Made by a program: the position numbers and the translations under genes. A stretch of DNA of 56,473 nucleotides from Rhodobacterales bacterium (GTDB taxonomy: Bacteria > Pseudomonadota > Alphaproteobacteria > Rhodobacterales > Rhodobacteraceae). Of the stretch, positions 1 through 56,473 are shown piece after piece. The stretch lies in NCBI GenBank assembly GCA_017303485.1, contig JAFLCY010000002.1:1-56473 (forward strand). Reading direction: 5' to 3'. The notes beneath the pieces were generated by a model. It was not told the origin of the DNA and searched no databases. It saw nothing but the letters and a program-made list of their open reading frames with translations. Positions within the stretch are counted from its first letter, which is position 1. Each line of letters starts with the position of its first letter.

Positions 1-1128
1 CTCGAAAATTTCTGCTAGACTGCGGGGCGCGGGCACCGTCGGCGTCACCGCCACTGCACCGTCGTCGGCGGCGCCAGAGGGGCTGGTGGGATATCCCGCG
101 TCATTGTCGTTGTCATGGTCGGTCGCCCCATGCACGGCACGGCCGCTCCAATGCCAAAGTTTCCGACGCAAATCTTGGCGCAGCTGATGTCGGATGGCAT
201 GACATTCTGATTCAATCGTGCGCAAACTTTCAAATCCGTCCGAATGTTTGCGCAATATCGCTCCAGCCGATGCGTACTGACGTGCCGCGGCTTGGTACTT
301 GCCATCGGCAATTTGTTGTCGCAACGTTTGGGGGAGTTTCAACAGTCCGTCCAATCGAGACAACAGACGTTTGACGCGAATTTTTTCGGCCACTTGATCG
401 CGGACATTCCCCAATTCGTCTTCCATGAGTCGAGCTCGTTCTTCAATGGCAGGCATATCTCGGACTAAATCGTTCAATCCGGCTTCGTGCGCTGATACAT
501 TGATCCCGACCGATCGAATGGCATCGGTCGCATCAATGAAACGTGAATAATTCTCATACACGAGCGTTTGCATCGTCGAATCGAGGGTCCGGACTTGCAA
601 GGCCAAATGTTCTTCCGTTTCCAAAAGGGATTGCATGGATGACTCATAGACGTGTTGTCGCGTGTACGAAACCGCATCGAAATTGGGGGAGTTCCAGTCC
701 AGAGAGGCCCGGCCCTTGTTGGAACGAGTCCGGGAGGAGTCACCTTTCCGTTCCTGGTCCTTGTCGTCAATGTCATCATCGTCATCGTCACTGTCTGAAT
801 CGTCCAGGTGGGAGGAGGAGGAAGGTGGGAGAGGCAATTGCTGTGATTTACGGGCGGCCGCGACGGCCGACTTGCCATAGAAATTCTCTAGTAACTTTTG
901 CCGCACCAACGCTTCCCGGTCTTGGGGACGGTGGCGTTGCGACGATGACGAAGCCTTGTTGCTTGGATCGTTACTGTTGTGATGGTGGTGCGTGAGGAAT
1001 TCTTCGTCGGAATCGTCGTCGTCGTCATCCGCCAGAAAGGAATCCGCTGACATGGAAGAGGAAGCTCCTGCCGTTGCCGTCTTGGAGATAGGAGGACCAC
1101 CAAGGGGAATGGGACGGTTGTTGCTCAT
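1..1128 (-). CDS. Eukaryotic Vps51-like vesicle tethering subunit, N-terminal 376 codons (runs off left edge)
   Basis: An uninterrupted reading frame starts at an ATG at 1128 and is still open at base 1. The first 140 residues are Ser/Asp-rich low complexity with two acidic tracts (about residues 33-41 and 105-120). Around residue 143 the hallmark Vps51 block begins: LDWNSPNFD (W145), then LLETEEHL, LDSTMQTLVYENYSRFIDATDAIR (Y191), followed by helical sequence with RLLSRLDGLLKLP and YQAAARQYASAGAILRKH. This order matches Vps51/Vps67 (Fat-free), the GARP/EARP subunit that tethers endosome-derived vesicles at the Golgi. Bacteria have no such family. Codon use and GC are unlike everything to the right. 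The C-terminal half is missing because the window ends. A diatom or similar alga is a guess at the source; eukaryotic origin is firm. Confidence 0.88.
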   Translation of the reverse strand, partial: MSNNRPIPLGGPPISKTATAGASSSMSADSFLADDDDDDSDEEFLTHHHHNSNDPSNKASSSSQRHRPQDREALVRQKLLENFYGKSAVAAARKSQQLPLPPSSSSHLDDSDSDDDDDDIDDKDQERKGDSSRTRSNKGRASLDWNSPNFDAVSYTRQHVYESSMQSLLETEEHLALQVRTLDSTMQTLVYENYSRFIDATDAIRSVGINVSAHEAGLNDLVRDMPAIEERARLMEDELGNVRDQVAEKIRVKRLLSRLDGLLKLPQTLRQQIADGKYQAAARQYASAGAILRKHSDGFESLRTIESECHAIRHQLRQDLRRKLWHWSGRAVHGATDHDNDNDAGYPTSPSGAADDGAVAVTPTVPAPRSLAEIFE

Positions 1129-1645
1129 GATCGTTGTTGTGGGGACAGGAACCCACGAGCTGCTGTGGGAACAACTCTTTGGAGGTTCAGGGCTTGTTGG
1201 AGCGAGACGGTTGACTTTGACAGGATTGTTTTGCTCTCAAAAAGCAAGCGAGTGAGAGCTTGCTGTTCAGTGGCCATCATCATGGTCGTTGTGCCTCGAG
1301 ACTCGAGAGCCACAATGAAGAAATAAGGTTGACTCTATTAGTGTTAGAGTTTTGTACAGTGATCGAGTTTGGGTTACGAAACTTGAACCGGTACTGAGAA
1401 GACAGTATCCACATGCTACTACTTATGGCCATCTTCGACGGGACTCATCTATTTTGGTCGACGTCGATGATCTGCTCCTCCTGCCCCAACACGCACGATG
1501 CCCCCAGGAGGAACGATGAACCTCATCGACCAATAGCAAGCGCGCCAACGGATCGAAAGCTTTCACCTCTCACTCCTCCCAAACAATAGGGAATTTCCAC
1601 TACTTACTAGTACATCAGCCCTACGAAACCGAGCAGCCAACAGAC
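1129..1645. other. Non-bacterial upstream DNA of the Vps51-like gene, ending at a junction with bacterial DNA
   Basis: This stretch is visibly poorer in GC than the rest and has no convincing coding frame on either strand. It lies 5' of the Vps51-like start, so it probably holds that gene's promoter and 5' UTR. The last eukaryote-like base is placed near 1640-1648, because the bacterial CoaBC reading frame follows its family up to that point and then turns into unrelated residues and a stop at 1607. Confidence 0.7.
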
Positions 1646-2395
1646 GACCGGAACCACCTCCACACCGGCGGGGGGCGGCACCGTTGCAGGGCCGGTCACG
1701 AAGGTGACCCTGGCCCCGAGATCGCGCAGCGCTGCCGCCAGTGCCGCGCCCTGCGCGCCCGAGGACCGGTTGGCGATGTAGCGCACCGGATCAATCGGTT
1801 CATGGGTCGGGCCGGAGGTCACCAGCACATGTTTCCCCGCGAGTGGCCCGCCGCCCAATGCCACCGAGATCGCCGCGACAATCTCCAGGGGCTCGGCCAT
1901 CCGCCCCTCGCCTGCCTCGCCGCTTTCGGCCATCTCGCCCCGGTTGGGCCCGATGAACAGCATTCCATCCGCCAGAAGCTGTGCCCGATTGCGCCGGGTT
2001 GCCGGGTGCCCCCACATCGCCGGGTTCATCGCGGGCGCCATCAGCACGGGCTTGTCGGTCGCCAGAAGCACGGCGCTTGCCAGATCCCCGGCCAGCCCCT
2101 GCGCCAACTTGGCCATCAGATCGGCCGTCGCAGGAGCCACCACGATCAGATCGGCCTCGCGCGACAGGCGAATATGGCCCACATCCTGTTCGTCCTGCCG
2201 GTCGAAAAGATCTGTGAACACATGATCCGCCGTCAGCGCGCCCACCGACAGGGGAGTAATGAACTGCTGCGCCGCCCCGGTCATCACCGCACGCACCGAG
2301 GCCCCGCGTTCGCGCAGTCGCCGGATCAGGTCAAGCGTCTTGTAGGCCGCGATGCCGCCACCGATGACCAGAAGAATGCGCTTTCCTGCCAGCAT
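1646..2395 (-). CDS. coaBC: CoaBC (Dfp) phosphopantothenoylcysteine decarboxylase/synthetase, 3'-truncated at a chimeric junction
   Basis: This bifunctional flavoprotein joins cysteine to 4'-phosphopantothenate and decarboxylates the product in coenzyme A synthesis. The N-terminal flavin domain has GGGIAAYK near the start and the PAMNPAMW signature of the decarboxylase half. The synthetase half begins with VTSGPTHEPIDPVRYIANRSSG. Only about 250 of the usual 400 residues are present: after VEVVPV the frame enters foreign sequence (VCWLLGF) and stops at 1607. ATG 2395 (MLAGKRILL) is preferred over the upstream in-frame ATG at 2428 because it matches the usual family start. The gene is broken by the join with eukaryotic DNA, most likely an assembly artefact rather than a real pseudogene. 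Confidence 0.85.
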
Positions 2396-2470
2396 CTGCC
2401 CAAGCCCTCTCTGTGGGACACGGGACAAGGTGTAGGGTCCATGCGCCGCGACTGCAACTCCCGGAAGGGA

Positions 2471-3169
2471 TCACAGGCTCCGGTCGATCTCCTCGGCCAC
2501 CAGCGCCTGCAGCCTCCAGAGGCCCCGGTCGCGGATGCCACGCGCTTCCAGCTGAGTGACGGTGTTCAGAAGGTACTCCGCCCCGGTTCCCCAATGACCG
2601 CAGGCGCGGGCAAGCGTGCGGGCCACCTCGTCGGGTGCCAGGCGGCCGGCATAATAGGGTGAAGCGCGGTTCATCACGAAGCCAAGGGCGCGGCAAGGCC
2701 CGGCCTCGGTTTCGACGGTCAGCCAGCGCGGCATGCTGTTGATCGGCTTCACGGTGAATTCCCGCCGGAACAGGCGGTCAAGCTGGGCTGCGGGATCGTC
2801 CGGGGGCAGTTCCAGCACGACGCCCCGGCATTGCCCGCCGCGATCCAGCGCCATCATCAGCCCGGGCTGGTCGACCGTGCCACGAAAGCGGTGCATCCGC
2901 AGGCAGAACGACCGATGCCAGCCCCGCGCGACGGCAGGACGTTCGGCGCGGTGTTCGATCTCCGGCCGCCAGATCAGCGATCCGTAGGCAAAGAGTTGCA
3001 GCGGTTGTCCCGGGGAAGGATGGGTCCGCAACATGCGGTCGACCCATTCGGCGTAGTCGGCATCGGTCTGCTGTTCGACCCCGGCGGCCGGGCCGGAATC
3101 CGGAATCTCGTGGTGGATCCGGGCGATATGCGCGGCCGTCAGCCGGGGAGTTTGCGGTTGGCGCGGCAT
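2471..3169 (-). CDS. ChaC-type gamma-glutamylcyclotransferase
   Basis: The 232-residue protein has the YGSLIW motif (about residues 63-68) that forms the substrate loop of the gamma-glutamylcyclotransferase fold, then RSFCLRMHRFRGT and PGLMMALD, as in ChaC proteins. These cytoplasmic enzymes split the gamma-glutamyl group of glutathione to give 5-oxoproline and Cys-Gly. The glutamate-containing strand seen in ChaC proteins is probably in RREFTVKPINSMPRW. The gene lies 75 bp upstream of coaBC on the same strand and downstream of rpoH, with no overlap, so it may be transcribed separately. The N-terminal 40 residues are not part of the recognisable domain. Confidence 0.82.
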   Translation of the reverse strand: MPRQPQTPRLTAAHIARIHHEIPDSGPAAGVEQQTDADYAEWVDRMLRTHPSPGQPLQLFAYGSLIWRPEIEHRAERPAVARGWHRSFCLRMHRFRGTVDQPGLMMALDRGGQCRGVVLELPPDDPAAQLDRLFRREFTVKPINSMPRWLTVETEAGPCRALGFVMNRASPYYAGRLAPDEVARTLARACGHWGTGAEYLLNTVTQLEARGIRDRGLWRLQALVAEEIDRSL

Positions 3170-3250
3170 GCTTCCTCTGACGCCGAATGTTGCGGGCGCG
3201 CCATGATCTGTCCCCGGCCGCCAGAGGTCAACGCCAGAGACCTGCAGGCG

Positions 3251-4129
3251 TCACTTCAGGAAATGGCGCAGCTCGCCCGTCTGGCTTTCCAGTTTGCTCC
3301 GCAGCTTGGCGAAGGCCGCGGCTTCCAGTTGCCGGACGCGTTCCTTGGACAGACCCAGTTCCACGCCAAGCGATTCCAGCGTCCGGCCCTGATCCTTCAG
3401 CTTGCGTTCGGCCACGATAAAGCGTTCGCGCGCCGTCAGGCCTTGCAGCGCCCGCACCAACCAGCCCCGCAAGAGGTCCCCATCATGTGCGGCTTCCACT
3501 GCCTCGGCGGCCTGTTGGCCTTCGTCCTCCAGCGCGTCGATCCAGTCGCGACCCTCGCCGTCGCTCCCTTGCGCAACGTTCAGCGAATAGTCTGACCCCG
3601 ACAGACGACCCGCCATCATCTCGACCTCGGCCACCGACACGCCCAAGGCGGCGGCAACCCTTGTGCGCAGGGTGACCGGGTCCATCGGTTCGCCCCGGTC
3701 AGAGGCCTCGCGGTCCAGCCTCGCCTGTACCCGACGTAAGTTGAAGAACAGCGCTTTCTGGCCCGATGTCGTGCCCGTGCGGACCATCGACCAGTTGCGC
3801 ATCACATAGTCCTGCACGCCCGCCTTGATCCACCAAACCGCATAGGTCGAGAAACGCACCCCGCGGTCGGGATCGAACTTGTCGGCGGCCCGCATCAGAC
3901 CAAGGCTGGCCTCCTGGATCAGGTCGCCCATCGGGGCACCATAGCGGCGGAATCGCGCGGCCATGGAGATCGCCAGGCGCAGGTAGGCCGTGATCAGCCG
4001 ATGCAGCGCGCGTTCGTCCCGATGGTCGCGCCAGGCACGGGCCAACTGTAGCTCGGTCTCGGCATCCAGGAATTCGGCCGTCATCGCTTGGCGCGACAAG
4101 TCGGGGCCGGTATATCCGTCAAGTGCCAT
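3251..4129 (-). CDS. rpoH: RNA polymerase sigma-32 factor, RpoH2-like
   Basis: This 292-residue sigma-70 family factor directs RNA polymerase to heat-shock or oxidative-stress promoters. Region 2 runs from about residue 45 to 115 (DLIQEASLGLMRAADKFDP, STYAVWWIKAGVQDYV). The RpoH box GQKALFFNLRR at 123-133 identifies sigma-32 rather than a housekeeping sigma. Region 4 with its helix-turn-helix (LGLSKERVRQLEAAAFAKLR) closes the protein. ATG 4129 follows a good ribosome site (GGAGGAAG). Rhodobacteraceae usually carry two RpoH proteins; assignment to the RpoH2 (singlet oxygen) branch rather than RpoH1 is an impression, not proven. It diverges from cobU with a 67-bp gap. Confidence 0.88.
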   Translation of the reverse strand: MALDGYTGPDLSRQAMTAEFLDAETELQLARAWRDHRDERALHRLITAYLRLAISMAARFRRYGAPMGDLIQEASLGLMRAADKFDPDRGVRFSTYAVWWIKAGVQDYVMRNWSMVRTGTTSGQKALFFNLRRVQARLDREASDRGEPMDPVTLRTRVAAALGVSVAEVEMMAGRLSGSDYSLNVAQGSDGEGRDWIDALEDEGQQAAEAVEAAHDGDLLRGWLVRALQGLTARERFIVAERKLKDQGRTLESLGVELGLSKERVRQLEAAAFAKLRSKLESQTGELRHFLK

Positions 4130-4196
4130 GACTTCCTCCACGTCATCCAGTCGAGGTGCTGTCGTCTGTTCCTTCTTATGTCTACGGAGCCCTCGC

Positions 4197-4727
4197 GTGT
4201 CCGGATCACTTCCGTCCCTCACTCTGATCCTTGGCGGTGCCCGGTCCGGGAAATCGGCCTTCGCCGAGCGACTGATCATCGGATCGGGCCGCCCCCGGCG
4301 CTACATCGCCACGGCGGAAGCCTGGGACGACGAAATGCGCGAACGCATCGCCCAGCACCGGCGCGACCGGGCGGGCGACTGGACCACGGTCGAGGCACCA
4401 TTGGACCTTGCTGCCGCCCTGGCCGCCGCACCGGCGGAAGACGCGGTCCTGATCGACTGTGCGACCCTGTGGCTGACCAATCATCTGCTTGCCGAACATG
4501 ACCTTGCCCGTGAAACCCGCCGCCTTGTCACCGCACTGGCCGACTGCCGGGCGCCGGTCGTCATCGTCTCCAACGAAACCGGCTGGGGAATCGTTCCCGA
4601 AAATGCGCTCGCGCGCCGATTTCGCGACGAACAGGGGCGGTTGAACCAGCGCCTCGCCGCCGAGGCGGGGCTGGCCGTCGCGGTGATCGCTGGCCTGCCC
4701 ATGGTCCTGAAAGGCCAATTGCCATGA
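4197..4727 (+). CDS. cobU: CobU/CobP adenosylcobinamide kinase/guanylyltransferase
   Basis: This cytoplasmic enzyme phosphorylates adenosylcobinamide and attaches GMP in the nucleotide-loop assembly of vitamin B12. The P-loop GGARSGKS is at residues 13-20. It is followed by YIATAEAWDDEM, a region with His in RIAQHRRDR (the guanylylated-His position of the family), LIDCATLWLTN and VSNETGWGIVP, all CobU signatures. The 176-residue length is normal. The GTG at 4197 is chosen because GGAG lies 7 bp upstream and it gives the family's usual N terminus; the longer frame to 3990 overlaps rpoH. Its stop overlaps the next start (ATGA), so the two are translationally coupled. Confidence 0.87.
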   Translation: MSGSLPSLTLILGGARSGKSAFAERLIIGSGRPRRYIATAEAWDDEMRERIAQHRRDRAGDWTTVEAPLDLAAALAAAPAEDAVLIDCATLWLTNHLLAEHDLARETRRLVTALADCRAPVVIVSNETGWGIVPENALARRFRDEQGRLNQRLAAEAGLAVAVIAGLPMVLKGQLP

Positions 4728-5287
4728 CGCGGTTCTGGTTTGTGCGCCATGGCCCGACTCACGCCAAGGCCTTCGCCGGATGGCGTGACATCCCGGCCGA
4801 TCTGTCCGACGCCGATGCCATAGCTCGCCTGAACGCGCATCTGCCCGCACTGGCTCCGGTGATCTCGTCCGACCTTTGCCGGGCAACGGCAACTGCCGAC
4901 ACGCTTTGCGATGCGCGCCCCCGTCTGCCGCATGACCCGGGTCTCAGGGAGTTCAACTTTGGCGACTGGGATGGATTGCCGTTTGACGAGGTGGCCAGGC
5001 GCTGGCCCGATCTCAGCCGCCGCTATTGGGAAGAACCCGGTCATACCGCGCCTCCCCGCGGTGAAAGCTGGCTTGCCGCGGCTGAACGGGTTGAACGGGC
5101 GCTCAGCCGGCTGCCGCCAGTTCCAGACGTGATCGTGGTCGCCCATTTTGGCGTCATTCTCACCCAATACCAACGCGCGGCACTGCTTACCCCGGTTCAG
5201 GCGCTGGCCCAGGACATCGCCAATCTCTCCGTCACCTGCCTGACCTTCTTGCCGCCCGGGGTTCTGTCGATCAATCACTGTCCGTGA
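4724..5287 (+). CDS. Histidine phosphatase family protein, probable alpha-ribazole phosphatase (CobC-like)
   Basis: The 187-residue protein has the phosphoglycerate-mutase-like catalytic RHG at residues 8-10 (WFVRHGPTH), the core motif LREFNFGDWDG, and a second catalytic His in VVAHFGVI. It starts inside the cobU stop codon. Coupling to cobU suggests the role of CobC: removing phosphate from alpha-ribazole-5'-phosphate (or the cobalamin-phosphate) in B12 nucleotide-loop assembly. The fold is certain; the substrate is inferred only from the neighbour, since this superfamily is broad. Confidence 0.75.
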   Translation: MTRFWFVRHGPTHAKAFAGWRDIPADLSDADAIARLNAHLPALAPVISSDLCRATATADTLCDARPRLPHDPGLREFNFGDWDGLPFDEVARRWPDLSRRYWEEPGHTAPPRGESWLAAAERVERALSRLPPVPDVIVVAHFGVILTQYQRAALLTPVQALAQDIANLSVTCLTFLPPGVLSINHCP

Positions 5288-5359
5288 TCAAGCTAAGCAC
5301 AATTCGTCGTTTCCCTTTCCGTCCGGAACCGGTTCAGATTGGGGAAAAGGACAATATCC

Positions 5360-6247
5360 ATGACCTATGATGCTCCTCGCTATGACCTCGTGATCGGAGA
5401 CCGGGCCTATTCCAGCTGGTCCCTGCGCGGCTGGCTTCTGTTCGACGCCTTCGGCCTGTCCGTGAAGACCCATTCGGCGCGGCTTTACAGCGATGAACTC
5501 CCCACCCTGCTGAAAGACTACTTTCCGGCGAAGACTGCGCCGACCATGCGCACGCCCGATGGTTCGGTCGTTCCAGAGACCATCGCCATCGCCGAGGAAC
5601 TGGCGACGCGCCACCCCGGGGCCGGGCTCTGGCCTTCCGATCCCCATGCCCGCGCGACCGCCCGGGTGCTGGCGGCGGAGATGCATGCCGGTTTCGTCGC
5701 CTTGCGCAGCCATTGCCCGATGAACCTGCGCGTCAGCTACACCGACTGCCAGCCCCCGACTGAGGTGCTGGCCGACCTCGCCCGACTGGAAACCCTCTGG
5801 GCCTGGGCCCGCGAAACCACGGGGTCGACGACACCCTGGCTCTGTGGCGCCTATTCGGCAGCGGATGCCTTCTTCGCCCCGGTCGCCACCCGGATCGCGA
5901 CCTACAACCTGCCGGTCAATCCGCAGGCGGCACTTTACGTCAACGCCCATCTCTCGCATCCCTCGTTCCGGCGCTGGCGGGCGATGGGCCTGGTCGATGG
6001 TGCAGACCAGGACTTCTACCGCCGCGACTATCCCCGGCGCGACTGGCCCGGCCCGGCGCCGCTGCCCGCAAAGCCTTTGACCGGCAAGGATACGGTGAAC
6101 GAGGCCTGTCCCTATTCCGGCAAGCCGGTCACGCACGCGCTTGAGCTTTACGGCCGCCGCTTCGGCTTCTGCAACGCCTTCTGCCGCGACAAGACCGTGG
6201 CGGATGCCGAGGCCTGGCCGAGGTTCATGGACCTTTACCACTCATAA
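5360..6247 (+). CDS. Glutathione S-transferase with Cys-rich C-terminal tail
   Basis: The first 220 residues of this 295-residue protein follow the soluble GST layout: a thioredoxin-fold N-terminal half (YSSWSLRGWLLFDAFG, with the Ser of the catalytic loop) and an all-helical C-terminal half (AYSAADAFFAPVATRIATYNL). The last 45 residues are extra. They carry CPYSGKPV and FGFCNAFCRDKTV, a Cys-x(n)-Cys-x3-Cys pattern resembling YHS/TRASH-type metal-binding tails. ATG 5360 is chosen because AAAAGGA lies about 9 bp upstream and it starts the GST domain. It probably conjugates or reduces electrophiles with glutathione. The tail could bind a metal; that is inference. Confidence 0.82.
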   Translation: MTYDAPRYDLVIGDRAYSSWSLRGWLLFDAFGLSVKTHSARLYSDELPTLLKDYFPAKTAPTMRTPDGSVVPETIAIAEELATRHPGAGLWPSDPHARATARVLAAEMHAGFVALRSHCPMNLRVSYTDCQPPTEVLADLARLETLWAWARETTGSTTPWLCGAYSAADAFFAPVATRIATYNLPVNPQAALYVNAHLSHPSFRRWRAMGLVDGADQDFYRRDYPRRDWPGPAPLPAKPLTGKDTVNEACPYSGKPVTHALELYGRRFGFCNAFCRDKTVADAEAWPRFMDLYHS

Positions 6248-6454
6248 ACCATTTCGCCCTACCCGTTAACCAAGGTGAATCGGGTGAGGCGGGATGGAAC
6301 GGTCCGAGACAAGACAGGGCATTTTCCGTCCGGAAATATCCCCGCCAGAGGCAGGCCCGAGCCGGTTGCGCGCCCTTCGCGCGCAGAGGCGAGACATGAG
6401 GCTTGCGCGGAACGCGCTCAATTCAACTGCCGTCCCGACCCGCGGGACGCTGGC

Positions 6455-7972
6455 ATGACGGCCCGCGCCTATACCGTCGCCTTCGAAGGGGTCGAGGCCC
6501 GCCTGGTGGAGGTGCAATGCGCCGTCTCGCCCGGTTCGCCCTCCTTCACACTGGTCGGTCTGCCCGACAAGGCGGTGACAGAGGCGAAGGAGCGTGTCCG
6601 GGCGGCCTTGCAGGCACTGTCCATCGCGCTGCCGGCCAAGCGGATCACCATCAACCTCTCGCCCGCCGACCTGCCCAAGGAAGGCTCGCATTTCGACCTG
6701 CCGATTGCCGTCGCGCTTCTCGCCGCGCTGGAGATCATCCCGCGCGAGGATGTCGAAGGCACCGTTGCGCTTGGCGAACTGTCGCTCGACGGTCGTCTCG
6801 TTCCCGTCGCGGGCGCGCTGCCCGCAGCCATGGCCGCCGCTGTCGAGGACCGTGCCCTCCTTTGCCCGCACGCCTGCGGCGCCGAGGCAGCCTGGGTCGG
6901 CGCGACGCAGGTGCTTGCGGCGGCCTCGCTGGAAGAGGTGCTGCATCACTACACCGGACGCACGCTGCTGCTTCCGGCCGAGGCTGGCGAAGTGCTGCGC
7001 GAGGCATCGCCCCGCGACTTCCGCGAGGTGAAGGGTCAGGAACGCGCCAAGCGCGCCCTGGAAATTGCCGCCGCCGGGCGGCATCACCTGTTCATGGTCG
7101 GCACTCCCGGTTCCGGCAAGTCCATGCTTGCCGCCCGGCTGCCCGGAATCCTGCCGCCGCTCTCCGCCCCGGAAGCGCTTGAAACCTCAATGATCCACTC
7201 GCTTGCGGGCCTGTTGACCGAAGGCGGAATCTCGCGCGACCGGCCCTTCCGCGAACCCCACCACACCGCTTCGATGGCCGCTATCGTCGGCGGAGGCCGG
7301 GGCGCAAAGCCGGGTGAGATCAGCCTCGCGCACAACGGCGTTCTCTTCCTGGACGAGTTCCCGGAGTTTCCCCGCACAGTCCTCGACACATTGCGCCAGC
7401 CGATCGAGACCGGAGCCGTCATGGTCGCCCGCGCCAATGCCCATGTCCGCTATCCCTGCCGGTTCCTGCTGATCGCCGCCGCGAACCCCTGCAAATGCGG
7501 CTACCTCTCCGACCCCAACCGCGCCTGCGGCCGCGCGCCGATTTGCGGCGAGGACTACCTTGGCCGCATTTCCGGCCCGCTGATGGACCGCTTTGACCTG
7601 CGCGTCGAGGTGCCTCCCGTGGCCTTCACCGATCTCGACCTGCCCGCCTCGGGGGAAAGTTCGGCCACCATCGCCGCCCGCGTCACCGCCGCCCGCGAGC
7701 GGCAGACCGCGCGGTTCATCGACGCCCCGGAGCTGCGGGTCAACGCCGACCTAGAAGGCAGCGCACTGGAGGAACACGCTAGCCCGGATGCCGAAGGGAA
7801 AGCGCTGATCGGTCGTGTGGCCGAACGCATGGGCCTTACCGCCCGGGGTTACCATCGCGTGTTGCGCGTGGCGCGCACCATCGCCGACCTTGACGAAAGC
7901 CCCGCGGTCCGCAAACCCCACATCGCCGAGGCGATCAGTTTTCGCCTCTCCTCGGCCATTGGCGGGCTTTAG
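6455..7972 (+). CDS. YifB/ComM-family Mg-chelatase-like AAA ATPase
   Basis: The 505-residue protein has the typical three parts: an N-terminal ribosomal-S5-like fold (TVAFEGVEARLVEVQ, FTLVGLPDKAVTEAKERVRAAL), a central Mg-chelatase ATPase with Walker A GTPGSGKS and Walker B FLDEFPEF, and a C-terminal helical lid (GYHRVLRVARTIADL). A CKCGY cluster and a CG-rich loop sit in the middle, as in other YifB proteins. ComM homologues are hexameric helicases that aid branch migration in natural transformation. ATG 6455 is preferred to the frame start at 6275 because it begins at the family's TARAYTVAFEG. The 207 bp upstream hold no other gene. It converges on the DeoR gene with a 4-base overlap. Confidence 0.9.
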   Translation: MTARAYTVAFEGVEARLVEVQCAVSPGSPSFTLVGLPDKAVTEAKERVRAALQALSIALPAKRITINLSPADLPKEGSHFDLPIAVALLAALEIIPREDVEGTVALGELSLDGRLVPVAGALPAAMAAAVEDRALLCPHACGAEAAWVGATQVLAAASLEEVLHHYTGRTLLLPAEAGEVLREASPRDFREVKGQERAKRALEIAAAGRHHLFMVGTPGSGKSMLAARLPGILPPLSAPEALETSMIHSLAGLLTEGGISRDRPFREPHHTASMAAIVGGGRGAKPGEISLAHNGVLFLDEFPEFPRTVLDTLRQPIETGAVMVARANAHVRYPCRFLLIAAANPCKCGYLSDPNRACGRAPICGEDYLGRISGPLMDRFDLRVEVPPVAFTDLDLPASGESSATIAARVTAARERQTARFIDAPELRVNADLEGSALEEHASPDAEGKALIGRVAERMGLTARGYHRVLRVARTIADLDESPAVRKPHIAEAISFRLSSAIGGL

Positions 7973-8778
7973 GCGATCAGCATCTCGATCCCGCGCGTGC
8001 GGAAGGCGTTGGCGTCGGCCTCGGCGATCCCGCTGTCGGTGATGAAGGCATGGATCATCTCCAGCGAGCCGAGGCGGGTAAAGCTGGACTTGTTGATTTT
8101 GGTCGAATCCGCCACCAGGAAGACCCGGCTGGCCGCCTTGATCATCGCCTCTTTCAGTTGCAGGTCGGCGAAGGACGGATAGGTCAGCCCGGCATCCAGC
8201 GCGACGCCCGCCGTCGCGAGGAACAGTTTGCCGGCGAAGATGTTGCGGAAGTACTCCACCGACTTGTCGCCGGACAGCGACAGCGTCGGCGCCTTGAACT
8301 GGCCGCCGGGCATATGCACCGCGTTTCCGGGAACCGCGCCAAGAATGATCGCGATGTTGAGTGCGTTGGTGATCACCGTCAGGTTCCGGCGCGAGACGAG
8401 GCGCAGCGCGATCTCGGTCGTGGTGGTTCCGGCATCCAGGATGATCGTCTCGCCATCCCTGACCTGATCCGCCGCCAGCGCACCGATGCGGCGTTTCTGC
8501 TCCATGTTGTCCTGATGGTGCAGCGTCATGGTGCCCACCTGTGCGGGCACCGTGTTCAGGAAGGCGCCGCCATGTTCGCGGGTGATCTGGCCGTCCTGTT
8601 CAAGCCGTTCCAGATCTTGCCGGATCGTCGCCTCGCTGACCTGGAAGGCCACTGCAAGCTCCCGGACCCGGGCACTGCCTTCCTCCTGGATCCAGTCGAG
8701 GATCCTGCGCCTGCGCGGCTCGGACAACAGTCCGGTCACGGGTTCCTGCCGGGCGGCTTCGGCTTTCGGTTTCAGCAA
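7969..8778 (-). CDS. DeoR-family transcriptional repressor of the sugar locus
   Basis: This 269-residue regulator has an N-terminal winged helix (residues about 20-75, with VSEATIRQDLERLEQDGQITREHGGAF, the DeoR signature) and a C-terminal sugar-phosphate sensor domain (ILDAGTTTTEIALRL, LTVITNALNIA, VADSTKINK). Such proteins repress catabolic operons until a phosphorylated intermediate binds. It is the last gene in line behind the ABC transporter on the same strand, with a 74-bp gap that contains its own repeats (two CACTTTC copies on the minus strand). Very likely it controls the divergent promoters at 13092-13380, where 10-bp-spaced TCGAAA repeats occur on both sides. Confidence 0.9.
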   Translation of the reverse strand: MLKPKAEAARQEPVTGLLSEPRRRRILDWIQEEGSARVRELAVAFQVSEATIRQDLERLEQDGQITREHGGAFLNTVPAQVGTMTLHHQDNMEQKRRIGALAADQVRDGETIILDAGTTTTEIALRLVSRRNLTVITNALNIAIILGAVPGNAVHMPGGQFKAPTLSLSGDKSVEYFRNIFAGKLFLATAGVALDAGLTYPSFADLQLKEAMIKAASRVFLVADSTKINKSSFTRLGSLEMIHAFITDSGIAEADANAFRTRGIEMLIA

Positions 8779-8852
8779 GGGAGATCCCCGAAGTGAAAGT
8801 GATCGAAGCTATAGCGTAGTGGAGCGAAAGTGGAAATCCAATTGCGATGGTG

Positions 8853-9911
8853 TCAGCGGCTGGCGGCTGCCTCTTGCGCCAGCGCCACGCGGGCCTGCAA
8901 CCGGCTTTGTGCCTGGTCGATGACCACAGCCAACACGATGACCACACCCTTGATCACGGTCTGCCAGAAGCTTGACACACCCATCATGATCAACCCGTCC
9001 GACAGAATTCCGATGACGAAGGCGCCGATGATCGTGCCGAAGATGCGGCCCCGCCCGCCCGACATCGAGGTGCCGCCCAGAACCGCCGCCGCGATGGCAT
9101 TGAGTTCGAAGGTCTCCCCCGTCGCCGGGTGCGCGGCCTGCAACTGGCTTGCGATGATGATCCCCACCAGCGCGGCGCAAAAACCCGAGAACATGTAGAC
9201 GAAAAGCTTGACCCGGTTGACCTTGACCCCCGACAGCGCCGCCCCGCGTTCATTGCCGCCGACGGCATAGATGTGCCGCCCAAGCGGCGTCCGCCGCGAC
9301 AGGTAGTGCGCGCCAAGGGCCACCCCGACCAGGAGCCAGATCATCACCGGCAGACCCAGCACACTGCCGGTGCCGATGAAGGGGAAGCTGGCGGTTCCGA
9401 ACTCCTCGGTTCCCGACAGGTTCGGAAAGGTCCGCCCACCCGAGGACAGAAGCGCCGCGCCGCGCGCGATGTAGAGCGTTCCAAGCGTGGCGATGAAGGG
9501 TGCTACGTTCAGCCGGGTGATGAGAAGGCCGTTGAGCAGCCCCACCCCGATCCCGACCAGAAGCGTGATCAGGACGATCTCGCCGGTGTTGAACCAGACA
9601 GTGTAGCCGAGGCCGGTGTCAACTCCGTTCAGGACCAGCCACCCGGCGACCATGGCGCATAGCCCGACGATGGAGCCGACCGAAAGGTCGATCCCTCCGG
9701 TGATGATGACAAAGGTCATACCGATGGCGAGGAAAGCGTTCAGCGCGACGTGTTTCGACACGATCACCGCGTTGGCGGCAGTCAGGAAGTTGGGCGCCAT
9801 GACCGAGAAATAGGCCAGCACAAGGATCAGCGCGACAAAGGTCCGCAGGCGCAGGATGAGAAGAAGCCAGTTCTGCGAATGCGGGGCGGCAACGGCGGGG
9901 GCGGTTGTCAT
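8853..9911 (-). CDS. Ribose-type (CUT2) sugar ABC transporter permease
   Basis: The 352-residue membrane protein has about ten hydrophobic segments and the RbsC-family landmarks GMTFVIITGGIDLSVGS, the TLGTLYIARG segment, and LGGTSMSGGRG before the last helices. It forms the homodimeric channel of a ribose/xylose/arabinose-type importer. ATG 9911 overlaps the ATPase stop by 4 bases (ATGA). The much longer open frame upstream to 10520 lies inside the ATPase gene and is not used. Confidence 0.9.
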   Translation of the reverse strand: MTTAPAVAAPHSQNWLLLILRLRTFVALILVLAYFSVMAPNFLTAANAVIVSKHVALNAFLAIGMTFVIITGGIDLSVGSIVGLCAMVAGWLVLNGVDTGLGYTVWFNTGEIVLITLLVGIGVGLLNGLLITRLNVAPFIATLGTLYIARGAALLSSGGRTFPNLSGTEEFGTASFPFIGTGSVLGLPVMIWLLVGVALGAHYLSRRTPLGRHIYAVGGNERGAALSGVKVNRVKLFVYMFSGFCAALVGIIIASQLQAAHPATGETFELNAIAAAVLGGTSMSGGRGRIFGTIIGAFVIGILSDGLIMMGVSSFWQTVIKGVVIVLAVVIDQAQSRLQARVALAQEAAASR

Positions 9912-11434
9912 GCGGCTTGGTCCTTCCGGGAATGCGGGGTCGCTGCGGCGATCACGGTGGCGGCGTCGGTGCCGGCGGGAAACTCGCCGCTGATCCGCCC
10001 GTTCGCCATGACCAGGATGCGGTCGGATAGTGCCATCACCTCGTCGAGGTCGGAGGTGACGAACAGGATGCCAAGGCCATCGGCCGCAAGGTCGCGCATG
10101 GTGCGGAACACCTCGGCCTTGGCGCCGATGTCGATGCCCCGGCTGGGCTCGTCCATGAGCAGGATCTTCGGCGAGGTCATCAGCGCCTTGCCGATCACCA
10201 CTTTCTGCTGGTTCCCGCCCGACAGGCTGGACACCGGGTTTTCGGGGCTGGCGATCTTGATGGTCAGCCGCTTCACGAACTCCATCGCTTTCGCCGCCTC
10301 GGCCCTGAGGTCCAGGTGCATCAGGCGGGTGAACAGGCCCAGCGAGGACAAGGTCAGGTTTTCGCGGATCGCCATGATCTGCACCAGCCCGTCCCGCTTC
10401 CTGTCCTCCGGGATCAGGGCGATGCCCCGGGCAATGCGGCCGGCCACGTCGCGTTCGGTCAGCGGTTGGCCGTCGACGAACATCTTCCCGGTCGCGGCGC
10501 TGTGCTGCGCCATGATGCATTCCAGGAACTCGGTCCGTCCGGCCCCCATCAGCCCGTAAAGCCCGACGATCTCGCCCTTGCGAACTGACAGGCTCACATG
10601 ATCGACCGCATAGCCACCGCCTGCGCGCGGCAGGGTGACATTCTCGGCCCGGAAGACCTCGTCACCGAAGGCGGGGGCATGGGTGCGGGGAAATTCCTTT
10701 GTCTTCTCGCCGATCATCGCGCGGACGATCCAGGGGATGTCCACCCCTTCCATCGGGCGGGCGCCGGTGATCTCGCCATCCCGCAACACGGTGATGTAGT
10801 CGCCGACCCGGATCAGCTCGTCCAGCCGGTGCGAGATGTAGACGATGCCCACGCCCTGCGCTTTCAGCTCGGCGATGACACGGAACAGCACCTCGACCTC
10901 GGCCGCCGACAGGGCGCTTGTGGGTTCGTCGAGGATCAGGATGCGGGCATGCTGGCTGAGAGCCTTGGCAATCTCGACGATCTGCTGCTGGCCCACGCGC
11001 AAGTGATCCAGAGGCGTATCCGGCGCAATCTCCTGCTCCAGCCGCTGCATCAGGGCCGCCGTCGCCTGTGCCTGCGCTGCCTGGTCGATATCGACCCGCC
11101 CCCGGGTGGGTTCGTGGCCGATGAAGATATTCTCGGCCACCGTAAGGTTGGGGAACAGGTTCAATTCCTGGAAGACGATGCCGATCCCGGCCTTGACGGC
11201 ATCCGACTTGGAGCGGAAGTGGACCTCATGGCCCGCCATCTCGATCCGGCCCTCGGTCAGGGTCTCGACCCCTGCGATCACCTTCATCAGGGTCGATTTC
11301 CCGGCCCCGTTCTCGCCCACCAGCACGTTGACCGCGCCCATACGCAGGTCGAAATCCACACCTTTCAGGGCGCGGGTGCCGGGATAGACCTTGACGCCCC
11401 CCCGGATCGACAGCCCGATCGGATGCTCGCTCAT
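9908..11434 (-). CDS. Ribose-type (CUT2) sugar ABC transporter ATPase, double nucleotide-binding domain
   Basis: This 508-residue protein has two tandem ABC domains, as in RbsA/MglA. The first has Walker A GENGAGKST (about residues 39-47), a signature HLRVGQQQIVEIAKAL and Walker B ILILDEPTSAL. The second has the degenerate loop GLMGAGRTE, signature SLSGGNQQKVVIGKAL and Walker B ILLMDEPSRGID. It powers sugar import together with the downstream permease and the periplasmic binding protein at 12144. It is ATGA-coupled at both ends, to DUF2291 upstream and to the permease downstream. Confidence 0.92.
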   Translation of the reverse strand: MSEHPIGLSIRGGVKVYPGTRALKGVDFDLRMGAVNVLVGENGAGKSTLMKVIAGVETLTEGRIEMAGHEVHFRSKSDAVKAGIGIVFQELNLFPNLTVAENIFIGHEPTRGRVDIDQAAQAQATAALMQRLEQEIAPDTPLDHLRVGQQQIVEIAKALSQHARILILDEPTSALSAAEVEVLFRVIAELKAQGVGIVYISHRLDELIRVGDYITVLRDGEITGARPMEGVDIPWIVRAMIGEKTKEFPRTHAPAFGDEVFRAENVTLPRAGGGYAVDHVSLSVRKGEIVGLYGLMGAGRTEFLECIMAQHSAATGKMFVDGQPLTERDVAGRIARGIALIPEDRKRDGLVQIMAIRENLTLSSLGLFTRLMHLDLRAEAAKAMEFVKRLTIKIASPENPVSSLSGGNQQKVVIGKALMTSPKILLMDEPSRGIDIGAKAEVFRTMRDLAADGLGILFVTSDLDEVMALSDRILVMANGRISGEFPAGTDAATVIAAATPHSRKDQAA

Positions 11435-12075
11435 GGCGCGACCGAAAGCGTGATGACGGTCACCAGCCAGGCGTCCTTGTCCGTCTTCAGATCGACCGTG
11501 CCGGTAAAGGCCACCGTCTTTCCGGTCAGGTCACCCTCGGGCACCTGAAGCGCGCCCGATGCCCGATCGTTCAGCGCGCGGGCAAGCTTGGCGAACTCGA
11601 TCTGGTCGCGGAAATCGCCGAAACGGTAGAAGGGCGCCACGTCGCGCAGGGATGAACCCTTGATCACCGGCCCCAGTTGCAGCGTCAGGTCCGCCGCACC
11701 GTCGCCATCGGTGTCCAGCATCGCCTTCCGCGCCCGCGAGGTGAGGTTCGCCTCGACCACCTTGCCCTCGCCCGTCACCGCGAAATTCCAGGCCGCGCCC
11801 TCGCCCGAGCCCTTGTTGCCATGCGCGGCGCCCGCGACCTCCAGCCCTCCGGCGATTGCGCTGCGCAGATCGGCAACCGGCATCGCCTTGCCGGTGATCA
11901 GCGGCAGAAGTTCGGCCTCGTAGGTCCTGTCCAGAAGTGCGGCGATCCGCGCATCATCCCCGGCCTCTCCGGCCGCGGCCGCGGCAGACTCGCCGCCGAC
12001 GACGGTCTTGACGATCTTGCAGCCCGGCAGGGCCAGCGCGGCCAGAAGGCACAGCGCGACGGGAACAGATTTCAT
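11431..12075 (-). CDS. DUF2291-family lipoprotein of the sugar ABC operon
   Basis: The 214-residue protein begins with a lipoprotein signal: MKSVPV, a hydrophobic stretch and the lipobox ALPGC (Cys19). The mature part resembles DUF2291 (predicted periplasmic lipoproteins), a family repeatedly found inside ribose-type ABC transporter operons of Rhizobiales and Rhodobacterales; its molecular job is not established. ATG 12075 has GGGAG at the right distance; the frame extends further upstream but into the space behind the binding-protein gene. It is coupled to the ATPase by ATGA. A role in handling the binding protein or substrate at the outer face of the inner membrane is inference. Confidence 0.75.
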   Translation of the reverse strand: MKSVPVALCLLAALALPGCKIVKTVVGGESAAAAAGEAGDDARIAALLDRTYEAELLPLITGKAMPVADLRSAIAGGLEVAGAAHGNKGSGEGAAWNFAVTGEGKVVEANLTSRARKAMLDTDGDGAADLTLQLGPVIKGSSLRDVAPFYRFGDFRDQIEFAKLARALNDRASGALQVPEGDLTGKTVAFTGTVDLKTDKDAWLVTVITLSVAP

Positions 12076-12143
12076 GTCGGTCTCCCAAAGGAAATCCCGG
12101 CGCGCCAGGGGAGCGTGCGCGCCGGGTCGTCGGCCAGCAGGGA

Positions 12144-13380
<1,237 letters not shown>

Positions 13381-14847
13381 ATGACCAGCATCATCCGCCG
13401 CAGGGTTTGCCTCGGTGTCGTCATCGGAAGCCGGGCCTTCTTCAGCCCGGCCCCCTGCAAGGCGGCGCGTGATGACGTCATGGCCCAATTGTCCCGCATG
13501 GGAATTGATGCGGTGATCCTGCCCTACGAGGCCACCGCCAATGGGGCCGTCCAGTCCATCGCTGACGCCGACCTCTATGCCGCGCACTTCCGCGCGAATG
13601 CCGACAGGATTGATGGCTTGGTGATCTGCCTGCCGAACTTCGGCGACGAGATCGCGGTGGCGGAACTGGTGAACCGCGCAAGGCTGAACGTGCCGATCCT
13701 GCTGCAAGCCTCGAACGACGAGGTGTCGAAGGTCTCTGTCAAGGAGCGTCGCGACGCCTTTTGCGGCAAGATCAGCGTCACCAACAACTTCTGGCAATAC
13801 GGCGTCCCGTTCACCGAAACGACGACCCACACCTGCGATACCTGGGGCGAGGAGTTCGGGGCCGACCTGCAACGCTTTGCCCGCATCTGCCGCACGGTGA
13901 AGGGGCTGCGGAACGCGCGGCTCGGCTCTATCGGCGCGCGGACGGGCGCCTTCCAGACCATGCGCTATTCGGAAAAGCTTCTGCAGGCGGCGGGTGTGAC
14001 GGTCGTGACAGTGGACCTGTCCGAGATGATCGGCGCCGCCGGGGCCATCGCCAATGACGACCCGGCGCTGATCACGACCTTGGAGAAGGTCAAGAGCTAC
14101 GGGAAGATACCCGCCCATATCCAGCCCGCTCAGATCGAAAAGCAGGCCCGCTGGACCCTAGCCGTCAATCGCTGGATCGAGGAGAACGGCTGCGACGCCA
14201 GTGCCATCCAGTGCTGGCGGTCCTTGCAGGACAATTTCGGCTGCGCCACCTGCCTGACGATGAGCATGATGGGCGAGGACCTGATGCCTTCGGCCTGCGA
14301 GGTCGACATCATGGGCGCGCTGTCGATGTATGCGCTCGCCCTCGCGTCCAGCGCCCCGCCCGCGATCCTCGACTGGAACAACAACTATGCCTACGAGGAA
14401 GACCTCTGCGTTTGCACCCATTGCGGTAACTATCCCAAGTCCTTCATCGGGGACACGCCGGAAGTGGGTGAACTGGACGTGCTGGGCGAAAGCATTGGCC
14501 GGTCGAAATGCTTCGGCGCGGTGAAGGGCAAGGTGAAGCCCGGCCCGATGACCTATTTCCGTCTTTCCACCGATGATCGTCGCGGCACCGTCAAGTGCTA
14601 CCTTGGTGAGGGCGAGTTTACCGACCATCCCTTCGCCATGGACGGCGGGATCGCCACGACCCGCGTCGCGGGCCTGCGCAAGCTGTTGAAATTCATCACC
14701 CAGAACGGGTTCGAGCATCACGTCGCCATGGTGCGCGGCCACCATGCCGATGTGGTGAACGAGGCCGTCACCCGTTACCTCGGCTGGCCGATCTACCACC
14801 ACGGCGGCGAACCCGAGCCGCAACTGACCTTTCCGAACAGGTTCTGA
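13381..14847 (+). CDS. L-fucose/L-arabinose isomerase family protein (candidate D-apiose isomerase)
   Basis: The 488-residue protein has the layout of the fucose/arabinose isomerase superfamily: an N-terminal Rossmann-like part (CLGVVIGSRAFF), a middle domain with GARTGAFQTMRYSE, the acidic CEVDIMGAL and ILDWNNNY metal-site regions, and a C-terminal barrel. Several Cys-rich patches (CVCTHCGNYP) are unusual for the classical enzymes. ATG 13381 follows AGGGGG. It heads an operon with a split transketolase and an FGGY kinase. An aldose-ketose isomerisation feeding the kinase is the natural role; in the known transketolase route for D-apiose this step gives D-apulose. The superfamily is clear, the substrate is inferred. 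Confidence 0.75.
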   Translation: MTSIIRRRVCLGVVIGSRAFFSPAPCKAARDDVMAQLSRMGIDAVILPYEATANGAVQSIADADLYAAHFRANADRIDGLVICLPNFGDEIAVAELVNRARLNVPILLQASNDEVSKVSVKERRDAFCGKISVTNNFWQYGVPFTETTTHTCDTWGEEFGADLQRFARICRTVKGLRNARLGSIGARTGAFQTMRYSEKLLQAAGVTVVTVDLSEMIGAAGAIANDDPALITTLEKVKSYGKIPAHIQPAQIEKQARWTLAVNRWIEENGCDASAIQCWRSLQDNFGCATCLTMSMMGEDLMPSACEVDIMGALSMYALALASSAPPAILDWNNNYAYEEDLCVCTHCGNYPKSFIGDTPEVGELDVLGESIGRSKCFGAVKGKVKPGPMTYFRLSTDDRRGTVKCYLGEGEFTDHPFAMDGGIATTRVAGLRKLLKFITQNGFEHHVAMVRGHHADVVNEAVTRYLGWPIYHHGGEPEPQLTFPNRF

Positions 14848-14850
14848 CAC

Positions 14851-15666
14851 ATGCTCACGAACGACAAGCTTCCGCTGATCAAGGAAAAGGCACTGTGGAT
14901 GCGGCGTACTGCGTTCACGATGGTCCACCGGGCGCAGCTGGGTCATCCGGGCGGCGACTTCTCGGCGATGGACATTCTGGCCACGCTGTATTTCGGCGTC
15001 CTGAACTACGACCCCAGACGCCCGAACTGGGCCGACCGTGACCGTTTCGTCATGTCCAAGGGCCATGCCACCGGGGCCCTTTACGCCACGCTTTGCGCGG
15101 CGGGCTACTTCCCGGAGGACTGGCTGCCGACATACATGCAGCCGAAGTCGCTGCTGAACGGCCACCCGAACCGCAACTATCTGCCGGGGGTCGAGACCAA
15201 TACCGGCCCTCTCGGCCATGGCTTCCCGGTCGCCACCGGCATCGCCATCGCAGGCCAGCTTTCCGGCGCGACCTATCGTACCTTCGTCCTCACCGGTGAC
15301 GGCGAGCAGCAGGAAGGGTCGAACTGGGAGGCGGCCATGGTCTCGGGTCACCGCAAGCTGAGAAACCTGACCCTGATCATCGACCGCAACCGCCTGCAAC
15401 AGGGCGCGGGAACGGAAGAAACCTCGGGTCTCGACCCACTGGACGACAAATACCGCGCCTTTGGCTTTGAAGTGCATGAGGTGAACGGCCACGATCATGC
15501 CGCCCTTCTCGCCGTACTCGGCGCCCCTCCGGGCGACAAGCCGCGCTGCGTGATTGCCAACACCACCAAGGGCAAGGGCGTCAGCTTCATGGAGAATGTC
15601 GCCGCATGGCACCATGGAGTGCCGAATGATGCGCAGTACGAACAAGCGATGAAGGAACTGGTCTGA
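14851..15666 (+). CDS. Transketolase N-terminal subunit (candidate apulose-4-phosphate transketolase subunit)
   Basis: The 271-residue protein is the thiamine-diphosphate-binding half of a two-chain transketolase. RAQLGHPGGDFSAMDILATLYF, SKGHATGALYATL, GPLGHGFPVATGIAIA and the TPP/Mg motif GDGEQQEGSNWEA (ending near IDRNRLQQ) are all in place. It begins 3 bases after the isomerase stop and its last base overlaps the next gene's start. Split transketolases in sugar operons usually serve a dedicated substrate rather than the pentose phosphate pathway. Together with an isomerase and an FGGY kinase this matches the AptA/AptB arrangement of D-apiose degradation. Confidence 0.88.
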   Translation: MLTNDKLPLIKEKALWMRRTAFTMVHRAQLGHPGGDFSAMDILATLYFGVLNYDPRRPNWADRDRFVMSKGHATGALYATLCAAGYFPEDWLPTYMQPKSLLNGHPNRNYLPGVETNTGPLGHGFPVATGIAIAGQLSGATYRTFVLTGDGEQQEGSNWEAAMVSGHRKLRNLTLIIDRNRLQQGAGTEETSGLDPLDDKYRAFGFEVHEVNGHDHAALLAVLGAPPGDKPRCVIANTTKGKGVSFMENVAAWHHGVPNDAQYEQAMKELV

Positions 15667-16622
15667 TGGCCCATGCTGCCCCCACTGCCGCCGGGTTTCA
15701 GGATTGCCGGAACATCTGGGTCTCGACCCTTGAGACTTTGGCCGAGGCCGACCCCCGCATCGTCGCCGTGGTCAATGACTCGGTCGGCTCGTCCAAGCTG
15801 AACAGCTTCCAGAAGAAATTCCCCGACCGGGTGATCAACGTCGGCATCGCCGAACAGGTGATGGTCGGCGTCGGCGCGGGGTTGGCGAACGGCGGGCATG
15901 TCCCCTTCGTCTCTGCCGCCTCCTGTTTCATCACCAGCCGCGCGCTGGAGCAGGTCAAGGCCGACATCGCCTATGCCAATTTCAACGTGAAGCTGGTTGG
16001 CCAGTCCTCGGGCGTCGCCTATGGCGAGTTGGGGGCCACTCACCATTCGATCGAGGACCTTGCCTGGCTGCGACCCCTGACCAACCTGACCGTCATCGTC
16101 CCCGCCGATGCCTGGGAAACCGCCGAAGCGGTGAAATGGGCGGCAGGCCACGAAGGGCCGGTCTACCTGCGCCTGTCGCGGATGCCGGTGCCGGATCTGA
16201 ACATTCCGAACCGCGTTTTCCGCCCCGGGAAGGCCGAGGTTGTCCGTCAGGGCAGCGACGTTACCCTCATCGCCTGCGGCACCACCGTTCACCTTGCCGT
16301 CGGCGCCGCCGACAGGCTTGCCTGTCAGGGCATCAGCGCCCGGGTCCTGAATTTTGCCACCATCAACCCGCTGGACGAAGACGCCCTGACGGAAGCCGCC
16401 GCGACGGGCGCCATTGTCACGGTCGAGGAAGCCAGCGTTCGGGGCGGTCTGGGCGGGGCCGTTGCAGAGTTCACCGCCGCGCATAGGCCCGTGCCGGTCG
16501 AGCGGGTCGGCTTTCCCGGCTTTCTTCCCACCGGTTCCGTCGACTGGCTGTTCCACGAATACGGGCTGTCCCCCGAGGGGATCGAAGCCGCTGCCCTGCG
16601 GGCCCTGGGCCGCAAGGGATGA
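15666..16622 (+). CDS. Transketolase C-terminal subunit (candidate apulose-4-phosphate transketolase subunit)
   Basis: This 318-residue partner chain carries the pyrimidine-binding and C-terminal domains. The catalytic Glu lies in VINVGIAEQVMVGVGAGLA; phosphate-contact residues follow in THHSIEDLAWLRPL and GPVYLRLSR. The last third (DVTLIACGTTVHLAVGAADRL, VTVEEASVRGGLGG) is the transketolase C-terminal fold. It overlaps the N-terminal subunit by one base and the kinase by four (ATGA), so stoichiometric translation is likely. Transfer of a two-carbon ketol unit from a phosphorylated ketose is the expected reaction. Confidence 0.88.
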   Translation: MAHAAPTAAGFQDCRNIWVSTLETLAEADPRIVAVVNDSVGSSKLNSFQKKFPDRVINVGIAEQVMVGVGAGLANGGHVPFVSAASCFITSRALEQVKADIAYANFNVKLVGQSSGVAYGELGATHHSIEDLAWLRPLTNLTVIVPADAWETAEAVKWAAGHEGPVYLRLSRMPVPDLNIPNRVFRPGKAEVVRQGSDVTLIACGTTVHLAVGAADRLACQGISARVLNFATINPLDEDALTEAAATGAIVTVEEASVRGGLGGAVAEFTAAHRPVPVERVGFPGFLPTGSVDWLFHEYGLSPEGIEAAALRALGRKG

Positions 16623-18076
16623 GCGGGCGGCGTGTCCTGGCGATTGACCAGGGAACGACGAACACGAAGGCTTTGCTGATCGACGGGTCTGGGCGCGTCC
16701 TCGCCCGTGCCTCGGCGCCGTTGACCACAAGCTACCCGCATCCCGGCTGGGCCGAACAATCGGCCAGCGATATCTGGGCTTCGGTCCAGAAGGTGATCGC
16801 CGATGTCGTCCGGCAGGTGGATGGCGAGATTGACGCCATCGCCATCGCGAACCAGCGCGAAACGCTTGTTCTGTGGGACGCGGCTACCGGCCTGCCCGTC
16901 TGCCCCGCTCCGATCTGGCAATGCCGCCGCACGGCAGATGACTGCGCGGGCCTGATCGCCGCCGGTCACGACCCCAAGGTGATTGCGGCGACCGGGCTGG
17001 GGATCAATCCGCTTTTCCCGGCTTCGAAACTCGCCTGGTTGCTGCGCAACATACCCAACGCGGCAGACTTGCACGCGCGGGGCCAGCTTCGGGCGGGTAC
17101 GGTGGACAGTTGGTTGCTCTGGAACCTCACAGGTGGCGAGACCTTTGCCACCGATCATTCCAACGCCAGCCGCACCCAGTTGTTCGACACAAGGACGCTG
17201 ACCTTCAGCGCGCGGATAGGCGAGATCTTCGGGGCGCCAACCGATTGCCTGCCCACGCCCCTGCCCTCGGACAGCCTGTTCGGCTCCACGGCCAAAGGGG
17301 CGACCTCGCTGCCCGCCGGAATCCCGATCCGCGCGATGATTGGCGACAGCCACGCCGCGCTATACGGTCACGGGATCCGCGCCCCAGGTGCCGTGAAGGC
17401 AACCTACGGCACCGGCTCCAGCCTCATGACGCTGACACCCGGGCGCATGGAGTCGCGGCATGGTCTTTCGGGCACTATCGCCTGGACTGACCGGCACGGC
17501 ACGGCCTATGCGCTGGAGGGCAACATCACCGTCTCGGCCCAAGCCGCCGCCTTCATGGCCGGGCTGCTTGGCCTTACGGACGCGGCGGCGCTGTCCGCGC
17601 TGGCCCAGACCGTCCCGGATGCCGGGGGCGTCACCTTCGTTCCCGCCCTTGCCGGGCTTGGCGCGCCGCACTGGAACGATGCCGCGCGGGGAACCATCGC
17701 CGGCATGACCCATGCGACACGCCCCGCCCACCTTGCCCGCGCCACGTTCGAGGCCATCGCCCAGCAGATTGCCGACGTGTTCGAGGCGATGCAGGCCGAC
17801 GCCGGCATGCCGCTTGCCCGGCTCTCCGCCGATGGCGGGGCATCGGGGAACCGCTTCCTGATGCAATTGCAGGCTGACCTCATCGACCGTCCGGTCCAGG
17901 CGGCACGGGTCGAGGAGATCGGAGCGCTCGGCGCAGCGGTCATGGCGATGGCTTCGATGGGCCATGCGCCGGAGCCGACAGAAGAGGTGGTCCAATTCCA
18001 CCCCCGGATGGATGCCAAGGCCCGAGCCAAGTCCCGGCAGTATTGGGCCGCTGCGATCCGCCAGGCGAAAGGCTGA
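16619..18076 (+). CDS. FGGY-family sugar kinase (candidate D-apulose kinase)
   Basis: The 485-residue protein shows both actin-like ATPase halves: AIDQGTTNTKALLID at the N terminus, ANQRETLVLWD and CRRTADDC in the sugar site, TYGTGSSLM in the middle, and ADGGASGNRFLMQLQADL with IGALGAAVMA near the end. It resembles glycerol and xylulose kinases. As the last gene of the isomerase-transketolase operon it should phosphorylate the ketose made by the isomerase so that the transketolase can use it. ATG 16619 overlaps the transketolase stop. A GC-rich hairpin follows 17 bp after the stop. Confidence 0.88.
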   Translation: MSGRRVLAIDQGTTNTKALLIDGSGRVLARASAPLTTSYPHPGWAEQSASDIWASVQKVIADVVRQVDGEIDAIAIANQRETLVLWDAATGLPVCPAPIWQCRRTADDCAGLIAAGHDPKVIAATGLGINPLFPASKLAWLLRNIPNAADLHARGQLRAGTVDSWLLWNLTGGETFATDHSNASRTQLFDTRTLTFSARIGEIFGAPTDCLPTPLPSDSLFGSTAKGATSLPAGIPIRAMIGDSHAALYGHGIRAPGAVKATYGTGSSLMTLTPGRMESRHGLSGTIAWTDRHGTAYALEGNITVSAQAAAFMAGLLGLTDAAALSALAQTVPDAGGVTFVPALAGLGAPHWNDAARGTIAGMTHATRPAHLARATFEAIAQQIADVFEAMQADAGMPLARLSADGGASGNRFLMQLQADLIDRPVQAARVEEIGALGAAVMAMASMGHAPEPTEEVVQFHPRMDAKARAKSRQYWAAAIRQAKG

Positions 18077-18093
18077 CGGCGCGGACTTGCGCG

Positions 18094-18112
18094 CGGGCGG
18101 TTCGGCCGCCCG
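18094..18112. terminator. GC hairpin between convergent operons, possible bidirectional terminator
   Basis: A perfect 7-bp stem CGGGCGG / CCGCCCG encloses the loop TTCGG. It sits 17 bp after the FGGY kinase stop and 8 bp after the stop of the small minus-strand ORF. Neither side has a run of T, so it is not a classical Rho-independent terminator, but the position suggests a transcript-end structure for both. Confidence 0.45.
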
Positions 18113-18120
18113 AAAGTGGA

Positions 18121-18228
18121 TCAGGAGGCCAGCACCAGCGCAATCGCGGCCAGATAGGCGGCAGCGAAAACCGCCAGCGCGGCATAGCTGGCGATTCCGG
18201 CATTCTGGCCGCGGAACAGGCGGTTCAT
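18121..18228 (-). CDS. Tiny single-span membrane protein, 35 aa
   Basis: The frame reads MNRLFRGQNAGIASYAAL, then VFAAAYLAAIALVLAS and a stop. A basic N terminus (Arg3, Arg6) is followed by about 22 hydrophobic residues, the profile of a one-pass inner-membrane microprotein with the N terminus inside. GGAGG lies 8 bp before the ATG, within the upstream ORF. Its ATG overlaps that ORF's TGA (ATGA), which argues for real, coupled translation. I recognise no family. It lies downstream of, and on the same strand as, the Lrp-type regulator. Confidence 0.6.
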   Translation of the reverse strand: MNRLFRGQNAGIASYAALAVFAAAYLAAIALVLAS

Positions 18229-18311
18229 TTGCGGGCCTCCAGCCGATGCCGACTGATGACGGGCTGAGCAGCCGAGCCGTCAGGGCCGGGTACGATCAGG
18301 GTCTTGGTCAT
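18225..18311 (-). CDS. Tiny hypothetical protein, 28 aa, coupled to the membrane microprotein
   Basis: The frame reads MTKTLIVPGPDGSAAQPV, then ISRHRLEARK and a stop. AAAGGA precedes the ATG at 8 bp. It is soluble and has no recognisable motif. It may be a real 28-residue protein or a leader peptide whose translation opens the next ribosome site, since its last codons contain the SD of the 35-aa ORF. An AT-rich stretch with ATTAATC on the minus strand (18364-18370) upstream could hold a promoter. Confidence 0.5.
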   Translation of the reverse strand: MTKTLIVPGPDGSAAQPVISRHRLEARK

Positions 18312-18405
18312 GTCCGGCGTCCTTTCGACTCAGTATGCCCAATATATCTACCAAGCATATCGTGATTAATGGTTCCAAACTCTGCATCCAAAAGAGAATG
18401 CCATT

Positions 18406-18879
18406 CTACCTGGTCCTGGTATCGACCGGGTATGCGGTGGTGAACTTCATCCGTTCCATCGCGAAATGGCTGGTGACGTTCTTGATCGGCACTGCATCGG
18501 TCAGCCGCTTGTAGAGCCCGTCGAACGCCGCCATGTCCTGCACCGAAACGCGCAGGAGATAGTCCAGCTCGCCCGCCATCCGGTAGACCTCCATGATCTC
18601 GGGAATGACCTCGACCGCGCGGGCGAAGGCATCGCGCCAGTCTGGCGAATGATCCGGTGCCTCGATCCCGACAAAGACGGTCAGGCCAAAGCCAAGCTTG
18701 GCCGGATCGGCAAGGGCAACTCGGCCGGTCAGGACACCGGAGGCCTCAAGCTTCTGGATGCGCTTCCAGGCCGGGGTCTGCGACAGGCCGGCCTTGTCCG
18801 CGATCTGCGCGATCGGCAGCGTCGCGTCCTGCATCAGCTCGGCGACGATCTTGCGGTCGATCAGGTCAAGATCGATCAT
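18406..18879 (-). CDS. Lrp/AsnC-family transcriptional regulator
   Basis: The 157-residue protein has the family's N-terminal helix-turn-helix (LDLIDRKIVAELMQDATLPIAQIADKAGLSQTPAWKRIQKLEASGVL) and C-terminal RAM ligand-binding domain (VFVGIEAPDHS, VYRMAGELDYLLRVSVQDMAAFDGLY). Members sense amino acids and form octamers. It is divergent from the Rrf2 gene and points toward the two tiny ORFs. Its upstream region has two ATTAATC copies 11 bp apart (18944-18950 and 18955-18961), a possible autoregulatory site. Confidence 0.9.
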   Translation of the reverse strand: MIDLDLIDRKIVAELMQDATLPIAQIADKAGLSQTPAWKRIQKLEASGVLTGRVALADPAKLGFGLTVFVGIEAPDHSPDWRDAFARAVEVIPEIMEVYRMAGELDYLLRVSVQDMAAFDGLYKRLTDAVPIKNVTSHFAMERMKFTTAYPVDTRTR

Positions 18880-18943
18880 GTGTCAGCTCCCTGGCAGCGG
18901 GCTTCACTGCACTATCGCTGGAAAAGAACGAAATGTCTACCAT

Positions 18944-18961
18944 ATTAATCGTCTATTAATC
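18944..18961. repeat. ATTAATC direct repeat with 11-bp period in the lrp/rrf2 intergenic region
   Basis: ATTAATC occurs at 18944-18950 and again at 18955-18961, one helical turn apart, in the 207-bp gap between the divergent Lrp and Rrf2 genes. The same heptamer occurs on the minus strand at 18364-18370, upstream of the tiny ORF pair. It could be a binding site for the Lrp protein or part of AT-rich promoter DNA. Confidence 0.35.
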
Positions 18962-19086
18962 AAACCGCGCTTCCCCCTGATTTTCCGGCATTTCTGCAGG
19001 AGCTTTTCAGAGACTCTGTGTCGGACAATGGCGAAGGAGGGAATCGCGACATTGATTCTCGACATTCCTGGGCGTAGCTTTTCCAC

Positions 19087-19542
19087 ATGATCACGCAGAA
19101 GATGAAATATGCGTTGAAGGCGCTGCTGGTTCTGGCCGACGAGGCCGCGAAGGGGCAGCCGGAACCCTTGACGATCGAAGAGATCGCAAAGCGCTCCGGC
19201 ACACCGAAGCGGTTTCTGGAGCATATCCTGTTGGAGGTGCGCAACGCCGGGGTGATTGCGTCGATCCGGGGAAGGTCGGGTGGCTACAGCCTGATCAAGA
19301 AGCCTTCTGATATTTCCATTTCGGAACTTCTGCGCACCATCGACGGCCCCATTGCCCCCCTGCCCTGCCTGTCGCGCCGGGCTTATCAGCGGTGCGAGGA
19401 TTGCACGGACGAGGCGACCTGCCGCATCCGCAAGGTCTTTGCCGAGGTGTTCTGGTCCTACCTCGTGATCATCGACTCACTGACGCTGGCGGACATGCTG
19501 CGCTCCGGCACCGTGGCCGAACAGGTGATCGGCGCGGAGTAA
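19087..19542 (+). CDS. Rrf2-family transcriptional regulator (probable sulfur-status regulator)
   Basis: The 151-residue protein has the Rrf2 winged helix (KMKYALKALLVLADEA, TIEEIAKRSGTPKRFLEHILLEVRNAGVIASIRGRSGGYSL). After it comes a Cys cluster (CLSRRAYQRCEDCTDEATC) with more cysteines than CymR, reminiscent of IscR-type Fe-S sensing although the exact spacing differs. It lies directly upstream of the sulfate transport operon on the same strand, separated by 191 bp that carry two strong inverted repeats. Control of sulfate uptake in response to cysteine or Fe-S status is the likely role; whether it carries a cluster cannot be told from sequence alone. Confidence 0.85.
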   Translation: MITQKMKYALKALLVLADEAAKGQPEPLTIEEIAKRSGTPKRFLEHILLEVRNAGVIASIRGRSGGYSLIKKPSDISISELLRTIDGPIAPLPCLSRRAYQRCEDCTDEATCRIRKVFAEVFWSYLVIIDSLTLADMLRSGTVAEQVIGAE

Positions 19543-19633
19543 AGTCCGCAACCTGCTGAAACCAAAATAAATGCTCCTGGTGAGTCTCCTTCGGGACCCT
19601 GTGGGCGCGGAGAATTTCATTCCATAATCACGA

Positions 19634-19667
19634 CTAAATTTAGCGAGTATTTTCCTTTGCAATACTC
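19634..19667. promoter_or_regulatory. Two inverted repeats upstream of the sulfate operon (candidate Rrf2 operator/leader hairpin)
   Basis: A perfect 10-bp palindrome CTAAATTTAG (19634-19643) is followed by GAGTATT (19645-19651) and its exact inverse AATACTC (19661-19667), spaced by 9 bases. This AT-rich block is conspicuous in GC-rich surroundings and lies 67-100 bp before the first ORF of the operon. It could be the operator of the adjacent Rrf2 regulator, or the second repeat could form an RNA hairpin. Confidence 0.5.
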
Positions 19668-19733
19668 GACCTTTCCTGTCGTTATTAAGGGGCAGCCGGG
19701 CCAAGGCCCACCCCCAAGCGAAGGAGAAGGACG

Positions 19734-19985
19734 ATGACTGCCGCCATATCCCCCCGCACCGCGTTTGCGACTGCCGGGCTGGCGCCGACCGCCATGCCCG
19801 GGACCCCTCGCACCACCTGCGCCGTCCGGCTGGTCGACCGCCGCACCGGCCTGACCCACCGGGTCAATGGCAGCCCACTGGTGATCTTCACCCGCAACCC
19901 CGCCGACGCTGTCGCCGACCTGCTGGAAGGCCGCGATGCCGCCGTCTGGGAGGCGAGCGTGGAGCCGATCGGAGAACCATCGTGA
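19734..19985 (+). CDS. Small hypothetical protein at the head of the sulfate operon, 83 aa
   Basis: The ATG is preceded by AAGGAGAAGG, an excellent ribosome site. The first 25 residues are Ala/Thr/Pro-rich; then [18 protein letters not shown] and [20 protein letters not shown] form a compact, probably folded domain of mixed strands and one helix. There is no signal peptide or membrane segment. It is 65 bp upstream of the sulfate-binding protein and shares its promoter region. I do not recognise the family; a sulfur-related accessory role is inferred only from position. Confidence 0.6.
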
Positions 19986-20050
19986 TCCACGTTCCGCAAA
20001 CCGTCCTGGGCCTGATGCCCTACCGCCCCTTTCCATCCAAGGAGAAGACC

Positions 20051-21166
20051 ATGCTTGCCACCATCACCCTCGCCGGCACAGTGACTGCACAGGGCCCTGT
20101 AGCCGAGGCCCACGCCGATGGCCGTATCACCATCGCCGACGGCTTGCGCCGCCTGACCGGCTGGCCGGTGGGCCGCCTCAAGGGCCTTGCCACTGCCGCC
20201 GCCATCGCGACCCTTGGCCTTGGCCTCACCCCCGCCCCGGTCGCTGCCGAAAGCCTGCTGAACGTCAGCTACGACCCCACGCGTGAGCTTTACCGCGATC
20301 TGAACGAGGCCTTCACCGCATATTGGGTGGCCCAGGGCAACGACGCCCCCACCATCGAGCAATCGCATGGCGGCTCGGGTGCCCAGGCCCGCGCGGTGAT
20401 CGAAGGACTGGACGCGCAGGTCGTGACCCTCGCGCTGGCCGCCGACATCGACAAGATCGCCAAAGAGGGCAAGCTGCCGGAAGACTGGCAGTCGAAACTG
20501 CCGCACAACTCCTCGCCCTACACTTCGACCATCGTCTTTCTGGTCCGCGAAGGGAACCCGAAGGGCATCAAGGACTGGGGCGACCTGACCGCCGAAGGCG
20601 TCGAAGTCATCACTCCGAATCCCAAGACCAGCGGAGGTGCGCGCTGGAACTACCTTGCCGCCTGGGCCTGGGCGGAAAAGAACGGCAAGGACCCCGAGGC
20701 TTTCGTCAAGGCGCTCTACCAACATGTCCCCGTGCTGGACAAGGGTGCGCGCGACAGCACGACCACCTTCGCCCAGCGCGGCATCGGCGACGTCCTTCTC
20801 GCCTGGGAGAACGAGGCCTACCTTGCGCTGAACGAGCTTGGCGAGGACCAGTTCGACATCGTCGTTCCTTCGGTCTCGATCCTCGCCGAACCGCCGGTGG
20901 CGCTGGTCGAGGCGAACATCAAGACCGATGACCAGCGCAAGCTGGCCGAGGCCTACCTGAACTTCCTCTACACCCCGGAAGCGCAGGCGATCATCTTCAA
21001 GGACTACTACCGCGGCTGGGATACGTCGAAGGCTTCGCCCGAGGATGTCGCCCGCTTCCCGAAGCTTGACCTTGTCGACATCTCGTCCTTCGGCGGCTGG
21101 AAAGAGGCGCAGGCCAAGCACTTCGCCGACGGCGGCATCTTCGACCAGATCTACCTCGGGCAGTAA
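20051..21166 (+). CDS. sbp: Periplasmic sulfate-binding protein with N-terminal extension
   Basis: The body of this 371-residue protein is a sulfate/thiosulfate-binding protein: [43 protein letters not shown]-like region [34 protein letters not shown] and the C-terminal FYRGWD-like DYYRGWD. A normal signal peptide ([22 protein letters not shown]) begins only at about residue 44. The 40 residues before it (with [15 protein letters not shown]) look like a separate soluble segment. ATG 20051 has AAGGAGAAG upstream, so the long form is probably translated; an in-frame GTG at 20168 would give a normal precursor but lacks an SD. First transporter gene of the sulfate operon. Confidence 0.87.
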
Positions 21167-21175
21167 GGCAGACCG

Positions 21176-22012
21176 ATGGGCAGGCCCCTTTTCCACCGAT
21201 CCCCGATCCCCGGCCTCGGGATCAGCGCCGGGATCACGATCACCCTCCTCTCCCTCGTGGTCCTCCTGCCCATCGGCGCCCTACTTCTGAAGGGCGCCCT
21301 TGCCGGGCCGGAACGGCTGTGGACCGAGGTCAACACCCCCCGCATCTGGGCCTCGCTCTGGCTGTCGTTCCGGCTGTCGTTCCTTGCCGCCCTGTTCAAT
21401 CTGGTGTTCGGCGTGACGCTGGCCTGGGTGCTGGCACGCTACCGCTTTCCCGGCCGCCGCCTGATCGACGCCGCCGTCGACCTGCCCTTCGCGCTGCCCA
21501 CTGCCGTGGCCGGCATCGCCCTGACCGCGCTTTACGCACCGAACGGTGCCTTCGGCGCGCTGGCCAAGGACCTTGGCTTCAAGATCGCCTACACGCCCAT
21601 CGGCATCTTCATTGCCCTTGTCTTCGTCGGCCTGCCCTTCGTCACCCGCACCGTCCAGCCCGTCATCGACGAGATCGAGCGCGAGGTCGAGGAAGCCTCA
21701 GCGACCCTTGGCGCCTCCCGAGCCCACACCTTGCGCCGCGTCATCCTGCCGATGCTTGCCCCCGCGGCGCTGACGGGCTTCGCGCTGTCGTTGGCCCGGG
21801 CGGTGGGCGAGTACGGCTCGGTCATCTTCATCGCGGGGAACCTGCCAATGAAGACGGAAATCGCGCCCCTGCTGATCGTCATCAAGCTGGAGGAGTTCAA
21901 CTACGAAGGTGCCGCCGCCATCGGCATCGCCATGCTGGTGATCTCCTTCACGCTCCTCCTCCTCATCAACGGGGTCCAGGTCTGGAGCCGCCGGAGAATT
22001 GGCTATGTCTGA
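21176..22012 (+). CDS. cysT: Sulfate ABC transporter permease CysT
   Basis: The 278-residue membrane protein has about six transmembrane segments and the family landmarks: VDLPFALPTAVAGIALTALY, VFVGLPFVTRTVQPVIDEI and the ATPase-coupling EAA loop EVEEASATLGASRAHTLRRVILP, then AVGEYGSVIFIAGN, which is typical of CysT/CysU. It pairs with CysW to form the inner-membrane channel for sulfate. Nine bases separate it from the binding-protein stop, and its stop overlaps the cysW start. Confidence 0.92.
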   Translation: MGRPLFHRSPIPGLGISAGITITLLSLVVLLPIGALLLKGALAGPERLWTEVNTPRIWASLWLSFRLSFLAALFNLVFGVTLAWVLARYRFPGRRLIDAAVDLPFALPTAVAGIALTALYAPNGAFGALAKDLGFKIAYTPIGIFIALVFVGLPFVTRTVQPVIDEIEREVEEASATLGASRAHTLRRVILPMLAPAALTGFALSLARAVGEYGSVIFIAGNLPMKTEIAPLLIVIKLEEFNYEGAAAIGIAMLVISFTLLLLINGVQVWSRRRIGYV

Positions 22013-22865
22013 TGTCCCCGCAACCTGGCGCCCCGCGACCCAGGAAACGCCGCTGGTCCGCCGCCTGCTGATCGGCAGCGTTCTGATTGTACTGGCCCTC
22101 CTCCTGTTCGCGCCCCTCGTGACCGTGTTCTACGAGGCACTGCGCGAAGGGTTGTGGAAGGCAGTCGCCTCGCTGACGGATCCCGAGGCCCTGTCGGCGA
22201 TACGGCTGACCCTGACTGTCGCTGCCATCGCCGTACCCATGAATGCGGTCTTCGGCATCGCGGCAGCCTGGTTCATCACCAAGTACGACTTCCGCGGCAA
22301 GGCGGTGCTTCTGACGCTGATCGACCTGCCCTTCTCGGTCTCGCCCGTCGTCGTCGGACTTTGCATCGTCCTGACCTTCGGCGCGCACAGCTGGATCGGG
22401 GGGATGCTGGTCGATGCGGGCTACCCCATCGTCTTTGCCCTGCCCGGCATCGTGCTGGCCTCGATGATCGTGACCTTCCCCTTCGTCGCGCGCGAGCTGA
22501 TCCCGGTGATGATCGAGCAGGGCCGGGCTGAAGAAGAGGCTGCCCTGACGCTCGGCGCCTCCGGCTGGCGCACCTTCTGGACCGTGACGCTGCCGAACAT
22601 CCGCTGGGCGCTACTTTACGGCGTCCTCCTCTGCAACGCCCGCGCGATGGGTGAATTTGGCGCCGTCGCGGTCGTTTCCGGCAAGATCCGGGGCCAGACA
22701 GCGACCATGCCGATCACCATCGAGATGCTTTACAACGAATACCTCTCGGTCGCGGCCTTCACGCTGGCCGCCGTCCTCGCGTTCCTCGCCTTCGTGACGC
22801 TTGGCCTGAAGACCTTCCTCGAAATCCGGCATGCCGATGCGCTTGCCGCCGCTCGCCGCCACTAA
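22005..22865 (+). CDS. cysW: Sulfate ABC transporter permease CysW
   Basis: The 286-residue partner permease has [20 protein letters not shown], the EAA loop [28 protein letters not shown] and [20 protein letters not shown], diagnostic of CysW. ATG 22005 lies within the end of cysT (overlap of 8 bases). cysA follows 8 bp downstream. Confidence 0.92.
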
Positions 22866-22873
22866 GGGGGACC

Positions 22874-23596
22874 ATGATGCACATCGAAATCGACGAAATC
22901 TCCAAGGAATTTGGCACCACTGCCGCGCTGAACCCGGTCTCCCTGGCCATCCCCTCCGGTGCCCTCGTAGCGCTCCTCGGCCCCTCCGGGTCCGGCAAGA
23001 CCACGCTGCTTCGCATCCTTGGAGGGCTTGAATATCCAACCTCCGGCCGCGTCCTGTTTGACGGGCAAGATGCCACCGGCCTTTCCGTCCAGGGCCGTCG
23101 CGCCGGGTTCGTCTTCCAGTCCTACGCGCTCTTCCGGCACATGACCGTCTTCGACAACATCGCCTATGGCCTGAACGCCCGCCCCCGCGCCTCGCGCCCC
23201 GCCAGACCCGAGATCGCCCGCCGCGTAACCAGACTTCTCGATCTGATCCAGCTTCCCGACATCGGCGCGCGTTATCCCAGCCAGCTCTCTGGCGGCCAGC
23301 GCCAGCGCGTCGCCCTGGCCCGGGCGCTCGCCATCGAGCCCCGGATGCTGCTCCTCGACGAACCCTTCGGAGCCCTCGATGCCAAGGTCCGCAAGGAACT
23401 TCGCCAGGGCCTTCGCGATATCCACGACACCACCGGCCTGACCACCGTCTTCGTGACCCACGACCAGGACGAGGCAATGGAACTGGCCGATCTCGTCGTG
23501 GTCATGTCGATGGGACGGATCGAACAGGTCGGCAAGCCGCAGGACATCCGCGCCCGACCCGCAAGCGCCTTTGTGCGCGACTTCGTCGCTGGATGA
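22874..23596 (+). CDS. cysA: Sulfate ABC transporter ATPase CysA, short form without C-terminal regulatory domain
   Basis: The 240-residue protein has Walker [11 protein letters not shown]-loop [18 protein letters not shown], signature [15 protein letters not shown], Walker [13 protein letters not shown] and the switch His in [14 protein letters not shown]. Typical CysA proteins are about 350 residues because of a C-terminal TOBE-like domain; here the frame ends right after the nucleotide-binding domain ([13 protein letters not shown] and stop). No frameshifted remnant of the missing domain is evident in the 43 bp before the next convergent gene. The transporter is probably functional but lacks the regulatory tail. 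Confidence 0.88.
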
Positions 23597-23639
23597 CGAT
23601 GTCCGGGACTGTCCTTGGTTCGAACAGGGCCTGATCCGA

Positions 23640-26072
23640 TCAGCCTGCCGAAGCCCCCCGTCGCCAGGTCCGCGTCATCAGCCGGGACTGCCGGACCTTT
23701 CGGTCCAGCCAGGCATAGACATGCGCACCGGTTACGCCGACAATGATCGACAGGCCCAGGGACAGCCAGGGAATATCCCTGCCGAACAGCTTGTGGACCA
23801 GCGATATCACCTGGAAATGAGTGAGATAGAGGAACATCGAGGCCCCTGCGATTTCGGCGACAATGACCTTCACCTGCGTGGGCACAAGCACATGTCGCAC
23901 GAACAGCACCAGCACGCAGCCCGCGCCGATATAGTAGGCCGCCGATGTCAGGCCCCAGTTGGCAAATATCATGATGAAGGCCAAAGACAGCGCGAACAGG
24001 CGCGCGCGCAGGTCTCTGGCCAGTGCGAAGATCATGCCCAAGGTGAAGACCCACCCGTAGTGCCAGGGTGACCGGTGATAGTTGTAGTTGCCGTCCCAGA
24101 AAAACTCGATGGTCCGGTTGATCGCGACGGTGCAAAGGAACAGGATGACGGCACTGAGCAGCGGCCTGGTGCGGAATGCCTCCCTGACACCCTGGAACGA
24201 GAACAGCAGCGCCGCCAGGATCATCAGCTGCACATAAAGCTCGATGAAATAGAAAGAGAATCCCTTGATGGTGTTCGGATCGGTGTAGTTCGATACCAGA
24301 ACCAGCGACGGCAGTTCGAACCGCCTGATGAAGAGTTCCAGGAATATCTCCATCAGGATCGTCGGAATCGCTACATAGAAGACGGTTCCCCAAAGCGTCC
24401 TCACGCTGCCGGAGCGGATGATTTCGGGCAACTGGAACCGGGCGACCGAATACCCCGCGAGCATCACCAGAAAATAGGCGGCGCCCCAGTTCGGGCTGTA
24501 GACGAAGGCATTGGTGTGCAGGGCGACGATGCAGACAATGAAGAACGCCCGCGTGAGCGTGACCATTTCCAGCCGCCGCCAGATCGAGGGTCCGTCAGAG
24601 TCGGACTGGTCCTGCAAGGCGGAAACATCCAGCTTTTCCCAACCGTCCGGCAACTGGCCAAACCGGCTTTCGTAGGCCAGCGTGAACTGGATGTAGTGCA
24701 GGGAGTCGCCCCCCAACGTTTCGAACGTATCCTCGGGCTGGACATCCTGCCCCGGAAACTCCTGCCGGAAGAATGACAGCACATCGCTTGCATCCTGATG
24801 TACCGCCGATGCCCGAACGGGTTCGGTCGTTTTCCGCAAGGCGAACTGTTCGGCAAGGATGCGGCGCTGGACCTTGCCGGTGCCTGTCACGGGCAGGGCG
24901 TCCAGCGCCATGGCATGCAGCGAAGCGCCGGCCGAGACGCCCATCTCTTCCAGCGCGGCGGCGGCAAGGTCCCTGATTTTCCGTGCGGCTGCGCTGTCGC
25001 CAACCACGGCGACCAGCACGCCATCGCCCCGCTGGGCGTCCGGCACCTTGGCCACCGCAATCTGCATCTGCGGTTTCAGGCGCGACCGGATCCGTTCCTC
25101 AAGCTGGTCGGGAACGATTTTCTGGCCGCCGCAGTTGATCAGGTCATCGGCCCGCCCGTCAAAGTGCAGGTAACCGCCGCGCAGGTGGCCAAGATCGTTG
25201 GTCTGCAACCAGCCATCGGCATCAGTCAGGTCGTGCAATCCAGCGGAATCGATACGCGAGCGGGCGACTTGCGGGCCCCGGATCCGGATGCGTCCGTCCG
25301 CGGCGAGCTGAATTTCGCCCTCGCCGACTGACCGCCCGACCGATTCCAGCAAGCTGTCCGCGGCCCCGGAAATCTGAAGGAATGTGCTGCGTGACGCCTC
25401 GGTCAGCCCGTAGTGCTGAACGATCAGCGCATTGGGAAACATCTCGCGGACCGCGCGCTTTTCTGCGGCAGTCATGTGCTGCGATCCGATTTCCATCCAG
25501 CGCAGCTTGGCTCCAGCCTCGCCGATCAGCTTCGGATCGGCCAGCAGGATGCGCAGCAAGGTGGGTACGGCCGCCAGCGCGTTGACCTCGCCTGACGCCA
25601 GCATGCGCGCCAGTTCCATCGGATCGAACCCGCGCGGCGGCATGTAGGCCCTTCCGCCCACCGCACTGACCGCGCGATACCGCGCCATCCCGAAGCTGAA
25701 GGTCGCCGGAACGCCCACATATTCGCGGACCTCCTCGGTCATCTGCATCACTTCGATGATGCGCTCGGTCGTGTAGCCGAGGTTGCGGTAGGTCAGCAGG
25801 ATGCCTTTCGGCATGCCTTCGGTACCCGAGGTGAATGTGACCTGCGCGGGCCGGTCATCCAGGATTACCGGATGCCTTGCGCTGAACCAGCCGGTCTTCT
25901 CTCCCGGGTCGATGGTACGGTCGATCTCCAGCCCGGGCAGCTGCCTGGCCTGGGCCTCGTCGGATACCACGACAAGCGGGCGACCAGCGGCGTATAGGGA
26001 AAATACCGTTTCAACAAAGGCAATCGAGTTCCGGCGTACAATTGCGGTCGCCTGAAGCTTGCTAAAATCCAT
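23640..26072 (-). CDS. Adenylation domain - acyl carrier domain - membrane acyltransferase fusion
   Basis: This 810-residue protein combines three modules. Residues 1-410 form an ANL adenylate-forming ligase: TSGTEGMPKG at 81-90, YGLTEASR at 221-228, GRADDLINCGGQKI at 306-319 and the catalytic Lys400 in TGTGKVQRR. Residues 425-490 form a carrier domain with the phosphopantetheine site GGDSLHY (Ser457). Residues 500-810 are an acyltransferase-3-like membrane domain with about ten helices and a candidate catalytic His in IVALHT near 519. The likely cycle is activation of an acid as AMP ester, loading on the carrier arm, and transfer across or at the membrane to a sugar or polymer. ATG 26072 (MDFSKL) suits the domain start. 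The acyl substrate and acceptor are unknown. Confidence 0.82.
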   Translation of the reverse strand: MDFSKLQATAIVRRNSIAFVETVFSLYAAGRPLVVVSDEAQARQLPGLEIDRTIDPGEKTGWFSARHPVILDDRPAQVTFTSGTEGMPKGILLTYRNLGYTTERIIEVMQMTEEVREYVGVPATFSFGMARYRAVSAVGGRAYMPPRGFDPMELARMLASGEVNALAAVPTLLRILLADPKLIGEAGAKLRWMEIGSQHMTAAEKRAVREMFPNALIVQHYGLTEASRSTFLQISGAADSLLESVGRSVGEGEIQLAADGRIRIRGPQVARSRIDSAGLHDLTDADGWLQTNDLGHLRGGYLHFDGRADDLINCGGQKIVPDQLEERIRSRLKPQMQIAVAKVPDAQRGDGVLVAVVGDSAAARKIRDLAAAALEEMGVSAGASLHAMALDALPVTGTGKVQRRILAEQFALRKTTEPVRASAVHQDASDVLSFFRQEFPGQDVQPEDTFETLGGDSLHYIQFTLAYESRFGQLPDGWEKLDVSALQDQSDSDGPSIWRRLEMVTLTRAFFIVCIVALHTNAFVYSPNWGAAYFLVMLAGYSVARFQLPEIIRSGSVRTLWGTVFYVAIPTILMEIFLELFIRRFELPSLVLVSNYTDPNTIKGFSFYFIELYVQLMILAALLFSFQGVREAFRTRPLLSAVILFLCTVAINRTIEFFWDGNYNYHRSPWHYGWVFTLGMIFALARDLRARLFALSLAFIMIFANWGLTSAAYYIGAGCVLVLFVRHVLVPTQVKVIVAEIAGASMFLYLTHFQVISLVHKLFGRDIPWLSLGLSIIVGVTGAHVYAWLDRKVRQSRLMTRTWRRGASAG

Positions 26073-26510
26073 GAAACACGCCTGCAAATGAAAGCACCTG
26101 AATGCCGCGCTGGTCAATTAAGTAGCGCGGATTATAGACAAAACTGTGTCGGATGGCAGGATTGAACTGAAAAGATTGCTCATTGGGCGGCGGCGACCGA
26201 GGTGATCCGTGGCGAAGTAGCTGCACGGCGGCTCCACACCCTCCGCCGGGAACACCAGCGAACACAGGCAAGCCCGGTTCCGCACGTCAGATCCTCCGAT
26301 TTTCATCTCAGTTCCGCTGAAAGGCCCAGCCGCCCATTTCATTACAGCCCCTGATCTCTACATCCAACCCCTTGGAATCCCGATATTGGCCATGCCTGAC
26401 CCCCAAGGACATCCAAGAACCCGAACGTCGCTTTCCACGCCCGACCCGTCCCCCTGCGACTTGGCTCTGGCTTCCGGTCCCGCTAGTCTCGCCGCCCAAA
26501 GGAGACCCCC
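26073..26510. other. Intergenic stretch without a supported gene
   Basis: This 438-bp gap separates two divergent transcription units. The part nearest the acyltransferase fusion (26080-26170) is AT-richer and probably holds its promoter. A short minus-strand frame (26118-26342) with a Cys/Pro-rich translation has no recognisable domain or good ribosome site, and I did not accept it. No tRNA, repeat or hairpin of note was seen. AAAGGAGA at 26499-26506 is the ribosome site of the next gene. Confidence 0.5.
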
Positions 26511-26921
26511 ATGACCCGTGAGACCACTCTCTCCCTTCTCCGCCGCTACTACGATGCCTTCAATGCCGGGAACCCCGAGGGGATGCTCGCCTGCCTGACC
26601 GAGGACGTCGAACACCGGGTCAACGAAGGCGGTCACCGGATCGGCAAGGCCCGGTTCCGCGAGTTCTGCGGCCACATGGGGGTAAGCTACCGGGAGCAGT
26701 TGAAGGACATCACCCTCTTTGCCACCGAGGACGGCGCTCGCGGCGCGGCGGAGTTCGTGGTTCACGGGGAATATCTGAAGACCGATCCCGGCCTGCCGGA
26801 CGCGAAAGGCCAGACCTACATCCTCCCGGCTGGCGGGTTCTTTGACGTGAAGGACGGCCTCATCAGCCGGATCACCACCTTCTACAACCTCAACGACTGG
26901 ATCGCACAGGTCAGGCGATGA
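26511..26921 (+). CDS. NTF2-like (SnoaL/ketosteroid isomerase-related) protein
   Basis: The 136-residue protein has the cone-shaped NTF2 fold pattern: an N-terminal helix pair (LLRRYYDAFNAGNPEGMLACL), TEDVEHRVNEGGHRIGKARFREF, and closing strands GFFDVKDGLISRITTFYNLNDW. Members bind small hydrophobic molecules; some are isomerases or cyclases. ATG 26511 follows AAAGGAGA. Its stop overlaps the GNAT start (ATGA), so the two proteins probably act together; no specific reaction can be assigned. Confidence 0.8.
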   Translation: MTRETTLSLLRRYYDAFNAGNPEGMLACLTEDVEHRVNEGGHRIGKARFREFCGHMGVSYREQLKDITLFATEDGARGAAEFVVHGEYLKTDPGLPDAKGQTYILPAGGFFDVKDGLISRITTFYNLNDWIAQVRR

Positions 26922-27514
26922 ACATCGACGACATCGACGTCCGGGCCCTGAAAGGCCCTGACCTGGAGGCCGCGCTGGACGGCGTGGCCCGGCTGCGGAT
27001 CACCGTGTTCCGCGACTGGCCCTATCTTTACGACGGTTCGCTGGACTACGAGCGGGAATACCTCGCCAGCTACCGCGACAATCCGGGCGCGCTCTTGGTC
27101 GGGGCCTTCCATGACGGCCAGTTGATCGGCGCCTCGACCTCGACCCCGATGGAGGATCACGCCCCGGAATTCGCCGCACCCTTCCGCGAGATGGGTATCG
27201 CGCCGGAGAAGATCCTGTACGGGGCGGAATCCGTCCTTTTGCGTCCCTACCGCGGCATTGGCCTTGGCCACCGCTTCATCGACCTGCGCGAGGCCCATGC
27301 CCGGGCGCTGGGGCGGACGCATGTCGCCTTCTGCTCGGTCATCCGGGCCAATGACCACCCGGCCCGGCCCGCAATCGCCCGGACCAACGACGCTTTCTGG
27401 CGCGGTCGGGGCTACCGGACCCTGCCCGGCGTGGTGGCGCGGTTCAGCTGGAAAGATCTCGGCGACACGGTCGAGACCGAGAAGCCGCTCCAATTCTGGA
27501 TGCGGGAGCTTTGA
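26918..27514 (+). CDS. GNAT-family N-acetyltransferase
   Basis: The 198-residue protein has the GNAT elements: an N-terminal ALDGVARLRITVFRDWPYLY, the central strand LVGAFHDGQLIGAST, and the acetyl-CoA loop with VLLRPYRGIGLGHRFIDLREAHARALG (RGIGLG in place of Q/RxxGxG/A), then NDAFWRGRGY near the end. The substrate is not evident. It is coupled to the NTF2-like gene. Convergent with the permease gene 53 bp away. Confidence 0.82.
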   Translation: MNIDDIDVRALKGPDLEAALDGVARLRITVFRDWPYLYDGSLDYEREYLASYRDNPGALLVGAFHDGQLIGASTSTPMEDHAPEFAAPFREMGIAPEKILYGAESVLLRPYRGIGLGHRFIDLREAHARALGRTHVAFCSVIRANDHPARPAIARTNDAFWRGRGYRTLPGVVARFSWKDLGDTVETEKPLQFWMREL

Positions 27515-27567
27515 AAGGAAAAGGCCGGCCCGGATGCACCGGACCGACCCTGTTCCTGTAGCCCGGA

Positions 27568-29016
27568 TCAGTCGGGCAGGTTCATCCCCATCCTGGCAAA
27601 CCGCTCCGGGTCCGAAGACTTCAGCCGCTGCGCCAGGAGGAAGCCAATCAGACCGCCCGCCGGGATCAGCGCGGGCAGGAGCCAGCTCAGGCTGCCGCCT
27701 GTCGTCCCGGTCAGGTCGCCGTAGTGGATGAAGATGTAGACGAAGAGCGCCGCCATGATCAGCCCGGCGATGGCCGGAAGGATCTTGGTCGACAGCGGCG
27801 AACCGCCACCTTGCTTGGAGAAGAAGGCGATCACCGACAGCGAGGTGATGGCCATCATCCCGATCACGCCCAGGGTGCCGATCTGGCTGATCCAGGTGAA
27901 CATGTTCAGGATCGGGTCCAGCCCCATGCCGGCGAAGATCGCCAGCACGATCAGCGCGCCGATGGTCTGCACGACCGAGCCAATATGCGGGCTTTGATGC
28001 GCGTCATGGGTGCGGCCGAAGGCTTCCGGCAAGAGGCCGTCACGGCCCGCGACATAGGAGTAGCGGGCGATGTAGTTGTGGAACGCCGACAGCGCCGCAA
28101 AGAGGCTGGAGACGAGGAGCAGCCCGGCGATCATCGAGATGGTCGGGTTGGTGTAGGTTTCCGCCAGGATGAAGAAATGCGCGGTCGGGTCGGGCAGCCC
28201 GCCGACGGTCTCCAGAAGCTTGTCGGCCCCGGTTCCGGCAATCATCAGCCAGGTGGTAAAGACGAAGAAGATGCCGATCATCAGGATCGAGAGATAGGTC
28301 GCGCGGGGAATGGTCTTCTCCGGGTCCTTGGCTTCCTCGCCGTAGATCGTCGTCGCCTCGATCCCGATGAAAGAGCCAAGGCAGAACAGGATCGCGGCGG
28401 TCAGAGAGCCGGAGGTCAGCGCCGAGAAGTCCAGAATGTTGACCGAAAGCCCGGTCCCTTCCGCTCCGCCAGCGCCAAGGATGGCGAAGTCGACGATCAG
28501 CACGATCAGGTATTCAAGGCCGACAAGGACGACCATCACCTTGGCCGACAGGTCCACCTGCCGGTAGCCCAGGATACCGACCAGCGCGATGGCGATCAGG
28601 CTGTAGACCCACCAGGGCAGGTTGATGCCAAAGCCGCCGAACACCCCGGCCGAGACGCCGCCCAGAAGGCCGATCAGGCCGAACTGCATGGTGTTGTAGG
28701 CGACCAGCGCCATGATCGACACCGCCCCGCCCCAGCTTCCGCCAAGGCCGCGCGCCGCGTAGGCATAGAAGGCGCCGGCGTTGATGACATGGCGGCTCAT
28801 CGCGACGTATCCGGCGGCGAAGGCCAGCATGACCAGCGTGAGCAGGATGAAGGTCAGCGGGATCCCGGTCCCGTTGCCCAGCAGAAAGGCCAGCGGCATG
28901 GCTCCGGCCACCCCGGTCAGGGGTGCGGCGGCCGAGATCACCATGAAGGTGACAGCGACGAGTCCCAGAGAATTGCGTCGCAGCCGGTTCGGCCCGATTT
29001 CAGTGAATTCAGACAT
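27568..29016 (-). CDS. APC-superfamily amino acid/amine permease
   Basis: The 482-residue protein has about twelve transmembrane helices with the APC landmarks near the N terminus (LGLVAVTFMVISAAAPLTGVAGAMP), a helix 3 with SRHVINAGAFYAYAARGLG, and FIGIEATTIYGEEAKDPEKTIPRATY in the helix 6-7 loop. ATG 29016 has GGAGGGAAC in front. It lies 84 bp downstream of the flavin reductase on the same strand, so it may be the importer of the substrate for that operon. The preceding gap has TTAACAGTTTAA-like sequence that may be a promoter of its own. Substrate class (amino acid or amine) is inferred from family and context. Confidence 0.87.
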   Translation of the reverse strand: MSEFTEIGPNRLRRNSLGLVAVTFMVISAAAPLTGVAGAMPLAFLLGNGTGIPLTFILLTLVMLAFAAGYVAMSRHVINAGAFYAYAARGLGGSWGGAVSIMALVAYNTMQFGLIGLLGGVSAGVFGGFGINLPWWVYSLIAIALVGILGYRQVDLSAKVMVVLVGLEYLIVLIVDFAILGAGGAEGTGLSVNILDFSALTSGSLTAAILFCLGSFIGIEATTIYGEEAKDPEKTIPRATYLSILMIGIFFVFTTWLMIAGTGADKLLETVGGLPDPTAHFFILAETYTNPTISMIAGLLLVSSLFAALSAFHNYIARYSYVAGRDGLLPEAFGRTHDAHQSPHIGSVVQTIGALIVLAIFAGMGLDPILNMFTWISQIGTLGVIGMMAITSLSVIAFFSKQGGGSPLSTKILPAIAGLIMAALFVYIFIHYGDLTGTTGGSLSWLLPALIPAGGLIGFLLAQRLKSSDPERFARMGMNLPD

Positions 29017-29100
29017 GTTCCCTCCTTGTTGCGCAGGTGCCCGGTCTTGATGCCGGGTCATGCTTCGCGGTCGCAGACGCGCCGCAAATTACTTAACAGT

Positions 29101-29619
29101 TTAACTATCTCCGGCGAGATGTATAGCCCTTCTGTAGGCCCGCTGCCCGTAAAGCAGGGCGGACGGGTTGCCCGACAGCCGGACCGCGGCCACCCGGCCG
29201 ACGAGGATGTGATGCGTTTCCCACAGGAGCGCCGTGGCCAGCCGGCATTCGAAGACGGCGGTGGCACCGGTCAGGATCGGCTGGCCGATGTCTCCGGCTT
29301 CCCAGGCGATACGGTCGAAGCGTTCGGCCCGCTCCAAGGTGCTGCGTCCGGCGAACAGGTTCGACACTTCCTGCTGATCCTCGGCCAGAAGATTGGCGCA
29401 GAAGGCGCGGTTCTTGATGATCGCGCTGGCCGCCGGCGACTGGTGATGGATGCACAGAAGCAGTGACGGTTGCTCGCCATCCGCCGAGACAGAGGTGAGC
29501 GAGGACACCGTGACCCCGGCGCGACCGCCCTCGCCATCGGTGGTGGCGACCGCGACGAAGGTCGCGGCGCGGCTCATCCCTTCCATGAAGGCGGTGCGAA
29601 GGTCGGCGGCACTTGTCAT
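29101..29619 (-). CDS. Flavin reductase (HpaC/NtaB-type, FMN-binding split barrel)
   Basis: The 172-residue protein has the family pattern FMEGMSRAATFVAVATTDG, AGVTVSSLTSVSADGEQPSLLLCIHHQS (flavin-binding), NRAFCANLLAEDQQEVSNLFAG and a closing ETHHILVGRVAAVRL. These enzymes reduce FMN/FAD with NAD(P)H and hand it to a partner monooxygenase. The gene starts 4 bp after the stop of the glutamine synthetase-like gene. Its presence implies a flavin-dependent oxygenation in this operon, with the acyl-CoA dehydrogenase-like protein at 33033 the only visible partner. Confidence 0.87.
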   Translation of the reverse strand: MTSAADLRTAFMEGMSRAATFVAVATTDGEGGRAGVTVSSLTSVSADGEQPSLLLCIHHQSPAASAIIKNRAFCANLLAEDQQEVSNLFAGRSTLERAERFDRIAWEAGDIGQPILTGATAVFECRLATALLWETHHILVGRVAAVRLSGNPSALLYGQRAYRRAIHLAGDS

Positions 29620-29623
29620 GCGG

Positions 29624-30967
29624 TCATCCCAGGTCGAAGAAGCGTTGCAGTTCGACGTCCGGCACCTTGCGGCGGAACTCGTCGTGCTGAGCTTCGCGGG
29701 TTGAGCTGAAGCCGTCAACGAAGCGGGTGCCCAGCCAGTCGCGCGCGAAGTCGGAGGCCCGGAGGCGCGAGATCGCTTCGGGCATCGAGCGGGCGAAATC
29801 GCGGGCGGGTTCCTGGGTGTAGCCGGAGCCGATGACTTCGGGTTCGGGCTCGATTTGGTTCAGGATGCCTGCGACCCCCGCGGCAAGCGTGGCGGCGGTG
29901 GTGAGATAGGGGTTGGTATCGGCCCCCGGAAGACGATTTTCGACGCGCAGGCTCCCCGCGTCATGACCGACCAGGCGGAAGCAGGTGGTCCGGTTCTCGT
30001 AGCCCCAGGTCAGGCCCGGCGGCGCGAAAGTGCCGGGGGCAAATCGACGGTAGCTGTTGACGGTCGGCTGGAAAATCAGGGTCATGTCGCCAATGTACGC
30101 CTGCAACCCGCCAAGAAAGTGGCGGAAGGTCTGGCTGACGCCGTTCTTCTGGCTGGCGTCCCAGAACAGTGGCTTGCCTGCCTTGTCCTTCAGGCTGATG
30201 TGCAGGTGGATCGACTGGCTGTCGGCCTGCTCGCTCCACCGTGGCATGAAGGTGACGGACTTGCCCTGCCGCAGCGCCAGCGCCCGGATGAAGTTCTTCA
30301 GGAGCATCAGTTGGTCCGCAGGTTCCAGCCCCTCGCCCGCGCCGATACATGCCTCCATGAAGCCCGCGCCGATCTCCTCGTGCATCTTGGCAAGGTCAAT
30401 CCTCAGCGGTTCGCAGATGGAGGCGACGGATTCGTACCATTCGGTCTGGACCGCCTGGTAGACGATCAGGTCATGGCTCGCGTGCTGGGTGGCCGCCGTG
30501 AGATTGCGGTAGCCCTTGGCGGCCGCACTTTCCGGGGTTTCGTTGAACAGCGTGTATTCCAGTTCCATCCCGTATTTCGGGAAGATATCCGCCTCCGCTG
30601 CCCGCGCCAGCACCTTCGACAGGATCGAGCGGGGGCAAAGCTCCGCCGTTTCGCCGGTGAAGTTCGACAGGACCAGAAGGTCAAGGCCCGGCTTCGACCA
30701 CGGCAGGCGGCGGGCACTTGCAGGGTCGATCTTCAGCGGGTCGTCGTGGAAATCCCCCGTGGCGTCGTTGACCCCGGGCAGGTTCAAAAGCACGTCGGTC
30801 GGATCCAGCGACAGTTGCGCCGGCGCCATGCCCATGCCGTTCTTCGCGATCCCTTTCAGCGCGGAAGCGGACACCATCTGCCCGCGCAGAAGGCCGTTGG
30901 TATCCGCCATGGCGACGGTGGCAAAGCGGCTGGAAGGGTCGGCGAGGAAGTCGTCGAGCGTCGTCAT
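29624..30967 (-). CDS. Glutamine synthetase-family ligase (PuuA/gamma-glutamylamine synthetase-like)
   Basis: The 447-residue protein follows the glutamine synthetase fold: FPKYGMELEYTLFNE (catalytic strand with Glu), MHEEIGAGFMEACI, FMPRWSEQADSQSIHLHISL (His-rich metal region), RLVGHDAGSLRVENRLPGADTNPYL. Sequence details (short N-terminal domain, no adenylylation Tyr loop) fit the GlnA-like amide ligases that couple glutamate to amines, as in putrescine, isopropylamine or aniline degradation, rather than true GlnA. It sits between TetR and flavin reductase genes in a tightly packed operon. Gamma-glutamylation of an amine substrate or intermediate is a likely step. Confidence 0.83.
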   Translation of the reverse strand: MTTLDDFLADPSSRFATVAMADTNGLLRGQMVSASALKGIAKNGMGMAPAQLSLDPTDVLLNLPGVNDATGDFHDDPLKIDPASARRLPWSKPGLDLLVLSNFTGETAELCPRSILSKVLARAAEADIFPKYGMELEYTLFNETPESAAAKGYRNLTAATQHASHDLIVYQAVQTEWYESVASICEPLRIDLAKMHEEIGAGFMEACIGAGEGLEPADQLMLLKNFIRALALRQGKSVTFMPRWSEQADSQSIHLHISLKDKAGKPLFWDASQKNGVSQTFRHFLGGLQAYIGDMTLIFQPTVNSYRRFAPGTFAPPGLTWGYENRTTCFRLVGHDAGSLRVENRLPGADTNPYLTTAATLAAGVAGILNQIEPEPEVIGSGYTQEPARDFARSMPEAISRLRASDFARDWLGTRFVDGFSSTREAQHDEFRRKVPDVELQRFFDLG

Positions 30968-30970
30968 CTG

Positions 30971-31636
30971 TCACCTGTCGGGGTTGGTGAGCGCGGCCAG
31001 TTGCTCCTGGTCCTGCGCTGGAGTGGTGGAATAAGCCCTGAGGAACACCCTCAGGCCATTGGTGATATAGCGCGACAGCGTCTCGCGATCGGGCAAGGCG
31101 TCGGGCATGTAGAGTGCCTGCGTGCGGGGGGCCGAAAGGATCAGGCCCCAGAGGTCCTGCGCGGCAAGTTCGGCATCCTCGAAGACCAGCCGCCCGGCCT
31201 CGCGCTGGTCGTCCAGGTAGCGCATGATCCCGCGCAACAGGTGGTCCGGGCCGCTGGCCTGATAGGCGCGGCCGATCTCGGGGAAGCGGCTGACCTCGCC
31301 AATGATCAGCCGGGCGAGCGACAGCATGTCGGGGCGCATGACGGTGTCGGCATAGGCCCAGGCGAAGGACCAGAGATCGGCGACCATCCCCTTGCGTCCG
31401 GGGTGATCGAAGACGTCGAGCATCAGGTCGCGTTTGCCCAGCATCATCGCCTGGAAGAGCGACTCCTTCGACGGGAAGTAGGAGTAGAGCGTGGGTTTCG
31501 TCACCCCGGCCTCGGAGGCCACCGCATCCATCGTGGTGCCGGAATAGCCCTGCGCGGCAAAGACCGTCAGCGCGGCTTCCAGGATCTGGCGCTCGCGGTT
31601 CAGGCGGTTCTGCTGGCGGCGGGGGAGTGCTGTCAT
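30971..31636 (-). CDS. TetR-family repressor within the catabolic operon
   Basis: The 221-residue regulator has the TetR helix-turn-helix at about 15-62 (RQILEAALTVFAAQGYSGTTMDAVASEAGVTKPTLYSYFPSKESLF) and an all-helical ligand domain. Its start overlaps the hydrolase stop (ATGA) and its stop is 3 bp before the ligase start, so it is co-expressed with the operon it probably represses. A candidate operator, TACTGGTCAGTA, overlaps the operon promoter at 35478-35489. Confidence 0.9.
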   Translation of the reverse strand: MTALPRRQQNRLNRERQILEAALTVFAAQGYSGTTMDAVASEAGVTKPTLYSYFPSKESLFQAMMLGKRDLMLDVFDHPGRKGMVADLWSFAWAYADTVMRPDMLSLARLIIGEVSRFPEIGRAYQASGPDHLLRGIMRYLDDQREAGRLVFEDAELAAQDLWGLILSAPRTQALYMPDALPDRETLSRYITNGLRVFLRAYSTTPAQDQEQLAALTNPDR

Positions 31637-33033
31637 GGCAGGCGGTTGAGGAAGGTCAGGAGGTGGCGGGTGTAGGCCTCGGGCTTTTCCACGTTGCAGA
31701 CATGGCCCGCGCCGGGGATCACCTCGAACCGCACGTCGGGGCGCGGGGCGGCGTCCCAGATGCGGCCCGCGACAGCGCGGATCTCGGCGGGCGGGGCAAG
31801 GCGGTCATGTTCGCCGGTCATCATGAGGACGGGCATGGTCAGCTTGGCGAAATCGAAGCGCTCCAAGGGGTTGGTGAAGCAGACCAGCGCGTCGCGGTAG
31901 GTGGCGGCGGGGATCGCGGCCATGCTGTCGTAGAGCTTCTTGCGGGTATCGTCGGAAGCGTCCGGCCCGGCCAGCACCTTCACCACCGCAGGCGCGAAAT
32001 CCGCCGGGACCTGGCCCGCATTCAACGGCACTTCGCGGGAGACCCGGAAGGCCTCGCGCTCGTCGGGACCGGCCTCGGACATGCCGGTGCAGCCACCAGA
32101 GAGGACCAGCCCCGCCAGCATGTCCGGGTGCCGCATGGCGAATGACGTCGCGATCCAGGAGCCGTAGGACAGGCCCACCAGCACCAGCCGCTTTGCGCCC
32201 AACTTCTCGGCCACCCGCAGGATGTCGGCGCAATAGTCGTCCACCGTGGATTGCCGGGGACCAAGCGTGCTGTCGCCATATCCCCGCAGGTCGAGCGCGG
32301 CGGCGGGCATGGAGGAACCGACGGCTTGCACTTGAGGCAACCAGTTGGTGCGGCCTCCGCCGATGCCGTGGAGGAAGAGGCAGAGCGTGTCTCCAAGCCC
32401 CCCACCCCCATCCCCTCCCCTCGAGGGGGAGGGGAGGCGCGAGGTGGATGCCGCAGAGCCAGGCCCGGAAGCCCGGGAGCCTCCCTCCCCCCTTGTTGGG
32501 GAGGGTCGGGGTGGGGGGGCTTGCGAGATGGTCAGCGCCAGGCGCGGAAGGTCGTCGAAGATCAAAGTCTCGACCGGGACCGGAGCGTACAGCGGAGTGT
32601 CATGCCGTTCGGGAACGGAAGCGGTCGCCAGCGCCGCAATTCCGGCCTCGAACACCGCCTTCGTCCCCTCGCAGATCGCCGCCAGCCGCGCCGCCGGGGC
32701 GCGGATGGTTGCTGTCCAGCTGACAATTGTTCCCCCGGCCTCGGCAGGTGTCACGGTGATCCGCGCGTCATAGGCCTCGCAGTCGCGGATGCCTTCCAGA
32801 TGGGTATAGCCCAGCACCCGGTCGCTGTCCGACAGATAGGTCTGCTGCTCACGGTAGGTGGTATCCTCGCCCGTAACGGTGAAAGCCCGGACCAACGCTC
32901 CCCGCGGACCCTGCTCCTGACGTATCGTCTCGATCCACGGATGCCAGGCCCCGCAAAAGTCGCGGACGGTCGCCCAGACCGCATCCGGTGGCGCGGGAAC
33001 ATGACCCCGGACCTGCACCACCTCGCGCCCCAT
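31633..33033 (-). CDS. SRPBCC - alpha/beta hydrolase fusion interrupted by an in-frame palindromic element
   Basis: The 466-residue protein starts with an SRPBCC ligand-binding domain (about 1-145: VRGHVPAPPDAVWATVRDFCGAWHPW). A C-terminal alpha/beta hydrolase (about 215-466) has FLHGIGGGRTNW (oxyanion region), nucleophile elbow GLSYGSW, the acid in MMTGEHDRLAP and the His in PGAGHVCN. Between LALTISQ and TLCLFLHG lie about 43 residues of Pro/Gly/Ser/Arg (PSPTRGEGG, SPSRGGDGGGG) encoded by a 128-bp inverted-repeat element. An N-formylmaleamate deformylase-like role (compare NicD) is suggested by the ring-cleaving dioxygenase upstream. Start overlaps the preceding stop by one base. Confidence 0.8.
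   Translation of the reverse strand: MGREVVQVRGHVPAPPDAVWATVRDFCGAWHPWIETIRQEQGPRGALVRAFTVTGEDTTYREQQTYLSDSDRVLGYTHLEGIRDCEAYDARITVTPAEAGGTIVSWTATIRAPAARLAAICEGTKAVFEAGIAALATASVPERHDTPLYAPVPVETLIFDDLPRLALTISQAPPPRPSPTRGEGGSRASGPGSAASTSRLPSPSRGGDGGGGLGDTLCLFLHGIGGGRTNWLPQVQAVGSSMPAAALDLRGYGDSTLGPRQSTVDDYCADILRVAEKLGAKRLVLVGLSYGSWIATSFAMRHPDMLAGLVLSGGCTGMSEAGPDEREAFRVSREVPLNAGQVPADFAPAVVKVLAGPDASDDTRKKLYDSMAAIPAATYRDALVCFTNPLERFDFAKLTMPVLMMTGEHDRLAPPAEIRAVAGRIWDAAPRPDVRFEVIPGAGHVCNVEKPEAYTRHLLTFLNRLP
32395..32522. repeat. In-frame palindromic repeat element inside the hydrolase gene
   Basis: The left end AAGCCCCCCACCCCCATC and the right end (minus strand AAGCCCCCCCACCCCGAC) are near-identical inverted copies. 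Inner arms form two more hairpins, CCCCTCCCC-TCGA-GGGGGAGGGG (32412-32434) and CCCTCCCC...GGGGAGGG (32483-32504). The element does not break the frame: it adds a low-complexity loop between two strands at the front of the hydrolase domain. This resembles mobile palindromic elements known to insert in coding genes of alphaproteobacteria such as Rickettsia. Confidence 0.7.
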
Positions 33034-34376
33034 CAGCGCAGCATCCGCAGGGTGCCCGAGTCCCCGCGCCAGAGCGAGTTGCGCGCCCCGCCCTCGTCGC
33101 CCGGCGCCGTGTCCAGCTCGTCCATCTCATAGAGGGCGAGGACGCCGATGTAGTCCTCCATGATCTCCGAGGTATAGGGCAGCATCAGCGCGCCGCAGCG
33201 GCTGTCGCGGTACATCCGCTCCAGCGGCAGCGATTTCAGCATCGACTGGCCGCCGCAGGTGCGGATGGCAAGCGCGGTGATTTCCTGCACCCCCTCCATC
33301 ACATTGTACTGCGCGGCATACATCCGCAGCACTTCGGCCTTGGACGGCATGCCCTTGGCCTCGGAGAAGGCCTGCCACCAGAGCGCCCGCATATTGGCAA
33401 GGCGGGCATACATCTTCGACACCGCCACCCGCTTCGTCGCATACATCCGCCGGTCGATCGGCGGTTGGCCGGGAACGCGGCCCTGCAGATAGGCGAGCGT
33501 GAAGTCATAAGCCCCCTGCGCCACACCCATGTAAGTGGGCGACAGCGTCGCCATCATGTGCGGCCAGTTCGGCAGGGTCTTGCCGAAGATACCCTTCGGC
33601 ATGAGGAGATCGTCCTCGGTCACAAATACGTCTTTCAGGATCAGGTCGCGACTGTTGGTGCCGCGCATCCCCAAGGGATCCCAGTCGCCCTTGACCGTCA
33701 GGCCGGGTGCGTCCTTGTGGACGACGAACAGCATCGTGTCCTCATGCCGGGGCTCAACGCCCTCGAAGACCTCGGTGCAGACGATGGTGTAGTAGTCGCA
33801 ATACCCGGCCAGCGAGGCGAACTTCTTGAAGCCGGTGATCTTCCAGCCGCCCTCCACCGCGCGGGCCTGGGTCTGGTTCGGCTTCGAGGTCCAGTTCTGC
33901 CCCCCTTCCGAGATCGGCTGCGAGAAGATTGCGCGTTCCTTCATGGCGCGGGTGAACTGCCTGGCGCGCAGCGGCGCGAAAGCCGCCCGCTCCGCCTCGG
34001 TCAGGTTCGGCATGTCATACATGAACCGCGACCAGGCCATCGACGAGTTGTGCATGTTGAAGGTCAGCGCGGTCGCGCCGCAGTACTTGCCGATCTCGGC
34101 CCCGACCATGGCGTATTCGCCCATCGAGAAGCCCCAGCCGCCGAATTCGACCGGAATGGACAGGCCAAGGAACCCGGCATCGGCCAGATCGCGGTAGTTG
34201 TCGGTCGGGAACGAGGCATCGTCGTCCACCGCCTTGGCGCGCGAGGCGAAGACCGGCCCCAGCTCGTTGATCTTCGCCATGGCGGCGGCGACCTCGGGGC
34301 GAACGCGGCTCATGTCGTAGTAGTCGGCGGGGTTGCTCATCGGCATCACGGCGGGGATCGGGGACTGGTCGGTCAT
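33033..34376 (-). CDS. Acyl-CoA dehydrogenase-family flavoprotein (possible flavin-dependent monooxygenase)
   Basis: The 447-residue protein has the acyl-CoA dehydrogenase plan: N-terminal helices (YRDLADAGFLGLSIPVEFGGWG), a beta domain (FSQPISEGGQNWTSKPNQTQARAVEGGWKITGFKKF, DPLGMRGTNSRDLILKDVFV) and a C-terminal helical bundle (CGGQSMLKSLPLERMYRDSR). Oxygenases of this fold (DszC or pyridine monooxygenase type) work with a flavin reductase such as the one encoded at 29101. The surroundings therefore favour an FMNH2-dependent hydroxylation, but a true CoA-ester dehydrogenase is not excluded. Start overlaps the dioxygenase stop by one base (TGATG). Confidence 0.82.
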   Translation of the reverse strand: MTDQSPIPAVMPMSNPADYYDMSRVRPEVAAAMAKINELGPVFASRAKAVDDDASFPTDNYRDLADAGFLGLSIPVEFGGWGFSMGEYAMVGAEIGKYCGATALTFNMHNSSMAWSRFMYDMPNLTEAERAAFAPLRARQFTRAMKERAIFSQPISEGGQNWTSKPNQTQARAVEGGWKITGFKKFASLAGYCDYYTIVCTEVFEGVEPRHEDTMLFVVHKDAPGLTVKGDWDPLGMRGTNSRDLILKDVFVTEDDLLMPKGIFGKTLPNWPHMMATLSPTYMGVAQGAYDFTLAYLQGRVPGQPPIDRRMYATKRVAVSKMYARLANMRALWWQAFSEAKGMPSKAEVLRMYAAQYNVMEGVQEITALAIRTCGGQSMLKSLPLERMYRDSRCGALMLPYTSEIMEDYIGVLALYEMDELDTAPGDEGGARNSLWRGDSGTLRMLR

Positions 34377-35425
34377 CAGGCAAGCTCTCCTTGCAGAACG
34401 CCGTCCTTGACGACGACGCGCCCGTCGAGGGCGATGGTGCAGTTGCGCATCGGAAGGTCGAAATGGCCAAGCGTGTAGCGCCCGGCATACTGGTTGGCGC
34501 CGGTGGACCAGAGGAACGAGCCCGCGATGGCCCGGAACTCCACCGCCTGCATGTCGCGCTTGTCGTACATCGCGGCGCTGACCCACTTCGCGCCGGGGTT
34601 CATGCCCCAGCCGACATGGCTCAGGCCATAGGCGTTCCGGTCATCCCAGGCTTCCATGTATTCGCGCAGATGCAGCGCGTCGATGCCGTCGCCCTTGATC
34701 GCGGTGACGAAGTCGTTCTCGATGGTAAAGTCGATGCGGCTGGTCAGGAATGTCTTGAACGTCAGGTTCATGTCACCGACGTCCATCACCACACGCCCGT
34801 TCGCCGCATCCTTGCCGGGGAAGGCGAGGCACAGCCCCGCCGGCCAGTGTGCCACCGCGCCCGGCTTGGTCCCGAACCCTGCCGTACCGCCGCAGGGCGC
34901 GCCGCGCAGGTCGACCGTCAGGTCGGTTCCGGCGGGCGAGGTCACCCGCATCTCTGCCGCCTCGCGCAGCATCTGGATGCCGATCTGCAGCTTGATGTCG
35001 TCCTCGGCCTTGGGCTCGGTCCGCTCCAGGATCTCGGGGTGTTCGTTGGTGATGACCAGAAGCCGCGTGCGCCCGGCGTCCTCGATCTCGGGCCATTCCG
35101 GGGCGTGGATCAGCCCCTCGACCGTGCAGTCCACGATCACCTCGACCAGCTTCAGCGCCTCGACCACCGCGCGGTTGCCCGCGATGGCCCAAGAGGTGCC
35201 GGTGGACTTGACCGGGACCGGGGCCGTCTGTGCGGGCGTCGGCATCTGGATGTGGAAGCTCTCCGCCCCAAGGTCATAGGCCGCCAACTCGCACAGATGC
35301 GCCAGCACCGGGCGCGACTGGGTTTCCGAGATGATCGCGATCCGCGTCCCCTGCCCGATCCCGTTCAGCGCGAAGACGCGGCGGAAGGCGGCAAGCCATT
35401 TCCCCTCGACCCGTTCCTGCAGCAT
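34376..35425 (-). CDS. NicX-like 2,5-dihydroxypyridine 5,6-dioxygenase / M29-related metalloprotein
   Basis: The 349-residue length equals that of NicX. The C-terminal half closely follows it: HWPAGLCLAFP, GRVVMDVGDM, YMEAWDDRNAYGLSHVGWGMNPGAKW, FLWSTGAN and GHFDLPMRNC. The His of HWP and the His/Asp of GHFD correspond to the iron-ligand region of NicX. NicX opens the 2,5-dihydroxypyridine ring to N-formylmaleamate. The N-terminal half is more divergent, so a related N-heterocycle may be the substrate. ATG 35425 is preferred to 35470 because it matches the family start and follows AGGGGGG. First gene of the operon, 50-60 bp from a TTGACA promoter and TetR-type palindrome. Confidence 0.78.
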   Translation of the reverse strand: MLQERVEGKWLAAFRRVFALNGIGQGTRIAIISETQSRPVLAHLCELAAYDLGAESFHIQMPTPAQTAPVPVKSTGTSWAIAGNRAVVEALKLVEVIVDCTVEGLIHAPEWPEIEDAGRTRLLVITNEHPEILERTEPKAEDDIKLQIGIQMLREAAEMRVTSPAGTDLTVDLRGAPCGGTAGFGTKPGAVAHWPAGLCLAFPGKDAANGRVVMDVGDMNLTFKTFLTSRIDFTIENDFVTAIKGDGIDALHLREYMEAWDDRNAYGLSHVGWGMNPGAKWVSAAMYDKRDMQAVEFRAIAGSFLWSTGANQYAGRYTLGHFDLPMRNCTIALDGRVVVKDGVLQGELA

Positions 35426-35477
35426 GCAGCCCCCCTGACCTGCCGATGCGACGATTCGCCCCATCGGCAAATTGCTT

Positions 35478-35518
35478 TACTGGTCAGTATAGTTTTTCGG
35501 GGAAAGGCCGTCTGTCAA
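35478..35518 (-). promoter_or_regulatory. Promoter of the NicX-like operon with TetR-type palindrome
   Basis: On the minus strand TTGACA (35518-35513) is followed after 18 bp by AACTAT (35494-35489). The inverted repeat TACTG-N2-CAGTA at 35478-35489 abuts this -10 element. The TetR protein encoded as the fourth gene of the operon is the natural ligand. Confidence 0.55.
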
Positions 35519-35534
35519 CGATTTTCGTTGGCGG

Positions 35535-35960
35535 TCAGTTTGTCTTTGTGTTGCAGTGAGTTGTAGCGGCCTTCCCGCCAAGATCATCCAGAATCGGGCA
35601 GTCCGGCCGCGCGTTGCCTGCGCAGGCATGGGCCAGATGCTCCAGCGTCGCCTTCATCTCCACCATCTCGCGGATGCGGGTTTCCAGCGCCTCGATCTGA
35701 TCCTCCGCCAGCCGCTTCACATCGGCGCTGGCCCTGTCGCGGTCGCGCCACAGCGCCAGAAGATCGGCCACCTTTTCCATCGGAAAGCCCAGGTCGCGGG
35801 CGCGGCGGACGAAGCGCAGGACCTGCACTTCCTTCGGACCATAGGTCCGGTAGCCCGACCCCGTCCGCCCGGCGGGGGGGATCAGGCCGGTCTCCTCATA
35901 GTAGCGGATCATCTTTGCCGACACGCCGCTTTCGCGGGCAGCTTCACCGATGTTCATCAT
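35535..35960 (-). CDS. cueR: CueR, copper-responsive MerR-family activator
   Basis: The 141-residue regulator has the MerR winged helix ([39 protein letters not shown]) and a dimerisation helix. The metal loop carries Cys113 and Cys121 in CAGNARPDC, the two-Cys, eight-residue spacing of CueR that binds Cu(I). Its ATG overlaps the copA stop (ATGA), so it is the second gene of a copA-cueR operon and regulates it. The matching operator with a 19-bp spacer is at 38424-38454. Confidence 0.92.
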
Positions 35961-38392
35961 GTGCGCACTCCATACCGTTTCAGCCGCAGGGCGTTGGTCA
36001 GGACGAAGACCGAGGACATCGCCATCGCCCCGGCGGCCAGAACCGGGGACAGAAGGATGCCGAAGGCCGGATAGAGGACCCCCGCCGCCACCGGGATCAG
36101 TGCTGCGTTGTAGGCGAAGGCCCAGAACAGGTTCTGCCGGATGTTCCGCATCGTGGCGTGGGACAGCCCGATGGCATCGGCCAGCGCGGGCAGTCGACCC
36201 GAGACCAGCACCACATCCGCCGCCTCGATGGCAACGTCGGTGCCGGTGCCCATCGCGATCCCCACATCCGCCTCGGCCAGCGCCGGGGCGTCGTTGATCC
36301 CGTCGCCCGCAAAGGCCAGCGATCCCTGCGCCTTCAGCTTGCGGATCACCTCGACCTTGCCTTCCGGCGTCACCTCGGCCACCACCTCGTCGATGCCAAG
36401 GTCGCGCGCAATCGCCCGCGCGGTCCGGGCGTTGTCGCCCGAGATCATCGCCAGCTTCAGCCCCATCGCTTTCAAGGCGGCAATCGCCTGCGGTGTCGTC
36501 GGCTTCACGGTATCGGCCACCGCCAGCAGCGCCACCGCCCTGCCATCCCGCGCCGCATAGATCGGGCTTTCGCCCCGGTCGGCCAGCCGCTCGGCTTCCG
36601 CTTCGAAGGCGACAATGTCCACGCCCCGCCTGCCCATCTCGCGCGCGGATCCCAAAGCGATCTCCGCCCCGCCGATCCGCGCCGAGACGCCATGGCCGGG
36701 CTTAGCCAGGAACCCTTCGACGACCGGCAAGACCACCCCCTCCGCCGCTGCAACGATGGCGCGGGCGACCGGATGTTCCGACTGCGCCTCGACCGCTGCC
36801 AGCACCGGCAGGAGCGACTCCTTGGTCTCGCCGGGGGCAGGCTGGAAGCTGGTCAGCACCGGCTTGCCCTCGGTCAGGGTGCCGGTCTTGTCGAAAGCCA
36901 CCACCTGCACCCCCTGCAGCGCCTGCAACGCCTCGCCCTTGCGGAACAGGACGCCCAGTTCCGCCCCCCGACCCGTGCCGACCAGGATCGACACCGGGGT
37001 CGCCAGACCCATGGCGCAGGGGCAGGCGATGATCAGGACGGCGACCCCGTTGACCAGCGCCATCGGCAGCGAGGGGACAGGCCCGAAGACCAGCCAGGCG
37101 AGGAAAGTCAGCGCCGCAACCGTCATCACCGCCGGCACGAACCACAGCGTCACCTTGTCGACCAGCGCCTGGATCGGCAGCTTGCCACCCTGCGCCGCCT
37201 CGACCATGCGGATGATCCGCGACAGCATGGTGTCGGCCCCGACCGCCACCGCCTCCATGACCAGCGCGCCGGTCTGGTTCACCGTGCCGCCGATCACCCG
37301 GTCGCCTGCGTGTTTCTCGACCGGCAGCGGTTCGCCCGTGACCATCGACTCGTCGATCCAGCTTGCGCCTTCGGCCACCCGGCCATCCACCGGCACCCGC
37401 TCTCCCGGACGCAGCTCCAGAAGATCACCGGGCCGCACCTCGGCCACCGGCACATCACGGGCCGTCCCGTCCCGCCGCAGATGCGCGATGGCGGGTTGCA
37501 GGCCGACCAGCCGTTCGATCGCGCGCGAGGACCGGCCCTTGGCCCGAGCCTCGAGCAGCCGTCCCAGCAGGATCAGCGTCACGATCATGGCGGCGGCCTC
37601 GAAATAGACCGCGACCGAGCCGGGGGGGAGAAGCCCGGGCAGGAAGGTCGCAAGTGTCGAATAGACCCAGGCCGCGCCTGCACCCATGGCAACCAGGCTG
37701 GACATGTCCGGGGCACCGTTCATGAGGGCAGGAATGCCCTTCATGAAGAACCGCCGCCCCGGCCCGACCAGCACCAGCGTGGTCAGCGCGAACTGGATCA
37801 GCCAGCTTGTCCCCTGGCCGATGGTCATCATCACCCAATGATGGAAGGCTGGGATCAGATGTCCCCCCATTTCCAGCACGAAGACCGGAAGGGTCAGCGC
37901 GGCCGCAAGGACAAGATCGTGCGTCAGCCCCGCGACCTCGCGCTCGCGCCGCTCCGACGGCGACCCGGTGGCCGCTGCGGCGATCCGTGCCTCGTAACCG
38001 GCACCCTTGACCGCCGCGATCAGCGCCGACGCATCCGCCACCCCCTCGATCCGGGCGCTTTCGGTGGCGAGATTCACGGTCGCCTCCGCCACCCCGGGCA
38101 CTGCCTTCAGCACCCGCTCGACCCGCGCGACGCAGGAAGCGCAGGTCATGCCCTCGATCGACAGATCCTGGACCCGTGGGGCAATGTCGTATCCAGCCGC
38201 CGATACGGCCGCCACCAGCGCGTCCGCGGGCGCAACCCCCCGGATTTCAGCCGTTTCGGTCGCCAGGTTGACAGCCGCGGAGCTGACGCCGGGGACGGCT
38301 TTCAACGCCCGCTCCACCCTGCCGGCGCAGGAGGCACAGGTCATTCCGGTGATGGGCAGAGACAATGTGGTTTCCATGGGGGCGGCGGTCAT
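35957..38392 (-). CDS. copA: CopA, Cu(I)-exporting P1B-type ATPase
   Basis: The 811-residue pump has two N-terminal heavy-metal domains (GMTCASC at 16-22 and 81-87), eight membrane helices, the actuator loop ([15 protein letters not shown]), the copper-translocating CPC at 457-459, the phosphorylation motif DKTGTLTEG (Asp501) and [10 protein letters not shown]. It exports Cu(I) from the cytoplasm. ATG 38392 is chosen over 38407 because AAGGA lies 8 bp upstream of it. It is the first gene of the copA-cueR operon and is driven by a CueR-type promoter. Confidence 0.95.
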
Positions 38393-38423
38393 GATGCATC
38401 CTTGCATGCGCGGAGACCTGCCT

Positions 38424-38454
38424 CATATGGGGCTTCCCATCATGGGAAGGTCAA
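38424..38454 (-). promoter_or_regulatory. CueR-dependent copA promoter
   Basis: On the minus strand TTGACC (-35, 38454-38449) and CATATG (-10, 38429-38424) are separated by 19 bp, the elongated spacer that MerR-family activators correct. The spacer is filled by a perfect palindrome CTTCCCAT-C-ATGGGAAG (38433-38449), close to the ACCTTCC...GGAAGG consensus of CueR sites. Confidence 0.85.
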
Positions 38455-38502
38455 GACCCTTTGCACATTTCCTTACCCGACGCGCAGTTTCTCCCGTCCG
38501 GC

Positions 38503-39028
38503 GGCTCTGTTGCACAAGTCGGGTGACAGCCGGTACTCCTTCCTTCAGTGCCAGATTCAGCAGTCACTCCCCGCTTGACCGTCAAAATCAGCGGAATAAT
38601 CCGCGCGCAGCCGGATCGGGAGAAGGCTCTTGCGAGGGCAAGTGGCGGAGGTGCCAGTCTTTAACTATCCCGTCTGAGCAAACTCCCTGCAAAAAGGCCA
38701 AATAGCCTTCGGAAAGACCCAAGGGCTGCGATACCTCTTCTGCAATCGCCCCACTCCTTCGGCCCCTATCCAAAGCTGCCGGAGCAGGTCGACATTCTTG
38801 GCGACGATCTGGGCGGCCAACCCGCTTGCCTCTGATCGCTGATGCGAAGATCGGGCCGAACCGGTTCCACCAATAGCGCACGGTCTCGTGGCTGATCTCG
38901 ATCCCCCGCTCGTGCAGCAAGTCCTCGACATTGCGCAGGGAGAGCGGGAACCGGATGTAGCGCATCACCGCCAGGCGATTGATCTCTGGGCTCGTCCTGA
39001 AGCAGCCGAAAGGGGAGCGATTGGTCAT
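38503..39028 (-). mobile_element. IS6-family insertion sequence remnant with truncated transposase
   Basis: A terminal sequence GGCTCTGTTGCACAAG begins at 38503. A minus-strand ATG at 39028 opens a transposase N terminus (TSPEINRLAVMRYIRFPLSLRNVEDLLHERGI, SHETVRYWWNRFGP) typical of IS6-family proteins. Similarity ends after about 69 residues (near 38821); the catalytic DDE core is missing and replaced by unrelated sequence. The element is dead. It separates the copper operon from the ABC transporter operon, and 39029-39160 holds that operon's promoter. Confidence 0.75.
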
Positions 39029-39114
39029 CCGGCGAGGCTAGCCGGGGCGCGTTGTCGTAGACGATCTGTCTGGCGAGATGGGATCGTCGCAGCGCATGCG
39101 AGATCCTTGCTTGA

Positions 39115-39160
39115 CTGGTCCGGCATCGGTCTATATCAAGTTGTAGGAACAACCCTACAA
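39115..39160 (+). promoter_or_regulatory. Promoter and inverted-repeat operator of the ABC/BtpA/PfkB operon
   Basis: A TTGACT element near 39113-39118 is followed by TATATC/TATCAA about 16-17 bp later. Then comes a perfect inverted repeat TTGTAGG-AACAAC-CCTACAA (39141-39160) that ends one base before the ATG at 39161. The repeat is of the TTGTA...TACAA kind used by GntR/HutC regulators, and a GntR/UTRA protein is encoded at 41767 in the same operon. Confidence 0.6.
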
Positions 39161-40087
39161 ATGAGCGCCAAAAGAATGTCCTCCTCTGCATCGAATCAGA
39201 CCAGGACCGATCCGGAGGCCCTGCCTCCGGCGGGCCTTCCGGTTCGTCGGCTGCGTCATCCGGGGCGCTGGCTGGCCGGGGCGGCGGTCGTCGTGGTTCT
39301 TGCGCTGCTGGTTCAGGCCTTTGCCGCGGGCAACATCCGCTGGCCCATCGTGGGTGAGTTCCTGACTGCTCCGGTGATCATCAAAGGCTTCGGCTGGACG
39401 CTGCTGATCACCTTCTGCGCCCTGGCTCTGGGTGTCGTTCTAGGGTTCGGCTTCGGGATGATGCGGCTTTCGGCCAACCCGGTCCTGCGCTTTGCGGCCT
39501 GGCTTTACGTCTGGATCTTTCGCGGCACGCCCGTCCTCTTGCAGCTTTTGATCTGGTTCAACATCGCGCTGATCTTCCCGCGCCTCTACTTCCCCGGCCT
39601 GATTGATGCGCGGATGGTCGATGTGATCACCCCGTTTGTCGCCGCCGTTCTTGGCCTTGGCGTGAACGAGGGGTCCTATCTGACCGAAGTCGTCCGTGGC
39701 GGCATCGGCGCCGTGGATCGCGGGCAGGTCGAAGCGGCCAATACGCTTGGCATGACGCCGGGCCAGACCATGCGACGGATCATTCTGCCGCAAACCATGC
39801 GGCTGGTGTTGCCCACTCTGGGCAACAGTGCGGTAGGGATGCTGAAATTCTCGTCGCTTGCAGCAACAATTGCCATGACGGAGATGCTGAACGCCGCTCA
39901 GCGGATCTACTTCATCAACGGCGCGGTGATCGAACTCCTGTTCGTCTGTGCGATCTGGTATCTGGCCGGCACCACCGTCCTGTCGATCGGCCAGTACTAT
40001 CTTGAGCGTCACTTCGGCCGCAGCGCCACTGGCGCGACGCCGCGCCGCAGCTGGCTGCGCCGGGCCACATCGGGGGTGCAGGCATGA
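39161..40087 (+). CDS. Polar amino acid-type ABC transporter permease
   Basis: The 308-residue protein has five or six transmembrane helices and the HisM/GlnP-type core: [75 protein letters not shown] (the EAA loop) and [12 protein letters not shown]. Only one permease gene is present, so it probably forms a homodimer. The start is uncertain: ATG 39161 directly abuts an inverted repeat, with AGGAAC 13 bp away; ATG 39176 is an alternative. It overlaps the ATPase gene by 4 bases. Confidence 0.88.
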
Positions 40088-40848
40088 CACTCGCGATCAG
40101 GACGGTCGGCATTCGCAAGAGCTTTGGCGCGCATGAGGTGCTGAAAGGCATCGACCTTGACGTCAACTATGGCGAGGTGCTGTGCATCCTCGGCCCTTCG
40201 GGCAGCGGCAAGTCCACGCTTTTGCGCTGCATCAACCATCTGGAAGTGCCCGACGGCGGCTATGCCTGGGTCGACGGCCAGATCATCGGCTACGCGCTGA
40301 AGGATGGCGCGCTGCATGAACTGCCCGTCAAGCGCTTGCGCGCCCAGCAAAGCCAGCTTGGCATGGTGTTCCAGCACTTCAACCTGTTCGCCCACCGCAC
40401 CGTCCTTGGCAATGTGATCGAGGGGCCGATGGTCGTGCGCGGCCTGTCCCGCGAAGAGGCCACGGCGCGGGCGATGGATCTGCTCGACATGGTCGGAATG
40501 GCCGAAAAGGCGCAGGCCTTTCCGGCGCAGTTGTCAGGCGGGCAGAAACAGCGCGTCGCCATTGCCCGTGCGCTTGCGATGGCGCCGCGCGTGATGCTGT
40601 TCGACGAGCCGACCTCTGCGCTGGACCCGGAACTGGTCGGCGAGGTGCTGGAGGTGATGAAGCGCCTCGCCGCCGCCGGGACCACGATGATCGTCGTCAC
40701 CCATGAGATCGGCTTTGCCCGTGAAGTGGCCGACCGGGTCGTGGTGATGATCGACGGCGAGATCCGTGAGGCGGGACCGGCAGCCGAGGTTCTCTCGGCC
40801 CCGGCAGACCCTCGCGTCAGGGCCTTCCTTGGCCGTGTGCTGGCCTGA
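40084..40848 (+). CDS. Polar amino acid-type ABC transporter ATPase
   Basis: The 254-residue protein has Walker [11 protein letters not shown]-loop [20 protein letters not shown], signature [19 protein letters not shown], Walker [20 protein letters not shown] and switch region [16 protein letters not shown]. This pattern (DPELVGEVL, THEMxFAR-like) is that of GlnQ/HisP ATPases. ATGA-coupled to the permease. It energises uptake of the still unknown substrate of this operon. Confidence 0.92.
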
Positions 40849-40885
40849 CCCAACCAACTTACCAACAAGAGAGAGGATATTCGCA

Positions 40886-41749
40886 ATGACCCCCACCCTG
40901 AACCCGCTGCGCCGCGTAACGCTTGTGGCGGCGATGCTGATGACCGCCGCGCTGCCGTCCTTTGCCGAAACCGACCCTGCGGCCGCGGCGCTTTTGCCGG
41001 AGGCCTACAAGACCTCGGGCAAGCTCAACATCGTCATTTCGCTGGCCTATCCGCCGATGGAGTATACCGAGGCCGGGTCCGAAGAGCTGAAGGGCTTCGA
41101 CATCGACCTCGCCCGCGCCATCGCCGACCGGCTTGGCCTTGCGCCCGAGTTCCAGAACGTCGAATTCCCGCAGCTGATCCCGCAGGTCGTGACCGGCCGG
41201 TCGGACATGATCATCACCGCCTTTTCGGACAAGGTCGAACGTCAGGCGCAGCTGGACTTCATCGACTACTTCAACACCGGCAACGTCTTCTATTCGACCA
41301 TCGACCACCAGGCCGAGATCACCGATGAAAAGGGCCTCTGCGGCAAGACCATCGCGGTCGCGACCGGGACCAGCTGGGTCACCTGGGCGGAAGAGGTGGG
41401 CAAATCGGTCTGCCCGGCAGACAATCTGTACAACGTGATCCAGATCCCGACCCAGGCCGAACATATCATGCAGATCAAGCAGGGCCGCGCCCAGGCTTCG
41501 GTGATCGGGGTAGAGGGACTGGCCGATCTTGAGATCAACGAGCCCGGCCAGTACTATCAGATCGGCGTTCCGGGCGATCCGAACCCCTATGGCATCGCGT
41601 TCGAGAAGTCGAACACCGGACTGCGCGATGCAGTGCTGGCGGCGCTGAACGGCATGAAGGCTGACGGCACCTACATGGAAATCGTCGACCGCTATCACTT
41701 GGGTGTTGGCGCGGTCGAAGAATTCGTGATCAACGGCGCCAAAGAGTAA
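40886..41749 (+). CDS. Polar amino acid-type periplasmic substrate-binding protein
   Basis: The 287-residue protein begins with a signal peptide (RRVTLVAAMLMTAALPSFA) and has the family-3 binding-protein fold: LNIVISLAYPPMEYTEAG, LKGFDIDLARAIADRLGL, PQLIPQVVTGRSDMIITAFSDKVERQ, GKTIAVATGTSWVTWAEEV. The usual Arg that grips the carboxylate of amino acids is not obvious in the TAFSDKVERQ segment (family pattern xxTPERxK), so the ligand may not be a standard amino acid. ATG 40886 follows GAGAGGA. Confidence 0.87.
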   Translation: MTPTLNPLRRVTLVAAMLMTAALPSFAETDPAAAALLPEAYKTSGKLNIVISLAYPPMEYTEAGSEELKGFDIDLARAIADRLGLAPEFQNVEFPQLIPQVVTGRSDMIITAFSDKVERQAQLDFIDYFNTGNVFYSTIDHQAEITDEKGLCGKTIAVATGTSWVTWAEEVGKSVCPADNLYNVIQIPTQAEHIMQIKQGRAQASVIGVEGLADLEINEPGQYYQIGVPGDPNPYGIAFEKSNTGLRDAVLAALNGMKADGTYMEIVDRYHLGVGAVEEFVINGAKE

Positions 41750-41766
41750 GACGGGGGCCGGCTGAG

Positions 41767-42543
41767 ATGGCGGGATCGGGCGACTTGGATGCGGCTGGGG
41801 GGAAAGACCCTTTGTCCTCGGTGGCGCTCGATCCCTATTCGGGCGAGCAGCTTTACCGCCAGCTTTACCGGTCGCTGCGCAACGCCATCCTCACCGGTGC
41901 CTGGGATGAGGGCGAGATAATTCCCTCGGAGAACGAGCTGCGCGACAGGTTCGCCATCGCGCGGACGACGGTGCGCAACGCGATGGCGCTTCTGGTGCGT
42001 GAAGGGCTGGTCCGGCAGGAACGCGGCAAGGGAACGATGGTTTCGCACCGTCCGGTCAGCCATTCGGTCTGGAACTTCGGAAGCTTCACCGATCTGGCCC
42101 GGGCCAGCGGCCAGCGGCCCGTCACCAGGGTCATCGAACACCGGATCGAGGACGGCGTTCTGGTCCTTGTCCGGGCACGCGGCCTTGGTGGGCTCGGACA
42201 GGTCGAGTGGCTGAACCTCGATACCTCCTGGCTGCCGCTGGATCAGTATCCGGGCATTGACGGCTATGATTTCGCCGCCCAATCGCTTTATGCCGTGCTG
42301 CGCAGCAAATATGGCCGCCATCCTGCGCGGTCCGAACTTCTGCTGACCGTGATTCCACCGACCGATCAACTGCGCGACGTGTTCGGACAGATGCCCGACC
42401 CCTCCGGCTATCTTTGCGCCACGGGGGACGTTCTGGACCCCGGCGGCAACCGGGTCGAACGGACGTCGATCGTCTATTCGCCCAAGGTGGAAATGAAATT
42501 CGCAACCCGCTGGGGCCACGGCACTGCCGAACCGGCCGCATAG
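41767..42543 (+). CDS. GntR-family regulator with UTRA ligand domain
   Basis: The 258-residue protein has a GntR winged helix at about 30-92 (LYRSLRNAILTGAWDEGEIIPSENELRDRFAIARTTVRNAMALLVREGLVRQERGKGT) and a C-terminal UTRA/HutC-type ligand domain ending in VERTSIVYSPKVEMKFATRW. HutC-type regulators sense small metabolites of the pathway they control. It sits between the importer and the enzymes of the operon; the TTGTAGG inverted repeat at 39141-39160 is its likely operator. Confidence 0.9.
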   Translation: MAGSGDLDAAGGKDPLSSVALDPYSGEQLYRQLYRSLRNAILTGAWDEGEIIPSENELRDRFAIARTTVRNAMALLVREGLVRQERGKGTMVSHRPVSHSVWNFGSFTDLARASGQRPVTRVIEHRIEDGVLVLVRARGLGGLGQVEWLNLDTSWLPLDQYPGIDGYDFAAQSLYAVLRSKYGRHPARSELLLTVIPPTDQLRDVFGQMPDPSGYLCATGDVLDPGGNRVERTSIVYSPKVEMKFATRWGHGTAEPAA

Positions 42544-42561
42544 GCGGGACAGGAGACGAGA

Positions 42562-43305
42562 ATGATGACGTTGACGACTGTGTTCCCCACGGCAAAGCCG
42601 ATCCTGGGAATGCTGCACCTTGGCGGCGACACCCCGGCTGACCGGCTTGTGCGCGCTGTCGAGGAAGCAAGGGTCATGGCGGGCGAAGGCTGTGACGGTC
42701 TGGTGGTCGAGAACTATTTCGGTGACAGCGACGATGTCGAACGCGTGCTGGAACGGCTGGTCGGCCTGAACCTGCCGGTGCGCGTCGGGATCAATGTCCT
42801 GCGCGACAATGCCCGCGCTTTTGTGCTGGCGCGCCGCTATCCTGTGGCCTTTCTCCAGATCGACTCGGTCTGCGGCCACCTGCCGGTGGATGAGGATGCC
42901 GCCTTCGCCGCCCACCTTGCCGAGGAACGCGCCAGCGTTTCGGCACCGCTGCTTGGCGGGGTGCGGTTCAAGTATCAGCCTGTCCGTTCTGGCCGGTCCG
43001 AGGCTGAGGATGTGCGCCTTGGCGCCGCCCGCTGTGACGCGCTTGTCGTGACCTCGGACGCGACCGGGCAGGAAACCGATCTTGCCAAGATCCAGCGGTT
43101 CCGCGCGGCGACCGGCGGGTCCGTTCCCCTGTTCGTCGGGGCCGGGATGACCGAGGCCAATGCCGCAGACCAACTTGCCATCGCCGATGGCGCCATCGTC
43201 GGCAGCTGGCTGAAGGAAGGCCACAGCGACAAGGGGCGGCTTGAACCTGCCTATGTCGCGCGCTTCATGGCAGCGGTGCGAACCGCGCGCGCGAGGGCGG
43301 CATGA
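42562..43305 (+). CDS. BtpA/SgcQ-family TIM-barrel protein
   Basis: The 247-residue protein matches the BtpA family: ILGMLHLGGDTP at the N terminus, EGCDGLVVENYFGD, PVRVGINVLRDNARAF, FLQIDSVCGHLP, and AIVGSWLKEGHSDKGRLEPAYVARFM near the end. The family was first named for a photosystem I biogenesis factor, and SgcQ from a carbohydrate operon is annotated as a putative nucleosidase; no reaction is firmly established. Here it is inside a catabolic operon with a PfkB kinase, which suggests cleavage or rearrangement of a glycoside-like substrate. It overlaps the next gene by 4 bases. Confidence 0.82.
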   Translation: MMTLTTVFPTAKPILGMLHLGGDTPADRLVRAVEEARVMAGEGCDGLVVENYFGDSDDVERVLERLVGLNLPVRVGINVLRDNARAFVLARRYPVAFLQIDSVCGHLPVDEDAAFAAHLAEERASVSAPLLGGVRFKYQPVRSGRSEAEDVRLGAARCDALVVTSDATGQETDLAKIQRFRAATGGSVPLFVGAGMTEANAADQLAIADGAIVGSWLKEGHSDKGRLEPAYVARFMAAVRTARARAA

Positions 43306-43790
43306 GCCGGGTTGTCGAGGCACGCCCGCTGACTGCGGAAGCCTTTGCCGCCTATGGCCGTGTCTTCGAGCTGTCGGGCACCGATGACGCCGGGGTCCGC
43401 CGCATGTCGGGTGATGGCTGGAGCGACGGCTTTACCCTGACCCCGCTGATCGACGGGCGCGGGCACCTGGGCATGACGCAGGGCCCGTCGGCGCCCTGGT
43501 CCGCGCGGCTGATGGAACGACACCCTCTGACCGAAGAGGCGCTGTTCTGTGCCGGCGCGCCCATCGTCCTTGCCGTGGCGCCGGGCAGCAACGCCCCTGC
43601 CCCGCTTTCCGACACAGTGGAAGCCTTCGTCATCCGCCCCGGGCAGGTCGCCGTCATGAACCGCGGTGTCTGGCATGACGCCTGCCGCGGCCTGACCGGC
43701 CCCACGCCCTACTACTGGATGGCGATCTGCGGGCTTGGTCCGGACCCCTGGGTCGAGATCGAGGGCGGACCGGTCGAGGTGCGGGCATGA
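43302..43790 (+). CDS. AllA-like (ureidoglycolate lyase family) cupin protein
   Basis: The 162-residue protein follows the AllA fold: VEARPLTAEAFAAYGRVFEL, SARLMERHPLTEEALFCAGAPIVLAVAPG and the closing VEAFVIRPGQVAVMNRGVWHDACRGLTG, where the His of GVWHDA matches the active-site region. AllA releases urea from ureidoglycolate in allantoin breakdown, but no other allantoin genes are present. A related lyase step on a ureido or carbamoyl compound is possible. Coupled by ATGA on both sides. Confidence 0.8.
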   Translation: MSRVVEARPLTAEAFAAYGRVFELSGTDDAGVRRMSGDGWSDGFTLTPLIDGRGHLGMTQGPSAPWSARLMERHPLTEEALFCAGAPIVLAVAPGSNAPAPLSDTVEAFVIRPGQVAVMNRGVWHDACRGLTGPTPYYWMAICGLGPDPWVEIEGGPVEVRA

Positions 43791-44719
43791 CCGCCTTCTT
43801 CATCGGCGATGTCGCCCTTGACGAGTACTACAGCGCCGACCACTGGCTGGGACCCGCCGAAAAGGGGTTCGTGAAGGAACTGCCCGCAGAGTGCGGCGGC
43901 TCGATCGCGAACGCTGCGGTCATGCATGCGGCCCTTGGCGGGGCGACCGAATTCCTCTCGCTGCTCAACCAGAGTCCGCTGTCGGATCGCCTTGTCGCCG
44001 ACCTGAATACGAACGGCGTTTCGACCCGGTACATGCTGCGCGATCCAGAGATTCCGGACTCGCGCAACCTGATCTTTCTGGTCGATGGGGAACATGTCGT
44101 CCTGACCGTCGAGATGGGCCAGCAGCCGATGTGGCTTCCGGCTGAGGCGCTTGCCGCCCTGCGCGGACCGGGCTTCCTGTACACGACGCTCTATCGCGCA
44201 AGACGGCTGCATGCCCGCACCCCTGACGGAGTGCAGGCTCAGGCCGGTCTCCTCGCCGACCTGCGCGCGCACGGACGGCGCGTGATCTTTGATCTGGACG
44301 TTGGCGGCGCGACCGAGGCGGACCTGCCCTATCTTCAAGGCGCCGACGTCGTCATCTTCAACCGCATCGGGTTTCGTGCGACCTTCGGCCATGACGACAT
44401 CGCGCAAGTCGCCGGATGGATGCGGCAGAACCGGATTGCCCGCGTGGTTCGGACCATGTCCGAGGACGGCGCGGAAGCACTGGACGGAGACCACCTTGTC
44501 AGGGTTCCGGGCTATCGGGTGACTGTCGCCGATGTGACCGGCGCAGGCGACACGCTGGGCGCGGCGCTGACCTGGGGGCTTGGCCGGGGTGACGGCTTTG
44601 CCGATACGCTGGACTTCGCGACTGCCGCCGCCGCGCGATCCGTTACCCGCCACGGCCCCAGGGGCGGCAAGGCTGCGCCGGAAGAGGTGCGGGCGTGGCG
44701 GAGCGGCCTGGGTGGCTGA
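43787..44719 (+). CDS. PfkB/ribokinase-family carbohydrate kinase
   Basis: The 310-residue protein has the PfkB features: N-terminal FFIGDVALDEYY, the substrate-binding CGGSIANAAVMHAALGG, and the C-terminal signature DVTGAGDTLGAALTWGL with the catalytic Asp. The N-terminal lid is reduced. As the last gene of the operon it should phosphorylate a sugar or polyol released by the upstream enzymes. With BtpA/SgcQ the pair parallels kinase-plus-glycosidase sets such as those for pseudouridine, though PsuG itself is absent. Confidence 0.88.
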   Translation: MTAFFIGDVALDEYYSADHWLGPAEKGFVKELPAECGGSIANAAVMHAALGGATEFLSLLNQSPLSDRLVADLNTNGVSTRYMLRDPEIPDSRNLIFLVDGEHVVLTVEMGQQPMWLPAEALAALRGPGFLYTTLYRARRLHARTPDGVQAQAGLLADLRAHGRRVIFDLDVGGATEADLPYLQGADVVIFNRIGFRATFGHDDIAQVAGWMRQNRIARVVRTMSEDGAEALDGDHLVRVPGYRVTVADVTGAGDTLGAALTWGLGRGDGFADTLDFATAAAARSVTRHGPRGGKAAPEEVRAWRSGLGG

Positions 44720-44764
44720 TCGGAAGCCAATCGCACGCTGGGGGTCGGTCAAGCCAATCGCGCA

Positions 44765-45436
44765 TCAGTCAGGCTGGTCAGCCGAAAAATGCCGCGGGAA
44801 CACATGGCTCAGCAGCATCAGCGCCCCCTTGCGGAGCGCTCCCTGCCGAACGGCGTCAGGATTGGCGTTGTCCCAATACCACGCGCCCTGCACCAGATAG
44901 TTGAGGCTTTCGGCCAGCGTCTCGGCATCGATGTCGGGATAGCCGTAGGTTCTGGCAACATCCGCAATCAGGTCGCGGGCCTCGGTCTTGTAGGTCAGGT
45001 CGTTCGGCAGGCTGATCATGCGATCCACTTGCAGGGTCCGGCGGTCGCTGCCGAAGACCACCCAGGCCGAGACCCAGTTCGGATGCTGGCGGCTGAAATG
45101 CTGCGCGCAGTCGATGGCCGCAAGCAATCGCTGGTCCGGCGGCAGGTGCGGGGTGCGGACCATGGTGTCCCACAGCAGTTCGAACTGGTCGCTCAGAAAC
45201 TGCAGGACAGCGCGGAAGAGGTTGTCCTTGCTGCCGAAGTGAAAGACCACCAGCGCATTCGACGAGCCGACCTTGGCGGCGATGCGCTGCATGGTCACGG
45301 CAGCCAGCCCCTCGTCTGCGATCACCTCGATCGTTGCGTCGATGATGCGCTGCGCGCTGGCATCGCCGCGCTGCCGCCGCCGGTCGCGGGTCGCGGCGCG
45401 GTCGCCCGCTGCGGCGGATGGCAGGTCGTCGCCCAT
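44765..45436 (-). CDS. TetR-family repressor of the polyamine-type operon
   Basis: The 223-residue protein has a TetR helix-turn-helix at about 28-75 (RIIDATIEVIADEGLAAVTMQRIAAKVGSSNALVVFHFGSKDNLF) and a BetI-like C-terminal ligand domain (WVSAWVVFGSDRRTLQVDR, FSRQHPNW). ATG 45436 follows AAGGA at about 10 bp. It is the last gene of the minus-strand transporter-amidase operon, 35 bp after the amidase. The near-perfect palindrome ACTAAATGTTCAGT in the operon promoter (50953-50966) resembles BetI-type operators and is its probable target. Confidence 0.9.
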   Translation of the reverse strand: MGDDLPSAAAGDRAATRDRRRQRGDASAQRIIDATIEVIADEGLAAVTMQRIAAKVGSSNALVVFHFGSKDNLFRAVLQFLSDQFELLWDTMVRTPHLPPDQRLLAAIDCAQHFSRQHPNWVSAWVVFGSDRRTLQVDRMISLPNDLTYKTEARDLIADVARTYGYPDIDAETLAESLNYLVQGAWYWDNANPDAVRQGALRKGALMLLSHVFPRHFSADQPD

Positions 45437-45471
45437 GATCGTCAGTCCTTCCTGCGGTCCCCAGCCCGCCG

Positions 45472-46899
45472 TCACAGTCTGGGCCGGGTCCGGGCGTCGT
45501 GATACCACGGCTCGCGCGCCGTTTCATAGGCCATCGCAGCACGGAACACATCGGCGTCACTGTAGCTGCGGCCAACGATCTGGATGCCGGTCGGCACGCC
45601 ATTCCTGGCATGGCCCGAAGGCACCGAGAGCACCGGGCAGCGGCTGAGCATGTTGAACGGCGTGGTCATCGCCCAGCCGAGCATGGGATCGACCGTCTTG
45701 CCGTCGATGGAAAGCACGTCCTTCGAATGGTCGAAATCGGCGCTGACCGCTGGCAGGGCGTTGGTCGGGCAGATGAAGGCCTGGTATTTCTCCATCATCG
45801 GCCCGAAGGTCTGGTACATCTCGTTGATCATCTCAAGGCTGTTCACAAAGCCCAGCGCCTTGGATTTCTTGCCCTTCTCGGCGAACTGACGGGCATAGGT
45901 CGTCATCTCGTCGGCATGGTCGGCCAGAAGGCCCGACAGGTAACCGCCGAAGAGGTGTTCCAGATAGGTCATCCCGGCCTGAAGAGTCTCCCATTTCCAG
46001 CCGAGATCGACTTCAACCACTTCCGCACCCAGATCGCGGAAGGTTTCAAGCGCGGCCAGCGTGTTGCGGCGCACATCGGGGTCAACATTGAAAAATCCAA
46101 GGTCCATCGAGAAGGCGATCTTCCAGCCGCGGATCGGCTTGTAATCAAGCGGCAACCGCAGCTTGGGGCGCAGCGTCGCAATGTCCTGAGGGCTGGGCCC
46201 GGCCATGACGTTCTGCAACAGGATCGCGTCGGTGACCGTCCGCGCCATCGGCCCGGTGTGGCAGAAGAAATCAAGGTTGAACGGCGGATCATCAGGGTTG
46301 CGGCCGTAGGGCGGCTTGTAGCCGACCACGCCACAGGCGGCGGCAGGAATGCGGATCGAGCCACCGATGTCCGATCCGGTGGCGATCGACGAGGTGCCCG
46401 CAGCAAGCGAAGCCCCTGCCCCGCCGGATGAGCCGCCGCAAGTGTGATCCAGGCTCCACGGATTGCGGGTGACGCCCCAGAGCCGCGACCAGGTGGTCGC
46501 CGAACAGCAGAATTCCGGCGTTGCGGTGCGGGCATGGACGATACCGCCCGCCCGCATGATGCGGGCGTTCATCGTCGAGGTCTGGTCCGCGACATGGTCC
46601 TTCAGGATCAGCGAGCCGGACGAGGTCGGCTTGCCCTTGATCTCGCTTTCGTCCTTGATGCCGATCGGCAGCCCCTCCAGCGCCCGGGTTGCCGCTCCTT
46701 TGGCATATTTCGCCTCGGCCTTGCGGGCGAGGTCCATCGCCTCGTCGAAATGGGTGTAGGTCAGCGCGTTGACCGTATCCTTGGTGGCCTCGGCACGACG
46801 GATCGTCGCGTCCATCAGTTCCACCGGGGACAGCGTCTTGGCTTTGAACCGGCGCAGCGCCTCATGGGCGGGCATGTAGCACAGGTCGAGATCGGTCAT
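45472..46899 (-). CDS. Amidase-signature family hydrolase
   Basis: The 475-residue protein has the Ser-cisSer-Lys triad region: the Lys in LPIGIKDESEIKG, the Gly/Ser-rich core THTCGGSSGG-like HTCGGSSGGAGASLAAG and the nucleophile Ser in GSDIGGSIRIPAAACG. It hydrolyses amides in the cytoplasm. Lying between a spermidine/putrescine-type transporter and its TetR regulator, it probably releases an amine or acid from the imported compound, for example an acylated amine. The substrate is inferred. ATG 46899 is chosen at MTDLDLCYMPAHEAL, the usual family start. Confidence 0.88.
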   Translation of the reverse strand: MTDLDLCYMPAHEALRRFKAKTLSPVELMDATIRRAEATKDTVNALTYTHFDEAMDLARKAEAKYAKGAATRALEGLPIGIKDESEIKGKPTSSGSLILKDHVADQTSTMNARIMRAGGIVHARTATPEFCCSATTWSRLWGVTRNPWSLDHTCGGSSGGAGASLAAGTSSIATGSDIGGSIRIPAAACGVVGYKPPYGRNPDDPPFNLDFFCHTGPMARTVTDAILLQNVMAGPSPQDIATLRPKLRLPLDYKPIRGWKIAFSMDLGFFNVDPDVRRNTLAALETFRDLGAEVVEVDLGWKWETLQAGMTYLEHLFGGYLSGLLADHADEMTTYARQFAEKGKKSKALGFVNSLEMINEMYQTFGPMMEKYQAFICPTNALPAVSADFDHSKDVLSIDGKTVDPMLGWAMTTPFNMLSRCPVLSVPSGHARNGVPTGIQIVGRSYSDADVFRAAMAYETAREPWYHDARTRPRL

Positions 46900-46994
46900 C
46901 TTACGCCTCCGGCGTCTTGGGATTGGAGAAATGGCCCCGTCGACCGGCTGCACGGGATCAGCCGGTCAGGGGCAGCCGACCTGTCGGGTCGGCG

Positions 46995-48026
46995 CTACTT
47001 CAGCAGATCGGTCCAGATCTTCGTGTAAAGTTCAGTTACTTCCGGCGAACAGGCCTGGGTGAATTCGCCCATGCCGACAAATTCTTCCGGGATCACGATT
47101 TCGGGCGCGGTCCGCATGTCTTCGGACATGAAGGCCTCGGAGCCCAGGATCCCGTTGGCATAGCGGGCATAGGCCGAAATCAGCGCCGCGTTCTCCGGGT
47201 CCATGATGAAGTTCTGGAAAAGCTTGGCATTCTCGACGTTGGGCGCCGATTTCAGGACGGCCACATTGTCCATCCAGATCGGATAGCCTTCCTTTGGGTA
47301 GCCATAGACGAAGCGCGGGTCGGCAAGGCGAATGCGAAGCGACCCCCCGCTCCAGTTCATCGCCGCGGCATAGTCGTTCGCGGTGAACCGGTCGATGTTG
47401 GTGTAATCCATCGACACCCATTTCGGCCGCGCCTCCACCAGCTTGTCGCGGACCTTGCGCAACAGATCGAGGTCATCCGTGCAGGATTCGCCGCCGAAAT
47501 ACTTGATGGCAAGGTAGATGACATCGCTCATCTCCGGCACGATGTTGACCTTGCCGACCAGTTCCTCGGGCGGGTCGAAGAAGATGGCGCTGGTGTTCGG
47601 ATCGCCGCCATAGACCTCGGTGTTGACCGTGACGCCGGTCGTCCCCCATTGCCACGGCACGCTGTAGAGGCGGCCCGGGTCGAACGGAACGTCCACCCAG
47701 CGCGGGTCGATGTTCTTGAAGTTCTCCATCTGGTCGGGACGGGTTTCCAGGAGCAGGCCCTCGGCGATCCAGATCGGCATCGAGGTCGAGGTCGGCACCA
47801 CGATGTCGAAGTCGTTGCCCCCCTGCCGCGCCTTGGCCAGCGCGGTTTCGTTGGAATCGAAATCGGTGACGGTTACCTTGACGTCATAGGTTTCCTCGAA
47901 CTTCCTGATCAGTTCGGGGTTGGTGTAGTCGCCCCAGTTGAAGATGTTCAGGACGCCCTCGGCCCGGGCAGGGCCAAGGCTTGCCAGAATGGCGAGGCCC
48001 GAGACAGCGGTCAGATGCAATCGCAT
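46995..48026 (-). CDS. Spermidine/putrescine-type periplasmic binding protein (PotD/PotF-like)
   Basis: The 343-residue protein has a signal peptide (MRLHLTAVSGLAILASLGPARA) and the PotD core: LNIFNWGDYTNPELIRKFEETYDVKVTVTDFDSNE, FDIVVPTSTSMPIWIAEGLL, YSVPWQWGTTGVTVNTEVY and AAAMNWSGGSLRI. The Trp and acidic residues that cradle polyamine amines in PotF are partly present (NWGDY, WQWGTTG). It is the fourth gene of the ABC operon, between the second permease and the amidase. Polyamines, opines or acylated amines are plausible ligands. Confidence 0.88.
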   Translation of the reverse strand: MRLHLTAVSGLAILASLGPARAEGVLNIFNWGDYTNPELIRKFEETYDVKVTVTDFDSNETALAKARQGGNDFDIVVPTSTSMPIWIAEGLLLETRPDQMENFKNIDPRWVDVPFDPGRLYSVPWQWGTTGVTVNTEVYGGDPNTSAIFFDPPEELVGKVNIVPEMSDVIYLAIKYFGGESCTDDLDLLRKVRDKLVEARPKWVSMDYTNIDRFTANDYAAAMNWSGGSLRIRLADPRFVYGYPKEGYPIWMDNVAVLKSAPNVENAKLFQNFIMDPENAALISAYARYANGILGSEAFMSEDMRTAPEIVIPEEFVGMGEFTQACSPEVTELYTKIWTDLLK

Positions 48027-48058
48027 GAATTCCCCCTAGGTGTTGGTTTGGGTACAGG

Positions 48059-48859
48059 TCAGTCGGTCTTGCGGCTCAGGAAGAAGAACAGGGTGACGAC
48101 GGCCACCGAAACCGCGAGGAATACCGTCGAAATGGCATTCATCTCGGGCGTGGTCTGGCGGCGAAGCTGGCCCAGCATGTAGGTGGGCAGCGTTTCCTGC
48201 CCGGCGGATTTGACGAATTCGGTGATCACCACGTCATCAAGCGAGACGACGAAAGCCAGCATGAAACCCGCCAGGATACCGGGCCACAGAAGCGGCAGGG
48301 TCACGCGGCGGAAGACCATCCAGGGACGGGCGTAAAGGTCGGCGGCTGCGCGCTCCAGTGTGAGGTCCATGGTTTCCAGCCGCGCACGGATCGGCAGGTA
48401 GGCGAAAGGAATGCAAAAGGCGGTATGGGCGGCGATCAGGTAGCCAAGGCCGGAATAGCCGGTCCAGACCTTCACTTGCGAAAACACCACCAGCAGCGCC
48501 ACGGCGGTGACGATCTCCGGCACCATCAGCGGCTGGTTGATGAAGGCATATTTGAAGGTCAGGCCGCGGTAGGGCGCGGTCCGGGTGGTCGCCAGAGCCG
48601 CCATTGTCGCCGCGATGGTGGCGATCAGCCCGGCGATGGGCGCGATGGTCAGCGAACGCAGCGTGGCATCCACGATCCGCTCGTTGCCAGCGGCGGCGTG
48701 GAACCAGCGCAGCGACACCCCCTCCCAGTTGCTGGTGGTGGCACCGGCGTTGAAGGCATAGACCACCAGCACGGCCATCGGCAGGTAGAGCAGCACGAAA
48801 CAGAAGAGCGCGATCAGGGTGAAGCCCCGCTGGCGCTGGACCGAGTAACGCCTAGCCAT
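48059..48859 (-). CDS. Spermidine/putrescine-type ABC permease (PotC/PotI-like)
   Basis: The 266-residue membrane protein has six predicted helices. It shows the PotC pattern LYLPMAVLVVYAFNAG, FAFINQPLMVPEIVTAVALLV-like segment, and the EAA loop LERAAADLYARPWMVFRRVTLPLLWPGILAGFMLAFVVSLDDVVITEFV. ATG 48859 is preferred because the 8-base overlap with the upstream permease is typical and the frame further up has no better start. It pairs with the permease at 48852-49775. Confidence 0.9.
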   Translation of the reverse strand: MARRYSVQRQRGFTLIALFCFVLLYLPMAVLVVYAFNAGATTSNWEGVSLRWFHAAAGNERIVDATLRSLTIAPIAGLIATIAATMAALATTRTAPYRGLTFKYAFINQPLMVPEIVTAVALLVVFSQVKVWTGYSGLGYLIAAHTAFCIPFAYLPIRARLETMDLTLERAAADLYARPWMVFRRVTLPLLWPGILAGFMLAFVVSLDDVVITEFVKSAGQETLPTYMLGQLRRQTTPEMNAISTVFLAVSVAVVTLFFFLSRKTD

Positions 48860-49775
48860 GCCGCACCTCTGCCTTCGAGGTCGCGCGGACATAGACGATC
48901 AACGACAGCATGACGATGGCCGTCAGGCTGATCGACAGGGCCGCGCCAAGTGGCCAGTTGCGGCCCTGCCCGAACTGCAGTTCGATCAGGTTGCCCAGCA
49001 TCAGGTTCTTGCCGCCGCCCAGAAGTCGCGGCGTGACATAGGCGCCCAGCGAGGGGATGAAGACCAGGATCGAACCGGCGACAATTCCCGGCATGACCAT
49101 CGGCACGATGATGCGCCACAGCACGCGGGAGCTGCTCGCATAAAGATCGGCAGCGGCCTCGGCCAGGCGGAAGTCGAACTTCTCCAGGCTTGCGTAAAGC
49201 GGCAACACCATCAGCGGCAGGTAGACATAGCCCATGCCCAGCAGGATGGCCGCATCGGTGAACATGATCTGCATCGGCCGGTCGATCAGCCCGGCCTTGA
49301 TCAGCACCAGGTTCAGCACACCTTCGTTGCGGAATACCTCCTGGATGGCGAAGGTGCGGATCAGGAGGTTGGTCCAGAACGGGATTGTGATCAGGAACAG
49401 CCACAGGTCGCGGCGGTGCCTTGGCCGCGTCGCGATGAAATAGGCGGTCGGAAAGCCCAGGAGCAGCGTGACGACAGTGGTGATGGCCGCCAGTTTGATC
49501 GACCGCCAGAGGATGCTCAGATGCGCATCGGCCAGCGAAACGGTGCCGTCGAACATGTCGCGTTCGAACAGCACCTCGAACCAGCCCTGTCCCGAGAACT
49601 GCCAGTATTTCACATCGCCGTAGTCACCCTTCACCATCACCGAATAGAGGACGACGACGAACAGGGGGCCGATTGCTGCCAGGAAGATGATGACCAGTGC
49701 CGGCGTGGACAGCCACCAGCGGGTGCGGATGTCGCGGCGGGCCGCCGCCCGGATGATGTCTTGCGCCTGGGTCAT
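48852..49775 (-). CDS. Spermidine/putrescine-type ABC permease (PotB/PotH-like)
   Basis: The 307-residue protein has a cytoplasmic N terminus and six helices. Landmarks are LGFPTAYFIATRPRHRRDLWLFLITIPFWTNLLIRTFA, YVYLPLMVLPLYASLEKFDFRLAEAAADLYASSSRVLWRIIVPMVMPGIVAGS (EAA loop) and FIPSLGAYVTPRLLGGGKNLMLGN, diagnostic of PotB/PotH. It begins 2 bp after the ATPase stop and overlaps the second permease. Confidence 0.92.
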   Translation of the reverse strand: MTQAQDIIRAAARRDIRTRWWLSTPALVIIFLAAIGPLFVVVLYSVMVKGDYGDVKYWQFSGQGWFEVLFERDMFDGTVSLADAHLSILWRSIKLAAITTVVTLLLGFPTAYFIATRPRHRRDLWLFLITIPFWTNLLIRTFAIQEVFRNEGVLNLVLIKAGLIDRPMQIMFTDAAILLGMGYVYLPLMVLPLYASLEKFDFRLAEAAADLYASSSRVLWRIIVPMVMPGIVAGSILVFIPSLGAYVTPRLLGGGKNLMLGNLIELQFGQGRNWPLGAALSISLTAIVMLSLIVYVRATSKAEVRHG

Positions 49776-49777
49776 GG

Positions 49778-50872
49778 TCAGTCCCTCAGCACCTGTGCCG
49801 CGCCATCCCTGATCCGCACCCCGACCGGCATGCCGGGAATGAAGCCGGGTTCGGCCGAGCGGCCGTTCTGGCGGCGGACGACAAAGTTCGTGCCATCGCT
49901 CAACCGGATGTTCAGATGGGTGTCGGTGCCGAAATAGACCGCGCTGTCCAGCGTACCGCTGAGGGTGGCATCGGCTGCATCGGCGATCTCGGCATGTTCG
50001 GGGCGCACCATCACGGTGATCTTTCCGTCCGGCTGTGCCCCGTGCGGCAGGCCAGCCAGGATCTCGGCCCCGGCGCCCAGCGTGACCTTGGCCTGATCGC
50101 CGTTCGTGGACCGCAGCTGCGCGGGCAGGAAGTTTGCTTCACCGATGAAGTCTGCAACGAAGCGTTTGTCGGGCCGGTCGTAGATGTCACGCGGGGTGCC
50201 GACCTGCAGGATGCTGCCGCCGGACATCACCGCGATGCGGTCGGACATGGTCAGCGCCTCTTCCTGATCATGGGTCACGAAGATGAAGGTGATGCCTGTT
50301 TCGTGCTGCAGACGCTTCAGCTCGATCTGCATTTCCTTGCGCAGTTTGTAGTCCAGCGCGGATAGCGGCTCGTCCAGCAGCAGCACCTTCGGCTGCGGTG
50401 CAAGCGCACGGGCCAGCGCCACGCGCTGCTGCTGGCCGCCGGAAATCTGGCTGGTCCGCCGGTCCTTCAGCGCCTCCATCCGCACCAGCCGCAGCATTTC
50501 GTCGGTGCGCGCCGCGATTTCCGACCGGGGGCGGCCCAGCATTTCCAGACCGAAGCCGATGTTCTGGGCGACAGTCATGTGCGGGAACAGCGCATAGCTT
50601 TGGAACACCGTGTTCACCGGCCGCTGATGCGGTGCCAGAAGGGCGATATCGTTGCCATCCAGCAGGATTTCGCCCTCGTCGGGGTATTCGAAGCCGGCGA
50701 TCAGCCGCAGCAGCGTGGTCTTGCCACAGCCCGACGGGCCGAGCAGCGTGAAGAACTCGTTCTCGCGGATTGCCACGGACACGCCGTCGAGAGCTTTGAA
50801 GCTGCCTCCGCCCGCACCATGGAAGACCTTGGTGATACCTCGCGCCTCGATGGCGAGCTTGCCTGCAGGCAT
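49778..50872 (-). CDS. Spermidine/putrescine-type ABC ATPase (PotA/PotG-like)
   Basis: The 364-residue protein has the nucleotide-binding domain (Walker [10 protein letters not shown], signature [19 protein letters not shown], Walker [32 protein letters not shown]) and a C-terminal TOBE domain ([38 protein letters not shown]). First gene of the operon on the minus strand. The promoter lies 70-100 bp upstream. Confidence 0.93.
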
Positions 50873-50940
50873 AATCCTGACCCCCCCTGTCCAGCCCGTT
50901 CGACACCTCTACAGGCGCCTCACGGCCTCGATTCTGAGGG

Positions 50941-50969
50941 GATATTATTTAGACTAAATGTTCAGTCAA
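50941..50969 (-). promoter_or_regulatory. Promoter of the polyamine-type operon with TetR palindrome in the spacer
   Basis: On the minus strand TTGACT (50969-50964) and AATATC (50946-50941) are spaced by exactly 17 bp. The palindrome ACTAAATGTTCAGT (50953-50966; two mismatches between halves) lies between and partly over the -35 element, so a bound repressor would block polymerase. The TetR gene at 44765 ends the same operon, fitting autoregulation. Confidence 0.65.
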
Positions 50970-51058
50970 TATTTTTTCAATCCGGCACCCCTTTGCGTTT
51001 GGGCCAGACTTCGGGGAAAACTTGCTCACCGCCTGAACTGCGCCGGGTTGCCCGGGAA

Positions 51059-52149
51059 GGCTCTGTTGCACAAATCGGATGAGAGATTCATCTTGTGAAT
51101 CCAGCGTGGTAGCTGGTCGGCATGAGCTGACCGACACCCCCAAACCTACAAGCCCCGGAATTGGCCGAGCGACAACGAAGCACTCAAGCGCCGCGGCTCG
51201 CTAACGATCTGGCTCGATCCTGCCATGGCGTGGAAAGCCGCGCCGACGGGCAAGCGCGGGCGGCAGCCTGACTACAGCGATGCCGCCATTCAGACCTGCC
51301 TGACGATGAAGGTGCTGTTCGGCATGGCACTGGGGCAGACGACCGGGTTCGTCGAAAGCCTGCTTCAGTTGATCGGCCTGGACCGGGCGGCTCCTGACTT
51401 CAGCACCTTGTCGCGGCGCCAGAAGACCGTGAAGGATAACATCCCCTACCGCGGCTCAGAAGGGCCACTCCCTCTACTGGTCGACATCGAGCCATGGGAA
51501 CGCCACTTGTCCAAGTGACCATGGCGAGGGAGCATCAAGGTCGAAGGCGAAGGCGAGTGGAACGTCCGCACGCATGGCGGTGGCAAACGCAGGGTCTGGC
51601 GCAGGATCCATATCGGCATCGACGGGAAATCGTTGGAAATCCGGGCGACGGAGCTCACCTCCAGCGACGAAGGCGACACGCCGATGTTGCCCGAGCTGCT
51701 GGACCAGATCCCGCCCGGTCAGGAGATCGCCACCGTTACCGCAGAAGGCGCCTTCGACACCCGCAAATGCCACGACGCCATCGCCGCGCATGGTGTCACC
51801 GCGATCATCCCGCCCCGCAAGAACACCAAGCTCTGGAAGCCCGACACCGACGGGGCGGTCCCCGCAAGGAGATCCTGCGCACACCGAAGCGCGTCGGGCG
51901 GACCATCTGGCGACGATGGAGATGCTATCACCGCCGAAGCCGCGCAGAGACCAAGATGCACTGTGTGAAACTGCTCGGGCACCACCTGAGCGCACGGGAC
52001 TTCGATCGTCAAGTCGCAAAGTTCCATATACGTGTTGCCGTCCTGAACGGCTTCACCGCGCAAGGCGCGCCCATCACAGAGGTCGTGGGATAGGTCCGTC
52101 CGGCGAAAGGGTAAGTCCGCTCAGCAGCTAATTTATGCAACAACGCTCC
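51059..52149 (+). mobile_element. IS5-family (IS903-like) insertion sequence, inactive
   Basis: Imperfect terminal inverted repeats bound the element: GGCTCTGTTGCACAAAT at 51059-51075 and ATTTATGCAACAACGCTCC at 52131-52149 (TGTTGCAyAAAT in common). Between them lies a plus-strand IS903-type transposase gene that is broken by a stop and a frameshift. I see no clear target-site duplication. It marks the boundary between the polyamine-type operon and the less GC-rich region to the right. Confidence 0.8.
51147..52093 (+). pseudogene. IS903-like DDE transposase, disrupted
   Basis: The reading frame gives RNWPSDNEALKRRGSLTIWLDPAMAW, GKRGRQPDYSDAAIQTCLTMKVLFGMALGQTTGFVESLL and FSTLSRRQKT, the N-terminal half of an IS903-type transposase. 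At 51486-51533 the expected STG codons after LLVD are replaced by 48 bases containing the hairpin CACTTG-TC-CAAGTG and an in-frame TGA (51516-51518). The frame then resumes (IKVEGEGEWNVR, RIHIGIDGKSLEIRA, RKCHDAIAAHGVTAIIPPRKN) until a one-base deletion near 51860 shifts the end (EILRTPKRVGRTIWRRW, RAETKMHCVKLLG) into another frame, which stops at 52093. Confidence 0.82.
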
Positions 52150-52171
52150 TTCACTGGAAAATTTCTATCAG

Positions 52172-54571
52172 TCAAGCTCGGGCCGGTTGGCCACGCACAT
52201 TCGGCTTCGCCAATTGTTCCGATTGAGATACTTCATTCGCTGCATTTATATCATCAAGTACGGCCTGAAGCGCCGCTTCAGCTATGAGGTCACCTGAAAA
52301 CCAAGAGATAGAATTGTAGATTCCAAGAAAAGAACTCTGGCAAAAGGCCAGCAGCTTATCCACTGTCTTCTGATCAAGTGACAGAACATCCAGGAAGAAG
52401 GCAGTTAGCTTCCTGCGTGCAATCGGATCAGCCAATAGCAAGCCTGGTTGCGAATCAATAGTAAAGAATGTGGACCGGTACGTTGGCTCGCAGTCGACCC
52501 TTTGAGTGAGCCTTATATCACGCGACGAAGCGGCTATCTCGAAATACAAGGCACCCTTGTCCAGCACCCATTCACCAAGACTGGTATCGAAGCAACGCAA
52601 ATCCTTTGCGTCAATATCAAACTCGACACGCTTGGTCTCTCCAGGCTGGAGTTCGACTTTGGTGAACGCTTTCAGTTCGCGCACCGGACGCTGAATGCGT
52701 CCCCCTTCCGGCCGCACATAAAGCTGGCAAACTTCTTTACCCAGCATGCCACCAGTGTTTGTCACTGAAAATGCGACGCAGCACTGCGAGGAGTCAGTAA
52801 TTGACGCCTCATCTATCAATAAGTTCGAATAAGAGAATGTTGTATAGCTAAGCCCAAATCCGAACGGAAAAAGTGGCTCAATCTCGCGTTTGTCATAGTA
52901 GCGATAGCCGACATAAATGCCTTCACCATAGAGATGGTGGCCGTTCTCACCAGGATAAAACAAGAATGCCGGCGTATCCTGGAGGCGACGAGGGAAAGTC
53001 ACGGTCAGCTTTCCTGATGGATTTCGATGACCAAAAAGAATCTGTGCCACTGCTTCGCCAACGCCCTGTCCGGCAAAAAAGGTCGCCAGGACGGCTGCGA
53101 CTTCGCTTTCCCATGGCATCTCGATTGCGTCGGGGGAAGCAACGACCACAATAACATTAGGATGAACCCCTGCCAGGTCGGCAATCAGAGCATCTTGGCC
53201 TCGATGAAGATGAAGGTTCTTCCTGTCAGATCCCTCTCCGTCGTATCCTTGTTCGGTACTGGCGAATACGATGATAACGTCAGTTTCGCTGGCCGCTTCT
53301 AGGGCCATCCGGTGCTGAACAGCAGCCAGCTTTGGATCGGTCCCGTCAAAAGGATGAAATGTGATCATGGCAGATGCCGCATGCTTCCTGATCTCTTCGT
53401 ATGGGTTGTCGACGATGGTGGGCTTGGTCGTTGCACTGCCAGACCCTTGCATCACCGGGAGTTTTGCCGCATCGCCAACAATAGCGATCCTTGCATCGCG
53501 CTTGATCGGGAGCAACTGGTTGCGGTTCTTCAGTAGAACGATGGACTCAGCGGCCATCTGTCGAGCAAGATGGTGATGTGCTTGAAAATCGACCGAGATC
53601 GAGTGTTGTTCACTGCTCTTGAGTTTGCGAACAAGTTTGAGAATTCGCAAGCATGCGCGATCCGCTACTTCGCGTGCAATGGTACCATCCTCGAGAGCAT
53701 TGGCTATCTGCCTGCGCCGTGCGGTACGCTCGGGCATGTCAAGATCATTGCCCGCATTTAGTGCGGCTACCGAACTCTTAATGCCGTTCCAGTCAGAAAT
53801 GACAAGACCCTCGTAACCCCACTCCTCTCGCAGGACGGTGGTCAATAGCCACTCGTTCTCGGCAGCATGCACTCCGTTCAGCCGATTGTACGATGACATG
53901 ATCGTCCAGGGATTGCTCTTGGCGATCGCACGCTCGAAGCCGCGCAAGTAGATCTCTCGCAACGCTCGTTCGTCTACATCAGAGCTCATACTGGTGCGCA
54001 ATATTTCGGAGTTATTGCAAGCGAAGTGCTTCAGCGACGCGCCAATGCCACCGTCCTGCAGACCATTGATCGTTGCCGCAGCGATGTCACCCGATATGAC
54101 CGGATCCTCTGAATAGTATTCATAGCTTCGACCGGCCAGTGGGGTACGGCGAATGTTGATGCCAGGACCCAACAGAAGATTTACGCCAAAGGCCTGGCAT
54201 TCAACAGCAAGAGCCGCGCCGAGTGTATAGGCAAGATCCACATCCCAGGAACACGCGAAGGCAGAACCGTTCGGAAAGCAGGTTGCAGGACGTGTTGATT
54301 CGAAATCTCCGTCGATGTCACGATCGGCCTTCTGGTTCACGACCGCCATAAACTGCTCTATACTCTCAAGCTCGTCACTTTCGCCCTCTATCTGATCGAC
54401 AGAGTAGCGGACCCCATAGGTCCCGTCGGTCATCAAGATTGATGGTACATTGAGCCGCAAATTCGAGCTGGTGTGCCAGAGACCGCTTCCTGTCAGCAAG
54501 GAGACTTTCTCGGCGTTTGCCATGCGATCAACAATTGACTTCAGTTCTTCGTCTGTCACACACCAATTCAT
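52172..54571 (-). CDS. Glycoside hydrolase family 3 beta-glycosidase
   Basis: The 799-residue enzyme shows the GH3 order: an N-terminal TIM-like barrel with PATCFPNGSAFACSWD, LLLGPGINIRRTPLAGRSYEYYSEDP, KHFACNNSE (181-189) and the nucleophile Asp260 in GLVISDWNG; a second domain with SIVLLKNRNQLLP and GEGSDRKNL (general acid/base region); and a C-terminal FnIII-like domain (FGFGLSYTTFSYSNL, VRPEGGRIQRPVRELKAFTKVELQPGETK). No signal peptide is present, so it is probably cytoplasmic and acts on imported oligosaccharides. Start 54571 overlaps the stop of a small upstream frame (ATGA); 54583 and 54616 are alternatives. Codon use is less GC-biased than its neighbours, suggesting transfer. Confidence 0.9.
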   Translation of the reverse strand: MNWCVTDEELKSIVDRMANAEKVSLLTGSGLWHTSSNLRLNVPSILMTDGTYGVRYSVDQIEGESDELESIEQFMAVVNQKADRDIDGDFESTRPATCFPNGSAFACSWDVDLAYTLGAALAVECQAFGVNLLLGPGINIRRTPLAGRSYEYYSEDPVISGDIAAATINGLQDGGIGASLKHFACNNSEILRTSMSSDVDERALREIYLRGFERAIAKSNPWTIMSSYNRLNGVHAAENEWLLTTVLREEWGYEGLVISDWNGIKSSVAALNAGNDLDMPERTARRRQIANALEDGTIAREVADRACLRILKLVRKLKSSEQHSISVDFQAHHHLARQMAAESIVLLKNRNQLLPIKRDARIAIVGDAAKLPVMQGSGSATTKPTIVDNPYEEIRKHAASAMITFHPFDGTDPKLAAVQHRMALEAASETDVIIVFASTEQGYDGEGSDRKNLHLHRGQDALIADLAGVHPNVIVVVASPDAIEMPWESEVAAVLATFFAGQGVGEAVAQILFGHRNPSGKLTVTFPRRLQDTPAFLFYPGENGHHLYGEGIYVGYRYYDKREIEPLFPFGFGLSYTTFSYSNLLIDEASITDSSQCCVAFSVTNTGGMLGKEVCQLYVRPEGGRIQRPVRELKAFTKVELQPGETKRVEFDIDAKDLRCFDTSLGEWVLDKGALYFEIAASSRDIRLTQRVDCEPTYRSTFFTIDSQPGLLLADPIARRKLTAFFLDVLSLDQKTVDKLLAFCQSSFLGIYNSISWFSGDLIAEAALQAVLDDINAANEVSQSEQLAKPNVRGQPARA

Positions 54572-54798
54572 GCCTGTCCCCATTGATAGATGTCTGATTT
54601 CAGAAGTTGGAGACACCTCGTCCTTCGTCTAAACGTGATTGAGGTCTTCTCCTGGCCCAAGCTGATCATCCATGACCCGCGCTCGCGCCGCGACGCAATG
54701 TGCTGAACCAATTCGTAGCCCTGCAACGTTCTGGAGATGACTGCCTCAAGCCGTCCGTCTAACTGCGTGGGTTCACGATGTAGGTCATTTGTGGTCAT
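54568..54798 (-). CDS. Hypothetical 76-aa ORF upstream of the GH3 gene, doubtful
   Basis: The frame encodes a basic, Arg-rich 76-residue sequence (MTTNDLHREPTQLDGRL, ISRTLQGYELVQHIASRRERG). Its TGA overlaps the GH3 ATG at 54571, which is the only argument that it is translated. The ribosome site is weak and there is no recognisable domain. It may be a residue of decayed DNA between the GH3 gene and the nucleoside hydrolase remnant. Confidence 0.3.
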   Translation of the reverse strand: MTTNDLHREPTQLDGRLEAVISRTLQGYELVQHIASRRERGSWMISLGQEKTSITFRRRTRCLQLLKSDIYQWGQA

Positions 54799-54826
54799 AG
54801 TTCTGCTGCAACGTCCCGTTAACTGC

Positions 54827-55381
54827 TCACAACGCGCGCGCTGCCGTCAATGTAATTGTCTCAGGTGGGAGGTTAGTACAGAGAATAGGCCATAAACTGC
54901 CAGTCGCGTCATCACAACGCAATTCTCCATTGGATCTGGAGTTGCGATACATCGGGCCGATTGCGGAAAGGGCAACCTCGCCGTGATATTTCGCAGACTG
55001 ACGCAAGATGAAATCAACGGAGTTCATTTCAGACTCTGGCAGTTGGCCGTGCAGAGGAAAGCCATTAGCCCCCGAACCATCCTCACCATGAGTACAAGCC
55101 TCATGGTTGGTTGATATCAAGATCGGGAGCGTGAGCCCTTGCAACGCAGGGATATCCAGCCGAAGCGCCGCGGCATAGATCGTTTGAGCGTTCAGGTGGG
55201 TCTGGTTGAGTGCGACGTTGCCTTTGAAGCAAGTGCGACCAAGCACATCGATATCATCACGTGACGCCACCGCCAGAAGATTGGTCAAGGCGTCAGTTAT
55301 GCCGGAATCACAATTGATGATGATTTTCTGCAAGGTTGGGTTTGCCCTTCTCGTCGGTCGAACCTCTGCGCTTCCGAGCAC
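54827..55381 (-). pseudogene. Inosine/uridine-preferring nucleoside hydrolase, decayed N-terminal fragment
   Basis: The frame starts like a nucleoside hydrolase: KIIINCDSGITDALTNLLAVAS (family DTDPGxDDA, here with key Asp residues lost), DDIDVLGRTCFKGNVALNQTHLNAQTIYAAALRLDIPALQG, HGEDGSGANGFPL and SEMNSVDFILRQSAKYHGEVALSAIGPM. After GPM the expected TNLA segment is lost and the frame ends within 40 residues, about half the normal length of 310. Loss of the calcium-binding aspartates and of the C-terminal half means it is not functional. Confidence 0.72.
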
Positions 55382-55700
55382 GTTCTGAACTGTTTAGCGA
55401 AAGGTTCGTCGGGAACGGAAGCGCGAGTTGCGCACCGTTGCCTCACTTTTTCTAAGTCAGGCTAAGTTTTTGCCAACTTGCCGACTGGACCGTCATTCGC
55501 AAACCTGCTGGACCACACGCGAAAGAATCTGATGACCCAACGCCGCAAGCTCAAGCGCACGTCGCCCGAAAGGTGACGCGTCCAAATGGAGACTGCTTCA
55601 AGCATCCGTAGTTGGTCTGGACGGCCGAGCGGGCATACGGAGCGACAAGTACCAGAAGCCGCGCCAGGTGGCGCAACCCAGACCAGCAGGAGAGACCGGA
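55382..55700. other. Intergenic region without a supported gene
   Basis: This 319-bp gap separates the decayed nucleoside hydrolase (minus) from the binding-protein gene (plus). No reading frame with a family resemblance, RNA gene or clear repeat was seen. The segment 55440-55480 is AT-richer and may contain a promoter for the plus-strand gene; AGGAGAGACCGG at 55688-55699 is the ribosome site. Confidence 0.45.
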
Positions 55701-56473
55701 ATGACGATCAATCACAAGCTGCTAGACATCCTACGCCGCGGCCGTTCGGCGCATGAGAACCATCTGATCGATGGATTGGTTCGCGGAGCGGTCAGCCGTC
55801 GGGAGTTTCTTCGCTATGGCTCGGTGCTTGGCTTGTCCGCACCGCTTCTGGGCGGCATCGCCGGGGCCGTGGGGTATGGCATGGCCCCAAAAAGCCTGCG
55901 CGCCGCGACCCCGGGAGGGACCATTCGCTTAGGCCAGATCGTTCCAACTGGTGCAATCAATCCGGTCACGATCGCCGATGGCGGCGGCGTGACTGTGCTG
56001 TCGCAGTTCGCCGAGACATTGGTGCTATCGGCTTCGGATTTCTCGGCGCAGCCGCTTCTTGCCGAAAGTTGGTCGCCCAATGCCGATGGCACGATCTGGA
56101 CCTTCAAGCTGCGTCAGGACGTCAAATTCCACAATGGCAAGTTGATGACCGCCGATGACGTCGTGGCAACCTTCGATAGGCTGGCGGACCCAGCTGTTGG
56201 CTCGAATGCCCTATCTGCATTGTCCGGTATGCTGACAAAGGGTGGCACGCGGAAGGTCGACGACCATACCGTCGAATTCCACCTCGACGCTGCGAATGGC
56301 AATTTCCCATATGCCGTCTCTACCGACAACTACAACGCGGTAATCGTACCGGCCGAGATGCCAGACGATTTCGAAGCGACGATAATTGGCACCGGCCCCT
56401 TCAAGCTGGAGAAATATACGCCCAAGGTCGGAGCGTCATTCGTGCGCAACCCGGACTATTGGGGTCCGGCACC
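55701..56473 (+). CDS. Family 5 (dipeptide/oligopeptide-type) ABC substrate-binding protein, Tat signal, runs off right edge
   Basis: The open frame from ATG 55701 continues to the end of the window (257 codons). A twin-arginine motif (SRREFLRYGSVLGLSAPLLGG, Arg pair at about 33-34) followed by a hydrophobic stretch marks Tat export. The mature part has the family-5 core: TIRLGQIVPTGAINPVT, LLAESWSPNADGTIWTFKLRQDVKFHNG, LMTADDVVATFDRL, GTGPFKLEKYTPKVGASFVRNPDYWG. Besides peptides, rhizobial members bind oligosaccharides; the GH3 glycosidase nearby makes a beta-glucoside ligand plausible. The rest of the transporter should lie beyond the edge. Confidence 0.88.
   Translation, partial: MTINHKLLDILRRGRSAHENHLIDGLVRGAVSRREFLRYGSVLGLSAPLLGGIAGAVGYGMAPKSLRAATPGGTIRLGQIVPTGAINPVTIADGGGVTVLSQFAETLVLSASDFSAQPLLAESWSPNADGTIWTFKLRQDVKFHNGKLMTADDVVATFDRLADPAVGSNALSALSGMLTKGGTRKVDDHTVEFHLDAANGNFPYAVSTDNYNAVIVPAEMPDDFEATIIGTGPFKLEKYTPKVGASFVRNPDYWGPA

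Follow-up and report, generated by a model that had tools for sequence, protein, structure and literature searches.

Vps51 is described as one of the subunits that make up the vesicle tethers GARP and EARP; it binds a SNARE through its N terminus, and its coiled coil helps the complex to assemble (PMC10094427). The SNARE contact, as set out in the same source, is made with the Habc domain of Tlg1 or syntaxin 6 by an aromatic pair near the N terminus, Phe27-Tyr28 in yeast and Tyr40-Tyr41 in human Vps51 (PMC10094427). A survey of CATCHR proteins places Vps51 in a single cluster with Cog1, Cog8, Sec5 and Exo84, and reports an overlap of CATCHR Pfam families (Sec5, Dor1 and PF08700) especially in Vps51 orthologs; in its part on prokaryotic proteomes no significant CATCHR hits are recorded, and coiled coils are named as a possible source of confounding matches (PMC8290106). 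The second point of reference is the chimeric contig, which the GUNC paper treats as a product of misassembly in metagenome assemblies (PMC8201837).

The window analysed here is a stretch of 56,473 nucleotides forming the first part (G000:C112:1-56473) of a 98,363-base contig, in an assembly of 4,383,943 bases and 257 contigs that is 99.84% complete and 6.22% contaminated. From about position 1645 on, this contig reads as bacterial DNA of the Rhodobacteraceae. The sigma factor encoded at 3251-4279 has its best relatives in Tabrizicola and other Rhodobacteraceae, among the best 80 of 546 confirmed matches, and we infer that the genus of the bacterium is Tabrizicola. The features of the contig end are collected in Table 1.

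Table 1. Features at the start of contig C112 (positions are those of the window)
Feature	Position	Strand	Basis or remark
Vps51-type gene, N-terminal 376 codons, 3' part lost at contig start	1..1128	-	open frame, Pfam
VPS51_Exo84_N domain	445..693	-	PF08700 profile search of genomes, 56.6 bits; residues 146-228
Phe83-Tyr84, candidate SNARE (Tlg1/syntaxin 6 Habc) binding pair	877..882	-	translation LLENFYG; putative equivalence
DNA upstream of the eukaryotic gene	1129..1645	.	GC 0.50 (1129-1646); no homology to the bacterium's relatives
Junction of eukaryotic and bacterial DNA	1641..1653	.	onset of blastn homology and alignment
coaBC (dfp), truncated at the junction to its N-terminal part	1646..2428	-	TIGR00521 positions 1-245 of 392

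The contig opens within a 376-codon frame that had been pointed out in an earlier note, from which the strand was missing. It lies on the minus strand, where it starts with an ATG at 1128 and stays open, without a stop, as far as contig position 1. The translation is rich in Asp and Ser at its N terminus, in keeping with the acidic and Ser-rich character ascribed to it before, and contains both of the motifs quoted at the time, LDWNSPNF and LDSTMQTLVYENY, the latter of which presumably resembles human VPS51. In Pfam, VPS51_Exo84_N (PF08700) scores 54.1 bits on residues 146-228 (E 1.7e-14, with a cut-off of 24.2 bits), a match that is beyond chance and lies clear of the low-complexity N terminus. 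Overlapping it are Sec5 (PF15469, E 1.1e-12) and Dor1 (PF04124, E 1.9e-10), both above their cut-offs, while Vps54_N, Sec15 and COG2 match the same stretch below theirs; this set of families is shared with Vps51, and Phe83-Tyr84 in LLENFYG, upstream of the domain, is a candidate equivalent of its aromatic pair. Since these families overlap, a candidate pair lies upstream and not a single NCBIfam model matches at E <= 1, the frame most likely represents a eukaryotic Vps51 of which the contig start has left the N terminus. The attribution to Vps51 of the eukaryotic GARP/EARP tether, which the earlier note had put forward, is thus borne out, and neither a best match to a bacterial protein family, looked for among the NCBIfam models, nor a lack of similarity to Vps51 was observed. 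The 376 residues present here compare with 700-827 in plant, worm, fly, fish and human Vps51 and with 164 in yeast, and the pair at 83-84 with those at 27-28 in yeast and 40-41 in human (PMC10094427); with the pair so placed, the N terminus of the contig frame would be longer than that of either protein. The C-terminal helical rod of Vps51 would belong to the part lost at the contig start.

That the subunit is Vps51 rather than a paralogue is a step that we infer. PF08700 takes its name from Vps51, Exo84 and Cog1 alike, Sec5 and Dor1 also exceed their cut-offs, and the clustering of Vps51 with Cog1, Cog8, Sec5 and Exo84 (PMC8290106) would be compatible with another eukaryotic tether subunit of this cluster (Exo84, Cog1, Cog8 or Sec5), which would leave the contig chimeric all the same. 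However, a Phe-Tyr pair placed before the domain would fit the SNARE-binding site described for Vps51 (PMC10094427), and the overlap of the Pfam families is reported especially for Vps51 orthologs (PMC8290106), so that we regard a paralogue as unlikely.

Much less probable still, to the point of being barely credible, is a bacterial coiled-coil protein that merely resembles Vps51. Coiled coils may give rise to confounding matches (PMC8290106), and a phmmer search of the PDB with the frame returns weak, unrelated matches only (best E 0.028 and 0.082). Against this stand the 54 bits of PF08700, the two further families above their cut-offs, three more CATCHR families that match this stretch below their cut-offs, the lack of an NCBIfam match, the foreign GC and GC3 of the stretch described below, the failure of PF08700 to match any of 14 control genomes and the published survey, in which prokaryotic proteomes gave no significant CATCHR hits (PMC8290106). 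Other searches with the Vps51-like frame gave little. For a 30-residue piece containing Phe83-Tyr84 the PDB gave no match at E <= 10, and PHROGs gave two weak matches, with E 0.0018 for residues 21-138 and E 0.16 for residues 1-80, both of which were taken as compositional. Six short peptide patterns recovered relatives in 0 of 594 candidate stretches in genome contigs and 0 of 409 in viral contigs, which is weak evidence as three of the peptides are Asp-rich and of low complexity. A degenerate MQTLVYENY pattern was found in no stretch of the viral contigs; among 146 loci it gave five matches, all of them copies of the contig-start stretch itself.

The frame is embedded in DNA of deviating composition. 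Positions 1-1640 have a GC of 0.533, whereas 1701-50600, taken in 1.1-kb steps, averages 0.650 (sd 0.025, minimum 0.585), in agreement with the lower GC remarked on earlier; GC3 is 0.58 in the Vps51-like frame as against 0.71-0.86 in 9 of the 11 other open reading frames measured in the window. The remaining two, with values of 0.54 and 0.68, both lie in a low-GC island that begins at 52 kb. The changeover from eukaryotic to bacterial DNA takes place at about 1645, since blastn homology with the loci of relatives begins there: in the nine of eleven relative loci used for the comparison, it starts at 1645 (three), 1647 (five) or 1653 (one). From the junction on, it spans the rest of coaBC and reaches the neighbouring ChaC-like gene in six of the nine; none of the nine has a blastn match to 1129-1645. 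The foreign stretch therefore includes the frame to which the earlier note had confined it, and continues to about 1645, that is, 517 bases past the end given there. Phages and plasmids gave no blastn match to the 1646-base stretch, and no Rfam family reaches its gathering score, either in the window or at the start of seven sampled contigs, of which one start is all N. Apart from loci containing the same stretch, the searched sequences do not repeat any 20-base word of 1-1640, and the repeats found across the junction or within 1-3000 are short and imperfect; the comparison thus brought up no shared repeat to account for the misjoin proposed below, a point against it.

The gene into which the junction falls tells where the bacterial contig should have continued. 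PF04127 (length 186) has two matches in the assembly, positions 1-66 on C112 and positions 142-186 on another contig, C185, and no further match at E <= 0.001, while the same search is positive in all 14 control genomes. C185 is 32,766 bases long and its PF04127 match ends on base 32766, the last one; this end lies inside coaBC and carries no eukaryotic DNA. By blastn, eight of the nine relatives have the end of C185 and the bacterial start of C112 within one coaBC gene, 221-223 bases apart; for L007, the remaining one, the two alignments end short of these points. Because the pieces lie so close together in one gene of the relatives, C112 and C185 would be neighbours in the bacterium, parted by an assembly gap. 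A coaBC match was found in 17 of the 20 relatives searched, the three without one belonging to other families in the class. Within the genus, 11 of 12 relatives have coaBC as a single open frame of 407-460 aa, and the twelfth, G002, has it as two adjoining pieces in a frame of 377 aa. The 76 residues missing between the two parts (query from L005) found no match in the assembly, in a search run without a positive control. coaBC serves the biosynthesis of CoA and is generally essential. A eukaryotic piece sitting at an assembly gap in a single-copy, presumably essential gene therefore points to a chimeric contig end.

Shown are the family to which the protein belongs, a break in composition, a junction that lies in coaBC and the missing coaBC end on another contig. 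On this basis we hold with high confidence that the first ~1645 bases are a chimeric eukaryotic fragment on a bacterial contig, whichever subunit they encode. As a feature of the bacterial genome the stretch is almost certainly an assembly artefact and no real gene of the bacterium. It would stem from the nuclear genome of a co-sequenced eukaryote and comprise the 5' region and the first 376 codons of, most likely, Vps51; the assembly would have wrongly linked this piece to a broken end of a Tabrizicola contig within coaBC, and the fragment would have no role in the bacterium. The join itself would be an assembly or a library chimera. The likeness to chimeric contigs as treated by GUNC lies in the fragments of two sources within one contig, here joined at a break in a bacterial gene; those chimeras concern prokaryotic genomes, whereas here one partner is a eukaryote and the status of the assembly as a metagenome bin is putative (PMC8201837). 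Two marks of a chimeric contig are present, a composition that breaks at the junction (GC 0.533 to 0.650) and a bacterial gene that goes on elsewhere, the 3' part of coaBC reaching the final base of C185.

The alternative, that eukaryotic DNA truly integrated into coaBC of the bacterium, was weighed against this. The sequence is unbroken and free of N across the junction, and a true insertion in coaBC would equally put the junction there. Yet coaBC is present once, as two incomplete pieces, so that an insertion would destroy the only copy, the contig on the other side of the break ends in coaBC free of eukaryotic DNA, and PF08700 matches none of the 31 other genomes of the genus. Misassembly is favoured because coaBC is cut at the join and its missing end terminates another contig, and integration appears very improbable. 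More remote again is a version in which algal or protist nuclear DNA is truly inserted in Tabrizicola coaBC and the cell takes CoA precursors from a eukaryotic partner. The preference for contamination over integration expressed in the earlier note is accordingly shared here; it had left the direction of contamination open either way round, of which eukaryotic DNA in a prokaryotic assembly stands and the reverse does not. Two further points count against a chimera. A single chimeric pair of short reads would yield less than the 1.6 kb of foreign DNA seen, and the eukaryote would therefore have been covered well enough for assembly. In addition, the families and contig starts described below brought up no other DNA of clearly eukaryotic origin in the bin, from which binning may have removed the rest.

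As for the remainder of the assembly, the present genome is the only one of 32 in the genus with a PF08700 match. Five families rich in eukaryotes gave no clearly eukaryotic match in it: chlorophyll-binding proteins (PF00504), RRM (PF00076) and WD40 (PF00400) are without any match, Ras has one below the cut-off, and Pkinase (PF00069) has six above it on six contigs (loci L121-L126). The six Pkinase matches were rejected as eukaryotic genes, as the GC of these loci (0.637-0.667) is bacterial-looking; SGGFGITYLAKDSLDRDVVIKEC is common to two of them, L123 and L124. Contig starts were sampled on 39 of the 256 other contigs, at one end each and judged mainly by GC, and the 36 that are readable have a GC of 0.583-0.696; the other three, on C150, C160 and C170 (2.4-2.7 kb), are all N. 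The far end of C112 has a GC of 0.616. With PF08700 matched in this genome alone among the 32, no clearly eukaryotic match in the five families and the 36 readable contig starts bacterial in GC, these results suggest an isolated chimeric end rather than a mixed bin. The chimeric end also suggests that the sample contained a eukaryote alongside the bacterium.

The case is one of data quality: automated annotation would assign a Vps51 protein to a bacterium, and such an annotation could pass for gene transfer or for a prokaryotic origin of vesicle tethers.

Two side observations concern other DNA. The low-GC island has a GC of 0.50-0.58 over 52-59 kb of C112 (51225-56473 in the window and on to about 59000) and comes after transposase frames (PF13737, PF01609). 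It contains a GH3 glycosidase of 814 aa (GC3 0.54), an SBP_bac_5 protein and a short nucleoside hydrolase frame whose match is confined to positions 1-123 of 297. A second eukaryotic piece was considered here and rejected for 51.2-56.5 kb in view of the transposases, GH3, nucleoside hydrolase and SBP_bac_5; the island is probably horizontally acquired bacterial DNA. The other observation concerns a public record, L089 (JAFKDC010000015.1), which is titled Enemella evansiae and, among the matches listed, encodes a sigma factor that shares 70% identity with the one of this Rhodobacteraceae bacterium. Enemella is an actinobacterium, and the record looks like a mislabelled or contaminated one.
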